Source of the DNA: Spirochaetota bacterium
Lineage (GTDB): Bacteria; Spirochaetota; UBA4802; JAFGJZ01
Direction of reading: 5' to 3'
Assembly: GCA_029554345.1 (NCBI GenBank)
Contig: JAKPJF010000070.1
Coordinates: 1 to 51,901, forward strand
Length of the DNA stretch: 51,901 bases
The position numbers were made by a program, and so were the translations under genes. Each line of letters starts with the position of its first letter. Within the stretch, counting starts at the first letter, position 1. Below, piece after piece: positions 1 through 51,901 of this stretch. The notes below the pieces were generated by a model. That model saw only the letters and a list, made by a program, of their open reading frames with translations. It searched no databases and had not been told where the DNA came from.

Positions 1-546
1 TGGGGTAATTTCGCACAATTAATCGACAATGGAACGTACGCATCATATATTGCTGTTGATTGGTGGCTTTCGCAATCCGATTTAGCCGCTAAAAAAGGGA
101 AATATGAATTAAAAGTACGCAGCCTTCCTGCATACAAAAAGGGAATGAAAAGCAGTGCTTCATGGGGCGGCTCTTTTCTTGCAATACCGAAAGGAACAAA
201 GGAACCGGAAAAAATATATGATATCATCGAATACATCCAATATGAACCTTCCAATCTAAAAGCCCGCTTCTTAGACAGAGGAATGATTCCGCCGCTCAAA
301 AAACTTTGGGATGATAACTTATTTAATAAAAATGATCCAAGATTCGGAAATGCTAAAACAGCAAAAATACAAATAGAATCGGCAAAGAACATACCATCTG
401 TTGTTTCAGGAGATTATTTCTGGGAATTTTTGTATATCTTCGGCGAGCAATACGCCGAGTACTTTGAGAACAGAACAATATCTTTTGATCAAATGATTAA
501 AAATACTCAGTCAACTGCATTACAAAGAATGAATAGAAGAAAATAG
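1..546 (+). CDS. ABC transporter extracellular solute-binding protein, C-terminal part
   Basis: The frame is open from the first base, so this is the last 181 residues of a gene that starts before the window. The fragment looks like the C-terminal lobe of a family 1 (sugar-type) solute-binding protein: the segment with SWGGSFLAIPKGTKEPE, followed by a helix and an LDRGMIPPL turn, is typical of the region where these proteins describe the bound-ligand hinge and the last helices. Such proteins capture a sugar or similar solute in the periplasm and hand it to an ABC importer. No permease or ATPase gene follows; the next gene converges on it. Ligand unknown. Confidence 0.72.
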   Translation, partial: WGNFAQLIDNGTYASYIAVDWWLSQSDLAAKKGKYELKVRSLPAYKKGMKSSASWGGSFLAIPKGTKEPEKIYDIIEYIQYEPSNLKARFLDRGMIPPLKKLWDDNLFNKNDPRFGNAKTAKIQIESAKNIPSVVSGDYFWEFLYIFGEQYAEYFENRTISFDQMIKNTQSTALQRMNRRK

Positions 547-566
547 AATTATAAAAACAATGCAAT

Positions 567-596
567 AAAAAAGGGGCCCAAGCGAGCCCCTTTTTT
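567..596. terminator. Bidirectional rho-independent terminator
   Basis: An 11-bp perfect stem (567-577 with 586-596, GGGGC core) with an 8-nt loop is flanked by A-run on one side and T-run on the other, so it works on both strands. It sits between the solute-binding protein stop (546) and the convergent pckG stop (601). Confidence 0.9.
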
Positions 597-600
597 ATTA

Positions 601-2421
601 TTAACCGAGTCTTTTCTCGATTGCTTCGAGTTCTGACATAAGTTCTTTCGGAAGATGATCTCCAAAAGTCGGATAATGATTTGCTCTAACATCGGCAATT
701 TCAGCTTTCCAGCCTTCTTTGTCGAGTGAAAGAAGCTCTTTCATATCTTCTTCGCTTACGCCGTTCGGTCTGTCGATTGCGTCAACAGTCGGCATTACGC
801 CGATAGCAGTTTCCTGAAATTTTCCTTCTCCGTCGCAGCGCTCGAAAATCCATTTGAGGACACGGCTGTTTTCGCCGTAACCAGGCCAAAGCCATTTGCC
901 TTCTTTGGTTTTTCTGAACCAGTTTACGAAGAAAATCTTAGGAAGCTTATCTTCAGTAGATTTTGAACCAACAGTAATCCAATGTTTGAAATAATCGCCC
1001 ATATTGTATCCGCAGAAAGGAAGCATTGCGAACGGATCTCTTCTGATTGTTCCTGCTTTAAGGTCAAGAGCAGCAGCCGTGATTTCCGATCCGACGATTG
1101 ATCCCATGAATACGCCGTGATTCCAGCTTGTTGCCTGATGAATCAAAGGAATAGTGCTTGGTCTTCTTCCGCCGAAAAGAATCGCAGAGATAGGTACTCC
1201 GTTCGGATCTTCCCACTCAGGAGCGATTGCAGGGCACTGTTTTGCAGGAGCAGTGAAACGCGCGTTTGGATGAGCGGCAGGTTTCTGCTCTTTATTAGCT
1301 TTGTCCTGAACCCACTCGTTTCCGTTCCAGTCGATAAGTTTACCCGGAGCGTCATATCCGATACCTTCCCACCAAACATCTTTATCTTCAGTAAGACCTA
1401 CGTTTGTGAAAATTGTGTTCTTTTCAATTGATTTCATCGCGTTAGGATTTGAATCCATTGATGTTCCAGGAGCAACACCGAAGAAACCTGCTTCAGGATT
1501 GATAGCATAGAGTCTTCCGTCTTTTCCGTATTTCATCCACGCGATATCGTCACCGATGGTTTCTACTTTCCATCCAGGGATAGTTGGAACAAGCATCGCG
1601 AGATTTGTTTTTCCGCATGCAGAAGGGAACGCAGCTGCAACAAATTTTGAAGAGCCTTTAGGATTTGTAATTTTAAGAATGAGCATGTGCTCAGCCAGCC
1701 ATCCCTCATCGCGAGCGATAGCGGAAGCGATACGGAGCGCAAGGCATTTCTTTCCGAGAAGAGCGTTTCCGCCGTAACCAGATCCGTACGACCAGATTGT
1801 TCTTTCTTCAGGGAAGTGTGAAATATATTTCTTATCAAGAGGAGCACAAGGCCATTTACCATTGTCTTTTTCTCCAGCCGCAAGAGGTTTGCCGACAGAG
1901 TGAAGACATGGAACGAATTCTCCGTTTTCGCCGAGAACTTCAAGAACCTTCGCTCCCACACGTGTCATAATGTGCATGTTTGTAACAACGTAAGGAGAAT
2001 CACTGATTTCAACACCAATTTTAGCGATGTTTGATCCGACTGGCCCCATGCTGAAAGGAATTACATACATTGTTCTTCCTTTCATACATCCGTCATAAAG
2101 GCCTCTCATTGTTGTCTTAAGTTCTTCAGGGTTGATCCAGTTATTTGTAGGACCGGCAGCTTCCTTGTTTTTTGAAGCGATGTAAGTTCTGTTTTCTACA
2201 CGGGCAACGTCAGACGCGTCAGATTTAAAAAGAACGCATCCTGGTCTTTTCTTTTCATTAAGAGGAATGGCAAGACCTTCATCGACCATTACTTTGATCA
2301 TTTCGTCATACTCTTTCTGTGAACCGTCACACCAGTAGATGTTTTCCGGTTTTGTCATAGCAGCAACTTCTTCTACCCATTTGAGCAGTTTCTGATGCTT
2401 AGTCATGCTACTTTCTCCCAT
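601..2421 (-). CDS. pckG: Phosphoenolpyruvate carboxykinase (GTP)
   Basis: A 606-residue protein of normal length for the GTP-dependent family (about 600, against about 530 for the ATP type). It interconverts oxaloacetate + GTP and PEP + CO2 + GDP in the cytoplasm. The kinase-1a P-loop with the family's reactive cysteine, FPSACGKTN, is at residues 265-273, and the [14 protein letters not shown] block follows at about 308. The start at 2421 is chosen because AAGGAG lies 6-7 nt upstream; an internal Met at residue 6 has a weaker GGGA site. It is downstream of the biotin carboxyltransferase gene but has its own promoter, so the two are probably separately tunable parts of the PEP/oxaloacetate/pyruvate node. 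Confidence 0.96.
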
Positions 2422-2575
2422 ATAAAGCTCCTTTTATTTATTATTTTTTCGTGTTAATAATACACCGCTCTCCGCGGGATTTTTTTCTGTTATGAAAATA
2501 TCCGAAATAAACAGTTTGATCTGCTGAAAAAGAAACGGAGGAGTGTAAAGAACCCTGAAAAAATTGCTATAATTT

Positions 2576-2604
2576 ATTAAACTCAATTCGTACCACTGTG
2601 TCAA
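2576..2604 (-). promoter_or_regulatory. Sigma-70-type promoter for pckG
   Basis: On the minus strand TTGACA (2604-2599), a 17-bp spacer and TTTAAT (2581-2576, 5 of 6 to consensus). It predicts a start near 2569 and a leader of about 148 nt before the pckG ATG. It lies just past the carboxyltransferase terminator, which supports independent transcription. Confidence 0.65.
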
Positions 2605-2613
2605 GAATTTAAA

Positions 2614-2643
2614 GAAATAACCGGACGAATATCCGGTTATTTC
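2614..2643 (-). terminator. Hairpin terminator after the biotin carboxyltransferase gene
   Basis: A 12-bp perfect stem (2614-2625 with 2632-2643, core AACCGGA) and 6-nt loop lie 8 bp past the stop at 2651. The T-run on the minus strand (TTTAAATTC) is short, so termination may be incomplete. Confidence 0.7.
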
Positions 2644-2650
2644 TGTTTTA

Positions 2651-4459
2651 TTACTTAATCGTGAAAAGAACCTGTCCTGTAAGAACTTTTGCCCCCTGGG
2701 CAACCGGAATCGATGAAACAACACCCGCTTTAGAAGCCCTGATCTCGGTTTCCATCTTCATCGCTTCGATGACGATTACCGTCTGACCGGCAGCAACAGA
2801 AGTTCCAACCGGAGCCTTAATCTTAACAACAACGCCAGGAAGAGGAGATTTCACAGCCTCGCCTTCGCCGCTTCCTGAAGAAGCAGGAGCAGACGCTGAA
2901 ATTCCGTCCTTAACATTAACCTTGTAAGTTCTTCCGTCAACAACAGCCTCGTCGCCTTTAAGCTGAACCGCATAAGCCTTTCCGTTGATATCAACAGTAT
3001 ACTCACCGCTTCCTGAAGCTTTAGCTTCTCCGCCGGTGCTTTTCTTGGCATCTTTGCGGACACCGATAGTAGCTTCACCTTTAAGGAAAGAAACACCCTT
3101 ATCTCCGCATGCTGCAACGATAAATATGTTCTCGTCAGTTTCAGGAAGTTTATTTTCCTGAAGGATCTTTTTAGTTGCGGCAATACCTTTCTTCTCGTTG
3201 CGGTCATTTATCGCAAGAGGAGATTCAGTTGTGCGTTTGAGACCCATCTGTTCTTCAGCAAGTTTAACGATTTCAGGATCCGGTTCAACAGGAGTTTTAC
3301 CGAAATATCCGAGAACCATTTTTCCGTAACCTTCAGCAAACTTCTTCCAAGGTCCGAGGAATACGTTGTTATATGCCTGCTGGAAATAGAACTGAGATAC
3401 TGGAGTAACAGAAGTTCCGAATCCGCCGACTTTAACGACTTCATTCATCGCTTTAATTACTTCAGGGTATCTGTCCATTGTTCCGTTGTCGCGCATCATC
3501 TGAGTATTAGCAGTAAGCGCTCCGCCCGGCATTGGAGAGAAAGGAATGAGAGGCTCAACCGCTTTTGATTCAGGCGGAAGGAAGTAATCTGCCATGCAGT
3601 TTTTGAAAACTTCTTCAGCTTCAACCATTTTATTGACATCAATTCCGAGATCGTACTCTGTTCCTCTGAGCGCGTGCCACATCGAAAGTATGTCCGACTG
3701 ACATGTTCCGCCGCTTACAGGCGCCATTGAAAGGTCAAGCCCGTCAGCACCGCCGTCAAGAGCGGCTTTATAACATGTTACGCATGTTCCGGCCGTGTCA
3801 TGCGAATGGAATCTGATATGAGCGTCTGCACCGAGAAGGTTTCTAGCTCTTTTCATAGTTTCGTAAATTACTGCAGGAGTCGAAGTTCCTGACGCATCTT
3901 TAAACGCAACTGAATCAAAAGGAATTCCTGCATCGAGAATGCCTTTCAAAGTCTTCTCATAGAAATCCGGAGTGTGAGCATAATCTGCTCCCGGGCAATC
4001 AGGCGGAAGACTCATCATAGTCACGACTACCTCGTGCTTGAGACCAGCTTCTTTGATACATTTTCCGCTGTAAATGAGATTGTTAACATCATTCAGCGCG
4101 TCAAAATTTCTGATGGTTGTTATACCGTGTTTTTTAAACATCTGCGCATGAAGCTTGATAATATCGCTAGGCTGTGAATCAAGGCACACAACATTGATTC
4201 CGCGCGCAAGCGTCTGAAGATTTGCATTAGGTCCCGCTGCTTTTCTGAAAGCGTCCATCACGTCAAAAGCGTTTTCGTTGCAGTAGAAAAAAGCAGACTG
4301 AAACATTGCTCCGCCGCCGGCTTCAAAATGCTCGATTCCGGCTTTAGCTGTAGCTTCAACAGCCGGCAGAAAATCCTTTGAAAAAACCCTTGCTCCGTAG
4401 ACGGACTGAAAACCGTCGCGGAACGCGGTAATCATTACTTTTACTCTTTTTTTGCCCAC
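2651..4459 (-). CDS. oadA: Biotin-dependent carboxyltransferase (oxaloacetate decarboxylase alpha / pyruvate carboxylase subunit B type)
   Basis: 602 residues. The N-terminal TIM-barrel carboxyltransferase has the RDGFQS entry motif (about 14-19), the FKDASG lysine and the FHSHDTAG metal-binding histidines (about 217-224). A conserved PYC_OADA domain follows, then an Ala/Ser/Gly-rich linker and a biotinyl domain with EAMKM, the acceptor lysine being Lys568. It moves CO2 between biotin and pyruvate/oxaloacetate. No beta/gamma membrane subunits (oadB, oadG) or separate biotin carboxylase lie in the window, so whether it works in a sodium-pumping decarboxylase or a two-subunit pyruvate carboxylase cannot be told from here. 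Biotin ligase is 26 bp upstream and PEPCK downstream, fitting an anaplerotic/gluconeogenic role. Confidence 0.93.
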   Translation of the reverse strand: MGKKRVKVMITAFRDGFQSVYGARVFSKDFLPAVEATAKAGIEHFEAGGGAMFQSAFFYCNENAFDVMDAFRKAAGPNANLQTLARGINVVCLDSQPSDIIKLHAQMFKKHGITTIRNFDALNDVNNLIYSGKCIKEAGLKHEVVVTMMSLPPDCPGADYAHTPDFYEKTLKGILDAGIPFDSVAFKDASGTSTPAVIYETMKRARNLLGADAHIRFHSHDTAGTCVTCYKAALDGGADGLDLSMAPVSGGTCQSDILSMWHALRGTEYDLGIDVNKMVEAEEVFKNCMADYFLPPESKAVEPLIPFSPMPGGALTANTQMMRDNGTMDRYPEVIKAMNEVVKVGGFGTSVTPVSQFYFQQAYNNVFLGPWKKFAEGYGKMVLGYFGKTPVEPDPEIVKLAEEQMGLKRTTESPLAINDRNEKKGIAATKKILQENKLPETDENIFIVAACGDKGVSFLKGEATIGVRKDAKKSTGGEAKASGSGEYTVDINGKAYAVQLKGDEAVVDGRTYKVNVKDGISASAPASSGSGEGEAVKSPLPGVVVKIKAPVGTSVAAGQTVIVIEAMKMETEIRASKAGVVSSIPVAQGAKVLTGQVLFTIK

Positions 4460-4485
4460 TCTAATAATCCTCCTGTATTTTTTCG

Positions 4486-5208
4486 TTACGCCAGAATATC
4501 TCCTGCCGCAACCGATGATATCCTGCCTTCGGATTCGAGAACAAGATATCCTTCTTCATTTATATCAACAGCCCTGCCCGATATTTTACCTCCGGGCGCA
4601 TCAACTGTAATATGCTGGTCCAGAAACAAAAACCTTTTGATATAATCGTCCCGTATGAGAGAAAAGCCCTCTTTCATAAAAAGAGAATAATTCTCATGGA
4701 ACTTTTCGATAAGCTTAAATACGAATGAATTTCTGTCAATTTTCTTTCCGCAAACTTCCGAGAAAGAAGTTGCATACTTGTTAATTTCTTCATATGAGGG
4801 ATAAGAATTCAGGTTTATTCCGAAACCAAGAACAAGACCTTTCAGATGACCGCCTGAAAAAAAGGTTTCGGATAAAATACCTGCAGCTTTCTTATCATTA
4901 ACATAAACATCGTTAGGCCATTTGATTTTGCAGTTTATTCCAAACATTTCAGAAGTTTTGACTATAATTAATGACATAAACTGTGTAAGATTGGCGAGGG
5001 GAAGCTTTCTGTAGTCAGAATCAGGTTTTAAAATTATGCTCATGTAAAGATTCTCAGGATCTTTTCCAGTCCATACGCGCCCCAAACGCCCTCTTCCGGC
5101 AGTTTGAAAATCAGCTGAAACAATATCACCGTCTGAATACGCATCGATATTCTTCATTGCATAAAGATTGGTTGAATCTATAGTGCTGAAATGATGAATC
5201 TTATACAT
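4486..5208 (-). CDS. birA: Biotin--[acetyl-CoA carboxylase] ligase, group I (no HTH)
   Basis: 240 residues if read from the ATG at 5208; a TTG at 5244 would add 12 residues that precede the usual HFSTIDSTN start of the fold. It activates biotin with ATP and attaches it to the acceptor lysine of carboxylases. Visible motifs are GRGRLGRVW (biotinyl-AMP loop, about 39-47), KWPND (about 96-100) and KKAAGIL (about 106-112). There is no N-terminal winged helix, so it is an enzyme only and not the biotin repressor. It sits directly upstream of a gene for a biotinylated protein, presumably its main substrate. No strong ribosome-binding site precedes either start. Confidence 0.92.
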   Translation of the reverse strand: MYKIHHFSTIDSTNLYAMKNIDAYSDGDIVSADFQTAGRGRLGRVWTGKDPENLYMSIILKPDSDYRKLPLANLTQFMSLIIVKTSEMFGINCKIKWPNDVYVNDKKAAGILSETFFSGGHLKGLVLGFGINLNSYPSYEEINKYATSFSEVCGKKIDRNSFVFKLIEKFHENYSLFMKEGFSLIRDDYIKRFLFLDQHITVDAPGGKISGRAVDINEEGYLVLESEGRISSVAAGDILA

Positions 5209-5326
5209 TAGCAAACCATCGATAGTAGAAAACAATTTATACAATTTTTTGTCAAGATACTATAAGAATTAATTCAAACAGAAAACTCTGTTTGACATGT
5301 TTCTGCAGACAAGAAAACTTTATTTT

Positions 5327-6199
5327 ATGAAAAACAGAAATTTTATTCTTATATTAGCGGCTCTCTCTATTCCGTTTCTCATACCTTACTGCAGCATCAT
5401 GAAAGATATACTTCCATACGCCCTTTCAATAATGCTTTTTTTTAATTTCATTAACCTTGAACCGGGCATTATTAAATTCAGAAAAGAATACTTCTATTAT
5501 CCCGCATTTGCTCTGCTCATCTTCTGCCCGTTTGCGCTTCTCTTATCAAGTTTATGCGGAATTGAAAACTGCACGGGAATAATTCTTCTAGCGGCAGCTC
5601 CGGCAGCAGTTAGTTCTCCCGTTATGGCAGATTTTATCGGAGCAGACAAAAATCTTTCTGTCATGCTTGCTGTAATATCCAATCTGCTTGCGCCTCTGAT
5701 TTTTTCAGCTGCGGCGTTTTTGTATCTTCCCGAAAAAATTGATTTTTCATTCGCAGATGCCGCCGCAAAATCCGCATCCGTAATATTTATCCCTCTCGCG
5801 GCGGCTCTATTATTCAGGGCGTTTAAATCCGGCAGAATTCCCTCAAAAATATCAGGACTATCTGGAACGGTTCTTTTCCCCGTAATAATATTCGCCGCAG
5901 TCATGAGTTCGAAAAATTCAATACTCGAAGCTGACAAAACCGATCTGATATTTCCGGCAATTGCGGCATTTATTCTATGCGGGATTTCGTTTTCGACAGG
6001 TTTTTTCGCATCAAAGAACAAAGCAACTGCCAAGTCGCTTTCACTTCTTTTCGGTCACAAAAATACCGCACTATCAGCATATGTGGCGCTGGCTTCGGCG
6101 CCGCCCGAAACGGTGACGCCGATCCTTTTTTATATCATATTTCACCACATCGCCAACAGCATTCTTTCACTTATCTTCGGAAAATTTACTGCCAAATAG
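5327..6199 (+). CDS. BASS-family (bile acid:sodium symporter-like) transporter
   Basis: About 290 residues, almost entirely hydrophobic, with around nine membrane segments. Two features recall the sodium-coupled BASS/SBF fold: the early NFINLEPG stretch, and the LAAAPAAVSSPVMADFIGAD segment with small residues at a broken helix, followed late by GHKNTALSAYVALA, which matches the second crossing motif. These proteins import organic anions (bile acids, pyruvate, pantothenate and others) with Na+; the substrate here is unknown. The Met at 5327 begins a normal membrane-protein N terminus; an in-frame ATG at 5297 adds ten residues. Neither has a good Shine-Dalgarno site. The last 14 bp overlap the convergent signalling gene. 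Confidence 0.7.
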   Translation: MKNRNFILILAALSIPFLIPYCSIMKDILPYALSIMLFFNFINLEPGIIKFRKEYFYYPAFALLIFCPFALLLSSLCGIENCTGIILLAAAPAAVSSPVMADFIGADKNLSVMLAVISNLLAPLIFSAAAFLYLPEKIDFSFADAAAKSASVIFIPLAAALLFRAFKSGRIPSKISGLSGTVLFPVIIFAAVMSSKNSILEADKTDLIFPAIAAFILCGISFSTGFFASKNKATAKSLSLLFGHKNTALSAYVALASAPPETVTPILFYIIFHHIANSILSLIFGKFTAK

Positions 6200-7436
6200 G
6201 AAGTAAAAACTCAGAAAGAACGCACATTCTCTCCTTTTCCGTAGTCATATCGCGAACGTCATGTATGATGAAAATTCCGCCGTGCTTCTTGGCAACATAA
6301 TCGACAACGGCAAGACCGAGACCGAATCCAATTTTTTCAATTTTTGATATCGACTCATCAGGCGGATGAATCCTGTAAAAAGGTTCAAGCACCAGCTTCT
6401 CATATTCTTTGGGAACACCGCCGTAAGGTTTCAACGTAACATCATTTTTGATGTTTACCCAGAAATATCCGTGATTCACATGACAAAAAACATTGATTGT
6501 ACTTCCGCGTGCAGAATATTTAAATGCATTGACCATCAGCTCTTCCATAACAATCGTCATAACATCCGAATTATATCTTATAGGAAGATTTTCTTTTGCG
6601 ACCGGCAGAGTAACCTTTAGTTTCTTCTCCGGATAATAATTCAGAACATTTTGAACCATTCCGGGAAATGCATTAACAAAATCGACAGTGCTTTTGGTTT
6701 CAAGAGTAAAATCTTTTTCAAGCATATCCGTCGCGAAATTAAGCCCGTCAAGCTGAGTGCGGCAGAATTCATTATTATCAAAAACCATGTCAGCAAGAGA
6801 TTTGTCTATCTTGTAAAACTCGCCCTCGACAGCCGAGGAATTCTTCATGATATCAAGGAGAGTAATCAAAGTGCCGAAACCGGCCCCCTGAGAAAGGGAA
6901 GTTTTCAGACTGTAAATCGACTTAGACTCAGTACTGTCCTGAGTCATCATTCTGCGGCTCTCTTTATAATTAAGCCATTCAATCTGTCCTCTGATTTTAT
7001 CTCCGGCACTAATCGTCTGGGACATTTCGAGCTGTTTCAGACTTCCGTATTCAAGAGCCTTGAGCAAAACGCTCATAAACAGTTCGGGCTCAATGGGCTT
7101 TATTATATAATCAAAAACACCCATGCGCATTATATCAATTATTGTTTCACTCGAATCAAGCGCTGTTTGAACAAGAATAATCGCGGACGGATCAATTTTC
7201 TTAATCTCGGAAATAAAAGTTCTGCCGTCCATCACCGGCATCATCAAATCAACTATGTATAATGAAAACTTTCTATTCGCGCACATATCAATGGCTATCT
7301 TTCCGTTGGACGCAATCTCGCTGACTACATTCATTTTCTTACAAAGTTCGAAAAGAAGATCCTGGTTTTCTTTTTTATCTTCGACGATAAGAACCGGATC
7401 AATCACGGTTCCGATTACAAATGATTCCTTGTTCAT
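6186..7436 (-). CDS. Response-regulator receiver fused to a histidine-kinase-type ATPase, H-box lost
   Basis: 416 residues. An N-terminal receiver has acidic Glu19/Asp20, phospho-acceptor Asp63 in VDLMMPVMDG, Thr91 and Lys113. The C terminus is a GHKL ATPase with N-box ELMVNAFKYS (Asn303) and G2 box GFGLGLA (370-376). Between them, where a dimerisation/H-box helix with a phosphorylatable His is expected, the sequence around 176-186 reads SLKTSLSQGAG with no histidine. It may therefore bind ATP and receive phosphate without autophosphorylating in the usual way. Its ATG follows the stop of the upstream kinase gene directly (TAAATG), with GGAGGGA inside that gene, so the two are translationally coupled and probably form one signalling unit. 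Confidence 0.85.
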   Translation of the reverse strand: MNKESFVIGTVIDPVLIVEDKKENQDLLFELCKKMNVVSEIASNGKIAIDMCANRKFSLYIVDLMMPVMDGRTFISEIKKIDPSAIILVQTALDSSETIIDIMRMGVFDYIIKPIEPELFMSVLLKALEYGSLKQLEMSQTISAGDKIRGQIEWLNYKESRRMMTQDSTESKSIYSLKTSLSQGAGFGTLITLLDIMKNSSAVEGEFYKIDKSLADMVFDNNEFCRTQLDGLNFATDMLEKDFTLETKSTVDFVNAFPGMVQNVLNYYPEKKLKVTLPVAKENLPIRYNSDVMTIVMEELMVNAFKYSARGSTINVFCHVNHGYFWVNIKNDVTLKPYGGVPKEYEKLVLEPFYRIHPPDESISKIEKIGFGLGLAVVDYVAKKHGGIFIIHDVRDMTTEKERMCVLSEFLLPIWQ

Positions 7437-9362
7437 TTATCCCTCCATATTTTGAAAAATCGGTATCTTGAATTTAAATATACTGCCCTTGCCTATTTCA
7501 CTCTCAACCCATATATATCCGCGATGAGAATCGATAATGTTCTTAGTTATCGATAGACCGAGTCCGGCACCCTCATTCTGCCTGCTCATGCTCGAATCAA
7601 GCTGAGCGAATTTCTGAAAAATATAATCAAGCTTGTCATTCTCTATTCCGATGCCGTCGTCTTTTACGTAAACAACACAGCAATTATCTTCGGCATATAT
7701 TCCTACTTCAATCCGTCCGTTCTCGTGAGTAAACTTGATGGCGTTGGAAAGCAGATTTAAAAGAACCTGTTTTATGCGTTTTATGTCGGCGTCTACTTCA
7801 AATGGTCCTCCGACCGTAAGTTCAACGCTGATATTTTTCTGATTTGCCTGATAAACTATCATTTCCACACTGCTGCGCAAAAGACTGACCATATCAACCC
7901 GTTCGATAGATAAAGAAAAGCGGCCTTCTTCAATTTTAGATATATCTATTACGTCATTTATCAGTCTAAGCAGGTGATTGCCGGAATTAAGAATGTTATC
8001 AAGATAACGCCGGCTTTCTTCTGGGGAAGTTCCTCCGAGATTCATCAGCTTTGCGAAGCCGATAATTGAATTCAAAGGAGTCCGAAGTTCATGGCTCATA
8101 TTAGCCAGAAATTCACTCTTGGCTTTATTCGCCCGGTTTGCCTTATCAACCGCATCATTCAATTCAGAAGTACGTTTTTCGACAAGATCTTCCAGATGAT
8201 TTCTGTAATCAGAAAGTTCCTTCTCAATCGTCTTATCATCGGTAATGTCGGAAGAAATAACAACAATCCCGTCAAAGGAACCCCGATTGATAATCTGATG
8301 CGCTGATACATTATACCAGCGGTCTTTGATATAATACTCAAAATTCATTTTTTCATTCATTGATTTAACTTTAAAAAAATCTTCCTTCATCAAATCGGCA
8401 TACTCATTCTCTTCAAAAAGCTCCCATAAAGTTTTACCGACTATCTTCTCTGAATCCATTTTAAACAGTTTTGCGACACCATCATTTATGCGGACTACTT
8501 TACCGTCTCTATCAATCATAAAAACCGCATCTTTTATCGCGTTAAACGTAGTCCTCCACTCGTGTGAAGCGCTTTTAATCCGGTCTTCGTACTCGAGGCG
8601 TTTTCTTATATCTGAAAAAAGTATTATGGATCCTTCGAAATCATTTTTATCGTTTACTATCGATGATATGGTCATATCAATCGGAAGACGGGATGAATCG
8701 GATCTTATAAGAGAAGCCCCGTTTATTCTCACTTTAAACTTATCACCCTGTACAACCGCTTCTTCAGCCTCGAATTGTTCAGTTTCACTCGATTCGTATT
8801 TAAATATTTCATCGAGCATTTTGCCTATTGAATCACCAGAAGAACACTGCAGAAGATCTTCAGCAACCGGATTCATGAAATTGATTTTTCCGTCAAATCC
8901 CGTTGAAATTATCGCCTCTCCAATTCCCTGAACAACCGCACGAAGCCAGCGTTCCTTTTCGATAACAGCCTGCTCGGCCTGCCATTTATAAATAGAGGTC
9001 TCTACTGCAATATAAATATCGTTTTCGGAAAAAGGCTTTGAAATATAGCCGTAAGGCGCTGTCATTTTCGCCCTTTCAAGAGTCGCATGGTCTGTCGAAG
9101 CAGTAATGTAAACAAAAGGAATCCCGTACTGCGAGCGGATTATTTCGCCTGTTTCAATACCGTCAATTCCTCCGGCGAGAATAATATCGAGAAAAACCAT
9201 GTCAGGCTTATCCTCTTCCATGTGCTTTAAGGCTTCTTCTCCGGACAATACCTTTCCGCATACGGGATAACCGTATTTTTCGAGCATCAGAACGAGATCG
9301 TACGCGACGATAGCCTCATCCTCAACGACAAGAATTTTGGGAAAATTCTTTTTTTCAATCAT
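7437..9362 (-). CDS. Receiver-PAS-PAS-histidine kinase hybrid sensor
   Basis: 641 residues, no membrane segment, so probably cytoplasmic. Order: receiver (about 8-125; Asp59, Thr88, Lys109), PAS 1 (about 135-250), PAS 2 (about 268-378), a coiled-coil linker, HisKA with NMSHELRTPLN (His424), then HATPase with N-box LLSNAIKFT (Asn540), G1 DDGIGIE and G2 GAGLGLS (598-604). All catalytic residues are intact. The N-terminal receiver makes it an intermediate in a phosphorelay: it can be phosphorylated by another kinase and use its own His. The most likely partner is the coupled receiver-ATPase immediately downstream. No DNA-binding regulator is adjacent. The PAS ligand is unknown. Confidence 0.93.
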   Translation of the reverse strand: MIEKKNFPKILVVEDEAIVAYDLVLMLEKYGYPVCGKVLSGEEALKHMEEDKPDMVFLDIILAGGIDGIETGEIIRSQYGIPFVYITASTDHATLERAKMTAPYGYISKPFSENDIYIAVETSIYKWQAEQAVIEKERWLRAVVQGIGEAIISTGFDGKINFMNPVAEDLLQCSSGDSIGKMLDEIFKYESSETEQFEAEEAVVQGDKFKVRINGASLIRSDSSRLPIDMTISSIVNDKNDFEGSIILFSDIRKRLEYEDRIKSASHEWRTTFNAIKDAVFMIDRDGKVVRINDGVAKLFKMDSEKIVGKTLWELFEENEYADLMKEDFFKVKSMNEKMNFEYYIKDRWYNVSAHQIINRGSFDGIVVISSDITDDKTIEKELSDYRNHLEDLVEKRTSELNDAVDKANRANKAKSEFLANMSHELRTPLNSIIGFAKLMNLGGTSPEESRRYLDNILNSGNHLLRLINDVIDISKIEEGRFSLSIERVDMVSLLRSSVEMIVYQANQKNISVELTVGGPFEVDADIKRIKQVLLNLLSNAIKFTHENGRIEVGIYAEDNCCVVYVKDDGIGIENDKLDYIFQKFAQLDSSMSRQNEGAGLGLSITKNIIDSHRGYIWVESEIGKGSIFKFKIPIFQNMEG

Positions 9363-9378
9363 TGCTCATCAAACTCCG

Positions 9379-9433
9379 CAGGCGGCATTATTTTGAAAAC
9401 ATTTGAAGTTCTGCCGCCTGATAATATATTATA
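9379..9433 (-). promoter_or_regulatory. Leader hairpin and possible -10 element upstream of the kinase gene
   Basis: A perfect TATAAT lies on the minus strand at 9433-9428, with no good -35 at 17 bp. Immediately downstream is a 9-bp perfect inverted repeat (CAGGCGGCA, 9420-9412 with 9387-9379) enclosing 24 nt. If the TATAAT is used, the hairpin would form the very 5' end of the mRNA, 16 nt ahead of the ATG at 9362. It could protect the message or control translation. The ATG itself has only a weak Shine-Dalgarno site. Confidence 0.4.
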
Positions 9434-9621
9434 ATCCGCAATCATTCCCGCGTATTCACAACGTTTTGCCGGAACAATTATTTATACACCCTATGGCGAT
9501 CAAAGTCAAACAAGGGTTTAAAAAAAGGTTATCACTAATGGTGTAAATGTTCTTGACTCGGTATTTACTTGCGTTTAGCTTATTTCAGGACGCGGATTTT
9601 AGTTATGCCAGAGGCTTTTAA

Positions 9622-10842
9622 ATGAAAAAATGGACATTAAGGTGTTCGTGCGCGGTAAGTTCAGATTCTGCCGTACAGAATGCCACGATTGAGATTGACG
9701 GCGCATACATCAGCGCAATTTCAAAATCCGCAGCATCAAAACCGGATGTGGACATTTCCAATTCAGTGGCAACTCCGGGTCTCATCAATTCTCACGATCA
9801 CTTAATAGGAAATTATTTTCCGAAGGTCGGTAACGGTCCTTATATAAACTGGCTTCCATGGGACAATGATCTCAAATCGGCTCCAGTGTACCGCGAACGC
9901 CAACAGATAGCAAACCGCGACCTGTATCTGCTCGCAGGTTACAGAAACCTCATTTCAGGCGTAACAAGCGTTCACGACCATATTCCTCATTTTGTTCAGG
10001 AACCTTTTCTCGGCATAATGCCGCTGAAAGTTATATCTGATTATACACTCGTTCATTCCATAACGCAGTTTGCACTCAACTGGGGCGAAGGAATCGAAGC
10101 CGAGTATGCGCGCTCGGAAAAAGAAGGAATTCCTTTTGTCGCACATGTTGGAGAAGGTTTCGATGAAGAATCCAGAAACGAACTCAAAATTCTCAATCAA
10201 AAAGGCGGTCTCGGAGAATATTCCGTTCTCGTTCACTCAATAGCTTTCACGCCCGAAGAAATAGCTCTCGTAAAACAGAAAAAAGCCAGTGTCGTCTGGT
10301 GTGCCGATTCAAATATATTCATGTATAATAAAACTGCAGACATAAAGACAATGCTCAAAACCGGCGTCAACGTGTGCATCGGAACAGATTCTCCGATGTC
10401 GGGCGGAGAAAACATACTCCATGAAATGAAATTCGGCAGAAAATATTACAATGAACATTATAAGGAAGATCTTCCTGCAAAGCAGATTTTCAAAATGACG
10501 ACCGAAAATCCTGCAAAGGCTTTCAGGCTTGCGGAAAACGGAAAGCTCACACACGGAATGCTTGCAGACATAGTTCTCTTCGATAAGAAAAATGACGATC
10601 CTTACGAATCAGTTGTAAATGCAAACCTACAGGATGTCAAACTTGCAATAATTAATGGAATTCCGGTCTACGGTCATGCTGTTTTTCTTGATTCTTTTAA
10701 AAACTTCGGTATAAAATATCAGACTGTACGAATTGCCGGAATTGACCGCTTCATAATTGGCGATCTTTTAGGCGTATTGAACAGAATCAACAAGGCTGTC
10801 GGATTTAAGAAAAAATTTCCGTTTATGCCTGTAGAACTATAA
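9622..10842 (+). CDS. Amidohydrolase-superfamily metal-dependent hydrolase (deaminase/chlorohydrolase-like)
   Basis: 406 residues. The metal-binding set of the amidohydrolase TIM barrel is complete: HDH at 58-60 after TPGLINS, AHVGE (His175, Glu178), VHSIAF (His205) and TDSPMS (Asp256). The C-terminal PAKAFRL...G.LADIVLFD segment returns to the small beta domain. The pattern fits the ATZ/TRZ and adenosine-analogue deaminase branch, but the substrate cannot be deduced. The start follows AGAGG by 7 nt. It is the first gene of a rightward run, 16 bp ahead of a cyclic-nucleotide-binding protein, which hints that its product may be co-regulated with, rather than functionally part of, that signalling pair. 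Confidence 0.85.
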   Translation: MKKWTLRCSCAVSSDSAVQNATIEIDGAYISAISKSAASKPDVDISNSVATPGLINSHDHLIGNYFPKVGNGPYINWLPWDNDLKSAPVYRERQQIANRDLYLLAGYRNLISGVTSVHDHIPHFVQEPFLGIMPLKVISDYTLVHSITQFALNWGEGIEAEYARSEKEGIPFVAHVGEGFDEESRNELKILNQKGGLGEYSVLVHSIAFTPEEIALVKQKKASVVWCADSNIFMYNKTADIKTMLKTGVNVCIGTDSPMSGGENILHEMKFGRKYYNEHYKEDLPAKQIFKMTTENPAKAFRLAENGKLTHGMLADIVLFDKKNDDPYESVVNANLQDVKLAIINGIPVYGHAVFLDSFKNFGIKYQTVRIAGIDRFIIGDLLGVLNRINKAVGFKKKFPFMPVEL

Positions 10843-10858
10843 AAAAAGTTGGTGTGAA

Positions 10859-12016
10859 ATGTCGAGCGGAGTCGGTAAAGTTACTACAAGAAGCTACAAG
10901 TCCGGAAGTGTCGTTTATTTTGAAGGCGACAAAAGCGAATACATTTACATTCTCAAAGCCGGAAAAGTCCTTCTCACATATCTCAAACCAGAAACAGGTG
11001 AAGAGGTAAAAGAACACATCAAACCGGGTGAATTTTTCGGAGTAAAATCAGCTCTCGGAAGATATCCAAGAGAAGAAACAGCACAGACACTAACGGATGT
11101 AGTCGTACTGGTTCTTACTCTCGGCGATTTCGAAAGTATAGTTCTCGGCAACATCGCCGTCGTAAAAAAAATGCTTTCGGTATTCAGCAATCAGCTCAGA
11201 CGTATCGGAAAAGCGCAGAGAGAAGTTCTCGGAGAAACGAATGTTGTAAATCCCGAAGCCGAGCTCTTCAAAATAGGTGAATACTATTTCCGCACTCAGA
11301 AATATTCACAGGCACTTTATGCCTTCAAAAAATACATGGGATATTATCCTGACGGCCTCAATGCACAGAACTCAATGCAGCGTATAAAAGACATCCAGTC
11401 AGGCAATTTTTCGAATGAACTTCCGCCTCCATCGGATGATTTTCAGGATTCATCATCCGCAGCGAATGATTCCGGATTCGGAGGTTTTTCGGATTTTGGA
11501 ACAGATTCAAATGATTCACCTCCGGACATGACCGATTTTGATTCGGGATTTTCCGTCTCACACGCGACTGAACTATCAAGCGAAATGGATGATTTTCTCG
11601 GAGGAACATCATCAGCAGGCGGCGGGCTTTCTCCGGAAGACAAGATTGAAAACGCCAGATCGCTATTTGCATCAGGCGACCCGCGTTCCGCTGAACCGAT
11701 TCTTAAAGAAATAATTGAAGATGCGTCGCTTGAACACGGAGCTTCCGCAAAAACATTCGAAGAAGCTCATATAGAATACGGAAAAGTTCTCATGAAGCTG
11801 GGCAGACTTCAGGATTCCCTTACAGCCTTTTCTAACTTTGTTAAAAAATTTCCGCAGTCCAAATCGGCGAAAGCGGCGCTTTATAATTCGGGTCTGATTT
11901 TTATGCAGGCAGGACAGAAGCAGAAGGCAGCAGCATATCTGCAGAAAGCGGCATCGATGCCTCCTGCGGATGATATTACTTTTGACGCGAAACGCCGTCT
12001 CACACAGCTTCAGTAA
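10859..12016 (+). CDS. Cyclic-nucleotide-binding domain protein with TPR repeats
   Basis: 385 residues. A cNMP-binding beta-roll occupies about 12-125 (GSVVYFEGDKSEYIYILKAG opening, then KPGEFFGVKSALGRYPREET as the phosphate-binding cassette). A TPR-like helical pair covers about 138-175. A low-complexity Ser/Asp/Phe-rich acidic linker runs from about 185 to 250, and further TPR repeats from about 255 to the end. There is no HTH, so it is not a transcription factor of the Crp type; it probably senses a ligand and binds another protein. Proteins of this cNMP-TPR design next to a second cNMP protein are, to my recollection, typical of spirochaetes. Confidence 0.85.
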   Translation: MSSGVGKVTTRSYKSGSVVYFEGDKSEYIYILKAGKVLLTYLKPETGEEVKEHIKPGEFFGVKSALGRYPREETAQTLTDVVVLVLTLGDFESIVLGNIAVVKKMLSVFSNQLRRIGKAQREVLGETNVVNPEAELFKIGEYYFRTQKYSQALYAFKKYMGYYPDGLNAQNSMQRIKDIQSGNFSNELPPPSDDFQDSSSAANDSGFGGFSDFGTDSNDSPPDMTDFDSGFSVSHATELSSEMDDFLGGTSSAGGGLSPEDKIENARSLFASGDPRSAEPILKEIIEDASLEHGASAKTFEEAHIEYGKVLMKLGRLQDSLTAFSNFVKKFPQSKSAKAALYNSGLIFMQAGQKQKAAAYLQKAASMPPADDITFDAKRRLTQLQ

Positions 12017-12025
12017 GGAGTACGT

Positions 12026-12691
12026 ATGCTTCTCTTAGAAAAAAATGCTATGGAAAAACTCGATAAATTTTCAGTTGATTACGCTCCCGGCGAAATAATC
12101 TTCTGCGAGTACGAACCGGGAAACGAGTTCTACTTCGTCAAAAAAGGACGTGTCAGCATTGTTAAAATAATCAATAACCGCGAGAAGACCCTTGACGTGC
12201 TTGAAGAAGGCGACGTCTTCGGCGAAATGGCGATTCTCGAAGCAGAACCGCGTTCAGCATCTGCTGTGGCAATGGGCCCTGAAACAGTTTCACTTTTAAA
12301 ATTTCACCGCGATAATTTTGATGCTATACTTCAGGGAAATCCCCAGCTCGCATACAGACTCCTCGTAATTTTTTCAAAAAGGATTTATGATGCCAAAAGA
12401 AGATTGATGATTCTTCTTCTAAATGAACCTCAGCTGAGAGTAATGGACGTTCTCAACATGCTTGCCGAAGCCGAACAGAAATTCGATCTCGACAGTCCTA
12501 TTATTTTGAAAACAAATCCGAATGAGATATGCAACTGGGCAGGACTCCCTATGGAAGACACTCAAAAAGCATTGACACAATTAGCCAATCTCGGAAAGAT
12601 TGAAATTCAGGCGGACAGCGTTTTTGTTAAAAATATTCGCGACTTCCAGCGACTTGTAAATTCCCGCCGAAAACAAATGTTCACAAGATAA
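12026..12691 (+). CDS. Crp/Fnr-like cyclic-nucleotide-binding regulator
   Basis: 221 residues. The N-terminal cNMP-binding domain (about 15-125) has GDVFGEMAILEAEPRSASA as the phosphate-binding cassette. A long C helix (about 110-140) follows, then a C-terminal region (about 145-215) with the size and spacing of a Crp winged helix: NPNEICNWAGLPMEDTQKALTQL resembles the recognition HTH, followed by a short wing (GKIEIQADSVFVKNI). It probably binds DNA, but the HTH is divergent. AAGGAG lies 6 nt before the ATG at 12026; the Met at residue 9 is less likely. It is 9 bp after the cNMP-TPR gene and one base before a tRNA gene. Confidence 0.82.
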   Translation: MLLLEKNAMEKLDKFSVDYAPGEIIFCEYEPGNEFYFVKKGRVSIVKIINNREKTLDVLEEGDVFGEMAILEAEPRSASAVAMGPETVSLLKFHRDNFDAILQGNPQLAYRLLVIFSKRIYDAKRRLMILLLNEPQLRVMDVLNMLAEAEQKFDLDSPIILKTNPNEICNWAGLPMEDTQKALTQLANLGKIEIQADSVFVKNIRDFQRLVNSRRKQMFTR

Positions 12692-12692
12692 C

Positions 12693-12766
12693 GCTCCCGT
12701 AGCTCAGGTGGATAGAGCAGTAGTTTCCTAAACTATGTGCCAGAGGTTCAAATCCTCTCGGGAGCA
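12693..12766 (+). tRNA. tRNA-Arg (anticodon CCU)
   Basis: A full cloverleaf is readable: acceptor GCTCCCG (12693-12699) with CGGGAGC (12759-12765), discriminator A, D stem GCTC/GAGC, 7-nt anticodon loop TTCCTAA (anticodon CCT at 12727-12729), and T stem AGAGG/CCTCT with TTCAAAT. CCA is not encoded. It decodes AGG. It begins 1 nt after the stop of the Crp-like gene and ends 19 nt before prfA, so it is probably cut out of a polycistronic mRNA. Confidence 0.95.
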
Positions 12767-12785
12767 ATCGTTCTACCGGAGAAAT

Positions 12786-13859
12786 ATGGAAGCCAGACTC
12801 GAAAGATTAAATACACGTTTTAATGAGCTTCAAGTGGAAATGAGCAACCCGTCGGTTGTATCAAACCAGGAAAAATTCCGCGAACTAAGCCGCGAATTTT
12901 CCCAGCTGGAACCTGCAGTCAAGAAATACAAAGAATATGTAAACCTCAAAAAGAATCTATCTGAAACTGAAGTTCTTCTTCAGACAGAAAAAGATCCGGA
13001 AATGCGTTCAATGCTTACAGAAGAGAAACATTCAATTGAAGAAAATCTTCCGCTTCTCGAAAAGGAGATGATGGTACTTCTTCTGCCGAAAGATCCGGGT
13101 TCCGGCAAAGACGTCATCATGGAAATACGCGCGGGAACCGGCGGCGATGAAGCGGCTCTTTTTGTTTCTGATTTATTCAGAATGTATTCCCGTTACGCGG
13201 ATATCAATAAATGGAAACTAGAGATAATGGAAAAAAGCGAAACCGAAATCGGCGGTTTCAAGGAAATAATTTTCTCTATTTCCGGAGACGCGGCGTATGA
13301 CGACCTTAAATTCGAATCGGGAACGCATCGCGTTCAGCGTATTCCATCAACCGAAGCCGGCGGAAGAATCCACACAAGCGCGGTAACAGTTGCAGTTATG
13401 CCTGAAGCCGAAGAAAGCGACGTCAATATACGTACTGAGGATCTTCGGATCGATGTTTATCGTTCAAGCGGAAGCGGCGGTCAGCACGTTAACACGACTG
13501 ACTCTGCCGTCAGAATAACGCATATCCCGTCCGGGCTCGTTGTTACCAGTCAGGACGAGCGTTCCCAGATTAAAAACAAGGCAAAGGCTCTCAGGGTTTT
13601 GAGAACACGTCTATTTGAAGTTCAGGATCAGAAAAGAAGAGAAACAGAATCTAAACTCAGAAAATCACAAGTCGGTTCAGGCGACAGAAGCGAAAGAATC
13701 AGAACATATAATTTTCCGCAATCCCGCGTTACCGATCACAGAATCGGAGTTACACTCTACAATCTCGAAACATTCTTAAACGGCGAAATGCACCAGATAA
13801 TCAAGTCTCTGAAAGAGTTTGAAATCGAGGAACTGCTGAAAGATCAGGATAATCTATGA
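12786..13859 (+). CDS. prfA: Peptide chain release factor 1
   Basis: 357 residues, the normal length for RF1. It recognises UAA and UAG at the ribosomal A site and triggers peptide release. The decoding motif reads PST (187-189) in the RIPSTEAGGRIHTS context of RF1, not the SPF of RF2, and the catalytic GGQ is at 231-233. The start at 12786 is preferred over an upstream in-frame codon that would overlap the tRNA: GGAG lies 5-6 nt before it and homologues begin at this point. It overlaps prmC by 4 bp, the usual pairing with the methylase that modifies its GGQ glutamine. Confidence 0.97.
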   Translation: MEARLERLNTRFNELQVEMSNPSVVSNQEKFRELSREFSQLEPAVKKYKEYVNLKKNLSETEVLLQTEKDPEMRSMLTEEKHSIEENLPLLEKEMMVLLLPKDPGSGKDVIMEIRAGTGGDEAALFVSDLFRMYSRYADINKWKLEIMEKSETEIGGFKEIIFSISGDAAYDDLKFESGTHRVQRIPSTEAGGRIHTSAVTVAVMPEAEESDVNIRTEDLRIDVYRSSGSGGQHVNTTDSAVRITHIPSGLVVTSQDERSQIKNKAKALRVLRTRLFEVQDQKRRETESKLRKSQVGSGDRSERIRTYNFPQSRVTDHRIGVTLYNLETFLNGEMHQIIKSLKEFEIEELLKDQDNL

Positions 13860-14686
13860 CTCTCGGTGAAATATTTAGTGAAGTTTCCGCCGAACTGAAA
13901 TCTTCGGGGATACCGACCTTCTCCCTTGATGCTGAAATAATAATATGCGAAACCGCCGGTATCGCAAGACACAGAATAATATCGCACCCTGAAACAGAAA
14001 TTTCCGGCGATGTAATCAAGTTAATTCATTCTATGGCAAAGCGCCGTGCAGAAAGGGAACCGCTGGCTTACATCACCGGACTAAAAGAGTTTTACGGCCT
14101 TGAATTCTCGGTAAACAAATCTGTTTTAATTCCACGTCCTGAAACTGAACTTCTTGTTGATCAGGCAATCTACTTTGCTCCGCAAAAATCGGATTTTCTT
14201 GATATTTGCACAGGATCAGGCGCCGTAGCAATATCGGTAAAATACAACAGACCGGATCTTTCGGTTTCCGCATCAGACATTTCTTCTGAAGCGCTAGAAT
14301 GCGCCAAAATTAACGCCGAAAACATCGTCTCGGGAAAAATCGAATTTAAAGAAAGCGATGTCTTTTCGGCATTCGCGGGAAGAAAGTTTTCACTGATTAC
14401 CGCAAATCCGCCGTATATCGCAGAGTCAGAGAAAAAAACTCTCGAAGCAGAACTTTCATTTGAACCGAAGCAGGCCTTATTTGCGGACGATTCCGGAATG
14501 GAAATAATAAAAAAAATTATTTCCGATGCAAAAAAATATCTCACTGATAATGGAATCCTTCTAATCGAAATCGGTGCATCTCAGAAAAATGCAGTCAGGG
14601 ATTTCGCTCATTTGAACGGTTTTGAAACAGTTTTCTGCCCAGATTATGCAGGAATTGACCGGGTAGCCCGCATAACTCAAAAATAA
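13856..14686 (+). CDS. prmC: Release factor glutamine methyltransferase
   Basis: 276 residues. It transfers a methyl group from S-adenosylmethionine to the Gln of the GGQ motif in RF1 and RF2. The N-terminal helical substrate domain (1-80) leads to LIPRPETE (91-98), SAM motif I DICTGSGAVAI (116-126) and the catalytic NPPYI (184-188). The start overlaps the prfA stop as ATGA, so translation is coupled with its substrate. Confidence 0.96.
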   Translation: MTLGEIFSEVSAELKSSGIPTFSLDAEIIICETAGIARHRIISHPETEISGDVIKLIHSMAKRRAEREPLAYITGLKEFYGLEFSVNKSVLIPRPETELLVDQAIYFAPQKSDFLDICTGSGAVAISVKYNRPDLSVSASDISSEALECAKINAENIVSGKIEFKESDVFSAFAGRKFSLITANPPYIAESEKKTLEAELSFEPKQALFADDSGMEIIKKIISDAKKYLTDNGILLIEIGASQKNAVRDFAHLNGFETVFCPDYAGIDRVARITQK

Positions 14687-14801
14687 GGCTATCGGCAGAC
14701 TTCCATTATTTCCCTTTTTCTTCTTGCTGATTTTTAATACTAATCCGATAATTGAAGTACTGTGGACAAAACCAGGTAATATGATATTACGGATAAAAAA
14801 A

Positions 14802-16634
14802 ATGAAAAAGTTTCTCGCCGCTGTAATCAGCGCAAGCTCGATATGCCTCTTCGCAGAAAGCGCTGACGTCAATTACAGCAAAGCGCAAATGCTGAGATCT
14901 GAAAACAAATTTTCTGAAGCGGTCGAACTTCTTCTTAAAATTGATAATCATCCGGAACAATACAGAATATACCATCAAATAGCCGAAATATATCTTCAGC
15001 TAAAGGATTTCGCTAAAGCCGAAGAGTACGCAAAAAAGTCAATTGAGCTTAAAGACGATTTCGCAGAAGCATACATCGTTCTTTATAATTCACAGAATTC
15101 ACTTCAAAAAACAGAGGATTCTGCTGACACGCTCTACACCCTCACCCTGATGAACCCCAAGAATCCCGAGTTCCTTTACATACTGGGATCAATTCACTAT
15201 AATCAGCTCAACAATATAATCATGGCCAAATATTGCTTTGACCTTCTTCTTAATCTTTCATATGAACAAAGTATACCTGCGCAATACATGGAAAGAATTC
15301 ATATCGTACTTTCTGAAATCAATTATGAACTCGGCAATTATAATGAAGCAATTGAAAACATAAAAAGCGCAATGGAATATAATGCCCAGAATTCCGAACG
15401 GATGCTTAAAATAGCAGGATTCCTTGCCGGACTTAATCAGCTTAAAAGTTCCGCAAGAGCCTATGAATCAGTTTTTAACTCCATGACTCCCGAACAGAAA
15501 AAAGATCCTCTTGCATATAAAATATCTGCATTCATCGGAACGATACATTACCTCAACGGTGATGCCCGCGCTTCTGCATACTTGAAATATTCGCTGGGAG
15601 ATAAAACTTCAAGCAATAAGCTTGCCCGGGCACTCCTCTATGCGATAGCAGGCAACGACAAAGCGGCAATGCCTTTAATAAATGAATTGTTGACCACTGA
15701 AGATGCTCATCTTCCTGCAGTGCTGGCAGGCGCGAAAGTCAGTGAAACTGCCGGAGACAAAGAATCTGCGGCGGCTTTCTATTCACGTGCGGGTGAATTA
15801 ATCAATCAGACAGACCTGCATTTGCCTTCCGCTAAAATAAACAGAAAAGCTGCAGAATTCAACAATTCAGCAGCTCATTACAGATATGCCGCTTCATCAT
15901 TCGAAAAAGCAAAATTAACCGCAAACGCTATCCTGATGATTGAAAAATCAAATTCAGCAGAGTTCAACATCGAAAATTATCTATATACAGGTTATCTCTA
16001 TTCTGTTATAAAAAACCGCAGCAAATTTGAAAACATCATAAACAATGCCAAAAAACTAGAACCGAAAAATCCAAGAGTTTATTACATATCGGCTTTATCA
16101 AATTTTGACGTCAAAAATTATCAAGGATCTCTTACAGATATTTCAAAAGCAATTGAGCTTTCACCCGAAGATCCATACATACGCTTTCATGCGGCAATAA
16201 CATATGAAAAACTTTCGAAAACTGCCGATGCCGCCCGGGAAATGCAAGAAGCTCTCAAGTATGATAAAGAAAATCCGGGATATCTGAATTTTCTAGGCTA
16301 TATTTATGTTGATTCAAACATTAATCTCGATAAAGCTGAATCGATGATCCAGTCAGCTCTGTCAAAGGAACCTAACAATGGAGCATTCCTGGATTCTCTC
16401 GGCTGGCTTCATTACAGAAAAAAGAATTACAATGAAGCTTTCAAGTATCTTTACCGCGGAATGCAGAACCTGACTGCCGCAAAAACCGAAGACCCGGTAG
16501 TATACGATCATCTCGGTGATACCAGCTTGAAACTCGGCAAAAAACAAAAAGCAATCGAATACTGGATAAAAGCCCTTTCTTTTAAAGCTGATCCCAAAAT
16601 TGAAGCGAAGGTGAAGAATGCAGTCAAAAATTAA
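14802..16634 (+). CDS. Secreted tetratricopeptide repeat protein
   Basis: 610 residues from the Met at 14802, which starts a signal peptide (KKFLAAVISASSICLFAESA); an in-frame ATG at 14724 would bury it behind 26 residues. The rest is helical TPR repeat throughout, clearest at about 40-110 (GAEEYAKKSIELKDDFAEAY-like) and about 425-600, where YISALSNFDVKNYQGSLTDI and later repeats end in the NFLGYIYVD and DSLGWLHYRK forms seen in outer-membrane-assembly TPR proteins. It probably works in the periplasm as a scaffold. The 17-bp overlap with the LolB-like gene suggests they act together at the outer membrane. Confidence 0.85.
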   Translation: MKKFLAAVISASSICLFAESADVNYSKAQMLRSENKFSEAVELLLKIDNHPEQYRIYHQIAEIYLQLKDFAKAEEYAKKSIELKDDFAEAYIVLYNSQNSLQKTEDSADTLYTLTLMNPKNPEFLYILGSIHYNQLNNIIMAKYCFDLLLNLSYEQSIPAQYMERIHIVLSEINYELGNYNEAIENIKSAMEYNAQNSERMLKIAGFLAGLNQLKSSARAYESVFNSMTPEQKKDPLAYKISAFIGTIHYLNGDARASAYLKYSLGDKTSSNKLARALLYAIAGNDKAAMPLINELLTTEDAHLPAVLAGAKVSETAGDKESAAAFYSRAGELINQTDLHLPSAKINRKAAEFNNSAAHYRYAASSFEKAKLTANAILMIEKSNSAEFNIENYLYTGYLYSVIKNRSKFENIINNAKKLEPKNPRVYYISALSNFDVKNYQGSLTDISKAIELSPEDPYIRFHAAITYEKLSKTADAAREMQEALKYDKENPGYLNFLGYIYVDSNINLDKAESMIQSALSKEPNNGAFLDSLGWLHYRKKNYNEAFKYLYRGMQNLTAAKTEDPVVYDHLGDTSLKLGKKQKAIEYWIKALSFKADPKIEAKVKNAVKN

Positions 16635-17391
16635 ATCAACACTTATATTCATTTTAGCTCTATCATTTTCATGCAAGAGTGTTCCGGAAAAAACTTCAAT
16701 TAATACCGTTTTTTCTAAATCGGAGCTCACTTCAGCAATCATCGAATTCAATGAAAGAAAAGCTCCTTCATTTTCGGCTGATGTCTCCCTCAAAATAAAA
16801 CTCAGCGGAAAATCAAACTCCGCATCAGGAAAAATATATTATTCTGCAGACACAGAAAAATGGAGAGCCGTTATCCGCGACCCTTATTTCGGAACAGTTG
16901 TTTTTCATATATTGATTGAAAATGATATAATTAATGCATATTCAACTTATGACAAGATTCTGTTTCTTTCTGATGCGAAATCACCTGACCTTTTTTCGGC
17001 AACTTATAATCCTTCTTCCATTTTCGCTATAGTCTCAGGCAGAATTCCTTTAATAGCTCAACCTGCAAAATTTAAGGAAACCACTGCGGGCCTCGAATAT
17101 GATGATGCCGATTTTTTTCAAAAAATCAGTTTTTCCGACAAAAAGAAAGTATCTGATCTTATTATTGAAAACAAAAAACTCGCGATGAACTTCGTTATCC
17201 GCTATGACACTTTTTCTGAAACTGACAACTATTCATATTACAAAAAAATACACGCAGAAGAAACCGTAAGCGGTGATTATTTTGAGTTTATATACAAAAA
17301 TGTCACCATAGAAAAGTCAATAAGCGACAACATTTTTGACATCAAAATACCAAAAGGAACCAAAGTAATAAACACAACCGGAAAATTATAA
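16618..17391 (+). CDS. LolB-like/DUF4292-type lipoprotein
   Basis: 257 residues. A lipoprotein signal ends in LSFSC (Cys19). The body has the beta-strand pattern of LolB/LolA-like half barrels: a SADVSLKIKLSGKSNSASG strand pair, then DTEKWRAVIRDPYFGTVVFHI, and a C-terminal series of strands ending KIPKGTKVI. LolB-type proteins accept lipoproteins and insert them in the outer membrane; DUF4292 proteins are remote relatives often paired with a TPR protein, as here. Assignment is by fold pattern and gene context, without one decisive residue. The stop meets the convergent gene back to back. Confidence 0.65.
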   Translation: MQSKIKSTLIFILALSFSCKSVPEKTSINTVFSKSELTSAIIEFNERKAPSFSADVSLKIKLSGKSNSASGKIYYSADTEKWRAVIRDPYFGTVVFHILIENDIINAYSTYDKILFLSDAKSPDLFSATYNPSSIFAIVSGRIPLIAQPAKFKETTAGLEYDDADFFQKISFSDKKKVSDLIIENKKLAMNFVIRYDTFSETDNYSYYKKIHAEETVSGDYFEFIYKNVTIEKSISDNIFDIKIPKGTKVINTTGKL

Positions 17392-18054
17392 AATTGAAGA
17401 AGAAAGTATACTTTGCACGGCTTTGTAGGCAATCAGCATTTGTGCCGAATAATATGTAACCAATACGACAAAGGCCGATGCTTTATATTTCGCAACAATA
17501 ACTTCCCACGAAAGAAATGCATCAGAAATATAAAAAAGAGCTGCACCTACGGAAAGAACAGAAAGACCGCCTCTTTCCGCTTCGTAACTTTGAGCGGCTA
17601 AATTCATTGCAGAAAGAAGCACACAGTAGACGATCACGGGCAAAAACATTTTTTTCTGAAAACCTGTTCTTAGAAAAGTTTTTACCGTAAAAACATAAAT
17701 CAGAGAAAGAACAACAATCACTATTCCCGGAACAGTAATTGACAAATCCGTGTGGAAAAAAGCAGCGATATAAATGATATGTGCAAGTGAAAAAGAAATC
17801 ATTCCTGGAATCAGGTATCTGCTGTCATCAAGAAGAAAAAAATCTCCAAACATACTGAACAATAGTCCGGCTGCAACAAGATATGAGAAATGGGTTCCGC
17901 CGGAAAGAACCGATAATATAAGTAATAAGAGAAACAAAATCATTATAGGGGCAAGTTTCACATATTTATAAAGAAATTCCTTACGGTATTTCACCAATAT
18001 CGCGAAAAAAGATGCAAGAATGCAAATACTGTAAAATATAATTACCAGTCTCAT
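17386..18054 (-). CDS. YhhN/TMEM86-family membrane protein (lysoplasmalogenase-like)
   Basis: 222 residues with about eight membrane helices. The family signature is visible: LLFSMFGDFFLLDD after the third helix, then GMISFSLAHIIYIAAF, with the acidic residues that form the active site in lysoplasmalogenases, and FYISDAFLSWE late in the sequence. The family cleaves the vinyl-ether bond of lysoplasmalogens, lipids found in many anaerobes; activity here is inferred. The third of three tandem ATGs (18054) is chosen because GGAGG lies at the right distance; a GTG at 18078 would add eight polar residues. Confidence 0.8.
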   Translation of the reverse strand: MRLVIIFYSICILASFFAILVKYRKEFLYKYVKLAPIMILFLLLLILSVLSGGTHFSYLVAAGLLFSMFGDFFLLDDSRYLIPGMISFSLAHIIYIAAFFHTDLSITVPGIVIVVLSLIYVFTVKTFLRTGFQKKMFLPVIVYCVLLSAMNLAAQSYEAERGGLSVLSVGAALFYISDAFLSWEVIVAKYKASAFVVLVTYYSAQMLIAYKAVQSILSSSIL

Positions 18055-18202
18055 CATCATCCTCCGGCAAATCGGCACTGCCCATAATTCTAAAGAAGAA
18101 GTTTCAGCCTGTCAAGAGATAAGCATTATGCCGTTAATATTTATTTGACGAATATTTCACATAGACAAAATTATGACATAGATTGGATAAACTGGTGAGA
18201 TT

Positions 18203-18754
18203 ATGAATATTGGCCGTCTACTAAAAAAAATAAGAACTGAAAAAGGTTTTTCGCTTTCGACCGTAGCAGAAGCGGTAAACCTTACTCCAAGCTCGCTTTC
18301 TCAAATAGAAAACTCTAAAATTTCACCTTCAATTTCATCTCTATCGGATATTCTCAATTTTTACAGAGTTCCAATGTCTGAATTTTTTAAGCAGATTGAG
18401 CACAAGGATCTTCTAGTTGTCAAATCCGCTGAAATCGAATCACTCAAAACAATCAATATGGGAGTAACCATCAATCTTCTTGCATCAAAACTCGAAAATA
18501 ATGTACTTGAATCATACTCCGTAATTTTTTCGCCGGGCAGTTCGCTTGAAATAAAAAAACTGCCTGATGAGCTTAACGGTGAACGTTTCCTTTATATTTT
18601 AAACGGTTCTATAGAAATTACTATTAACGAAAAAATCTTTTTGCTGAAGGAAAAGGATTCACTGAATTACAAATCATACTACAAGTGCCTGATCAATAAC
18701 ACAGGATCTGTTGATGCAGAAGTTTTCATTAACGGTCTTCCGCCTGTTCTTTAA
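18203..18754 (+). CDS. XRE-type HTH regulator with C-terminal cupin domain
   Basis: 183 residues. An N-terminal HTH_3 domain (about 3-62) reads IGRLLKKIRTEKGFSLSTVA then PSSLSQIENSKISPSISSL. A single cupin beta-barrel fills about 105-180 (GERFLYILNGSIEITINEK core). This is the design of small-molecule-responsive repressors controlling metabolite uptake or use. The cupin lacks an obvious full metal-binding His set, so it may sense an organic ligand. The gene stands alone; upstream is the divergent YhhN-like gene, and the last 4 bp overlap the convergent lacI-type gene. Confidence 0.88.
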   Translation: MNIGRLLKKIRTEKGFSLSTVAEAVNLTPSSLSQIENSKISPSISSLSDILNFYRVPMSEFFKQIEHKDLLVVKSAEIESLKTINMGVTINLLASKLENNVLESYSVIFSPGSSLEIKKLPDELNGERFLYILNGSIEITINEKIFLLKEKDSLNYKSYYKCLINNTGSVDAEVFINGLPPVL

Positions 18755-19752
18755 GCCCGCCTTTTAGTAGACTCCCTTATGACAAGCTTCGGTTCAACAA
18801 GCTGCTTTTGCGGTTTCAGCTCTCTGTCTTTTATACGTTCGAATATTCTTGCAAACGCCATTTCTCCGAGGCTGAATTTAGGCTGATATACTGTCGTAAG
18901 TCTGGGAACTGTATATTGACACATGAAAAGATCATCGAATCCGATAACAGATATCTGATCGGGTATTGCGATATTAATATCCGCAGCAGCACGGATACCG
19001 CCGATTGCCAGATTATCAGAATAGAAAAATATAGCAGTGGGAGGAACTTTCATCTTCGAAAACTTTACGAATGAATCATAGCCGGCATGAGTATGAAAAT
19101 CTGTTTCAATAATATAATCCTTATTCAATTCAATGCCATTTTCATTAAGAGCTTTTTCCCACCCCTTAATACGCTGACGGTATGAAAAATTATCATTACC
19201 TTCAGCTGAAACACATGCAATTTTAGTATGACCGAGTTCAATGAAATGCTTTGCAGCAAGATATCCCCCCATGAAATCATCCGTACAGATTGCATCCATG
19301 CCGCTGTCTTCAATATAATGCTGAAGAAACAAAACAGGTATCTCAAGATTGACCAGATTCGGGACTCTTGTCTCATCAAGAAGGCTGTGTATTATGACGG
19401 CATCAACACCCTTATCCAGAAGCATTTCAATATTTTCTTTTTCCTTTTCCGGATTGCACTCAGAATAACATACTATTATATTATAACCTTCAAGATAAGC
19501 CTTCTTTTCAATTCCGGTAAGAGTTTCCGAAAAGTAGGGATTTACGTTTATCGAAGAAAGAACACCTATCGTCTTGCTTTCCTGCTTACGGAGGCACCTC
19601 GCGACCTGGTTCGGACGGTATTTCAGTTCCCTGATCGCCTTATTCACGCGCTTTACAACATCTTCACTCACAAAACGAGTTTCATTAATAACATGCGACA
19701 CAGTCGTGTAGGATACTCCCGCCTTTTTAGCCACATCTTTGATGGTTGCCAT
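18751..19752 (-). CDS. LacI-family transcriptional regulator
   Basis: 333 residues, standard for the family. The N-terminal HTH (TIKDVAKKAGVSYTTVSHVIN, residues 3-23) and hinge helix (about 46-60, RPNQVARCLRKQ) precede a periplasmic-binding-protein-like sensor domain starting at IGVLSSINVNPYFSETLTGI. The effector is likely a sugar or nucleoside but cannot be named. It is the second gene of an operon with the MATE transporter: 20 bp separate them and AAAGAGGA precedes the ATG. A LacI-type palindrome lies in the promoter of that operon, so the protein probably represses its own transcription and that of the transporter. Confidence 0.93.
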   Translation of the reverse strand: MATIKDVAKKAGVSYTTVSHVINETRFVSEDVVKRVNKAIRELKYRPNQVARCLRKQESKTIGVLSSINVNPYFSETLTGIEKKAYLEGYNIIVCYSECNPEKEKENIEMLLDKGVDAVIIHSLLDETRVPNLVNLEIPVLFLQHYIEDSGMDAICTDDFMGGYLAAKHFIELGHTKIACVSAEGNDNFSYRQRIKGWEKALNENGIELNKDYIIETDFHTHAGYDSFVKFSKMKVPPTAIFFYSDNLAIGGIRAAADINIAIPDQISVIGFDDLFMCQYTVPRLTTVYQPKFSLGEMAFARIFERIKDRELKPQKQLVEPKLVIRESTKRRA

Positions 19753-19772
19753 GATCTTCCTCTTTTAATGCT

Positions 19773-21149
19773 CTAAGTTCTACGCAAACGAATCCTATCA
19801 AGCTTGTTCAGAAAGGAAAGAAAAAAATCTCTTCCTTTGGCAAATCGCAGAGTATTTATTACTGCACGGACAAATTCATCCGTTATCCAGGTAATATAAA
19901 CGCCTGTTAGAGAAAGTCCCAAGGGAAATATCATAATATAGGACATTACAACCACGAAAACAGTACCGAAAATCTGGGTATAAAGCATCCATCGGGTATC
20001 TCCGATTCCTCGTATTCCGTGACCTATAACAACATTAAAAGCTTTAGGAATCAGGAAAAAAGCTACCATTATCAAATATGGATAACTGCTGCTTATCATG
20101 GCGGAATCTTTTGTAAAAATGGAGACTATATCCTTTGCGAATCCCCCGAAAAGAATCATGAAAAAAACATTAATCAGAATAGAAATTTTGAGACAACGGT
20201 ATGTCGCCCGCGCCGCCTCATTTTTTCTTCCTGCACCGGTGGCATGCCCTGCAAGTGTCTGCGCCGCTTTTGCAAAACCTGAATAAAAAAGAAAACACAC
20301 AACTTCAATACGCATTACCAGAGTGTAAATTCCGGTTTCGCCCGGACCTAATGAATTCATATAGCGCACAATAATCAGATTCCCGAAATGCCATGTTATT
20401 TCTTCAAGTCCTGAAGGTATGCCGATTCGGGCTATGTTCTTGTAATTCTCGAACTTGGATTTTATAATTTTCGAAAGATTAATTCCGAACTTTCTGCTAT
20501 TTACGAGAAGAAATGAAATAGTTATCGCGGCGCCGATAAACTCAGCTGTGACGAGCGCTATTCCGGCCCCTCTTATCTCCATCGGAGCAAATCCGAAATG
20601 ACCGAAAATCAGAACCCATGACAGAAAAAGATTAATCGTTGATCTGACTGCTCCTGAAATAAAAAGAGGGAAGGTTTTCCCGTGAGCCTGAAGTATAGCG
20701 GTGGCAGTGGTTTCTGCACCGACAAAAAGAAATACAAATGAAAGAATCCGGATATATTCAACAGAATAGGACAAAATCGGTTCACGAACACCCATTAGTT
20801 GAAAAACCTGTTCGGGAAATATTATCCAGAACAGAAAAAAAGCCAGAGAAAAAAGAGTATTAAACTTGAATGCGCTTGCAGACAATCTTGCCGCCTGAAC
20901 TTTTTTCCCGGCTCCTAATTTCTGCGCGGCAAGAACAGTCGTTCCGGTATTAACAGACCAGAAAAATGAAAGAGTCAGAATAAACGGAAAAATGCTGTTG
21001 CCGACTGCTGCAAAATATTCAGTATTAATTCGTCCGAGAAAAGCTGAATTAATCAGAATTTCAGTCTGCTGGATGATTCCGGCGATGACTATCGGAATTC
21101 CGATTCTGAATATTATTTTATATTGCTTGATGTTAGGATTTTTAAACAT
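19773..21149 (-). CDS. MATE-family multidrug/solute efflux transporter
   Basis: 458 residues, about twelve membrane helices in two related halves. The N-terminal half begins IGIPIVIAGIIQQTEILINSAF, the classic first helix with the Gln/Asn set of MATE proteins, and GIPSGLEEITWHFGN opens the second half. MATE proteins export organic cations or metabolites in exchange for Na+ or H+. GAGG lies 6 nt before the start. Linkage with a LacI regulator suggests a role tied to a specific metabolite, possibly sugar or nucleoside related, more than general drug resistance. Confidence 0.9.
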   Translation of the reverse strand: MFKNPNIKQYKIIFRIGIPIVIAGIIQQTEILINSAFLGRINTEYFAAVGNSIFPFILTLSFFWSVNTGTTVLAAQKLGAGKKVQAARLSASAFKFNTLFSLAFFLFWIIFPEQVFQLMGVREPILSYSVEYIRILSFVFLFVGAETTATAILQAHGKTFPLFISGAVRSTINLFLSWVLIFGHFGFAPMEIRGAGIALVTAEFIGAAITISFLLVNSRKFGINLSKIIKSKFENYKNIARIGIPSGLEEITWHFGNLIIVRYMNSLGPGETGIYTLVMRIEVVCFLFYSGFAKAAQTLAGHATGAGRKNEAARATYRCLKISILINVFFMILFGGFAKDIVSIFTKDSAMISSSYPYLIMVAFFLIPKAFNVVIGHGIRGIGDTRWMLYTQIFGTVFVVVMSYIMIFPLGLSLTGVYITWITDEFVRAVINTLRFAKGRDFFLSFLNKLDRIRLRRT

Positions 21150-21167
21150 TTTGACCTCGGCGCAGGC

Positions 21168-21195
21168 ATTTAAGCAAACGTTTGCCTAATGTCAA
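21168..21195 (-). promoter_or_regulatory. Promoter with LacI-type operator in its spacer (MATE-lacI operon)
   Basis: On the minus strand TTGACA (21195-21190), a 16-bp spacer and TTAAAT (21173-21168). The spacer is filled by GCAAACGTTTGC (21174-21185), a perfect 12-bp palindrome with the central CG of LacI/PurR operators; with one mismatch it extends to 20 bp (21170-21189). A repressor bound there would block RNA polymerase. The cognate regulator is most likely the LacI-family protein encoded second in the same operon. Confidence 0.78.
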
Positions 21196-21332
21196 GATTA
21201 ATCCTTCATTGAAAAAATTTGCAACTGTACAAAAACATGAAAATGGCTGAAAAAGTTGCAACTTTACTGATTCTCATCCGGTCTTTTTTAGTAAGGTTAA
21301 TTCCAACCAATTCAATACTACTGGAGTTTTCA

Positions 21333-22997
21333 ATGTCTCTTATCGATAAATACCTGGAAAGAAAAGATTTTTCCTCTTATGAAGATTTTGTATCCGGATA
21401 CAAAATAAAATTTCCTGATAATTTCAATTTCGCTTACGATGTTGTTGATTATTATGCCGCAAACGAGCCTGACAGAAAAGCGCTTGTATGGTGCGACGAA
21501 AAAGAAGATGATAAGATCATTTCGTTCAAAGAAATGAAGGAAATGAGTCTTCAGGCGGCAAAAATGCTCTCGTCGCTCGGAATCAAAAAAGGAGATAGAG
21601 TTACGCTAATACTCAAACAGCGTTACGAATTCTGGTTTCTTCTTCTTGCCCTCCATAGAATAGGTGCAATTGCGATTCCGGCCACGCACATGCTCAGTGC
21701 ACACGATATAGAATACAGAATAAATTCTGCCGGAATAAAAATGATAATATCGGTTTCTGCCGATCATTTGACAGAGTATACCGATGAAGCGGACTGCAAA
21801 ACCGGAAATAAAATCATGAAAATGACGGTTCATGGAAGCAAAGAAGGATGGCTAAGCTACGAAGATGAAATGAAAAAGCACGATTCTTCTTTCGTCCGTC
21901 CGCAGGGCGCCGATGCTCCAACCAATGCCGACACAATGCTGCTCTATTTCACATCAGGAACCGTCGGGCTTCCGAAGATGGTAACTCATGATTACACCTA
22001 CCCTCTTGCACACATACTCACTGCAAAATACTGGCAGAATGTCGTTGAAGACGGAATTCATTACACCGTTGCAGATACCGGATGGGCAAAATCCGTTTGG
22101 GGTCAGATTTACGGACAGTGGCTTTCCGGAAGTGCCGTTTTCATTTATAATTATGACCGTTTTATAGCCGCAAATCTTCTTTCAAAAGCAACAAAGCACG
22201 GAGTGACAACATTCTGCGCTCCTCCGACAGTATGGCGGTTCCTTGTCAAAGAAGATCTTCACAAGTATGATTTTTCAAGCTTCAAATACTGCGTTGTTGC
22301 AGGTGAACCTCTCAATCCGGAAATCTATGAAAAATTTCTCGCCGCAACCGGAATCAAGCTCAAAGAAGGCTATGGGCAAACCGAGATGGTAATAGCAATA
22401 GCGACTTGGCCATGGGTTGAACCGAAACCGGGCTCAATGGGTAAACCTTCACCGACTTACAATGCAATTCTTCTCGACAGGGAAGGAAAGGAATGCAAAG
22501 CCGGAGAAGAAGGTGAAATCGTTTTCAAAACAAATCCATCTAAGCCGATAGGATTATTTAAAGGATATTATTGCGACGAACAGCTTACCGCTAATGCATG
22601 GCATGACGGCCTGTATTATACAGGTGATACGGCATATAAGGACGAAGACGGCTATTTCTGGTTTGTAGGAAGAAATGACGACCTCATAAAAAGCTCCGGT
22701 TACAGAATCGGACCGTTTGAAGTCGAAAGCGCGCTGATTGAGCATCCAAGCGTTCTCGAATGTGCAGTAACGGGAATACCTGACGAAGAACGCGGCCAGG
22801 TTGTCAAAGCCACAATCGTTCTAGGCAAGGATTTCACGGCAAGTGATGAACTCAAACATGAACTTCAGAATCATGTCAAAAAAACCACAGCGCCTTATAA
22901 ATATCCGAGAATAATAGAATTTGTTGAATCGCTTCCGAAAACAATAAGCGGCAAAATAAGACGTGTCGCCATCCGCGATAAAGATAAAGCATGCTGA
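21333..22997 (+). CDS. Medium-chain acyl-CoA synthetase-type AMP-forming ligase
   Basis: 554 residues from the ATG at 21333 (GGAG 6 nt upstream); an upstream in-frame ATG at 21219 would add an implausible 38 residues. Motifs of the ANL superfamily: [15 protein letters not shown] (about 204-217, P-loop), KEGYGQTE (about 345), [21 protein letters not shown] hinge, and the acyl-adenylating lysine in KTISGKIRR (Lys541). [14 protein letters not shown] is characteristic of the ACSM/benzoate-CoA branch and not of acetyl-CoA synthetase. It converts a carboxylic acid, ATP and CoA to acyl-CoA; the acid is probably medium-chain or aromatic. Two TTGCAACT sites in its upstream region could bind a regulator. 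Confidence 0.9.
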
Positions 22998-23004
22998 GAA
23001 TTAT

Positions 23005-23038
23005 TAATCTGTTTCGGATTTCGTTTCGGAACAGATTA
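23005..23038 (+). terminator. Hairpin after the acyl-CoA synthetase gene
   Basis: TAATCTGTT (23005-23013) pairs perfectly with AACAGATTA (23030-23038), and the stem continues with wobble pairs. It lacks a T-run, so it may act as an mRNA 3' stabiliser or pause site ahead of the strong terminator 25 bp downstream. Confidence 0.5.
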
Positions 23039-23062
23039 CTGATAATGTTCATGAATTATTTT

Positions 23063-23093
23063 ACCGTATTTCACCTTGAAATACGGTTTTTTT
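23063..23093 (+). terminator. Rho-independent terminator
   Basis: An 11-bp perfect stem (ACCGTATTTCA with TGAAATACGGT, 3-nt loop, 23063-23087) followed by seven T. It ends the acyl-CoA synthetase transcript. Confidence 0.9.
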
Positions 23094-23146
23094 GTGTTTG
23101 AAAAACTATACCGGTATTTTAATGGTAGTCATTCGACGGGGGAAAA

Positions 23147-24118
23147 ATGAAAAAAATTGCAATTCTATCTCTTATAATTTTTTCAGCGGCACTTTCGGCT
23201 TTTACCATTCCTAAATCACTGCCTAAACCAACAGCAGATTTTAAAGGATTCGATATTGAATCCATATCCCTGCGCGATGTAAATTTTCTTTTCGATGTTG
23301 AAATTAAAAACCCATACCCGGTGGGATTGAAGCTCGACGGAGTCGAATTTACATTTTTTGTCGAAAACAATCAGTTCTTCAAAACCACTACATCCAAGGG
23401 ACTCAAGATAAGCGCTAAGGGGAAAAAACTTAATCAGTTCCGCGTGAATGTCAAATACGAAGATATAATCAAAACAGTAAAGGCGTATTCCAAAAAAGAT
23501 TATCTCAACTGCAAAATCGACATGGCTATCCTCATTCCCCTTCCTGATATTTCAGGACTTCCGGAAAACATCAGATTCGACTATTCTGTAAACACTCAAA
23601 TTCCGGCAATTAAACCGACAATCAGCATTGCGAATTTCAAGGTTCAAAAACCTTCAACTGCTGAAATTGCCGCAGAACTTGCAAAAAAGAAAAAACAGGC
23701 TTCAGCAGAAAAGGTTGCCGGAATGTTCGCGGATATATTAAGCGGAAAAAAAACCGATCAGGTTATTGATCCGGCAAGTCTTGATCTTCCGATAACAGTC
23801 GATTTCGACATTCTTCTTAAAAATGAAACTGCCCATAAACTTGTTTTCAACAGCATAAATTATGACTTCTTGGTTAACAATGAAAAACTGGTGAAAGGAA
23901 CAACCAAAGATATAAAAATGCAGGGCAATACTTCTATAATCAAGGTTTCCAATAAATTCAGCTCAAAAAGCCTAGGAAAATCAATGCTTGGTTTCTTTGA
24001 AAAACAGAAAGGTGATTTTGCATTTATCGGTTCGACCTTCATCAATCTTCCGGAAAAAATCAAAAAGGATCCTCTTAAACTGTCATTTGATGAAAAAGGA
24101 AAATTTAACGCAAAATGA
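23147..24118 (+). CDS. Secreted protein with two LEA type 2 (WHy-like) domains
   Basis: 323 residues with a signal peptide (about 1-18, IAILSLIIFSAALSAF). Two copies of the LEA14/WHy beta-sandwich are visible: about 40-125, with VNFLFDVEIKNPYPVGLKLD, and about 220-310, with ITVDFDILLKNETAHKLVFN. Each has the NPxx/N-E-xx turn followed by a strand and a second half. WHy domains occur in desiccation and stress proteins and in bacterial periplasmic proteins of unknown role. A Lys/Ala-rich linker joins them. The stop overlaps folE2 as ATGA, but no functional link with folate synthesis is known. Confidence 0.75.
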   Translation: MKKIAILSLIIFSAALSAFTIPKSLPKPTADFKGFDIESISLRDVNFLFDVEIKNPYPVGLKLDGVEFTFFVENNQFFKTTTSKGLKISAKGKKLNQFRVNVKYEDIIKTVKAYSKKDYLNCKIDMAILIPLPDISGLPENIRFDYSVNTQIPAIKPTISIANFKVQKPSTAEIAAELAKKKKQASAEKVAGMFADILSGKKTDQVIDPASLDLPITVDFDILLKNETAHKLVFNSINYDFLVNNEKLVKGTTKDIKMQGNTSIIKVSNKFSSKSLGKSMLGFFEKQKGDFAFIGSTFINLPEKIKKDPLKLSFDEKGKFNAK

Positions 24119-24885
24119 GTCTAGCAGATATTCAGTCACAGCCCGACAACAGAAACATGCCGATCGATCAAGTCGGGGTAAAAGGCATCAAGTATCCAGT
24201 AATCGTTCTTGAACGCGAAAAAGGAAAACAGCATACAGTCGGCAATATCAACATGTTCGTTGAGCTTCCTCACAATTTCAGAGGAACTCACATGAGCCGT
24301 TTCATTGAAATCCTCAATCTTCACATGAACGGAATTTCTACAGCAGGGATTAAAAAAATTCTATCCGACATGAAGGAGAAACTCGACGCCGAAAAAGCTT
24401 ATTTCGAAATTGAGTTTCCGTTTTTCATCAGAAAAGCTGCTCCAGTATCAGGTTCTACCGGAAAAATGGAATACATGTGCAAAATTTTCGGAGATTCTTC
24501 TGCAGATTATTATATGGTCGAAGTCAGAGTTCCGGTACTTTCATTATGCCCGTGTTCGAAAGAAATCAGTTCATACGGCGCGCATAATCAGAGATCCATA
24601 ATTACGATAAAAATCAAAGCTTCCGAAATAATATGGATTGAAGATATTATTCTAATCGCGGAATCATCGGCATCAAGCGACATCTACTCTATTCTCAAAA
24701 GAGAAGACGAAAAGTTTATCACCGAAAAATCGTATGATAATCCTATGTTTGTAGAAGATATGGTAAGAAGCGCAGCCGAAAAACTGTCAGCGATGGAGCA
24801 CATTCTGGGATTTTCCGTAGAAAGCGAAAATATGGAATCGATTCACAATCATTCAGCATACGCAAGCATCAGCAGAAATATGTAG
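24115..24885 (+). CDS. folE2: GTP cyclohydrolase FolE2 (type IB)
   Basis: 256 residues. It hydrolyses GTP to dihydroneopterin triphosphate, the first step of folate and of queuosine (preQ0) synthesis. The family block VRVPVLSLCPCSKEIS is present with Cys145 and Cys147, followed by the YGAHNQRS segment (His157). The type IB enzyme uses metals other than zinc and often replaces FolE under zinc limitation; no folE lies in the window. tgt, a queuosine enzyme, is 4 kb away on the same strand but not in the same operon. Confidence 0.93.
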   Translation: MSLADIQSQPDNRNMPIDQVGVKGIKYPVIVLEREKGKQHTVGNINMFVELPHNFRGTHMSRFIEILNLHMNGISTAGIKKILSDMKEKLDAEKAYFEIEFPFFIRKAAPVSGSTGKMEYMCKIFGDSSADYYMVEVRVPVLSLCPCSKEISSYGAHNQRSIITIKIKASEIIWIEDIILIAESSASSDIYSILKREDEKFITEKSYDNPMFVEDMVRSAAEKLSAMEHILGFSVESENMESIHNHSAYASISRNM

Positions 24886-24905
24886 ACGGGCATTGCCCGT
24901 CTTTT
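24885..24905 (+). terminator. Rho-independent terminator after folE2
   Basis: GACGGGC (24885-24891), loop ATT, GCCCGTC (24895-24901), then TTTT. The stem begins on the last base of the folE2 stop codon, and its T-run overlaps the stop of the convergent lipoprotein gene. Confidence 0.82.
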
Positions 24906-25431
24906 ATTGACCGGTTCTCTCTTTCAAATTCTGACGCATATCATTGATGATTTCTTCATCAGAAAGTCTTTTTTCGAGAACAATTTTGTAGCGCACATTA
25001 AACTTGATCGGAGTTATCCGCTTGTTCTGAAACGCAAAATTCCATCTCTGAATATCATCCATAATCATTGTGTCAAGTTCGCGTATAAAAGTTGATCTTA
25101 CAAATCGCACCTGCATAAGCCTTCCCGAATCCGGAAAAAGCCATACAGAAATGATCCCTTCACAGACTTCATCAATTTTATTGAACTTCATCATTTCAGA
25201 AACAAAATACTTATCACCCGAATCGTCCTGCGTACGTGATATGGAATCATTAAATGATTTCTGAGCAACGATATAATCATCCGCAGTCATCAAAACGCGG
25301 AATACCTCATCCTTGCTTTTTGCACTTTCAGTCAGAAATGCATCATCGCGCCAGTTTTTCTTTTCTTCTTTTTTTTGAGGAGCCGCACAACCGATAATCA
25401 AAGCTGCGGCAATCAGCAGAATTTTCTTCAT
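24904..25431 (-). CDS. Lipoprotein with TonB C-terminal-like (AgmX/PglI) domain
   Basis: 175 residues from the ATG at 25431, preceded by GGAGAAGGAA; this start exposes a lipoprotein signal ending LIIGC (Cys15). After a charged linker, about 85-165 has the TonB-C-like pattern: ISVWLFPDSGRLMQVRFVRS, an LDTMIMDDIQRWNF helix, then KFNVRYKIVLEK. This resembles the AgmX/PglI C-terminal domain, where a carboxy-terminal TonB-type fold is attached to signalling or gliding proteins. Anchoring it by a lipid in place of a TonB transmembrane helix is unusual. Function unknown; likely envelope-located. Confidence 0.65.
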   Translation of the reverse strand: MKKILLIAAALIIGCAAPQKKEEKKNWRDDAFLTESAKSKDEVFRVLMTADDYIVAQKSFNDSISRTQDDSGDKYFVSEMMKFNKIDEVCEGIISVWLFPDSGRLMQVRFVRSTFIRELDTMIMDDIQRWNFAFQNKRITPIKFNVRYKIVLEKRLSDEEIINDMRQNLKERTGQ

Positions 25432-25501
25432 TTCCTTCTCCGTTTTTTTATTGCAACGAAATATAAAGCACCAGTACATATAATCATATAAAAGGGAAAC
25501 A

Positions 25502-26119
25502 ATGGAACAATTTTTCTTATCTATTCTCGATGCTGTCAAGGAAAATCAATTTCTCGCCTACTCCTTTCTTACAGGAGCATCAATTCTGGAAAACCTTATT
25601 CCTCCGGTTCCGGGAGACAGTGTAGTTCTTTTCGGAGCAATACTGTCTTCACGAGGCTATCTCTCACCGATAAGCGTGCACATTTCAACTGCTTTGGGCG
25701 GTTCAGCCGGATTCTATTTTCTTTTTTACTTCGCGCATAAACACGGAAGAAACTATTTCATAGACGGCAAAATCCCTTTTTTCAGGAAGGAATACATTTT
25801 TGCAGCCGAAAAACGCTTTGCATCATCAGGCTGTTACATTGTACTCATAAACAGATTTTTGCCGGGCGTACGATCGGTAATTTCGGTCACAGCAGGAATA
25901 TTAAACCTCAGTAAAATTAAAGTATTTCTTTTTTGCCTGATTTCATCATTTGTCTGGAATGGAATTCTCACATACGGAGGATACTTTCTCGGGAGCTCAA
26001 TCATTCCTCTAATCAAAAAAGCATCTTTCATCACAGGCGCCGTTATTATAATCATTTTCGCAGTATCGGCTTTAGTTTTCTTCATTTTTAGGAAAAAAAG
26101 AAAAAAAACGATTAATTAG
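25502..26119 (+). CDS. DedA-family membrane protein
   Basis: 205 residues. The DedA/VTT signatures are clear: ENLIPPVPGDSVVLFGA near the N terminus, GGSAGFYFLFYFAHKHGR in the middle, and NRFLPGVRSVISVTAGI with the essential arginines. The family works as proton-coupled lipid scramblases or flippases (undecaprenyl phosphate, phosphatidylethanolamine) and is needed for envelope homeostasis. The C terminus is strongly basic (RKKRKKTIN). It is divergent from the lipoprotein gene, with 70 bp between the two starts. Confidence 0.92.
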   Translation: MEQFFLSILDAVKENQFLAYSFLTGASILENLIPPVPGDSVVLFGAILSSRGYLSPISVHISTALGGSAGFYFLFYFAHKHGRNYFIDGKIPFFRKEYIFAAEKRFASSGCYIVLINRFLPGVRSVISVTAGILNLSKIKVFLFCLISSFVWNGILTYGGYFLGSSIIPLIKKASFITGAVIIIIFAVSALVFFIFRKKRKKTIN

Positions 26120-26151
26120 ACTATTTTTCATTAATCTAAGCAATTTTCTAA

Positions 26152-26180
26152 TTGACGGCAAATTAATTTTAATATATATG
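26152..26180 (+). promoter_or_regulatory. Possible sigma-70-type promoter for the gene at 26245
   Basis: TTGACG (26152-26157), 17-bp spacer, TATATG (26175-26180). The predicted start near 26187 lies before the terminator-like hairpin at 26200, which would place that hairpin in the leader. Confidence 0.45.
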
Positions 26181-26199
26181 ACATAATCAAACATCTTAA

Positions 26200-26224
26200 A
26201 AAAGCATCCCGAGCGGGTGCTTTT
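26200..26224 (+). terminator. Terminator-like hairpin between dedA and the next gene
   Basis: AAAAGCA-CCC pairs with GGG-TGCTTTT (one bulged T, GAGC loop) and ends in TTTT. It may terminate dedA, or, if the promoter at 26152 is used, act as an attenuator ahead of the gene at 26245. Confidence 0.7.
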
Positions 26225-26244
26225 GCCGATTAATGGAGCGGATA

Positions 26245-26955
26245 ATGATTCAAAAAACTAAGGCGCTATCCGGTAATACTTCCCGAGAAAACCCCCTTCT
26301 TTTTAAAAAGACATATGTCCGCGAATTCGCACGAACAAACGTCTTTTCCGTTCCTTCAAACAATGACTGCGATATAATAGCCGCATCAGATATCATCATC
26401 GAAGAGATATTAAGAAAAAATATGATGGTCGGCGAAGACTGCTTTCTTCCGCCGCGTTTTTATACAAACTGCGCAAGCAGACTGTTCTATACGATGGAAA
26501 ATGCGGACAGCGGAAGTCTTTTGATATTTTTAAAACAGACATCAATGATACTTAGAGAATGCGGAGCTATTTATTCAAAAGATGATAAAATTTTAGCCGA
26601 TAGAAAAAAAATGACATTCGGCAATCTCTTCAGCGCATTCTGGAATTATAATCCGTGGAATGCCCTATTTCCATCTGTACCCGAATTCGCGGATTCGATG
26701 CAGAAAAACAAAACAGCGCTTCTTGAACTGATCCTTTCATATGATGAAGTTTTTTCCGTAGACAGGCTCTCGCGCGATTACTGCATGCTCACAGGCCTAA
26801 AATATCAGAATTTTCTTCTATTCTCGTCATTCGTTGATTTTTCAGTTATATCACTGCTCACGCGTTTCGGTCTTCTAGAGTATATTTCTACGGACAGCGA
26901 AGTATCAGTACGCCTCACAAAACACGGTCGCGCGTTTCTCTTTTCGCTTTCATAA
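26245..26955 (+). CDS. Hypothetical protein, possible C-terminal winged helix
   Basis: 236 residues; I do not recognise the family. The start at 26245 is chosen because GGAG lies 6 nt upstream, itself just after another ATG at 26233. There is no signal peptide or membrane segment. The N-terminal half is mixed, with ASDIIIEEILRKNMMVGEDC near 45-65. The last 50 residues (VISLLTRFGLLEYISTDSEV then RLTKHGRAFLFSL) have the helix-strand-strand layout of a winged helix whose wing ends at the C terminus, as in some DNA-binding or protein-binding wHTH. The gene may have its own promoter (26152) and a leader hairpin. Confidence 0.6.
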   Translation: MIQKTKALSGNTSRENPLLFKKTYVREFARTNVFSVPSNNDCDIIAASDIIIEEILRKNMMVGEDCFLPPRFYTNCASRLFYTMENADSGSLLIFLKQTSMILRECGAIYSKDDKILADRKKMTFGNLFSAFWNYNPWNALFPSVPEFADSMQKNKTALLELILSYDEVFSVDRLSRDYCMLTGLKYQNFLLFSSFVDFSVISLLTRFGLLEYISTDSEVSVRLTKHGRAFLFSLS

Positions 26956-26966
26956 GATATTATCTT

Positions 26967-26988
26967 GACACGGAAATTCCGCCGTGTC
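26967..26988 (+). terminator. Short hairpin between two unknown genes
   Basis: GACACGG (26967-26973) pairs with CCGTGTC (26982-26988) around an 8-nt loop, 12 bp after the stop at 26955 and 10 bp before the next ATG. With only CGATTATTTT following, it is a weak terminator at best and may occlude the next gene's ribosome-binding region. Confidence 0.45.
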
Positions 26989-26998
26989 CGATTATTTT

Positions 26999-27544
26999 AT
27001 GAAGAAATTATTTCTGCTAATACCGATAGCCTTCATTTCATGTTCATCTTCGATACACCAAAAAATAATTCCGATAAAAAACAACTATGTGGTTTCATCA
27101 AGCACAGGATCGACAATAAAAACGCTTTATTTTGACGCGTCCGTATATTATATTGACGAAAATAATAACTTAAAGAAGACATTCGGAGACACCACTGAGA
27201 ATCCTGCATTTATGGCAATTGTCAGAAATGCTTCCGAAAATCTCCTCGACTTTCCTTCTTTTTCAATTAAACATACAAGAGGAACAACAAACGAAGCAAT
27301 ACCATTTGAATTGATTCAGAATTTCCGGACTCCGGATGAATACAAACAAAATGATGAAGACAAGCCCGTTTTCATAAAATATAATTTCAATTTCATTCTT
27401 CCGGATGATTATGCGGTTTTTTATCTAAAGCTTCCTTCCTATATCAAATCCGGAAAAATTACAGTCTCCGTGAAAATGCCGCTTGCAAAAGGCGAAAAAA
27501 TCGTTGATTTCGAATACACCCAAACAGAATATAGGACAAAATGA
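26999..27544 (+). CDS. Hypothetical lipoprotein
   Basis: 181 residues from the ATG at 26999, which opens a lipoprotein signal (KKLFLLIPIAFISC, Cys15). The mature part is beta-rich with no family I recognise: IKTLYFDASVYYIDENN, FMAIVRNASENLLDFPSFSI and YNFNFILPDDYAVFYLKLPSY suggest a small immunoglobulin-like or LEA-like sandwich. Its stop is 6 bp before gatC, so it is probably cotranscribed with gatC-pyrK-tgt. No good Shine-Dalgarno site precedes the start; the sequence there forms a hairpin arm. Confidence 0.65.
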   Translation: MKKLFLLIPIAFISCSSSIHQKIIPIKNNYVVSSSTGSTIKTLYFDASVYYIDENNNLKKTFGDTTENPAFMAIVRNASENLLDFPSFSIKHTRGTTNEAIPFELIQNFRTPDEYKQNDEDKPVFIKYNFNFILPDDYAVFYLKLPSYIKSGKITVSVKMPLAKGEKIVDFEYTQTEYRTK

Positions 27545-27550
27545 GGTTTT

Positions 27551-27844
27551 ATGGCAGTAATTGACGCAAAAATTGTCGAAAAAACAGCAAAGCTCGCGAG
27601 CCTTAAACTTTCCGATGAAGAGAAAGAGCTATTCGCAAAACAGCTGACGGACATAATTTCTTATGTAGATAAAATCAGTGAACTCGACACTTCTTCAGTA
27701 GAAGCAACCGATCACATTGCCGACATCAAAAATGTCTTCCGCGAAGATACGGCGCTTAAGCCGGCTGTATCACTTGAAGAAATAGAAAAAATGGCTCCGG
27801 CTTTTGAAAACGGACATTTCGTAGTACCAAGGATAATAGAGTGA
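27551..27844 (+). CDS. gatC: Aspartyl/glutamyl-tRNA amidotransferase subunit C
   Basis: 97 residues, normal length. GatC wraps around GatA and supports the transamidation of Asp-tRNA(Asn) and Glu-tRNA(Gln). VEKTAKLASLKLSDEEKELF, then QLTDIISYVDKISELDTSSV and the C-terminal FREDTALKPAV...PRIIE are typical. TGAGG lies 5 nt before the ATG. gatA and gatB are not adjacent, unlike the common gatCAB operon; they must be elsewhere. The stop overlaps the GTG start of pyrK. Confidence 0.92.
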   Translation: MAVIDAKIVEKTAKLASLKLSDEEKELFAKQLTDIISYVDKISELDTSSVEATDHIADIKNVFREDTALKPAVSLEEIEKMAPAFENGHFVVPRIIE

Positions 27845-28590
27845 AAATTATTTCAACCCCCGAAAAACTCTGCAAGGGGCATTATCTTCTTCATATCGAA
27901 TGCGCTGAAGATTGCCTGCCGGGTCAGTTTGTATCCTTTAAACTCGGACGCTTTACCGATCCTCTGATTCGCCGCCCTTTTTCCATTTTTAACAAAAACG
28001 GAAATGACATAGAGGTTGTTTTCAAGGAAAACGGCAGAGTAACATCGATGCTTAAAAACATGACTGATTTTTCAGACGTTGATGTGTCAGGCCCTTATGG
28101 ACGCGGATTTACCGTCACTGAAAACGAAAACGTACTTCTTATCGGCGGCGGAGTCGGAAACGCTCCTCTTCATTATTTAAGCAAAGTTCTAAAAACAAAA
28201 AATAACAGCATTACATTCATCTACGCAGCACGCTCTCAGGAATTCATTTACTGCGGCGACAGATTCTGCACCGAGTCAAACGAAATCTGCTATGTTACAG
28301 ATGACGGCTCATTCGGAGATAAAGGATTCGCGGCAGACAAATTGAAATCAGTCATAGCAAAAACAAAGTTTTCAAGAGCCTATATCTGCGGTCCCACAAT
28401 TATGATGAAATCATGCGCAGAAATTCTAATCAAAGAAAATATTCCGCTTGAAGTATCACTTGAAAATTATTTCGGCTGCGGAATCGGCATATGTTCGGGA
28501 TGCAGTGTTGATACCGTTGACGGCAAAAAAAGAGCCTGCGTCGAAGGACCTGTATTTGACGGCTCAAAGCTTCTTTGGCAATATCTTTAA
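27841..28590 (+). CDS. pyrK: Dihydroorotate dehydrogenase electron transfer subunit-like flavoprotein
   Basis: 249 residues, GTG start overlapping the gatC stop (GTGA). Ferredoxin-reductase fold: FAD domain with RRPFSIFN (about 41-48), NAD domain with LIGGGVGNAPL (about 100-110), and a C-terminal 2Fe-2S site of the PyrK pattern at Cys213, Cys218, Cys221 and Cys233. It passes electrons from dihydroorotate oxidation to NAD+ with PyrD. pyrD is not in the window, so the partner could be a different oxidoreductase, but the cysteine spacing is that of PyrK. Confidence 0.9.
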   Translation: MKIISTPEKLCKGHYLLHIECAEDCLPGQFVSFKLGRFTDPLIRRPFSIFNKNGNDIEVVFKENGRVTSMLKNMTDFSDVDVSGPYGRGFTVTENENVLLIGGGVGNAPLHYLSKVLKTKNNSITFIYAARSQEFIYCGDRFCTESNEICYVTDDGSFGDKGFAADKLKSVIAKTKFSRAYICGPTIMMKSCAEILIKENIPLEVSLENYFGCGIGICSGCSVDTVDGKKRACVEGPVFDGSKLLWQYL

Positions 28591-28605
28591 ACCCCGTGTG
28601 AGCTT

Positions 28606-29718
28606 ATGAAATTCAAAATTATCAAAAGAGATTCTAAAACCAAGGCGCGCCGCGGCGAGCTTCATCTTCATAGGGGCGTCGTACGGACTCCTGTATTTAT
28701 GCCTGTCGCGACAAAAGGAGCAATGCGCTCGCTTCCTATGCAGTATGTCGAGGACATGGATTTTGAAATATTTCTTGCAAACACTTATCACCTGTATCTT
28801 CGTCCGGGCCTGGATGTGCTTAACCTTGCAGGTGGCCTCAATAATTTCATGAATCATCACCGACCTCTTCTGACGGATTCCGGAGGGTTTCAGGTTTTCT
28901 CACTTTCAAATCTCTGCAAGGTCAAGGAACACGGTGTTGAATTTTCTTCGCATATCGACGGATCGAAGCACCTCTTTACACCATCCATGGTTCTTGATGT
29001 GCAGAAAGTTATCGGTTCGGATATCATGATGATTCTTGACCAATGCGTCGAATACCCTGCCGAAAAATCCCGCGTTCGTGCAGGAATGGACCGGACAATC
29101 AGATGGGCAAAAGAATCCCGAGAGCATTATGAAAAGCATTTTGACAAAGAAAAGCAGGCTTGCTTCGCAATTGTTCAGGGCGGAACTCACCATGACCTCA
29201 GAAAAGAATGCGCGAAAGAACTTCTTGATCTTGATTTTCCGGGTTACGCGATAGGCGGACTTTCAGTCGGAGAACCGAAGGAAATGTACCGCGATATTTC
29301 GGCAATTGTTACTGAAATTCTTCCGGATGACAGACCCCGCTATATGATGGGAGTCGGTTCGCCGATGGAAATATTAGATTCAATTGCTCACGGTGTTGAC
29401 ATGTTTGACTGCGTAATGCCGACGCGCATTGCCCGCAACGGAACGATGTACACAACTCAGGGCAGACTGAATTTAAAGAATGCACAGTTTGAAAAAGACT
29501 TCTCGCCGCTTGATCCGGGATGCGACTGCTTTGTTTGCAGAAATTATACCCGTGCGTATCTTCGTCATATTTTTAAAATGCAGGAAATAACATCAGCAGT
29601 TTACAACACATATCATAATCTTTACTTTATGCGGAAGTTTATTCTCGATATACAGAAAGCTCTTGATGAGGGAAGCTTCTCGGAATGCTACGCTAAATGG
29701 AGTTCTTTCTACGGATGA
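28606..29718 (+). CDS. tgt: Queuine/preQ1 tRNA-ribosyltransferase
   Basis: 370 residues. It exchanges guanine-34 for preQ1 in tRNAs with GUN anticodons. TIM-barrel landmarks: LTDSGGFQVFSL (general base Asp91), AIVQGGTHHDLR, GLSVGEP, and MFDCVMPTR with nucleophile Asp268. The zinc site is Cys306, Cys308, Cys311 and His337. Spacing to pyrK is 15 bp and the Shine-Dalgarno site is weak. Its stop codon abuts the convergent thioesterase stop with no bases between. Confidence 0.96.
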   Translation: MKFKIIKRDSKTKARRGELHLHRGVVRTPVFMPVATKGAMRSLPMQYVEDMDFEIFLANTYHLYLRPGLDVLNLAGGLNNFMNHHRPLLTDSGGFQVFSLSNLCKVKEHGVEFSSHIDGSKHLFTPSMVLDVQKVIGSDIMMILDQCVEYPAEKSRVRAGMDRTIRWAKESREHYEKHFDKEKQACFAIVQGGTHHDLRKECAKELLDLDFPGYAIGGLSVGEPKEMYRDISAIVTEILPDDRPRYMMGVGSPMEILDSIAHGVDMFDCVMPTRIARNGTMYTTQGRLNLKNAQFEKDFSPLDPGCDCFVCRNYTRAYLRHIFKMQEITSAVYNTYHNLYFMRKFILDIQKALDEGSFSECYAKWSSFYG

Positions 29719-30108
29719 TTATTTTCTTTTGATGTATCCGAGTCCGTTAAATCTCGCAAAAATTGAACCGTCTTCATCTAATAGATCAACATCATATCCG
29801 CATATCCGGTTCTGGGAGCTGACTTCTTTGGCAACCGCCCGGATTTTCTTTCCTGAAGGAGCCTTAAAGTAACTGATGTTGACGTTAATGCCGACTGTAA
29901 CGAAACCGTATGAATTAGATGCCGCCGCGAAAGCATAATCCGCAAGAGTAAAAATCGCTCCGCCCTGAACAGAGTTGACTCCATTCAAATGATCATCACG
30001 GACAATGAGTTCCGCAACAGCAAATCCCTCGCGGACTTCAATAAGTTCAATTCCGACGTATTTTGCGAAACGGTCGTCTTTCACATTTCCTGTTATGTCA
30101 TTATTCAT
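29719..30108 (-). CDS. PaaI-type hotdog-fold thioesterase
   Basis: 129 residues from the ATG at 30108, which overlaps the upstream gene's stop by 8 bp; a longer reading would extend into that gene's Lys-rich tail. The hotdog core is clear: HLNGVNSVQGGAIFTLADYA (catalytic Asn-Gly and Asp pattern of 4HBT/PaaI), then GINVNISYFKAP. Such enzymes hydrolyse acyl- or aryl-CoA esters. As the last gene of the aromatic operon it might act on an aromatic thioester, but position alone does not show this. Confidence 0.85.
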   Translation of the reverse strand: MNNDITGNVKDDRFAKYVGIELIEVREGFAVAELIVRDDHLNGVNSVQGGAIFTLADYAFAAASNSYGFVTVGINVNISYFKAPSGKKIRAVAKEVSSQNRICGYDVDLLDEDGSIFARFNGLGYIKRK

Positions 30109-30967
30109 TGGTCTCTTCCTCTTCTTCTTTTTCAGCTCTTGCGATACGTTCTTCTTTGGATTTAATTTCAGTTTCAAGAGATCTGATCTGGCTGTTAAGC
30201 CCGATGAGTTTCTGATTTAGCCGTTCGAGCGATTCAATCAAACGCTCTTTTTCATTTTTCAGAAACTGAAGACGCGTCATATCCTTTGTTTCCGCAAGTC
30301 TCGGAGAAAACTCCGCCTTAACCATATCGGGACTCATTCTCGACAAATATGCGTTTTCTACGTCTTTACGGAGATCACTGTCGGCAATACGCGCGACAGA
30401 ACGCATGTTTTCGGCGCCGATAGCAGGATTCACATTATACGCATAACTTTTCATCATGGTCTTTGCCGCAAAACGGTGAAGACCAAGTTCGCGGTCAACA
30501 TAATCTTCAAAGCTGGTTTTATGCATTTCACAAAGACGCATCGCTTCAATCAGACACGCGCCGAATTCTTTCATTTTCTCTCCGCTTTCACGGAGATAAT
30601 CATTTTTGATACGCTCAGTCAGTTTCACAAAATCAGGATGAGTCTTAAACGGATTCTTGTATATATTCATATCTTCTGCTTTAAAAAGAAGCTTATGAAA
30701 TATATTCCAAAATGACGTGCTGTGCGAACGCGCCGTAACAGGCTGAGCGGATTTCGTAAACTGAATGTGATGAGCAAATTCGTGAATTGCTGTATATATT
30801 ATTTCGTTTTCGCTCTGAACATTAGTATTATGAATGAGGATTTCTCGGCGTTCGGCATAATACAATCCGTCCACCTTATTGCTTTTCTTTCCGGTAAACG
30901 TCACCATAAAGTCTTCAACGTCGCCTTCAAGTCTAAGCAGAAGTTCCTTAACCTGACTCTGATTCAT
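30101..30967 (-). CDS. Zincin-like protein with HEXXH motif and C-terminal coiled coil
   Basis: 288 residues; family not recognised by name. ENEIIYTAIHEFAHHIQF places the zinc-metallopeptidase motif HEFAH at 62-66, in a helix after a beta strand (REILIHN) as in zincins; a third ligand is not obvious. Residues 215-280 form a long heptad-rich coiled coil (KERLIESLERLNQKLIGLN) ending in a Glu-rich tail. There is no signal peptide, so it is cytoplasmic. It is 7 bp downstream of tyrA with GAGG before the ATG, and overlaps the thioesterase. Why a putative peptidase belongs to a shikimate operon is unclear. Confidence 0.7.
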   Translation of the reverse strand: MNQSQVKELLLRLEGDVEDFMVTFTGKKSNKVDGLYYAERREILIHNTNVQSENEIIYTAIHEFAHHIQFTKSAQPVTARSHSTSFWNIFHKLLFKAEDMNIYKNPFKTHPDFVKLTERIKNDYLRESGEKMKEFGACLIEAMRLCEMHKTSFEDYVDRELGLHRFAAKTMMKSYAYNVNPAIGAENMRSVARIADSDLRKDVENAYLSRMSPDMVKAEFSPRLAETKDMTRLQFLKNEKERLIESLERLNQKLIGLNSQIRSLETEIKSKEERIARAEKEEEEETNE

Positions 30968-30974
30968 CCTAACC

Positions 30975-31742
30975 TCACTTTATATTTGAACGGAGATTTT
31001 CAAAAAATTTATGAACCTCGTCAAAGTCTTCTGCCTTGATAATATGCGTAAGATAAGACAGCTTTGAATTTATTTTTTCAATTTCAGCAAGAGCCTTCGG
31101 ATTAAAAAGAATTTCAGCTAATACATAATCGTCTTCACTCATCAGGCTTCTCGTTATATCCATGTGTTTCTTGTATGTGTTTCCCGGCACGTTTTCGAGT
31201 TTAGTGCAGGAAGCAAATACCATCGATGAAATAAACGGAACAGCAAGAGCCGATGCTGTCATTTCATCATGCTCCTCAAAGCTGTATTGATAAATTTTAA
31301 TTTTAAATGAATCGAAATACTTGGTAAAATAATCCTTCATCGATGAATCAGATTCATTGATTATAACCGCGAACTCGCTTGAATAATCATGATTGTCTGC
31401 AGGGCGGAACATTGGATGAAGCGAAAAAAACTTTCTGTTTTTCAATGAATAATATTCACTCAAGCCGTCCTTTACCGCGGCTACATCTCCGATTATGCAC
31501 TTATTAGAAACATATTTGATCGCTTCATCGAACGCTTCGAATGTCGAATTATGATTTACCGCGTTTATCAAAACATCAGGCGCGAATGCGGCAAGCTCTT
31601 CATATTTTAAAAGGACTTTAACACCCTTCGCATTTTTAGTTTTTGCAGAATCGGTATCTAAAACCGCGACCTCACAGTCAGCTTTCAGATTATCCGCAAA
31701 CCATCCGCCCATTCTTCCAAATCCAAGCACCGCTACTTTCAT
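30975..31742 (-). CDS. tyrA: Prephenate dehydrogenase
   Basis: 255 residues, the short form without an ACT domain. It oxidatively decarboxylates prephenate to 4-hydroxyphenylpyruvate, the tyrosine branch. The Rossmann start VAVLGFGRMGGWFADNL, the DVAAVKD loop and SLHPMFRP (the HPMxxP substrate histidine) are present. It overlaps pheA by 4 bp (ATGA), so both chorismate branches are translated together. Without ACT or chorismate mutase domains, control would fall on other steps. Confidence 0.9.
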   Translation of the reverse strand: MKVAVLGFGRMGGWFADNLKADCEVAVLDTDSAKTKNAKGVKVLLKYEELAAFAPDVLINAVNHNSTFEAFDEAIKYVSNKCIIGDVAAVKDGLSEYYSLKNRKFFSLHPMFRPADNHDYSSEFAVIINESDSSMKDYFTKYFDSFKIKIYQYSFEEHDEMTASALAVPFISSMVFASCTKLENVPGNTYKKHMDITRSLMSEDDYVLAEILFNPKALAEIEKINSKLSYLTHIIKAEDFDEVHKFFENLRSNIK

Positions 31743-32794
31743 TTTACCACCTTTTCATTATAACAACCGAGAATTCTTAATTCGCCGGTAAGATCATTCA
31801 TTTTACCTATAATGCTTTTTATTTTTGCGTCATCAAGAGAGCCGACGAAATCAAGAAAGAAAACAAAACTGCCTGAATCTTCAGGAACAGACTCAATTCT
31901 TGTCAGATTGATATCCTCTTTAGCGAAAGACTCTAGAATCTTGAAAAGAGTCCCGGCCTTATGTTCTGTTGAAAACTGAACAGAGCATTTGTTTCCGCCT
32001 TCGGTATTTCTTTCTTTTGAAATAATAAGAAAACGTGTACGGCAGACATTATAGTCTTCAATATTCTCTTTAATAATTTCAAGATTATACAATTCAGCGG
32101 AAGCCTTGCTTGCAATCAGCGCTGCAGCCTTAGGACGTTTCTCTGAAAAAAGTTTCGCAGCAGAAACAGCGTTTCCGTAAGATATAGGTTCAAGATGATT
32201 TCTTGCGATAAAATTTCTGCACTGGGTTAAAGGCAGTTGATTAGAATAAACCGCACGGATATCTCGGTAATCCGTGCCGGGAAGAGTCAGAAGACAATGA
32301 TGAACCGGAAGATCAACTGCGCCGACTACATTAACATCAGATTTAATAAGAAGGCTGTTGGTTTCATCAACCACTCCGCCGAAAGTATTCTCAACAGGAA
32401 CGATGCCGAATTCAAAGACTCCGTCAATAACGCCTTCAAAAACTGATGAAGCATCCGGGCACGATACCGGAACGAGAACATCATTCCATTCGCGCGCGGC
32501 AAGCTCAGCATAAGCTCCGTGCTCACCGGCAAAACCAATCACCGAATAATTTTTACTCTGGAGTCTTTTGCTCTCGGTCATTATCTGTTTATAAAGGTTC
32601 GCGCAGAATTCCGGATCGATCAGACCGCGCGCGTTTGATTTTATGTTTTCAATAACCTGGTTTTCTCTGTCGCCGTCTTCAATTTTTGTTTTGAGCTTCG
32701 TCGAAAGAATCGCAAGTTCCATACGGTCGTTTAGAAGTTTTACTATAAGTGAATCCTTTAAATCTATTTCTTCTCTGATTTTTTTCAAATCCAT
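31739..32794 (-). CDS. pheA: Bifunctional chorismate mutase/prephenate dehydratase
   Basis: 351 residues. AroQ-type chorismate mutase helices fill about 1-80 (LKKIREEIDLKDSLIVKLLNDRMELA). The dehydratase domain begins at FAGEHGAYAE (about 90) and includes PVENTFGGVV and NVCRTRFLII, whose Thr-Arg-Phe is catalytic. An ACT domain from about 275 (SVQFSTEHKAGTLFKILESF) should sense phenylalanine. It converts chorismate via prephenate to phenylpyruvate. GGAGGA lies 5 nt before the ATG; 14 bp separate it from aroC. Confidence 0.95.
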   Translation of the reverse strand: MDLKKIREEIDLKDSLIVKLLNDRMELAILSTKLKTKIEDGDRENQVIENIKSNARGLIDPEFCANLYKQIMTESKRLQSKNYSVIGFAGEHGAYAELAAREWNDVLVPVSCPDASSVFEGVIDGVFEFGIVPVENTFGGVVDETNSLLIKSDVNVVGAVDLPVHHCLLTLPGTDYRDIRAVYSNQLPLTQCRNFIARNHLEPISYGNAVSAAKLFSEKRPKAAALIASKASAELYNLEIIKENIEDYNVCRTRFLIISKERNTEGGNKCSVQFSTEHKAGTLFKILESFAKEDINLTRIESVPEDSGSFVFFLDFVGSLDDAKIKSIIGKMNDLTGELRILGCYNEKVVK

Positions 32795-32808
32795 ATATTC
32801 CTCCGTAA

Positions 32809-33786
32809 TTATCTCTGAGCAGATAAATATAAATCACAAAGAGCAATTGCCGCTGCCGCTTCAACGATGACCGGCGCACGGAGAGCCACGCATGAATCAT
32901 GCCTGCCCTTTATCACAAGTTCTTCCATTTTTCCTGAAGCAAAATTGAATGTATTCTGAGCCGAAAAAATACTTGGAGTCGGACGGAATGCCGCCCTGAA
33001 AACTATTTCATTTCCGTTAGCTATTCCGCCATTAATTCCGCCGCTGTTATTGGATGATGTTTTGCCGGCTGAATCAATGAATTTATCATTAAATTCACTT
33101 CCTTTCATTTCGGCTGATTTCATCCCTGCACCGAACTCCACACCCTTAACTGCCGGAATGGAAAAGAGAATCCGCGCGATTTCGGATTCAACTGAACCGA
33201 AAAAAGGTTCTCCGGTTCCGCACTTTACTCCGTTTATTCTGCATTCAATCAGACCTCCGATGCTGTCGGAAGCCTTCAGAGCTTCTTCGACCGCTTCGGC
33301 GATATCTTTTCTTCCGCCTGCGGAAATCAGCTCTGCATTGAATGTAACACCATCAAGCATCTTCTTTGCAATAACGCCTGCGGCGACAAGACCGGCCGTC
33401 AGACGCGCCGAAAAATGTCCGCCGCCGCGGATATCATTGAAACCGTTATATTTTTTCATCGCGGCAAAGTCTGAATGTCCCGGCCGCGGATGAGATTTGA
33501 ATTCAGAATAATCTTTTGACATTGTATTATTGTTTGAAAAAATTACGGCAAGAGGCGCTCCTGTGGTTTTTCCGTCGCATACTCCGCTGAAAAACTCAGG
33601 AATATCGCTTTCGCTTCTGGTTGTGCTTCCGCGCACCGATCCGCCTCTTCTTCTTGAAAGATCGGCTTCAAAATCTTCTTTCGAAATAGAAATGCCCGGG
33701 CGAACTCCGTCGATTACAACTCCTACGGATTTTCCGTGAGATTCTCCGAAAATTGAAACGCGGAAGATTCTTCCGAAACTATTCAT
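32809..33786 (-). CDS. aroC: Chorismate synthase
   Basis: 325 residues, slightly shorter than usual (about 350). It removes phosphate from EPSP with reduced FMN to give chorismate. Signatures: SFGRIFRVSIFGESHGKSVG at the N terminus, the RRRGGS loop, HPRPGHSDFAAMKKYNGFND, and RGGGHFSARLTAGLVAAG. The start at 33786 is set by GGAGG 8 nt upstream; a GTG at 33801 would run over that site. It overlaps aroA by 8 bp. Confidence 0.95.
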   Translation of the reverse strand: MNSFGRIFRVSIFGESHGKSVGVVIDGVRPGISISKEDFEADLSRRRGGSVRGSTTRSESDIPEFFSGVCDGKTTGAPLAVIFSNNNTMSKDYSEFKSHPRPGHSDFAAMKKYNGFNDIRGGGHFSARLTAGLVAAGVIAKKMLDGVTFNAELISAGGRKDIAEAVEEALKASDSIGGLIECRINGVKCGTGEPFFGSVESEIARILFSIPAVKGVEFGAGMKSAEMKGSEFNDKFIDSAGKTSSNNSGGINGGIANGNEIVFRAAFRPTPSIFSAQNTFNFASGKMEELVIKGRHDSCVALRAPVIVEAAAAIALCDLYLSAQR

Positions 33787-35047
33787 CACCGACCTCCGCA
33801 CCTATCATTTTCAAATCATTGAAAAAAAGAGGATAACTTTTCGCAACGGCATCAGCGTTATTTATAACGACTTTTTTGCCGCTTCCGGCAAAAAGCACCG
33901 CGGGACACATCGCCATGCGATGATCGTTTCTCGAATCCATCTCGCAAGATCTGACTTCTCCGCCGTTAATTATCATTATATCATCAGGATAATCAATTTC
34001 TATTTCAATTCCAGCGCGTGCAAACTCTTCAGCAATTGCCGCCGCACGGTTACTTTCCTTATGAGTCAGCCTGGATACTCCGCGGATTCTGCTGATACCC
34101 TCAGCACGCGCAGCAAGAGCGGCAAGCGGAGGAAAAAGATCCGGGCAGTCCGAAGCGTCAAAATCAAAAGACTCAACTTTTGATTTGTTGACGAGGAGCG
34201 AATCACCTACAAATGAGAAATTCACTCCGGCTCTTTCGATCGCCTTAAGAACGGCGATATCCGCCTGAAGCGAATTTTTTAAAAGATTTTTTATAACAAC
34301 ATCCCCGGCAAGAGCTGCAGTGCAAATTATAAAAGAAGCCGAACTCCAGTCGCCTTCAACATCAATTGCACCGGAAGTAAACGGAGAATGTTTAACTTCA
34401 AAACGCTTGAAATCGTGATTGATGATTTTTCCGCCGAACTGTTTAACCATATCAAGAGTCATCGCAACATAAGGTTTGCTTTTGAGATTTTCGACAATCA
34501 CTTCCGAATCAGATTCCGTCTGGGTAAGCGCAATTAGTAAACCTGTCAAAAATTGAGAACTGACAGAACCGTCAACATGAACAGTGCCGCCTTTCAACGG
34601 ACCGCGGATTTTTACCGGAGCACCGTTCTTTACATTTTCTCCGATCAGCTCGATATCGGCACCCAGCTGCTTAAGCGGCGCGGCTATCATATCAAGAGGA
34701 CGCCGCGTCAGAGAACCTTTTGCGCACAATGTTATTTCGTCAGAGAGCAAAGACGCGATAGGCGCGAACATTCTCATTGAAAGACCCGCTTCACCGCAGT
34801 CTATCGAAGCATCAGTTTTCTTCAGCCCGCCCGTCACTTCCAGTGACGAACCGTTCCAGTTGAATTTTGCTCCTAAAGCTGTTGCAGCCCTTACGGAAGC
34901 TTCAATGTCGTCGCATAGATCAATATTCTTTATAAGCGATTCGCCTTTCGCAAGAAGCGCACAGGCTACAGCCCTTTGAGCAGCGCTTTTGGAAGCGGAT
35001 ATGCGCATTGAGCCTTTTACAGATGATATCTTAACGTATTTCTTCAT
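33779..35047 (-). CDS. aroA: 3-phosphoshikimate 1-carboxyvinyltransferase (EPSP synthase)
   Basis: 422 residues. It joins PEP and shikimate-3-phosphate. N-terminal KYVKISSVKGSMRISASKSA holds the substrate lysine/serine pair, GEAGLSMRMFAPIA is the first signature, and DVEGDWSSASFII opens the second lobe. The C-terminal MDSRNDHRMAMCPAVL is the catalytic Asp/Arg block. Note GEAGLSMR in place of the common GNAGTAMR or GNSGTTMR; this region affects PEP binding and inhibitor sensitivity in other class I and II enzymes. It overlaps the aroE-aroK fusion by 17 bp. Confidence 0.95.
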   Translation of the reverse strand: MKKYVKISSVKGSMRISASKSAAQRAVACALLAKGESLIKNIDLCDDIEASVRAATALGAKFNWNGSSLEVTGGLKKTDASIDCGEAGLSMRMFAPIASLLSDEITLCAKGSLTRRPLDMIAAPLKQLGADIELIGENVKNGAPVKIRGPLKGGTVHVDGSVSSQFLTGLLIALTQTESDSEVIVENLKSKPYVAMTLDMVKQFGGKIINHDFKRFEVKHSPFTSGAIDVEGDWSSASFIICTAALAGDVVIKNLLKNSLQADIAVLKAIERAGVNFSFVGDSLLVNKSKVESFDFDASDCPDLFPPLAALAARAEGISRIRGVSRLTHKESNRAAAIAEEFARAGIEIEIDYPDDIMIINGGEVRSCEMDSRNDHRMAMCPAVLFAGSGKKVVINNADAVAKSYPLFFNDLKMIGAEVGDE

Positions 35048-36314
35048 ATATTATTTCCGCGCATTTTTCAGCAGTTTTATTTTCGTTTGAAACCAATAGA
35101 TCGCACGCCGTGGCATAAAGTTTTTTTCTTTCTAAAAATAGTTCCATCGCACGTGATGCCGGATCATCGACATTGAGAAGAGGGCGCGAAGAATCCAGCC
35201 TTTTGACGGATGAAACAATCGAAGCATAAAGCCAGACCGTTACGGCCGATTCTTTAAGCAATGAAACATTTTCTTTCCGCAGAATAATTCCTCCACCGCA
35301 CGAAATTACTGAATTTTTAAAATTCAGAACTTCAGCCAGCACTTCGCTTTCCAGACTTCTGAAGTAATCGGCACCGGAAGTTGAAAATATTTCATTTATA
35401 CTCATTCCGGCTTTTTTTTCAATAAGCCCATCAATATCATAAAAATTCCTTCCGGTTTTTTCCGCAAGAATTTTACCGACTGTTGATTTACCCGAACCCA
35501 TAAATCCTATTAATGCAATTCTTTCTTTTTTCCCGAGTACGTTTTCAGGATTGAAGGAAGAAGAAATTTCTTCAAACGAAGCCTGCATTCCCGTATAAAT
35601 TTCAAAAGACTTAATGCCCTGATTTATAAGCCAGTCAATCCCTTTGGCGAACTTCGCGCCGCGGCTTAAGGCTGCTGCTTCAAGCGATGAATCCTTATAT
35701 ATTGCATCCAGAACTATCATGCCAGCATGTATGAAGTCTCCCGCAAAAGCTGAAGCCGATGCCGGAAGAGTCGAAACTAAAATTGAGCATGATTCAATTT
35801 CTTTTTTTAATTCAGAAAAAGGAGCATGTTTAACCGAGTATTTCTCAGCAATAAGTTCTGCCTTTTCCTCTGTACGGTTGATTATAACAATATCTGCACC
35901 TATATTCTTCAATGCGCATACAGCAGCTTTCGCAGCACCGCCGGCGCCGAGAACAACAGCTTTCATTCCCGGTACAGCGGATTTGATTCTAAGAGCCGCT
36001 TCGACTCCGTAAATATCCGTATTATGGGCGGATTTTTCACTTCCGGAAATAGTATTTACCGCATCTGTAAGAATTACATTTTCATCTTTAGCGGAAAGAA
36101 GATTAGAAAAATCTTCTTTGAAAGGTGCCGTAACATTCATTCCGGAAAAACCGAGTGAGTCATAAATTGAAAGAGCTTCAGAAGCGCTCTCCGGCCGCAC
36201 GCGGATATAACACGAATCGATTCCGTTTTTTTTAAAAAGCATATTATAGATATCAGGCGATTTGCTGTGAAGTACAGGATTTCCGCATACAGCGTATAAT
36301 TTAAATGCGGTCAA
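35031..36314 (-). CDS. aroE-aroK: Shikimate dehydrogenase-shikimate kinase fusion
   Basis: 427 residues carrying two enzymes that usually come separately. Residues 1 to about 255 are AroE: GNPVLHSKSP substrate site, catalytic Lys66 in TAPFKED, NTD (98-100), and NADP-binding VLGAGGAAKA (121-130). Residues about 265-427 are AroK: Walker A GFMGSGKST (270-278), FYDIDGLIEKKAG, the SCGGGIIL substrate loop and a lid with RPLL. It reduces 3-dehydroshikimate and phosphorylates the product. The steps are consecutive, so channelling is possible. It overlaps aroD by 14 bp and aroA by 17 bp. Confidence 0.95.
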   Translation of the reverse strand: MTAFKLYAVCGNPVLHSKSPDIYNMLFKKNGIDSCYIRVRPESASEALSIYDSLGFSGMNVTAPFKEDFSNLLSAKDENVILTDAVNTISGSEKSAHNTDIYGVEAALRIKSAVPGMKAVVLGAGGAAKAAVCALKNIGADIVIINRTEEKAELIAEKYSVKHAPFSELKKEIESCSILVSTLPASASAFAGDFIHAGMIVLDAIYKDSSLEAAALSRGAKFAKGIDWLINQGIKSFEIYTGMQASFEEISSSFNPENVLGKKERIALIGFMGSGKSTVGKILAEKTGRNFYDIDGLIEKKAGMSINEIFSTSGADYFRSLESEVLAEVLNFKNSVISCGGGIILRKENVSLLKESAVTVWLYASIVSSVKRLDSSRPLLNVDDPASRAMELFLERKKLYATACDLLVSNENKTAEKCAEIIYEEIR

Positions 36315-36927
36315 AGATATACCTCATGTCTTCGTAATATATCTGACCGTTCGCAGTCTGTGTTGCAAACGAATATGATGCATAGGTAAAAGGCGAGCCT
36401 AATCTGACGCATGCAACGCGCGTGATTCTTCCCGCATCTCCCATGCAGAAAGCGACAAGCGGACGGGGACGGTTAACGCAATAAAGAGATAAAACCCGCG
36501 CAGCATCCTCGGGAGTATTTGCGAAAGTGGTAATCTTAACTATATCTGCACCGTCTTTAAGCGATTCTATGATAATATTTTCAAGATCTTCTTTTGACGG
36601 TGTATTGTCAAAATTATGATAAGAAATAATCACCTTGCAGTTTTTGCTTTTTGCAAGGGATATAATTTCTTTTTTAAATTCAGCATCAGCTTCAATTTCA
36701 ACATCAACATAAGCCGCACCTGATGAAACAGCATTTTTCAGGATGAACAGGCGTTCTTCCCTGCTGTAGTATGTTTCACGGCATGTCGCTATCAGATTTC
36801 TATTTTTTGAAAATACATCCGAGATCTCGGCATCATCAAGTTTAAGCATATCAAGACGAAGCTCGGCTAATTTAAATTTATTGATATCTTCAAGTGACTT
36901 CTTGTCAGACAGGGCGACACATATCAT
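36301..36927 (-). CDS. aroD: 3-dehydroquinate dehydratase, type I
   Basis: 208 residues. It dehydrates 3-dehydroquinate through a Schiff base. The catalytic pair is His104 (ISYHNF) and Lys131 (DIVKITTFA). ELRLD at 22-26 and the late PFTYAS block complete the active site. Type I enzymes are unrelated to the type II form. It overlaps aroB by 23 bp, an unusually long overlap, with its start inside that gene. Confidence 0.95.
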   Translation of the reverse strand: MICVALSDKKSLEDINKFKLAELRLDMLKLDDAEISDVFSKNRNLIATCRETYYSREERLFILKNAVSSGAAYVDVEIEADAEFKKEIISLAKSKNCKVIISYHNFDNTPSKEDLENIIIESLKDGADIVKITTFANTPEDAARVLSLYCVNRPRPLVAFCMGDAGRITRVACVRLGSPFTYASYSFATQTANGQIYYEDMRYIFDRI

Positions 36928-37945
36928 CTATAATTACCTCGAGTTTTTTTACATCTATCATTTTGTAAAAACTTTTTCCGATTCCTTTCAGAAGAACGAA
37001 ATTTACACCTTCTCCTTCACGCTTCTTGTCTTTCATAACAAGACGCTTAATCTCATCCGCGGAAGAAGCTGAAGAAGCCGGATAACCGAATGAATCCAAA
37101 AGAGAGCGTACCTGAACACAGTCTTTTTCAGAAAGAAAGCCCAAACGTCTTGATATTTCAGCGGCAAGATTCATACCCGCGCCGACCGCAATACCATGAG
37201 GAAGCTTTTCAAGAATCTCAACTGCATGACCCAGAGTATGCCCGAAATTGAGAAGTTTTCTTTCACCCTGCTCCGTTTCATCACGGCTCACAACACCTGC
37301 TTTTATTTCAACAGAACGGAGAACTATTTCAGACATGAATTTTTCATCCCGGCTAAGAATCATATCTTTATTATTTTTTATTTTTTCAAAATACTTTTTA
37401 TCTTTTATAACGGCATGTTTGATGACTTCGGCAAGTCCTGAAAGATATTCTTCATCAGAAAGTGTTTTAAAGAATGAGGGATCGCAAAGAACAAATTCAG
37501 GCTGATTGATTGTGCCGATCATGTTTTTGTAACCGCCGAAGTTGATTCCGTTCTTTCCGCCGACGCTCGCATCAACCTGAGAAAGAAGAGTCGTCGGAAC
37601 AAATCCGAAACGAACACCGCGCAAAAATATTGAAGAAACAAAACCGACCGCGTCGGTAAGAGCACCTCCGCCGATTGCGAGAATAAATTTTTTGCGGTCT
37701 GCATTCATAGACAGAAGCTTTTCGCAAATATTCATGATCGAATCAATAGTCTTGCCGGCTTCTCCCCTTTCTGCAACAATAAGCGGAGCGGACGGAAACT
37801 TATCTCCGTAGAGCCTGAAAACTTCCGTCTCGGTTATGATTATTGTATTTTTTAAATCAATCATCTCAGAAAGAGATGCGAAACCGCCTCCCACGTGAAT
37901 GACAGAACGGTTCACCCTTTTTGACGAAACTTTTACGGCATTCAA
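36905..37945 (-). CDS. aroB: 3-dehydroquinate synthase
   Basis: 346 residues. It cyclises DAHP to 3-dehydroquinate with NAD+. GGGALTDAVGFVSS (nucleotide loop), RGVRFGFVPTTLLSQVDASVGGKNGINF and the zinc ligands in GLAEVIKHA, NFGHTLGHAVE are present. The start appears to be TTG at 37945, one base past the aroF stop, because the only nearby ATG is out of frame; a GTG at 37915 is the alternative and would leave just the conserved N terminus. Confidence 0.94.
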   Translation of the reverse strand: MNAVKVSSKRVNRSVIHVGGGFASLSEMIDLKNTIIITETEVFRLYGDKFPSAPLIVAERGEAGKTIDSIMNICEKLLSMNADRKKFILAIGGGALTDAVGFVSSIFLRGVRFGFVPTTLLSQVDASVGGKNGINFGGYKNMIGTINQPEFVLCDPSFFKTLSDEEYLSGLAEVIKHAVIKDKKYFEKIKNNKDMILSRDEKFMSEIVLRSVEIKAGVVSRDETEQGERKLLNFGHTLGHAVEILEKLPHGIAVGAGMNLAAEISRRLGFLSEKDCVQVRSLLDSFGYPASSASSADEIKRLVMKDKKREGEGVNFVLLKGIGKSFYKMIDVKKLEVIIDDMCRPV

Positions 37946-37946
37946 A

Positions 37947-38762
37947 CTACATCACCGATTTAATGAATTCTGCAGTCTTATTGAGCTTTGCCATCAAAGG
38001 CTTAAACTCGTCAATAGTCAACTGCTGATCGGAATCGCTCTTCGCACTTGAAGGATCACAATGAACTTCTATTTCGAGTCCGTCAGCGCCGGCAGCAACA
38101 GAGGCGATTGACATCTGTTCGATCAGTGATTTTTTTCCTGTTCCGTGGCTCGGATCAACGATAATCGGAAGATGAGTGCATTCTTTTACTGCAGGAATTA
38201 TACTGAGATCAAGAGTGTTTCTTGTATATGTTTCAAAAGTTCTGATGCCGCGCTCGCAAAGAATGACATCAGGATTTCCTTCAGCAAGAATATACTCCGC
38301 GCAATTAAGCCACTCGGCAAGAGTTGAATACATTCCGCGTTTCAAAAGAACCGGTTTATTTGATTTTCCTACTTCGCGCAGAAGCGTAAAGTTCTGCATG
38401 TTTCTCGCACCGATCTGAAGAATATCGACATACTCGCATACCCATGAAACGTCACGCGGATCGACGACTTCGGTAATAACCGGAAGACCCGTTATCTCGC
38501 TTGCCTTTGCAAGAATTTTAAGCCCCTTTAGACCAAGACCCTGAAACGCGTATGGAGAAGTTCTCGGCTTGAACGCTCCGCCCCTGATTATATGCGCGCC
38601 GGCTTCTTTGACGCCGATAGCCGTATTAATCATCTGCTCTTCGCTTTCTACTCCGCATGGGCCGGCCATTACAACAAAATCCTCGCCTATTTTGACATTG
38701 CCTACCTGCACAACTGTTCTTTTTTTGTCGGCGCCGAGTGCAGCCAATTTAAGATTTTTCAT
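37947..38762 (-). CDS. aroF: 3-deoxy-7-phosphoheptulonate synthase (type I beta, no regulatory domain)
   Basis: 271 residues. It condenses PEP and erythrose-4-phosphate, the entry step of the shikimate pathway. [39 protein letters not shown] and PVLLKRG are the KDSA/AroG-beta signatures, with [11 protein letters not shown] near the C terminus. There is no N-terminal ferredoxin-like or C-terminal chorismate mutase domain, so allosteric feedback is not evident. GAGGTGAT precedes the ATG. As first gene of the ten-gene aromatic operon it lies next to the promoter region shared with alr. Confidence 0.94.
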
Positions 38763-39006
38763 ATCACCTCATATATTAAAGACATCATTTTCATTATGAA
38801 TACTTACAATTCATTTCCAGCCAACGCATGAGTCAAGAAATATTCCCGAAGCTTATTCAGCATTGCTCATTCATTAAATAGCGTTAAAAATGGTCACTGT
38901 AATTTAATTTCTTTTTTTCTTGCATAAAATCAAACAGAAATCATTCTTACCTCAGATTTCATTTAGACTTTTACTTAAGAAATCAATTATCTCCACAGGA
39001 AACAAA

Positions 39007-40110
39007 ATGAACTGCCGCGGAACATTCGCTGAAATCGATTTAAAAGCCATAAAACACAATCTGAGCATATTGAGACAGCATTGCGGAAATTCAAAAATTC
39101 TCATGGCAGTAAAAGCCGACGCGTACGGACACGGCGCGGTCGGAATATCCGGATTCTGCGAAAGCGAAAAACTGACTGATGCTTTCGGTGTAGCGTCAAT
39201 AGAGGAAGGCCGCGAACTGAGAAAATCCGGCATCAAGTCCGACATTCTTCTTCTGGGCTTGATACTTCATGATACTGACTGCATCATGGAAGCTGTTGAC
39301 AATTCACTTATTTTATCTGTCGCCGATATTTCTTTTGCACGAATGCTCGTTATACTTTCAGAAAAAATCAGCAGAACAATACGCGTTCATATTAAAACAG
39401 ACACAGGAATGGGCAGAATCGGATGTTCTTTTGACGAAATAGAAGAACTTACAAAACTGTTAATCTCATCAAAGAACATAAAGCTTGAAGGGATATTCAC
39501 TCATATGCCGGTGTCCGACACTGACGACAGCATCTTCAACGAAACACAACTGCAGAAATTCAAATCATCAGCGGCGCTCGCTGAAAACATATCCGGCACA
39601 TCACTAATAAAACATATGGCAAACAGCGGAGCTATATTAAGATTTAAAGAAACACATCTTGACATGGTTAGAGCCGGAATAGTCTGCTACGGATATCCGC
39701 CTGTAGAAACCGGAGATAAATTCATTCCGGTGATGACCTTGAAAAGCAGAATTATTTTTTCAAAAAGAGTAAAAAAAGGAACAGGGCTTTCATACGGATT
39801 GACTTATGCTCCGGATAAGGACTCAAACATAGCAACTGCCGCTATCGGTTACGGAGACGGCTACAACAGGCTTCTTTCAAACAACGCACATGTAATAATA
39901 AGAAACAGACTCTACCCTGTTGCGGGAAGAGTCTGCATGGATCAGATTTTAATCAACACCTTCGATGATATTTACGATGCCGGAGAAGAAATAATTCTTT
40001 TCGGAAAAGAAACTATAAACGCTCAGACTATCGCTTCAGCAATAAACACTATCCCGTACGAAATAACCTGCAACATATCCAAAAGAGTTCCGAGAGTGTT
40101 CATCAATTAG
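39007..40110 (+). CDS. alr: Alanine racemase
   Basis: 367 residues from the ATG at 39007 (AGGAAA about 6 nt upstream); a start at 38920 would add 29 residues absent from the family. It interconverts L- and D-alanine for peptidoglycan. PLP lysine in ILMAVKADAYGHG (Lys36), a GRIGCSFDEI barrel strand, and the C-terminal GYGDGYNR with VAGRVCMDQILI are typical. It is divergent from the aromatic operon across about 244 bp of AT-rich DNA. Confidence 0.95.
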   Translation: MNCRGTFAEIDLKAIKHNLSILRQHCGNSKILMAVKADAYGHGAVGISGFCESEKLTDAFGVASIEEGRELRKSGIKSDILLLGLILHDTDCIMEAVDNSLILSVADISFARMLVILSEKISRTIRVHIKTDTGMGRIGCSFDEIEELTKLLISSKNIKLEGIFTHMPVSDTDDSIFNETQLQKFKSSAALAENISGTSLIKHMANSGAILRFKETHLDMVRAGIVCYGYPPVETGDKFIPVMTLKSRIIFSKRVKKGTGLSYGLTYAPDKDSNIATAAIGYGDGYNRLLSNNAHVIIRNRLYPVAGRVCMDQILINTFDDIYDAGEEIILFGKETINAQTIASAINTIPYEITCNISKRVPRVFIN

Positions 40111-40271
40111 GCTGTTATATCAATATTCTGACCGATACTCGCGTTAGAAACCTTTTCAATGACATTCTGCTGCATCATCTTTTCTTCAAGACCCATTGAT
40201 TTTGAAGTAATGTCTTTCAAAAGACTTCCCATATCCGCTATGCCGGAAACAACCGAGTTAACACCTTCCAT
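40107..40271 (-). CDS. Small conserved-looking protein (54 aa)
   Basis: A 54-residue protein beginning MEGVNSVVSGIADMGSLL and ending in SIGQNIDITA. An excellent ribosome-binding site (GGAGGAGG, 5 nt before the ATG) marks it as translated. It is amphipathic-helical with a Met/Gln-rich middle and no membrane segment. The layout of a short helix ending in a Gly-x-x-Ile-Asp-x-x-Ala tail recalls small YjfB-like putative motility proteins, but I cannot assign it. It overlaps the alr stop by 4 bp tail to tail and may be cotranscribed with the envelope protein gene upstream. Confidence 0.75.
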   Translation of the reverse strand: MEGVNSVVSGIADMGSLLKDITSKSMGLEEKMMQQNVIEKVSNASIGQNIDITA

Positions 40272-40341
40272 ATTTCCTCCTCCGGATTAATCCGAAACTT
40301 GCGCAAAATATTATCGGTACACACTTAAATAAACTTTAGCA

Positions 40342-40791
40342 CTATTTGCCGATAACACTAAAAGGAATTGTCATCATCAATCCCGCTTCATGAGACTTAT
40401 ATTCCCTAAAAGAGTTCACATATCTGTAATACGGAACCAAGGGAATACCCAGCGGTTTTTTAAAAAATTCAAGCGATCCGCCAAGCACCATTGTCTTCAT
40501 CTTATCGTCTTTATAAAGAATCTTTATGTATGAAGCGTCAAAAACAGGATTCAACCTTGAAAAACCGAAAAGTCCGATCTGAGGCTCTATGAAAAACCTT
40601 TTATAGGATGGCGTTCTTTCAAATTCAATATTATCACCCAGAATCGGGAAAGTTATAAACCCGAATTGATGAATAAAATTATTAGTAATAAATGCGCTCT
40701 TCTCCCTTTCAAAACCGACGAAATAATAAGAACGGGATTGAAGACTAAAAGCTGAAAAAAGCAAGATAATATAAACAAATATCTTATTCAT
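40342..40791 (-). CDS. Hypothetical exported, probably outer-membrane, protein
   Basis: 149 residues with a signal peptide (about 1-20, FVYIILLFSAFSLQSRS). The mature part alternates aromatic and polar residues: YYFVGFEREKSAFITNNFIH, RFFIEPQIGLFGFSRLNP and GLMMTIPFSVIGK at the end, as in small beta-barrel or beta-sheet outer-membrane proteins, including a C-terminal aromatic/hydrophobic strand. No family recognised. GGGTGG lies before the ATG. A possible promoter (ATGACA-17-TATATT, 40835-40807) would leave a very short leader. Confidence 0.6.
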   Translation of the reverse strand: MNKIFVYIILLFSAFSLQSRSYYFVGFEREKSAFITNNFIHQFGFITFPILGDNIEFERTPSYKRFFIEPQIGLFGFSRLNPVFDASYIKILYKDDKMKTMVLGGSLEFFKKPLGIPLVPYYRYVNSFREYKSHEAGLMMTIPFSVIGK

Positions 40792-40860
40792 TTTCCACCC
40801 ATAACCAATATAACATATTATGACTGTTTTGTCATCACCTGATATGAAACAATTTAATAA

Positions 40861-41361
40861 TCATTTCTTTCCGGAAAAAAGCTTTTCCCAGAAAGAAAGT
40901 TCATCATCGCTTAATTTTACATCGGAAGGCTTCTCTTCTGTTTTTTCAGTTTCATCCAGAACCTTTGTCACAAGGGGAGCAAAATCCTCGCTTTTAACAA
41001 CCGGCGTTCCGAACTTTCTAAGATAACCGATTATCGCTTTGTCTGATGTAACGACAGTAGTCATTTTTGGCTGCTTATCATATTTGATTGACTGCATTAT
41101 CAGATAATCGGCAGAAAGATCATGAGAATAAATCAGCTGGACGCCTTTTACTTTTTCCTTTTCCGTATTGTCGCCTTCTTTTCTTTTTCCGTCAAAAATA
41201 ATAACGGACTTCTTCTTCGCTTTCACGGAATATTCAGCAATCAAATCAACAAGACCATGCATCGCACCGATCAGGTTTTTTTCATACATCATTTCTTCAA
41301 GGTGAGGAAACTTGTAGATGAGATTAAACCCGTCGATGAGAATGTTTTTTGTCTTAATCAC
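40861..41361 (-). CDS. YacP/NYN-domain ribonuclease-like protein
   Basis: 166 residues. NILIDGFNLIYKFP (the first metal-binding Asp), SVIIFDGKR and VVTSDKAIIGYL (second acidic site) are the PIN-like NYN/YacP core. YacP relatives such as Rae1 are ribosome-associated mRNA endonucleases. The last 30 residues are acidic and probably disordered. It is the last gene of the LysM lipoprotein operon and overlaps the previous gene by 4 bp. Confidence 0.85.
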   Translation of the reverse strand: MIKTKNILIDGFNLIYKFPHLEEMMYEKNLIGAMHGLVDLIAEYSVKAKKKSVIIFDGKRKEGDNTEKEKVKGVQLIYSHDLSADYLIMQSIKYDKQPKMTTVVTSDKAIIGYLRKFGTPVVKSEDFAPLVTKVLDETEKTEEKPSDVKLSDDELSFWEKLFSGKK

Positions 41362-41648
41362 TTGGCAAGCCCGGGAAGACCTTTGGAAAAATCTTCTTTG
41401 ACCTTGGTTTTTGCTTCTTCACTGATTTTTTTAACATCTTCCTTTCCGATATTTTTGATATCGGAAAACTTCCGCCCGCTGAGATAATAAGCCAGCGCAA
41501 TGACAATTACAACAGTAAGAATAAAGGCAAAATACTTTTTCACTTTTGTTATTATCAAAAGAAGAAGCAGTGCTGATAATGCGCCGACTGCAAAAACTAC
41601 CGCAGGTTCCGATGAATATTTATGGAATAAATCGATTAAGCTTTTCAT
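41358..41648 (-). CDS. Small two-helix membrane protein
   Basis: 96 residues. Two membrane helices (about 15-34, VVFAVGALSALLLLLIITKV, and about 38-57, YFAFILTVVIVIALAYYL) are followed by a charged, Lys-rich helix exposed outside the membrane. No family recognised. It overlaps both neighbours by 4 bp in an operon with the LysM lipoprotein. Confidence 0.75.
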   Translation of the reverse strand: MKSLIDLFHKYSSEPAVVFAVGALSALLLLLIITKVKKYFAFILTVVIVIALAYYLSGRKFSDIKNIGKEDVKKISEEAKTKVKEDFSKGLPGLAK

Positions 41649-42823
41649 TTGTTTTCCCGGTTGTATGTATTGTAAATTTCTATTTTTTTCTTTATATAAT
41701 CAGAAGCGTAAGAATTTTCCCAGTCGCTTTCCGCCTCAAGCGTTTTTTTATAAATGCCCGAAATTTCCATCATCATTTTTTTGAGGCGGTATTCTGAAGT
41801 TGAAACATCGGAGATTTCCGCGATAAAAAGACGTTTGGAAAAAAGAACTCCGAATCTGTTTTTATCATGCGAAAAAGAAAGCTCCTCGCCGTCAAAAGGA
41901 AGCATGCGCACAGCCGAACTTAACGAATCAAAATATCCTGCCGAACCGTTAACGGAAAAAGAAACACGCTCCCTTGAAAAGACTGACGCGGTATTATACG
42001 ATGACGGAGAAATATTTCTGTAAGTCTTTGATGAATGCGAAAATGCACACAGAGAATAATTTCCTATTCCGCCCCTTCTGAAAAAAACTTCATTCTCATT
42101 TAGCCACCCCGCTTCGGATACAGAAGTAACTCCGTCAACTTCAGCATAAAGTGATCCGTTCTTATAGATGGACGCCTTGTAACTTCCTCCACCGCCGGCA
42201 AGAAGAAAGAGAAAGGATGCTGAAGGAGAAAGATATGCTGAAACACTTCCGTGTTGCACTGAGGAATATTTTTCTTCCTTAAGGATAATCCGTTCTTTGC
42301 GCATAAAAGGATTATATTCGGTTATTCCATTTTTTTCATAGATGAGATTTGATGAATTGTCGAATGAAAACTCACTGAAAGGATTCTTCGGATAAAGAAT
42401 ATCAGAAACATTAGTCTTAATATCTCTTATAATAATTTCAGTTGAAAACTTGCGGTAGCCTTCGCGGATCATCCGCTTAACGGCAATAAATCTTCCGTCC
42501 TGCGAAGCCTTTGCCGACTGAACGATTCCATTATAGCGGAAAAGCTCTCTTTTAGAACGCTTTGAAACATCATACTCAACACAAACAAAATATAGAGGAT
42601 TATCGGATTCCTTTACATAAAATAATTTTGAAGGCGAAAGCCAACCGAAGAACGCAACGCCGCTGTCTGCTTCAAAAGCGCCTGCAAATCTATAGAGATC
42701 GAGCTTGGCATTTGTCAGAGTCAGAAAGGACTTGGAGTTCTGTCTGAAATAAATGCTGTCGGGATTAATTTCCCGCGCGGAGATAAACGAAAATAATAAG
42801 AGGCATAATAAAAGAAATCTCAT
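41645..42823 (-). CDS. Hypothetical exported protein, likely beta-propeller
   Basis: 392 residues with a signal peptide (about 1-16, FLLLCLLLFSFISAR). The body has repeated beta-sheet blades in the TolB/WD40-like pattern, e.g. DGRFIAVKRMIREGYRKFS, STEIIIRDIKTNV, and later SPSASFLFLLAGGGGSYKAS. This suggests a periplasmic propeller. The C terminus turns to helix and coiled coil (MMMEISGIYKKTLEAESD). No exact family recognised. It overlaps the LysM gene by 4 bp and probably works with it at the cell envelope. Confidence 0.65.
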   Translation of the reverse strand: MRFLLLCLLLFSFISAREINPDSIYFRQNSKSFLTLTNAKLDLYRFAGAFEADSGVAFFGWLSPSKLFYVKESDNPLYFVCVEYDVSKRSKRELFRYNGIVQSAKASQDGRFIAVKRMIREGYRKFSTEIIIRDIKTNVSDILYPKNPFSEFSFDNSSNLIYEKNGITEYNPFMRKERIILKEEKYSSVQHGSVSAYLSPSASFLFLLAGGGGSYKASIYKNGSLYAEVDGVTSVSEAGWLNENEVFFRRGGIGNYSLCAFSHSSKTYRNISPSSYNTASVFSRERVSFSVNGSAGYFDSLSSAVRMLPFDGEELSFSHDKNRFGVLFSKRLFIAEISDVSTSEYRLKKMMMEISGIYKKTLEAESDWENSYASDYIKKKIEIYNTYNRENK

Positions 42824-44814
42824 TTTCCGGAATGCTCTGTAATGATATCAAAAGTGCTGTCGGGCTTTTTAAGTTGTTTGTCTTCGTCGGAAGACTTTTC
42901 AGTTTTTTCTGCAGTTTTATTTTTCTCAACCGGATCTTTCTCATATTTATTTATCGTGTTAAAAAGCGCTTCATCAGAATCATCGCTTATAGATTTCGTT
43001 TCAGCACTTTTATCTGCACTTTTCGCGTCAGCAGAAGCGGCATTATTCTTTTCAGATATTTTTTTATCACTGGAAGCCGAAACGGTTTTCTTTTTGTCTT
43101 TTGCTGAATCACCGGATGCAGTATTTACCTGTTCAGTTTTAGAAGCTTTGTCATCTTTTTTCAAGTCAGAGGAAGCTTTTTTATTCTGACTTGAAACGTT
43201 TTCTGTCTGCCCGGACTTTTTACTTTTCGATACGGCGCTTTTTGAATCTTTATTTTCAGTTTTATTTTTTACAGTAGCATTTTCTTTTACAGCAGTCTTT
43301 TCTTTTGCCGAATCAGCTTTTACTTTATCAGTCTGTGACGATTTCGTGCTTACTTCGGATTTATCGGCTTTTTTTTTACCGTCAGAACCATTGAGATCAG
43401 CTTCATTTGAAGTAGAAGCATTTTTCTCCGATTCTACGGATCCATTTTTTGATGAATCCGGATTCTTTTTCTGTTCGTCAGTTTTATCAATTTCACCCGA
43501 CTCATCTGTTACAGATTCAGTTCCGGCAGAATCCATGTTTTCAACCGTTCCGGAGTCTTTGTTTTCAACACCGGAAGTATTTTTATTTTCGGCATCTGAT
43601 GAAACTTCATCAGACTTCTTTTTATAATAAAGACTCGGCGACGGAATTATCAGTTTCTGGCCGGGAAAAATAAGATCAGGATCTTTTATCTTGTCCCTGT
43701 TCGCCATGTAAATCAAAGGCCACATGTCGTACTGATTATCATAATAATTCCCTGCAATTCGCCACAGGCAATCGCGTTTTTTTCTGTCATACTTAACTAC
43801 ATATTCCTTCGGAAATCCGTCGTCGTCCTTGACTTTTTCTGCTACGGCTTCTTCTACCGCTTTTTCTTCAACTTCAACTTTTGCAGTTTCAGTTTTCAAT
43901 CTGTCAATTTCCGCAAGAGCTTCGTCGCATTTAACGATAACCGAATCATAATCCTTTTCGTCATTGAACTTTTTCGCATCCGCTAGAAGGGATTCAGGTT
44001 TAGAAACATCCTTGTCCGCTGATTTCTTCAGTTCCGCGAGTTCGTTTTCAACAGATGCGATTTTATCCGATGCAGTCTTTTTTTTGCCGCCGAGAGAAAG
44101 CTTGAGTTCGCTTACAACAGCTTCCGCTTCAGAAAGGTCTTTGTCAGCATCATCGAATTTAGTTTCATTTATATTGAAATCTGCCGATTTTACTTTTGCA
44201 TTAGCGGATTCGGTCTTTTCAGGAAAAAGTCTCGATGCTCCGTCAGACTCAAGATCAAACAGAGAAGCTTTGAGAGCATTGAGCCGATCCTTTAAAGAAC
44301 CTCTTTTAGAATTTATCGCGGCAGAAGCGGCATATTTCGCCTTGTCCGCAAGAGCCTTCACCTGAACGCTTTTATCTTTCGATTCGTAGTATTTTTTGTC
44401 ATTATAATCTTTTTCAGCATCGGCAAGAAGCATTACCGCAGCATCATTTTCCTGAGTAGCGAATTTTTCCGATCCGGCGGATTTCATTTCATCAACGCTT
44501 TTTTTGGCTTCAGAAAGATAGCTTTCAGACCAAAGCGGAAGAGCTTTTTCGTAAGCCTGATCGGCAGAAGCTTTAGCTTTTAGCGCATTTGCTTTGGCAT
44601 CTTCAGCCTTCTCGTCTCTGATAGCTTCATGAGATTTCATCAGAAAATCAGACGCAGCGCTATATTCGTCTGAAGCGAATTTTTCAGCATCAACCGATTT
44701 CGCTTTAGAAATAGAAACCTTGGCGGAAACCATGTCATTCAGAGGAAGCTCAAAACCGCATGATACCGCAAAAAATAAAAGCGGCACAAGAAATATTAAA
44801 CAGTTTTTTCTCAT
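42820..44814 (-). CDS. LysM-domain lipoprotein with long low-complexity tail
   Basis: 664 residues. Lipoprotein signal ending FAVSC (Cys19); then Ala/Lys/Asp-rich helical repeats (about 25-330) of the kind FASDEYSAASDFLMKSHEAI and KFATQENDAAVMLLADAEKD, spaced about 70-80 residues and resembling DUF4398-type lipoproteins; a LysM peptidoglycan-binding domain at about 337-391 (CLWRIAGNYYDN then NRDKIKDPDLIFPGQKLIIP); and a 260-residue tail almost only of Lys, Ser, Asp, Glu, Ala and Asn (400-664), probably disordered. It should bridge the outer membrane or its inner face and the peptidoglycan. GGGGGA precedes the ATG. Confidence 0.85.
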   Translation of the reverse strand: MRKNCLIFLVPLLFFAVSCGFELPLNDMVSAKVSISKAKSVDAEKFASDEYSAASDFLMKSHEAIRDEKAEDAKANALKAKASADQAYEKALPLWSESYLSEAKKSVDEMKSAGSEKFATQENDAAVMLLADAEKDYNDKKYYESKDKSVQVKALADKAKYAASAAINSKRGSLKDRLNALKASLFDLESDGASRLFPEKTESANAKVKSADFNINETKFDDADKDLSEAEAVVSELKLSLGGKKKTASDKIASVENELAELKKSADKDVSKPESLLADAKKFNDEKDYDSVIVKCDEALAEIDRLKTETAKVEVEEKAVEEAVAEKVKDDDGFPKEYVVKYDRKKRDCLWRIAGNYYDNQYDMWPLIYMANRDKIKDPDLIFPGQKLIIPSPSLYYKKKSDEVSSDAENKNTSGVENKDSGTVENMDSAGTESVTDESGEIDKTDEQKKNPDSSKNGSVESEKNASTSNEADLNGSDGKKKADKSEVSTKSSQTDKVKADSAKEKTAVKENATVKNKTENKDSKSAVSKSKKSGQTENVSSQNKKASSDLKKDDKASKTEQVNTASGDSAKDKKKTVSASSDKKISEKNNAASADAKSADKSAETKSISDDSDEALFNTINKYEKDPVEKNKTAEKTEKSSDEDKQLKKPDSTFDIITEHSGK

Positions 44815-44841
44815 CTGAAATCCCCCGAAATAATAATGCTT

Positions 44842-44871
44842 TTAATAGAACTTGTTTTTCACATCAGTCAA
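44842..44871 (-). promoter_or_regulatory. Possible promoter for the LysM operon
   Basis: TTGACT (44871-44866), an 18-bp spacer and TATTAA (44847-44842) on the minus strand. It predicts a start near 44836, about 22 nt before the ATG, with the Shine-Dalgarno site in between. The -35 is just downstream of the dinG stop. Confidence 0.5.
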
Positions 44872-44878
44872 TAACATT

Positions 44879-46882
44879 TTAGGCTTCATCTATATTATCG
44901 GTTTTGCGGAAAGATCTCTCGGCAAAATTTTCGAAAAGAGAAAGCTTCGTCTTTATTTTTTTATGCGGAAGCGATGAAAGAAAAACACGGCCGTAGCTCT
45001 TTGTCACGATTCTCGTGTCAAGAAGCGCGAGAATGCCGCAGTCGCCGCTGCTACGAATGAGTCTTCCGATGCCCTGCTTGAACTTAATAACAGCCGCAGG
45101 AAGCTGATAACCGGAAAAAGAATTTCCGCCGCACTTTTCGATATATTTCGATTTCGCTTCTACGTCGGGTCTTTCGGGCGGCAGAAAAGGAAGCTTGGTT
45201 ATAACAAGCGATTTGAGAAGATCGCCTTTTAGATCTATGCCCTGCCAGAAAGAATGCGTGCCGAGTAAAATCGAACCCGGATTTTCAATATAATATTTCG
45301 CCGTTCGGAAAGCGTCAAGGTCTGCCTGCGAATAAACTTTGCGGTCGGTGATTTCTTCAAGCTCTTCGCAAACCATATTCAAAGAGTCGTATGAAGTAAA
45401 AAGAGCCATCGTATTTCCATCTGTGAGCTCCGCGATTTCGTGAATGATCTTCGCTGTGTTTTCCGCGATCTCGCGGCTTCCGCTTTGGGGGAATGACTCG
45501 GGGATGAAAATTCCCATATTGCTCGAATAATCAAACGGCGAACCCAGAGCAATTTCGGAAGAATCCTCCGCACCGAGCGAATGCTTGATAAATGAAAAAT
45601 CGCCGTTGACGCTTAGCGTTGCCGAAACGAAAGCTGCGGCATGCGATGCCTCGTAAATTTCGCTTCTCATATATGATGAAATATCAAGAGGAATGCCGTA
45701 CAGGCTGATTTCCTTCCGGTCGTCGAGTTCCGCCCAGTAACCCCAGTCGTTTTCAAAACGCACGCAGAGCATCATCAAAGACTGCTTCGCTTCAAATACC
45801 GCGTTCTTCGCCGACGTAAGAATCATGTATTCCTGGGCTTCGGTGTTTGCCGATTCCTTACATTCCTCAAATGCCTTGAGCACGCGGGTCATCGCTTCGA
45901 TCAGATCATCGCCGCAATCGAGATTTTCTTTCAGGCTGAAAGTGCGTCTTCCGGCAAACATATCCTTCTGGGCAAGACTCATGAAAAACTTTCTGTTTTC
46001 AACATCAAGTTCGTTGAAACTTTCTTCAAGATTTTTCCTTTTAGCCGAGTCGCCGATTACACCAAGAACTTGCTTACGTTCTTTCGAGTGCATAAAATAA
46101 ACAGCCGACGAAAGCGTATTGACCGAGAAACCGAAACCGAGCTGTTCGCTCGCGATCTGTTCGGCTGAATGCGCCTCGTCAAGCACCGATACTTCAAACT
46201 TGGGAAGGTAGTTTTTGCCGAGTGCGATATTTGAAAAATAAAGATAATGATTCATTATGAGAATATGCGCTTCTTTCCATTCTTCGCGTGCAAGGGTAAA
46301 CGCACACGAAGAAAATCTTGAGCACTTAGCCGCAAAGCAGAATTCACTTTTGCGGCAGACACTGTTCCAGAGATCTTTTGACACATCCGCATCGAACATC
46401 GTAGTGACGCGGTTTTTTTTAGCAAATGACTCAATCGTCTGAAGATCTTTTTCAGAAGCTGTAAGAGGAACAAGACCCGAATTTATCATCTCGGCGTATC
46501 TGCGTTTGCAAAGATAATTTGACGAACCAAGACAAAGCGAAACTTTCAGCTCGGCTCCGAACTTATCGCGGAATATTTTTTTTATTAGAGGAATTTCTTT
46601 ATCGATCAATTGAAGCTGAAGCGATTTCGTCTCGGTAGAAACCGCCGCGCGCTCTCCGTTTTCAATGCAGTATTTCGCAAGAGGAATGAGATAAGCGAGA
46701 GTCTTACCCGTACCGGTTCCTGCCTCGGCAAGAGCGCTGCCGCCTTCGGCGAAAAAATCATCCATGAAACGCGCGAGTTTAAGCTGCTGTTCGCGCGGCT
46801 CAAAACCATCGACCTCAGCAGACAGCACACCGTCTTCCGCGAAAATGTCGTCGATGCTGATTTCTTTCATTAATTCTGTCAT
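44879..46882 (-). CDS. dinG: DinG/XPD-family ATP-dependent helicase
   Basis: 667 residues. Walker A EAGTGTGKTLAYL (about 53-65), four-cysteine Fe-S region (Cys residues in LCKRRY, VCRKSEFCFAAKC, SCAF), VLDEAHS Walker B (about 237), and C-terminal KQGIGRLIRSS (motif VI). It unwinds DNA with 5'-3' polarity, for repair and R-loop removal. The first Met is weakly supported; a second at residue 5 (46870) is equally likely. It stands alone and borders the hairpin-rich region. Confidence 0.92.
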   Translation of the reverse strand: MTELMKEISIDDIFAEDGVLSAEVDGFEPREQQLKLARFMDDFFAEGGSALAEAGTGTGKTLAYLIPLAKYCIENGERAAVSTETKSLQLQLIDKEIPLIKKIFRDKFGAELKVSLCLGSSNYLCKRRYAEMINSGLVPLTASEKDLQTIESFAKKNRVTTMFDADVSKDLWNSVCRKSEFCFAAKCSRFSSCAFTLAREEWKEAHILIMNHYLYFSNIALGKNYLPKFEVSVLDEAHSAEQIASEQLGFGFSVNTLSSAVYFMHSKERKQVLGVIGDSAKRKNLEESFNELDVENRKFFMSLAQKDMFAGRRTFSLKENLDCGDDLIEAMTRVLKAFEECKESANTEAQEYMILTSAKNAVFEAKQSLMMLCVRFENDWGYWAELDDRKEISLYGIPLDISSYMRSEIYEASHAAAFVSATLSVNGDFSFIKHSLGAEDSSEIALGSPFDYSSNMGIFIPESFPQSGSREIAENTAKIIHEIAELTDGNTMALFTSYDSLNMVCEELEEITDRKVYSQADLDAFRTAKYYIENPGSILLGTHSFWQGIDLKGDLLKSLVITKLPFLPPERPDVEAKSKYIEKCGGNSFSGYQLPAAVIKFKQGIGRLIRSSGDCGILALLDTRIVTKSYGRVFLSSLPHKKIKTKLSLFENFAERSFRKTDNIDEA

Positions 46883-47015
46883 TATATGAGATTTTCACGG
46901 TGAGGTTGAGGGTCAAGATATTTTTTGAGTTTCCGCACGGAGGCGGAAACATTGCCCGCGAGGACGACGAAGTCTTCAGCGGGAAAACGCAAACGTTACT
47001 TCATAGATTGGTGCG

Positions 47016-47088
47016 TGAAATCAATTTAAAATCGCATTCGAAGCGAATAGGACATTAGCTGAGAGTAAGAAATAATATATTGATTTCA
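47016..47088. repeat. 73-bp inverted-repeat-bounded element
   Basis: TGAAATCAAT (47016-47025) and its exact complement ATTGATTTCA (47079-47088) enclose 53 bp with an inner ATTCG/CGAAT hairpin. This is the layout of a small MITE or cruciform; no flanking target duplication was found. Confidence 0.5.
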
Positions 47089-47358
47089 ATAATAAATTCG
47101 CACGGTGCGGGCAAACCCCCAAAGGTGCTATTTCCCGAGGGTCGGGATACCACACAAGGCTTCTTGCGATGCCTTTTGTTGCAACCTCCTGTTGCATATT
47201 GAAGGTATCGCTTCGCAGGGATCGTTCCTGCTGCCTTATGAATCTGATTTCGCATGGATCATGCAAAAATATTCAAAGGGCGTTCCACGCCCTTTACCTG
47301 GTTTTCGCATGGTGTCATGCAAAACACAAAAGGTGCTCCGCACCTTTTAAATCCGTTT

Positions 47359-47393
47359 GTCCATTTCTTTTGCGTCGCCCAAAAGAAATGGAC
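47359..47393. repeat. 14-bp perfect stem-loop
   Basis: GTCCATTTCTTTTG (47359-47372), 7-nt loop, CAAAAGAAATGGAC (47380-47393). It is the longest palindrome of the region and is extended by two or three further pairs. The CTTTTG/CAAAAG core resembles terminators on both strands but lacks a T-run. Confidence 0.8.
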
Positions 47394-47494
47394 GAAAGAA
47401 AAGGGCGCCGCTGCGCGGTGCTTGTCGCGCGTATTCCTCACACCGGCTTTGCCGGATGCTGCGGACGCGCGAGTTGAGTCTGTCTGCGACAGAC

Positions 47495-47861
47495 GTTTTA
47501 AATTCTTTTTCAGTTCATTCGTCTTTTTCTGAAGCAATTAAATCACGGCAGAAAGTCCTCTCCCTGAAGCCTGCAACTTGATTAAAATAAATCATAATTC
47601 CGGGAGAGGGCACATGTAATTTTCTCTGGAGCAAGCGGTTTATTTTGGATTTGACATTATCAAAAAGATTTTCCATAAAGATTTTAGTGATCATTTAGCG
47701 GATATGATTTATGTAGTTCGACAGCGATAATTGCTGAGTCAGGCATGGAAACTACTGAGAGGATTTTGGAGAAAGAATCGATTTACTAAAACTAATCAGC
47801 TCACATCTGTAGTTATTCGAAACGATTGTAAACCAATTTTTATTATGTGTTTAATTAAAAC
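47495..47861. other. Non-coding AT-rich stretch before the dGTPase gene
   Basis: No gene is supported. A short open frame (47620-47730, plus strand) encodes 36 residues of plausible protein, with FDIIKKIFHKDFSDHLADMI, but has no start codon or ribosome-binding site and may be a gene remnant. The rest shows no terminator with a T-run for the leftward dGTPase gene, though AT-rich sequence at 47840-47861 could serve. Confidence 0.5.
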
Positions 47862-49259
47862 TTAAATAGGCTTAAAAATTGATTCTGGACTTTCAGAAAA
47901 CAATCTACAATAGAATTCAATTGCATACCTATCAGTCATACCTGCAACAAAATCGCCAATTGTTCTTTTTTTCATTGTTTCATCAGAATAATTATAAATT
48001 TCCTGATAATCTCTGGGTAATAATTTCGGGTTTTTACTTATTGCATCAAATATTTTTGACACTATATCGCGTCCTCTATGTTCAGATACTCTCAACATAG
48101 GAGAATTAATAATATTAACATAATTATACTGTTTCAGAACTTCTACCATCTTATATGTATTATCTTCAAAATATACTTTAGATTGTTCAGGATTTTTACT
48201 ATTAAAATCGAATATTATTCCATTCATAAAATTTTTAATTAATTTTGATGTGAATTGTGTCCGCAAGTAGCCATCTTGACACATCTCCTTTGATGCGATA
48301 TAGTACAATGAATTTGTTATTAAGCTTTGAGCATAAAGGTCTTTCTGAATTATTTGATCATTCATTCCCGTATTGAATGTATCTATAAAAAAATCTTCGA
48401 AAATGTAATACAACTGATCTTTTATTTCTTCATTACTAATTTCTATGTCTGCTGGTAAGCGCTTCTTAATCTCATCCACTATATAAGAATTAACACTTGT
48501 AAAATCTAATGGATTTACAAAACCTGCTTTTAAGGCATCCTCTAAGTCATATGTTGAATATGCGATATCGTCCGCAATATCCATTATTGAACATTCGATA
48601 GTTTTGAACTTCATTTCACAATAATTAGGCGATACTGCTTCTTTAATTTCTTTAACTAATTGATCATCAAAATAATAAAATCCTTTTTCTGGTTTTTCTC
48701 TTTTATTGTCTCCTGAAGATATTTTATTGTCATACTTCAAAATTGAGGCCAAACTTCTAAAAGTCAGATTCAATCCCCTTCTTAAGTCTTCATGCGTTTC
48801 AACATCTATGGGACTTATGCTATTTGATATTTTAACCTTTTTCTCAATTTTAGTTAATACTCTGAAAGTCTGCGCATTTCCTTCATAGCCACCCACATCT
48901 TTCAATAAATCATCCAAAGCATATTCTCCATTATGACCAAATGGAGGATGTCCCAAATCATGAGCCAATGCAGCAAACTCTACAAGATCAGTATCAATCT
49001 GCAGTTCTTTATTTATAATTTCTTCAGATTGATTTATTTTTAAAGCAATACTTTTACTAATTTGAGCCACTTCAAGGGAGTGAGTCAACCGATTTCGGAA
49101 AAAATCTGACTCAAAACCAGGGAATAGTTGAGTTTTACCATGAAGGCGTCTAAATGAGGAGGAATGGAGTAACCTTGAAAAGTCTCTTCGGAAATCAGAT
49201 CGATAATTTTCTATTTTTTCAAATTCAATTTGTCGTTTGTAATCGGAAGCCTTGTACAT
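47862..49259 (-). CDS. dgt: Deoxyguanosinetriphosphate triphosphohydrolase-like dNTPase (HD domain)
   Basis: 465 residues from the ATG at 49259 (a TTG two codons earlier is less likely). SAMHD1/dGTPase-type HD domain: RRDFSRLLHSSSFRRLHGKTQ, NRLTHSLEVAQ (His60), HDLGHPPFGHNGE (His100, Asp101) and ADDIAYSTYDLEDALKAG with the later metal Asp. It removes triphosphate from dNTPs to give nucleosides. Some homologues defend against phages by emptying the dNTP pool; the family also has housekeeping members. A 57-aa ORF with a strong ribosome-binding site ends 9 bp upstream. Composition is more AT-rich than the housekeeping genes to the left. Confidence 0.92.
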   Translation of the reverse strand: MYKASDYKRQIEFEKIENYRSDFRRDFSRLLHSSSFRRLHGKTQLFPGFESDFFRNRLTHSLEVAQISKSIALKINQSEEIINKELQIDTDLVEFAALAHDLGHPPFGHNGEYALDDLLKDVGGYEGNAQTFRVLTKIEKKVKISNSISPIDVETHEDLRRGLNLTFRSLASILKYDNKISSGDNKREKPEKGFYYFDDQLVKEIKEAVSPNYCEMKFKTIECSIMDIADDIAYSTYDLEDALKAGFVNPLDFTSVNSYIVDEIKKRLPADIEISNEEIKDQLYYIFEDFFIDTFNTGMNDQIIQKDLYAQSLITNSLYYIASKEMCQDGYLRTQFTSKLIKNFMNGIIFDFNSKNPEQSKVYFEDNTYKMVEVLKQYNYVNIINSPMLRVSEHRGRDIVSKIFDAISKNPKLLPRDYQEIYNYSDETMKKRTIGDFVAGMTDRYAIEFYCRLFSESPESIFKPI

Positions 49260-49268
49260 TCTCAAATA

Positions 49269-49442
49269 TTACTTGGTAGAATTATACCTGTTATTATTTT
49301 CCAAAGAATCATGCTTATTATCGATAGACCTTGCCTCACACCTAAGCTTCCCCTCATTTGCCATTTTTGTCATATGATTATTTGATTGGACGTGATTCAC
49401 AATATTTTTAAGGTAATTGTTCTCTGGTATTGAATGATTCAT
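49269..49442 (-). CDS. Small protein (57 aa) upstream of the dGTPase
   Basis: 57 residues, beginning MNHSIPENNYLKNIVNHVQS and ending RYNSTK. GGAGGT lies 5 nt before the ATG at 49442, an excellent ribosome-binding site, and its stop is 9 bp before the dGTPase ATG. It is polar and Asn/His-rich, no membrane segment or recognised motif. A small protein cotranscribed with a potentially toxic dNTPase could be a regulator, inhibitor or trigger; that is inference. It is too short for most annotation pipelines. Confidence 0.7.
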   Translation of the reverse strand: MNHSIPENNYLKNIVNHVQSNNHMTKMANEGKLRCEARSIDNKHDSLENNNRYNSTK

Positions 49443-49474
49443 AAAGACCTCCGTTTACTCGCAGTCGTAAACTA

Positions 49475-49502
49475 AAGATAATGTGTTATAATGACTTGTC
49501 AA
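49475..49502 (-). promoter_or_regulatory. Promoter for the small-protein/dGTPase operon
   Basis: On the minus strand TTGACA (49502-49497), 16-bp spacer, TATCTT (49480-49475). It predicts a start near 49467, 25 nt before the ATG, with GGAGGT in the leader. It drives away from the YaaC-like operon. Confidence 0.55.
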
Positions 49503-49970
49503 TTACTTAATCACTGATTCGGATAATAATCTAATTAAGTTGTTTATTTATTTATACAATATTGCAAAATGTGTTTGTGCAATATAAATTACTCCCCGAT
49601 TCTTAGTTCGCTTAGTCAATATTTGAATCACTCTTTTGCGCCTGCTTCATTCAGAATGATGTTCGATCTTCGGGACATAACTATCATAAGAGCACCGCAA
49701 TTTCTTACATTGAACAGTAACCAACCTTGATCTGGTCGCTCGAATTAATCTCTGTTTGAGTATCCAGATCATACGTCTGCTTTATGATTCCGAGCTATAA
49801 AATGAGTAAATTAACCAATGATAGTATCGACAAGTAAATTCCAGGTTCGATTTCATTCAGCCCAAAAAGTATTTTAAACCATAATTGATTTTATGTTGAC
49901 TTGTCATGCAATTGACTGACTAAAATACTTTCCGAAGAGTTGTGTGAAATTTTTATATTGAGGATATTTC
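49503..49970. other. Divergent intergenic region with inverted repeat
   Basis: About 470 bp without a supported gene between the two divergent units. It holds an 8-bp inverted repeat ATATTGCA/TGCAATAT (49559-49566 and 49578-49585, 11 bp between), a possible regulator site. Other landmarks are the promoter at 49896 and AT-rich runs. No terminator-like or RNA-like fold was recognised. Confidence 0.55.
49896..49926 (+). promoter_or_regulatory. Possible promoter for the YaaC-like gene
   Basis: TTGACT (49896-49901), a long 19-bp spacer and TAAAAT (49921-49926, 5 of 6). It predicts a start near 49933 and a leader of about 38 nt with GAGGAT 7 nt before the ATG. Confidence 0.42.
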
Positions 49971-51002
49971 ATGAATCCGGTGATAATAAACAATAAATCG
50001 GTTAAACCTCATAAAGCCTATAAAAATCCTTTAATGCAAAGCAGAAATGTTTTAACTAATAGCCCTTGGGAATTTGTATCGCTATGGCTAAAAAAAGAAA
50101 AAAAGCATCGTGCTTTATTCTTCTGGAATCAAGCCCATGAATTTTCAAATACATCTTCCAGTTTATCAATTCAATCATCTCCGTTATTACACTATTATTC
50201 TTTTATGAATATGGTCAAAGCGATGCTCGTATCAAAAAATATTAGTTTTGAAGAAATACACGGCATTAAATCACACAATTTGCGCGGTGTTTCAAAAAAA
50301 ATAACATTATGTAACGAAGGAGTGAAAATATTAAAAAAAGGAATTCTTTCATCACTCTCGTTATATCTTAATGAAACATCAATTGATGATATTTATAGCT
50401 TAGAAGAACTTCTATATAATATACCATGTATTCATAGAACATTTTGCTTAACCTATAAAACAGTTAAGGATCTTTTCATACCATTGACAAATTGTGAATA
50501 TCAATACGACAGTTCTAACAATGTTTACTGTGTTGCAAAAGTGACATCAGAATTCGTTGATAATAAACTAAGTAGTATTTTACCAGAATCATTTGAAATG
50601 ATAAATACAGATGGAACCATTAGATCTATTCCCTCTATTTCTATTTCAAATCCAAATAATATTTCTTTATCCGATGTTAATCAGATTTCAGATTTAAATA
50701 CTATACTCCGAAAAGATTTGCAATATATTAATGGAGCAACAGCTTTATGGTATTTAAAATGCAACAGATGCCATCCGAAAAGAATCGACAGATATCCATT
50801 AACCATTATGCTTGCAGTCATGCATCGGCTAAGTGAATTATGCAGATATAAACCTATTGAACTCTCTGCTTTTTTGGAAGGACAAAAAAATTGGCTTATC
50901 AGTGAATTTATAAATATGACATCAAAACAGTTTCTCGATGAAATCGCTAGTGAGATTACGGGCCATCAATTTTTAATTCCTAATATTAGGCAGGCATCTT
51001 AA
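49971..51002 (+). CDS. YaaC-like protein
   Basis: 343 residues. HYYSFMNMVKAMLVSKNISF with the following HGI, the later LEELLYNIPCIHRTF, and the C-terminal SELCRYKPIELSAF and WLISEFINMTSKQFLDEI match, in my reading, the YaaC family, named for a Bacillus subtilis protein of unknown function encoded next to guaB. It is mostly helical, with no signal or membrane segment. It is two bases ahead of a nucleoside deoxyribosyltransferase-fold gene, so they are coupled. Exact function unknown; YaaC-like proteins also turn up in accessory islands. Confidence 0.62.
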   Translation: MNPVIINNKSVKPHKAYKNPLMQSRNVLTNSPWEFVSLWLKKEKKHRALFFWNQAHEFSNTSSSLSIQSSPLLHYYSFMNMVKAMLVSKNISFEEIHGIKSHNLRGVSKKITLCNEGVKILKKGILSSLSLYLNETSIDDIYSLEELLYNIPCIHRTFCLTYKTVKDLFIPLTNCEYQYDSSNNVYCVAKVTSEFVDNKLSSILPESFEMINTDGTIRSIPSISISNPNNISLSDVNQISDLNTILRKDLQYINGATALWYLKCNRCHPKRIDRYPLTIMLAVMHRLSELCRYKPIELSAFLEGQKNWLISEFINMTSKQFLDEIASEITGHQFLIPNIRQAS

Positions 51003-51004
51003 AA

Positions 51005-51529
51005 ATGTGCCTAAATAATCAATTATATATTGCAAGTGCCCTGACCCATGTCCCTAGAGAGTTATTTGACAAATACTCATCATTTATACATGATTTGGCA
51101 ACAGACATCGAAGAAAAATATGCCTGCAATGTCAAATACGCATTAAAACACAGCGATCCTCAATTAGCAAGTCTGCCAATTGAAACTAGACCAAATGCAT
51201 GTTATATTTGGGATCGAAAAATGGTCGAAGATTCTTGTTTAATAATCGCAGAAGCTAGTTTTCCCTCTATCGGGCTGGGTATCGAATTGCAAATTGCACA
51301 AACACTGAATATACCTATTATATTGTTATTTAACAAATCATTAAATCAGGCAAATCCTGTTGATTATTTTAATCCTGATGGCTCTCATCATTCATTGCAA
51401 ATTGGTGAAGGATATATCTCTTATATGGCACTTGGTCTACCTAACGTAAAATCAATCATCTCTCATAACTACGAGACAATACATATCATGAATCAATTAA
51501 TCAATTTCAACTTACAAATAAAATGTTAA
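51005..51529 (+). CDS. Nucleoside 2-deoxyribosyltransferase-like protein
   Basis: 174 residues. A Rossmann-like fold of the NDT family: LYIASALTH at the N terminus, then DSCLIIAEASFPSIGLGIELQIA (72-98), where PSIGLGIEL is the family signature and Glu94 the likely nucleophile. IPIILLFNKS is the next strand. NDT enzymes cut the N-glycosidic bond of deoxynucleosides or swap the base; related folds occur in NAD-degrading and defence proteins, so the substrate could be a nucleotide. Its ATG is 2 bp after the YaaC-like stop, with no separate ribosome-binding site, so it is translationally coupled. Confidence 0.75.
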   Translation: MCLNNQLYIASALTHVPRELFDKYSSFIHDLATDIEEKYACNVKYALKHSDPQLASLPIETRPNACYIWDRKMVEDSCLIIAEASFPSIGLGIELQIAQTLNIPIILLFNKSLNQANPVDYFNPDGSHHSLQIGEGYISYMALGLPNVKSIISHNYETIHIMNQLINFNLQIKC

Positions 51530-51774
51530 ATAACATAAGAACTGCACATAACGAATCTACCGAATAGAGGGCATCACCTCTTTGTCATCCTCTTCCTTCC
51601 ACCGTGTTCCTGCTCCCGTCTTTTCACAGCACAATCAAGCTATGTTTCCATTCTCCGCTAAACAATTAATATTCAATTACAATCTCATGACCGTGAAGAA
51701 CCTGCCCGCGTGCTCACAATAAAAAACGAATGATTGTAAAAACCTTCAAACGTCGCGCACAGCGCGACACCACT
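51530..51774. other. Non-coding stretch with hairpin beside the intron
   Basis: About 245 bp without a supported gene. At 51752-51768 GTCGCGC (51752-51758) and GCGCGAC (51762-51768) form a 7-bp perfect hairpin with a 3-nt loop, in the same style as the hairpins at 47275-47494. On the minus strand it is followed by GTTTGAAGGTTTTT, so it could act as a terminator. A weak GAGG/CCTC hairpin occurs near 51567. Confidence 0.55.
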
Positions 51775-51901
51775 GTTGAGGTAGAGACAGTCATTACTGA
51801 CTGCCCCCCTCTCAGAACCGTACGTGCCCTATTAAGGCATACGGCTCCCGATAATGCTTCCGGTTAAATGTCATTTTACATTCACATAATCAGGTAATGC
51901 A
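51775..51901 (-). mobile_element. Group II intron, 3' end (domains V and VI)
   Basis: On the minus strand, 51847-51815 reads as a 33-nt domain V: GAGCCGTATG and CACGTACGGTTC pair with the usual AGC triad and G-U pairs. It is followed by domain VI (51813-51778), whose stem GAGG...CAGTCA / TGACTG...CCTC has a single bulged A at 51782, 7 nt from the predicted 3' end (AAC at 51777-51775), as expected for the branch point. The intron is read leftward; its body and any reverse transcriptase lie beyond the window. A stop codon at 51873-51871 could end that reading frame. It abuts the hairpin at 51752-51768. Confidence 0.88.

Follow-up and report, generated by a model that had tools for sequence, protein, structure and literature searches.

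At one end of a 51,901-bp stretch of Spirochaetota DNA (hereafter the window), four genes lie back to back as two divergent pairs, one holding a dGTPase and the other a YaaC-like protein with a putative nucleotide-cleaving partner. Do these genes form a single nucleotide-targeting defence system, as the first-pass annotation had proposed, or two units with separate histories, and is defence against phages the best reading of either?

Layout and borders of the segment

Re-checking the coordinates confirmed the four open reading frames and their divergent arrangement. On the minus strand, a 57-aa ORF (49269–49442) stands 9 nt upstream of a gene (47862–49259, with its ATG at 49259) for a 465-aa HD-domain dGTP triphosphohydrolase of a mobile-element clade; on the plus strand, a gene for a 343-aa YaaC-like protein (49971–51002; PF14175) is followed by one for a 174-aa protein of the nucleoside 2-deoxyribosyltransferase (NDT)/DNPH1 fold (51005–51529), a predicted nucleotide N-glycosidase. 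The intergenic region that the pairs share measures 528 bp (49443–49970; about 530 bp had been given), and the tight coupling attributed to each pair (that is, the 57-aa ORF with the dGTPase and YaaC with NDT) is supported. As also recognized in the first pass, the segment is richer in AT than the genes to its left (G+C content of 0.30–0.33 in the four genes against 0.41 in window positions 1–46880), it has repeats on both sides and a group II intron lies at its right. The left border is a mosaic of 79 matching pieces of genome-wide dispersed repeats (46900–47640), and the right border is a short piece (51720–51774) matching repeats of the same genome, followed on the minus strand by the 3′ end of the intron (51775–51901; RF00029 match at 51775–51849), which is cut by the contig end. 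The last 128 bases of the window are identical to contig C114. An integron integrase was considered as the source of the repeats and rejected, given that the genome yielded sub-cut-off matches only, the same as in all 14 controls.

A dGTPase of a mobile-element clade

The assignment of the minus-strand enzyme to the dGTPase family holds: it has HD and HD_assoc domains, matches the PADLOC dGTPase model (E = 3.8e-119) and retains an intact H/E dyad and HD motif, with metal and catalytic residues (H60, H100-D101, H109, E112 and D227) that are invariant in the alignment. That it is nonetheless an ordinary housekeeping dgt, with the 57-aa ORF arising by chance, is very improbable; dGTPases are indeed widespread, short ORFs are common in AT-rich DNA and the 57-aa protein has no Pfam match and no family or homologue that we found, but the gene is present at 1e-60 in only 1 of 393 genomes searched of the host phylum (no match in the other 392), and the host genome holds another, separate dGTPase-family gene on contig C154. 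In the tree, moreover, the window enzyme does not fall among housekeeping copies and groups with alphaproteobacterial plasmid and prophage enzymes (support 100/99). These comparisons point to an accessory gene in a mobile-element context rather than a vertically inherited housekeeping one. As for the small ORF, it has a strong Shine–Dalgarno sequence (GGAGGTCTTTATG) and its stop lies 9 nt ahead of the start codon of the dGTPase gene, which lacks a good Shine–Dalgarno sequence of its own; coupling of the two genes is therefore plausible.

Relatives of the dGTPase were found in IMG/VR with an alignment as the query (none with the single protein), and its prophage relatives have an ORF of 51–85 aa directly upstream that shows no sequence likeness to the 57-aa ORF. 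By position and size, the 57-aa ORF is the counterpart of these small ORFs, an analogy of placement only. Homology between them was rejected, as HMMs of the micro-proteins (built from two groups or from all rows) scored shuffled versions of the 57-aa protein as well as the 57-aa protein itself.

Two described systems are close enough to warrant comparison. The anti-phage dGTPase of Shewanella putrefaciens CN-32 (SpdGTPase; PDB 9P8W; NF041026; PADLOC dGTPase) is likewise an HD-domain enzyme with all metal and catalytic residues, encoded by a mobile, accessory gene; however, the window enzyme scores 359 bits with the NCBIfam model antiphage_dGTPase (NF041026), below its curated cut-off of 400, belongs to a separate, well-supported clade and is immediately preceded by a small ORF. 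Clover (that is, the CloA dGTPase with the CloB nucleotidyltransferase) shares the plan of a dGTPase effector with a partner gene, but the candidate partner here is the 57-aa ORF, which is not a nucleotidyltransferase; no nucleotidyltransferase was found by Pfam among the four proteins, and the neighbours of the dGTPase are repeats to the left and, to the right, the 57-aa ORF followed by YaaC. The window dGTPase also scores closer to SpdGTPase (9p8w, 8e-51) than to chains 9p8s–9p8v (about 1e-27), which we take to be CloA. We suggest that the enzyme would hydrolyse dGTP (or dNTPs) and thereby starve phage replication, and that the small, fast-evolving upstream protein would probably hold it in check or switch it on.

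YaaC and a predicted nucleotide N-glycosidase

The first gene of the plus-strand pair matches PF14175 over nearly the full profile (positions 28–307 of 307; E = 7e-46; 157 bits against a gathering score of 27), as expected from its description as YaaC-like. Its AF2 model is confident (pLDDT 90), yet neither the fold (searched against the PDB and BFVD) nor the sequence profile (searched against the PDB) found a match, and sequenced phage records held no YaaC match at E ≤ 1e-3. To our knowledge, YaaC (PF14175) has no established function.

The second protein has no match at E ≤ 1 among Pfam and NCBIfam models, and the NDT-like fold predicted for it is borne out by its AF2 model, which Foldseek places in the NDT/DNPH1 fold (probability 1.00; target-normalized TM-score of up to 0.79) with matches that include DNPH1 and the CMP N-glycosidase BcmB. 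Its catalytic Asp/Glu, with the S-x-G-x-G-x-E motif, aligns to Rcl/DNPH1, and Y8, D70, S88, G90, G92 and E94 are invariant across 15 aligned sequences. With DNPH1/Rcl, nucleoside 2′-deoxyribosyltransferases and BcmB it thus shares the fold and an Asp/Glu core with the motif AExSxPSxGxGxELxxA, whereas it is only about 13–19% identical to them, lacks a Pfam family, carries the extra invariant motifs LTHVP, SDP and CYxWD, and is encoded directly downstream of YaaC. Its most likely action would be to break the base–sugar bond of (deoxy)nucleoside monophosphates, or of a nucleotide akin to them, whether phage-modified or common, and the novel-fold YaaC would probably sense infection, gate the NDT protein, or both. 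DNPH1-like enzymes may also act in nucleotide salvage or pool sanitation, which counts against a defence reading.

NDT-like effectors are known from retrons of the Retron-Eco1/Ec86 type, which resemble the present pair in using an NDT-fold protein as the effector of a defence unit. The partner here, however, is YaaC; no retron reverse transcriptase ORF lies among or between the four genes, and an Rfam search of positions 46900–51901 returned the group II intron only, with no retron RNA (msr-msd).

Spread and genomic company of the YaaC-NDT pair

YaaC-NDT is a tight, conserved pair in Bacteroidota and in alpha-, beta- and gammaproteobacteria, spread patchily on phage-plasmids, plasmids and provirus-like contigs. 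Among 5,426 complete E. coli genomes, 106 (about 2%) carry it, and 109 of the 112 places at which it occurs in this species are on plasmids. It adjoins HamAB (Hachiman) at one locus (L016) and a C5-methylase/helicase operon at another (L010). Five loci have a more distantly related YaaC but no NDT, which shows that members of the YaaC family need not be paired. Neither protein is matched by the PADLOC-DB 2.0 models, a search confined to openly accessible papers turned up nothing on a part for YaaC in phage defence, and no described system was found to contain YaaC-NDT, in line with what the first-pass annotation had stated for this set of genes.

In P1-like phage-plasmids, the pair fills the slot between mat and lxc, which holds the EcoP1I res-mod genes in P1 and, in SJ46, a RelA/SpoT-family gene (CapRel) that is a proven anti-phage system (CapRel-SJ46; PMC9712102). 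The E. coli pair shares an identical position with these two systems, from which it differs in unrelated proteins and mechanism. Further occupants with matches to PADLOC models are SIR2, PIN, DUF2971 and RelA proteins; GNAT, EAL and IS1 genes, whose function is unclear, occur in the same slot, so position there is no proof of defence.

This distribution bears on two other accounts of the pair. One takes YaaC-NDT for a unit of metabolism or pool sanitation (salvage or removal of damaged dNMPs) kept as a fitness trait; its nearest solved relatives are DNPH1, which removes the damaged dNMP hmdUMP, and nucleoside deoxyribosyltransferases, but its patchiness on mobile elements, its occupation of a P1 slot that elsewhere holds restriction or toxin genes and its adjacency to Hachiman and methylase operons make this account unlikely. 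Somewhat less likely still is a toxin–antitoxin-like or plasmid-stabilizing pair with an anti-phage effect that is only secondary: the two genes are tight or overlapping, mostly plasmid-borne in E. coli and share their slot with toxin-like occupants, yet YaaC exceeds the typical size of an antitoxin and stands alone in other lineages, and CapRel, the slot occupant of toxin type, does itself serve in defence. We lean towards the pair being an undescribed anti-phage module.

One system or two?

Were the four genes a single defence system served by a shared divergent promoter region, the dGTPase would lower dNTPs, NDT would remove the products, and YaaC and the 57-aa protein would regulate. The divergent layout, the AT-richness of both units within one accessory segment and the co-occurrence of a dGTPase with a YaaC-NDT pair on some P1-like plasmids are compatible with this. 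So is the 10-mer TGACTTGTCA, of which exact copies lie ahead of each unit (49492–49501 and 49897–49906) and nowhere else in the window; as a shared operator it was rejected, having been chosen post hoc and being, with one mismatch allowed, no more frequent than in shuffles, and it is no more than a hint of an element common to both units. Scans for promoters and terminators gave no clear excess above shuffles, and no RNA structure was detected upstream of YaaC (z = −1.0).

Linkage, however, is not conserved. No close dGTPase flanks YaaC-NDT at any non-E. coli locus examined, and none of eight pair-bearing whole genomes has a dGTPase of the window clade (their best match scores 193 bits, whereas the window enzyme itself scores 805). 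On P1-like plasmids, the pair and the dGTPase sit at separate sites and reassort (106 genomes with the pair, only 72 with the dGTPase), and that dGTPase is of a different clade, being of the SpdGTPase type (E = 9e-159 to 9P8W). The joint four-gene system is therefore rejected, and a single system now seems scarcely tenable. Of the two findings named at the outset as telling against it, a dGTPase branching with housekeeping genes was not seen, and a YaaC-NDT pair occurring without the dGTPase essentially was. The broader proposal, that these are mobile, nucleotide-directed and probably anti-phage genes, is supported. On sequence evidence, the two pairs are separately inherited and virus- and plasmid-borne, and we consider it reasonably probable that they are two independent, horizontally acquired anti-phage modules that adjoin each other in divergent orientation within a site for accessory genes.

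Implications for YaaC and dGTPase families

We give an even chance to a fuller picture in which a novel-fold YaaC, as sensor or regulator, controls a DNPH1-like nucleotide N-glycosidase, the two constituting a widespread, undescribed two-gene anti-phage system found in the interchangeable defence slot of P1-like phage-plasmids, and the neighbouring dGTPases form a clade regulated by micro-proteins encoded upstream. To the known defences that work by nucleotide depletion, the minus-strand unit would add a distinct prophage clade of dGTPases accompanied by a small gene upstream. For YaaC, so far without a match to a solved fold and carried with NDT by about one in fifty complete E. coli genomes, nearly always on plasmids, the tie of one clade to an N-glycosidase and to the EcoP1I/CapRel slot would point to a definite role, one open to experiment in a laboratory host.

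Layout and borders of the locus

The genome spans 3.03 Mb in 214 contigs, of which the window is one in its entirety (C54), and the final 4 kb of the window carry two divergent gene pairs. The gene set suggests a treponeme-like spirochaete, an assignment on which no other conclusion here rests. On the minus strand, a 57-amino-acid (aa) open reading frame (ORF; 49269–49442) is the first gene of unit 1 and is followed by an HD-domain dGTPase of 465 aa (47862–49259); a Shine–Dalgarno sequence, GGAGGTCTTT, precedes the ORF start, and the dGTPase ATG, 9 nt after the ORF stop, is without a good one. On the plus strand, a YaaC protein (49971–51002) opens unit 2 and is followed after 2 nt by a nucleoside 2-deoxyribosyltransferase-like protein (NDT; 51005–51529). 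The G+C content of the four genes is 30–33%, versus 41% in positions 1–46880. Two exact copies of TGACTTGTCA are present in the window (49492–49501 and 49897–49906), one ahead of each unit.

The left border is a mosaic of dispersed repeats (46900–47640) with 79 matching pieces across the genome. Here and on other contigs (L085–L092), the mosaic separates housekeeping genes from AT-rich orphan genes, and those beside the repeats include, by eye, VapBC-like and MazF-like toxin–antitoxin genes and a TIR-like protein. The mosaic may flag places where accessory genes insert; a search of the genome for an integron integrase gave nothing above cut-off. The right border holds a short piece of dispersed repeat and then a partial group II intron (RF00029; 51775–51901, minus strand): its 3′ end is present, and the rest runs off the contig end. 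As an identical 3′ end lies on contig C114 (1669–1796) with different flanking DNA, this intron is probably multi-copy and the cause of the assembly break.

The dGTPase and its small upstream ORF

The window dGTPase closely resembles an already described type. It matches the PADLOC dGTPase model (E = 3.8e-119), exceeds the NCBIfam dGTP_triPase cut-off and scores 359 bits against the anti-phage dGTPase model NF041026, under the 400-bit cut-off. Among 393 genomes of its phylum searched, it was the sole match at 1e-60; a second dGTPase-family gene in the same genome (contig C154) is 33% identical to it in a partial alignment. The nearest relatives (43–50% identity) lie on Rhizobium and Roseomonas plasmids and on 13 IMG/VR contigs (L040–L052) of prophage size (19–57 kb). 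In a 31-row tree, in which the long rows L074, L002, L054 and L064 are unreliable, the window dGTPase and these plasmid and IMG/VR relatives form a 16-row group (support 100/99), inside which its exact position is not firm (85/74). The dGTPase of P1-like plasmids falls outside this group and is SpdGTPase-like (E = 9e-159 to PDB 9P8W, a Shewanella dGTPase reported to be anti-phage; PMC12265719). Two Rhizobium plasmid dGTPases adjoin 7-cyano-7-deazaguanine synthase and PfkB kinase genes (L037, 4101–13239; L038, 401–7410), with multiubiquitin and ThiF genes also nearby in L037, and these surroundings look like a defence island.

An ORF of approximately 51–85 aa lies directly 5′ of the dGTPase in nearly all relatives with sufficient upstream sequence (L043, without upstream DNA, is outside this count), at a spacing of 2–37 nt in the three annotated plasmids; at L044, no ORF of at least 30 aa was found upstream within the scanned stretch. 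The small proteins of L040, L041, L049 and L050 have in common a DPVYRTAVSELKTLR..STGKWSL-like stretch and those of L037, L038, L039, L047 and L052 an N-terminal AAV..A-like start, and this similarity within two groups suggests that the small ORFs are real genes. The 57-aa protein of the window has no detectable similarity to these small proteins, so it corresponds to them in position and size alone. In a further dGTPase clade from viral contigs (L063, L065, L068 and L069), the upstream ORF is 71–116 aa long, different in sequence and winged-helix-looking by eye, and may represent another type of small partner.

YaaC–NDT as a mobile pair

Adjacent YaaC and NDT genes (approximately 41–50% and 41–53% identity to the window, respectively) are found in E. 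coli phage-plasmids, Bradyrhizobium, Sphingomonas, Methylobacterium, Paraburkholderia, Shinella, Rhizobium, Rubrivivax, Leisingera, a Cyclobacteriaceae genome and others. Wherever YaaC is at least 41% identical, NDT lies directly downstream at every examined locus of sufficient length. YaaC proteins of lower identity have no NDT beside them (L005, L006, L099, L100 and L101) and may work unaided or with different partners; such solo genes come from genomes of the window's phylum and from plasmids of Acinetobacter, Priestia and Methylobacterium. The NDT model (pLDDT 87) matches human DNPH1, deoxyribosyltransferases and the CMP N-glycosidase BcmB (probability 1.00, TM on target up to 0.79), and D70, E94 and an S-x-G-x-G-x-E motif are invariant across 15 rows. 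For the YaaC model (pLDDT 90), neither the PDB nor a viral library offered a fold match, and a sequence search of the PDB found no relative either.

Outside E. coli, every YaaC–NDT locus has flanks (up to 10 kb, less on some contigs) devoid of close dGTPases. Among 95 neighbours of these loci checked against PADLOC, a raw list uncorrected for random neighbours, were HamA and HamB upstream of the pair (L016), a C5-methylase and helicase oriented like it (L010) and, not assigned to a locus here, CBASS cyclases and effectors, type I restriction subunits and a type IV restriction enzyme. At several further loci, none of the proteins tried matched a PADLOC model; the pair therefore does not always sit in an identifiable defence island.

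In E. coli, at least 80% of YaaC–NDT was found in one place in 106 of 5,426 complete genomes, with 109 of the 112 places on plasmids. In the P1-like plasmids read, mat and lxc bracket the pair (mat–lxc loci: L007, L009, L029–L036 and L076). The same interval holds EcoP1I res and mod in P1 itself, a RelA/SpoT-family gene in SJ46, and SIR2, PIN, DUF2971, GNAT or EAL-domain proteins, or an IS, in other plasmids; PADLOC models match the RelA, SIR2, PIN and DUF2971 proteins. The SJ46 protein CapRel has been shown to act against phages (PMC9712102) and, judging by its family and the phage it comes from, we identify the slot gene of SJ46 as this CapRel. We read the interval as one slot with alternating cargo, whose occupants still without an assay are candidate defence genes; no description of such a slot was found in the literature searched.

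Some P1-like plasmids carry an SpdGTPase-type dGTPase at a site separate from the slot. It occurs together with YaaC–NDT in at least 13 plasmids; in NZ_CP027133, the dGTPase is present and a RelA protein fills the slot instead of YaaC–NDT. Because the pair is present in 106 genomes and the dGTPase in only 72, at least 34 have YaaC–NDT without it. The first-pass annotation had proposed one four-gene nucleotide-targeting system, while cautioning that two unconnected units might give the same picture; the evidence supports the two-unit reading.

Proposed functions

In unit 1, hydrolysis of dGTP would starve phage replication, and the small protein probably regulates the enzyme. In unit 2, NDT is predicted from its fold to be a nucleotide N-glycosidase, which YaaC would gate, and its substrates may be dNMPs or phage-modified nucleotides. 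YaaC–NDT has no match in PADLOC-DB 2.0, and the open literature searched yielded no report that places YaaC in phage defence, although newer or closed literature may differ. As the first reading had guessed, both units are best read as candidate nucleotide-directed anti-phage genes.
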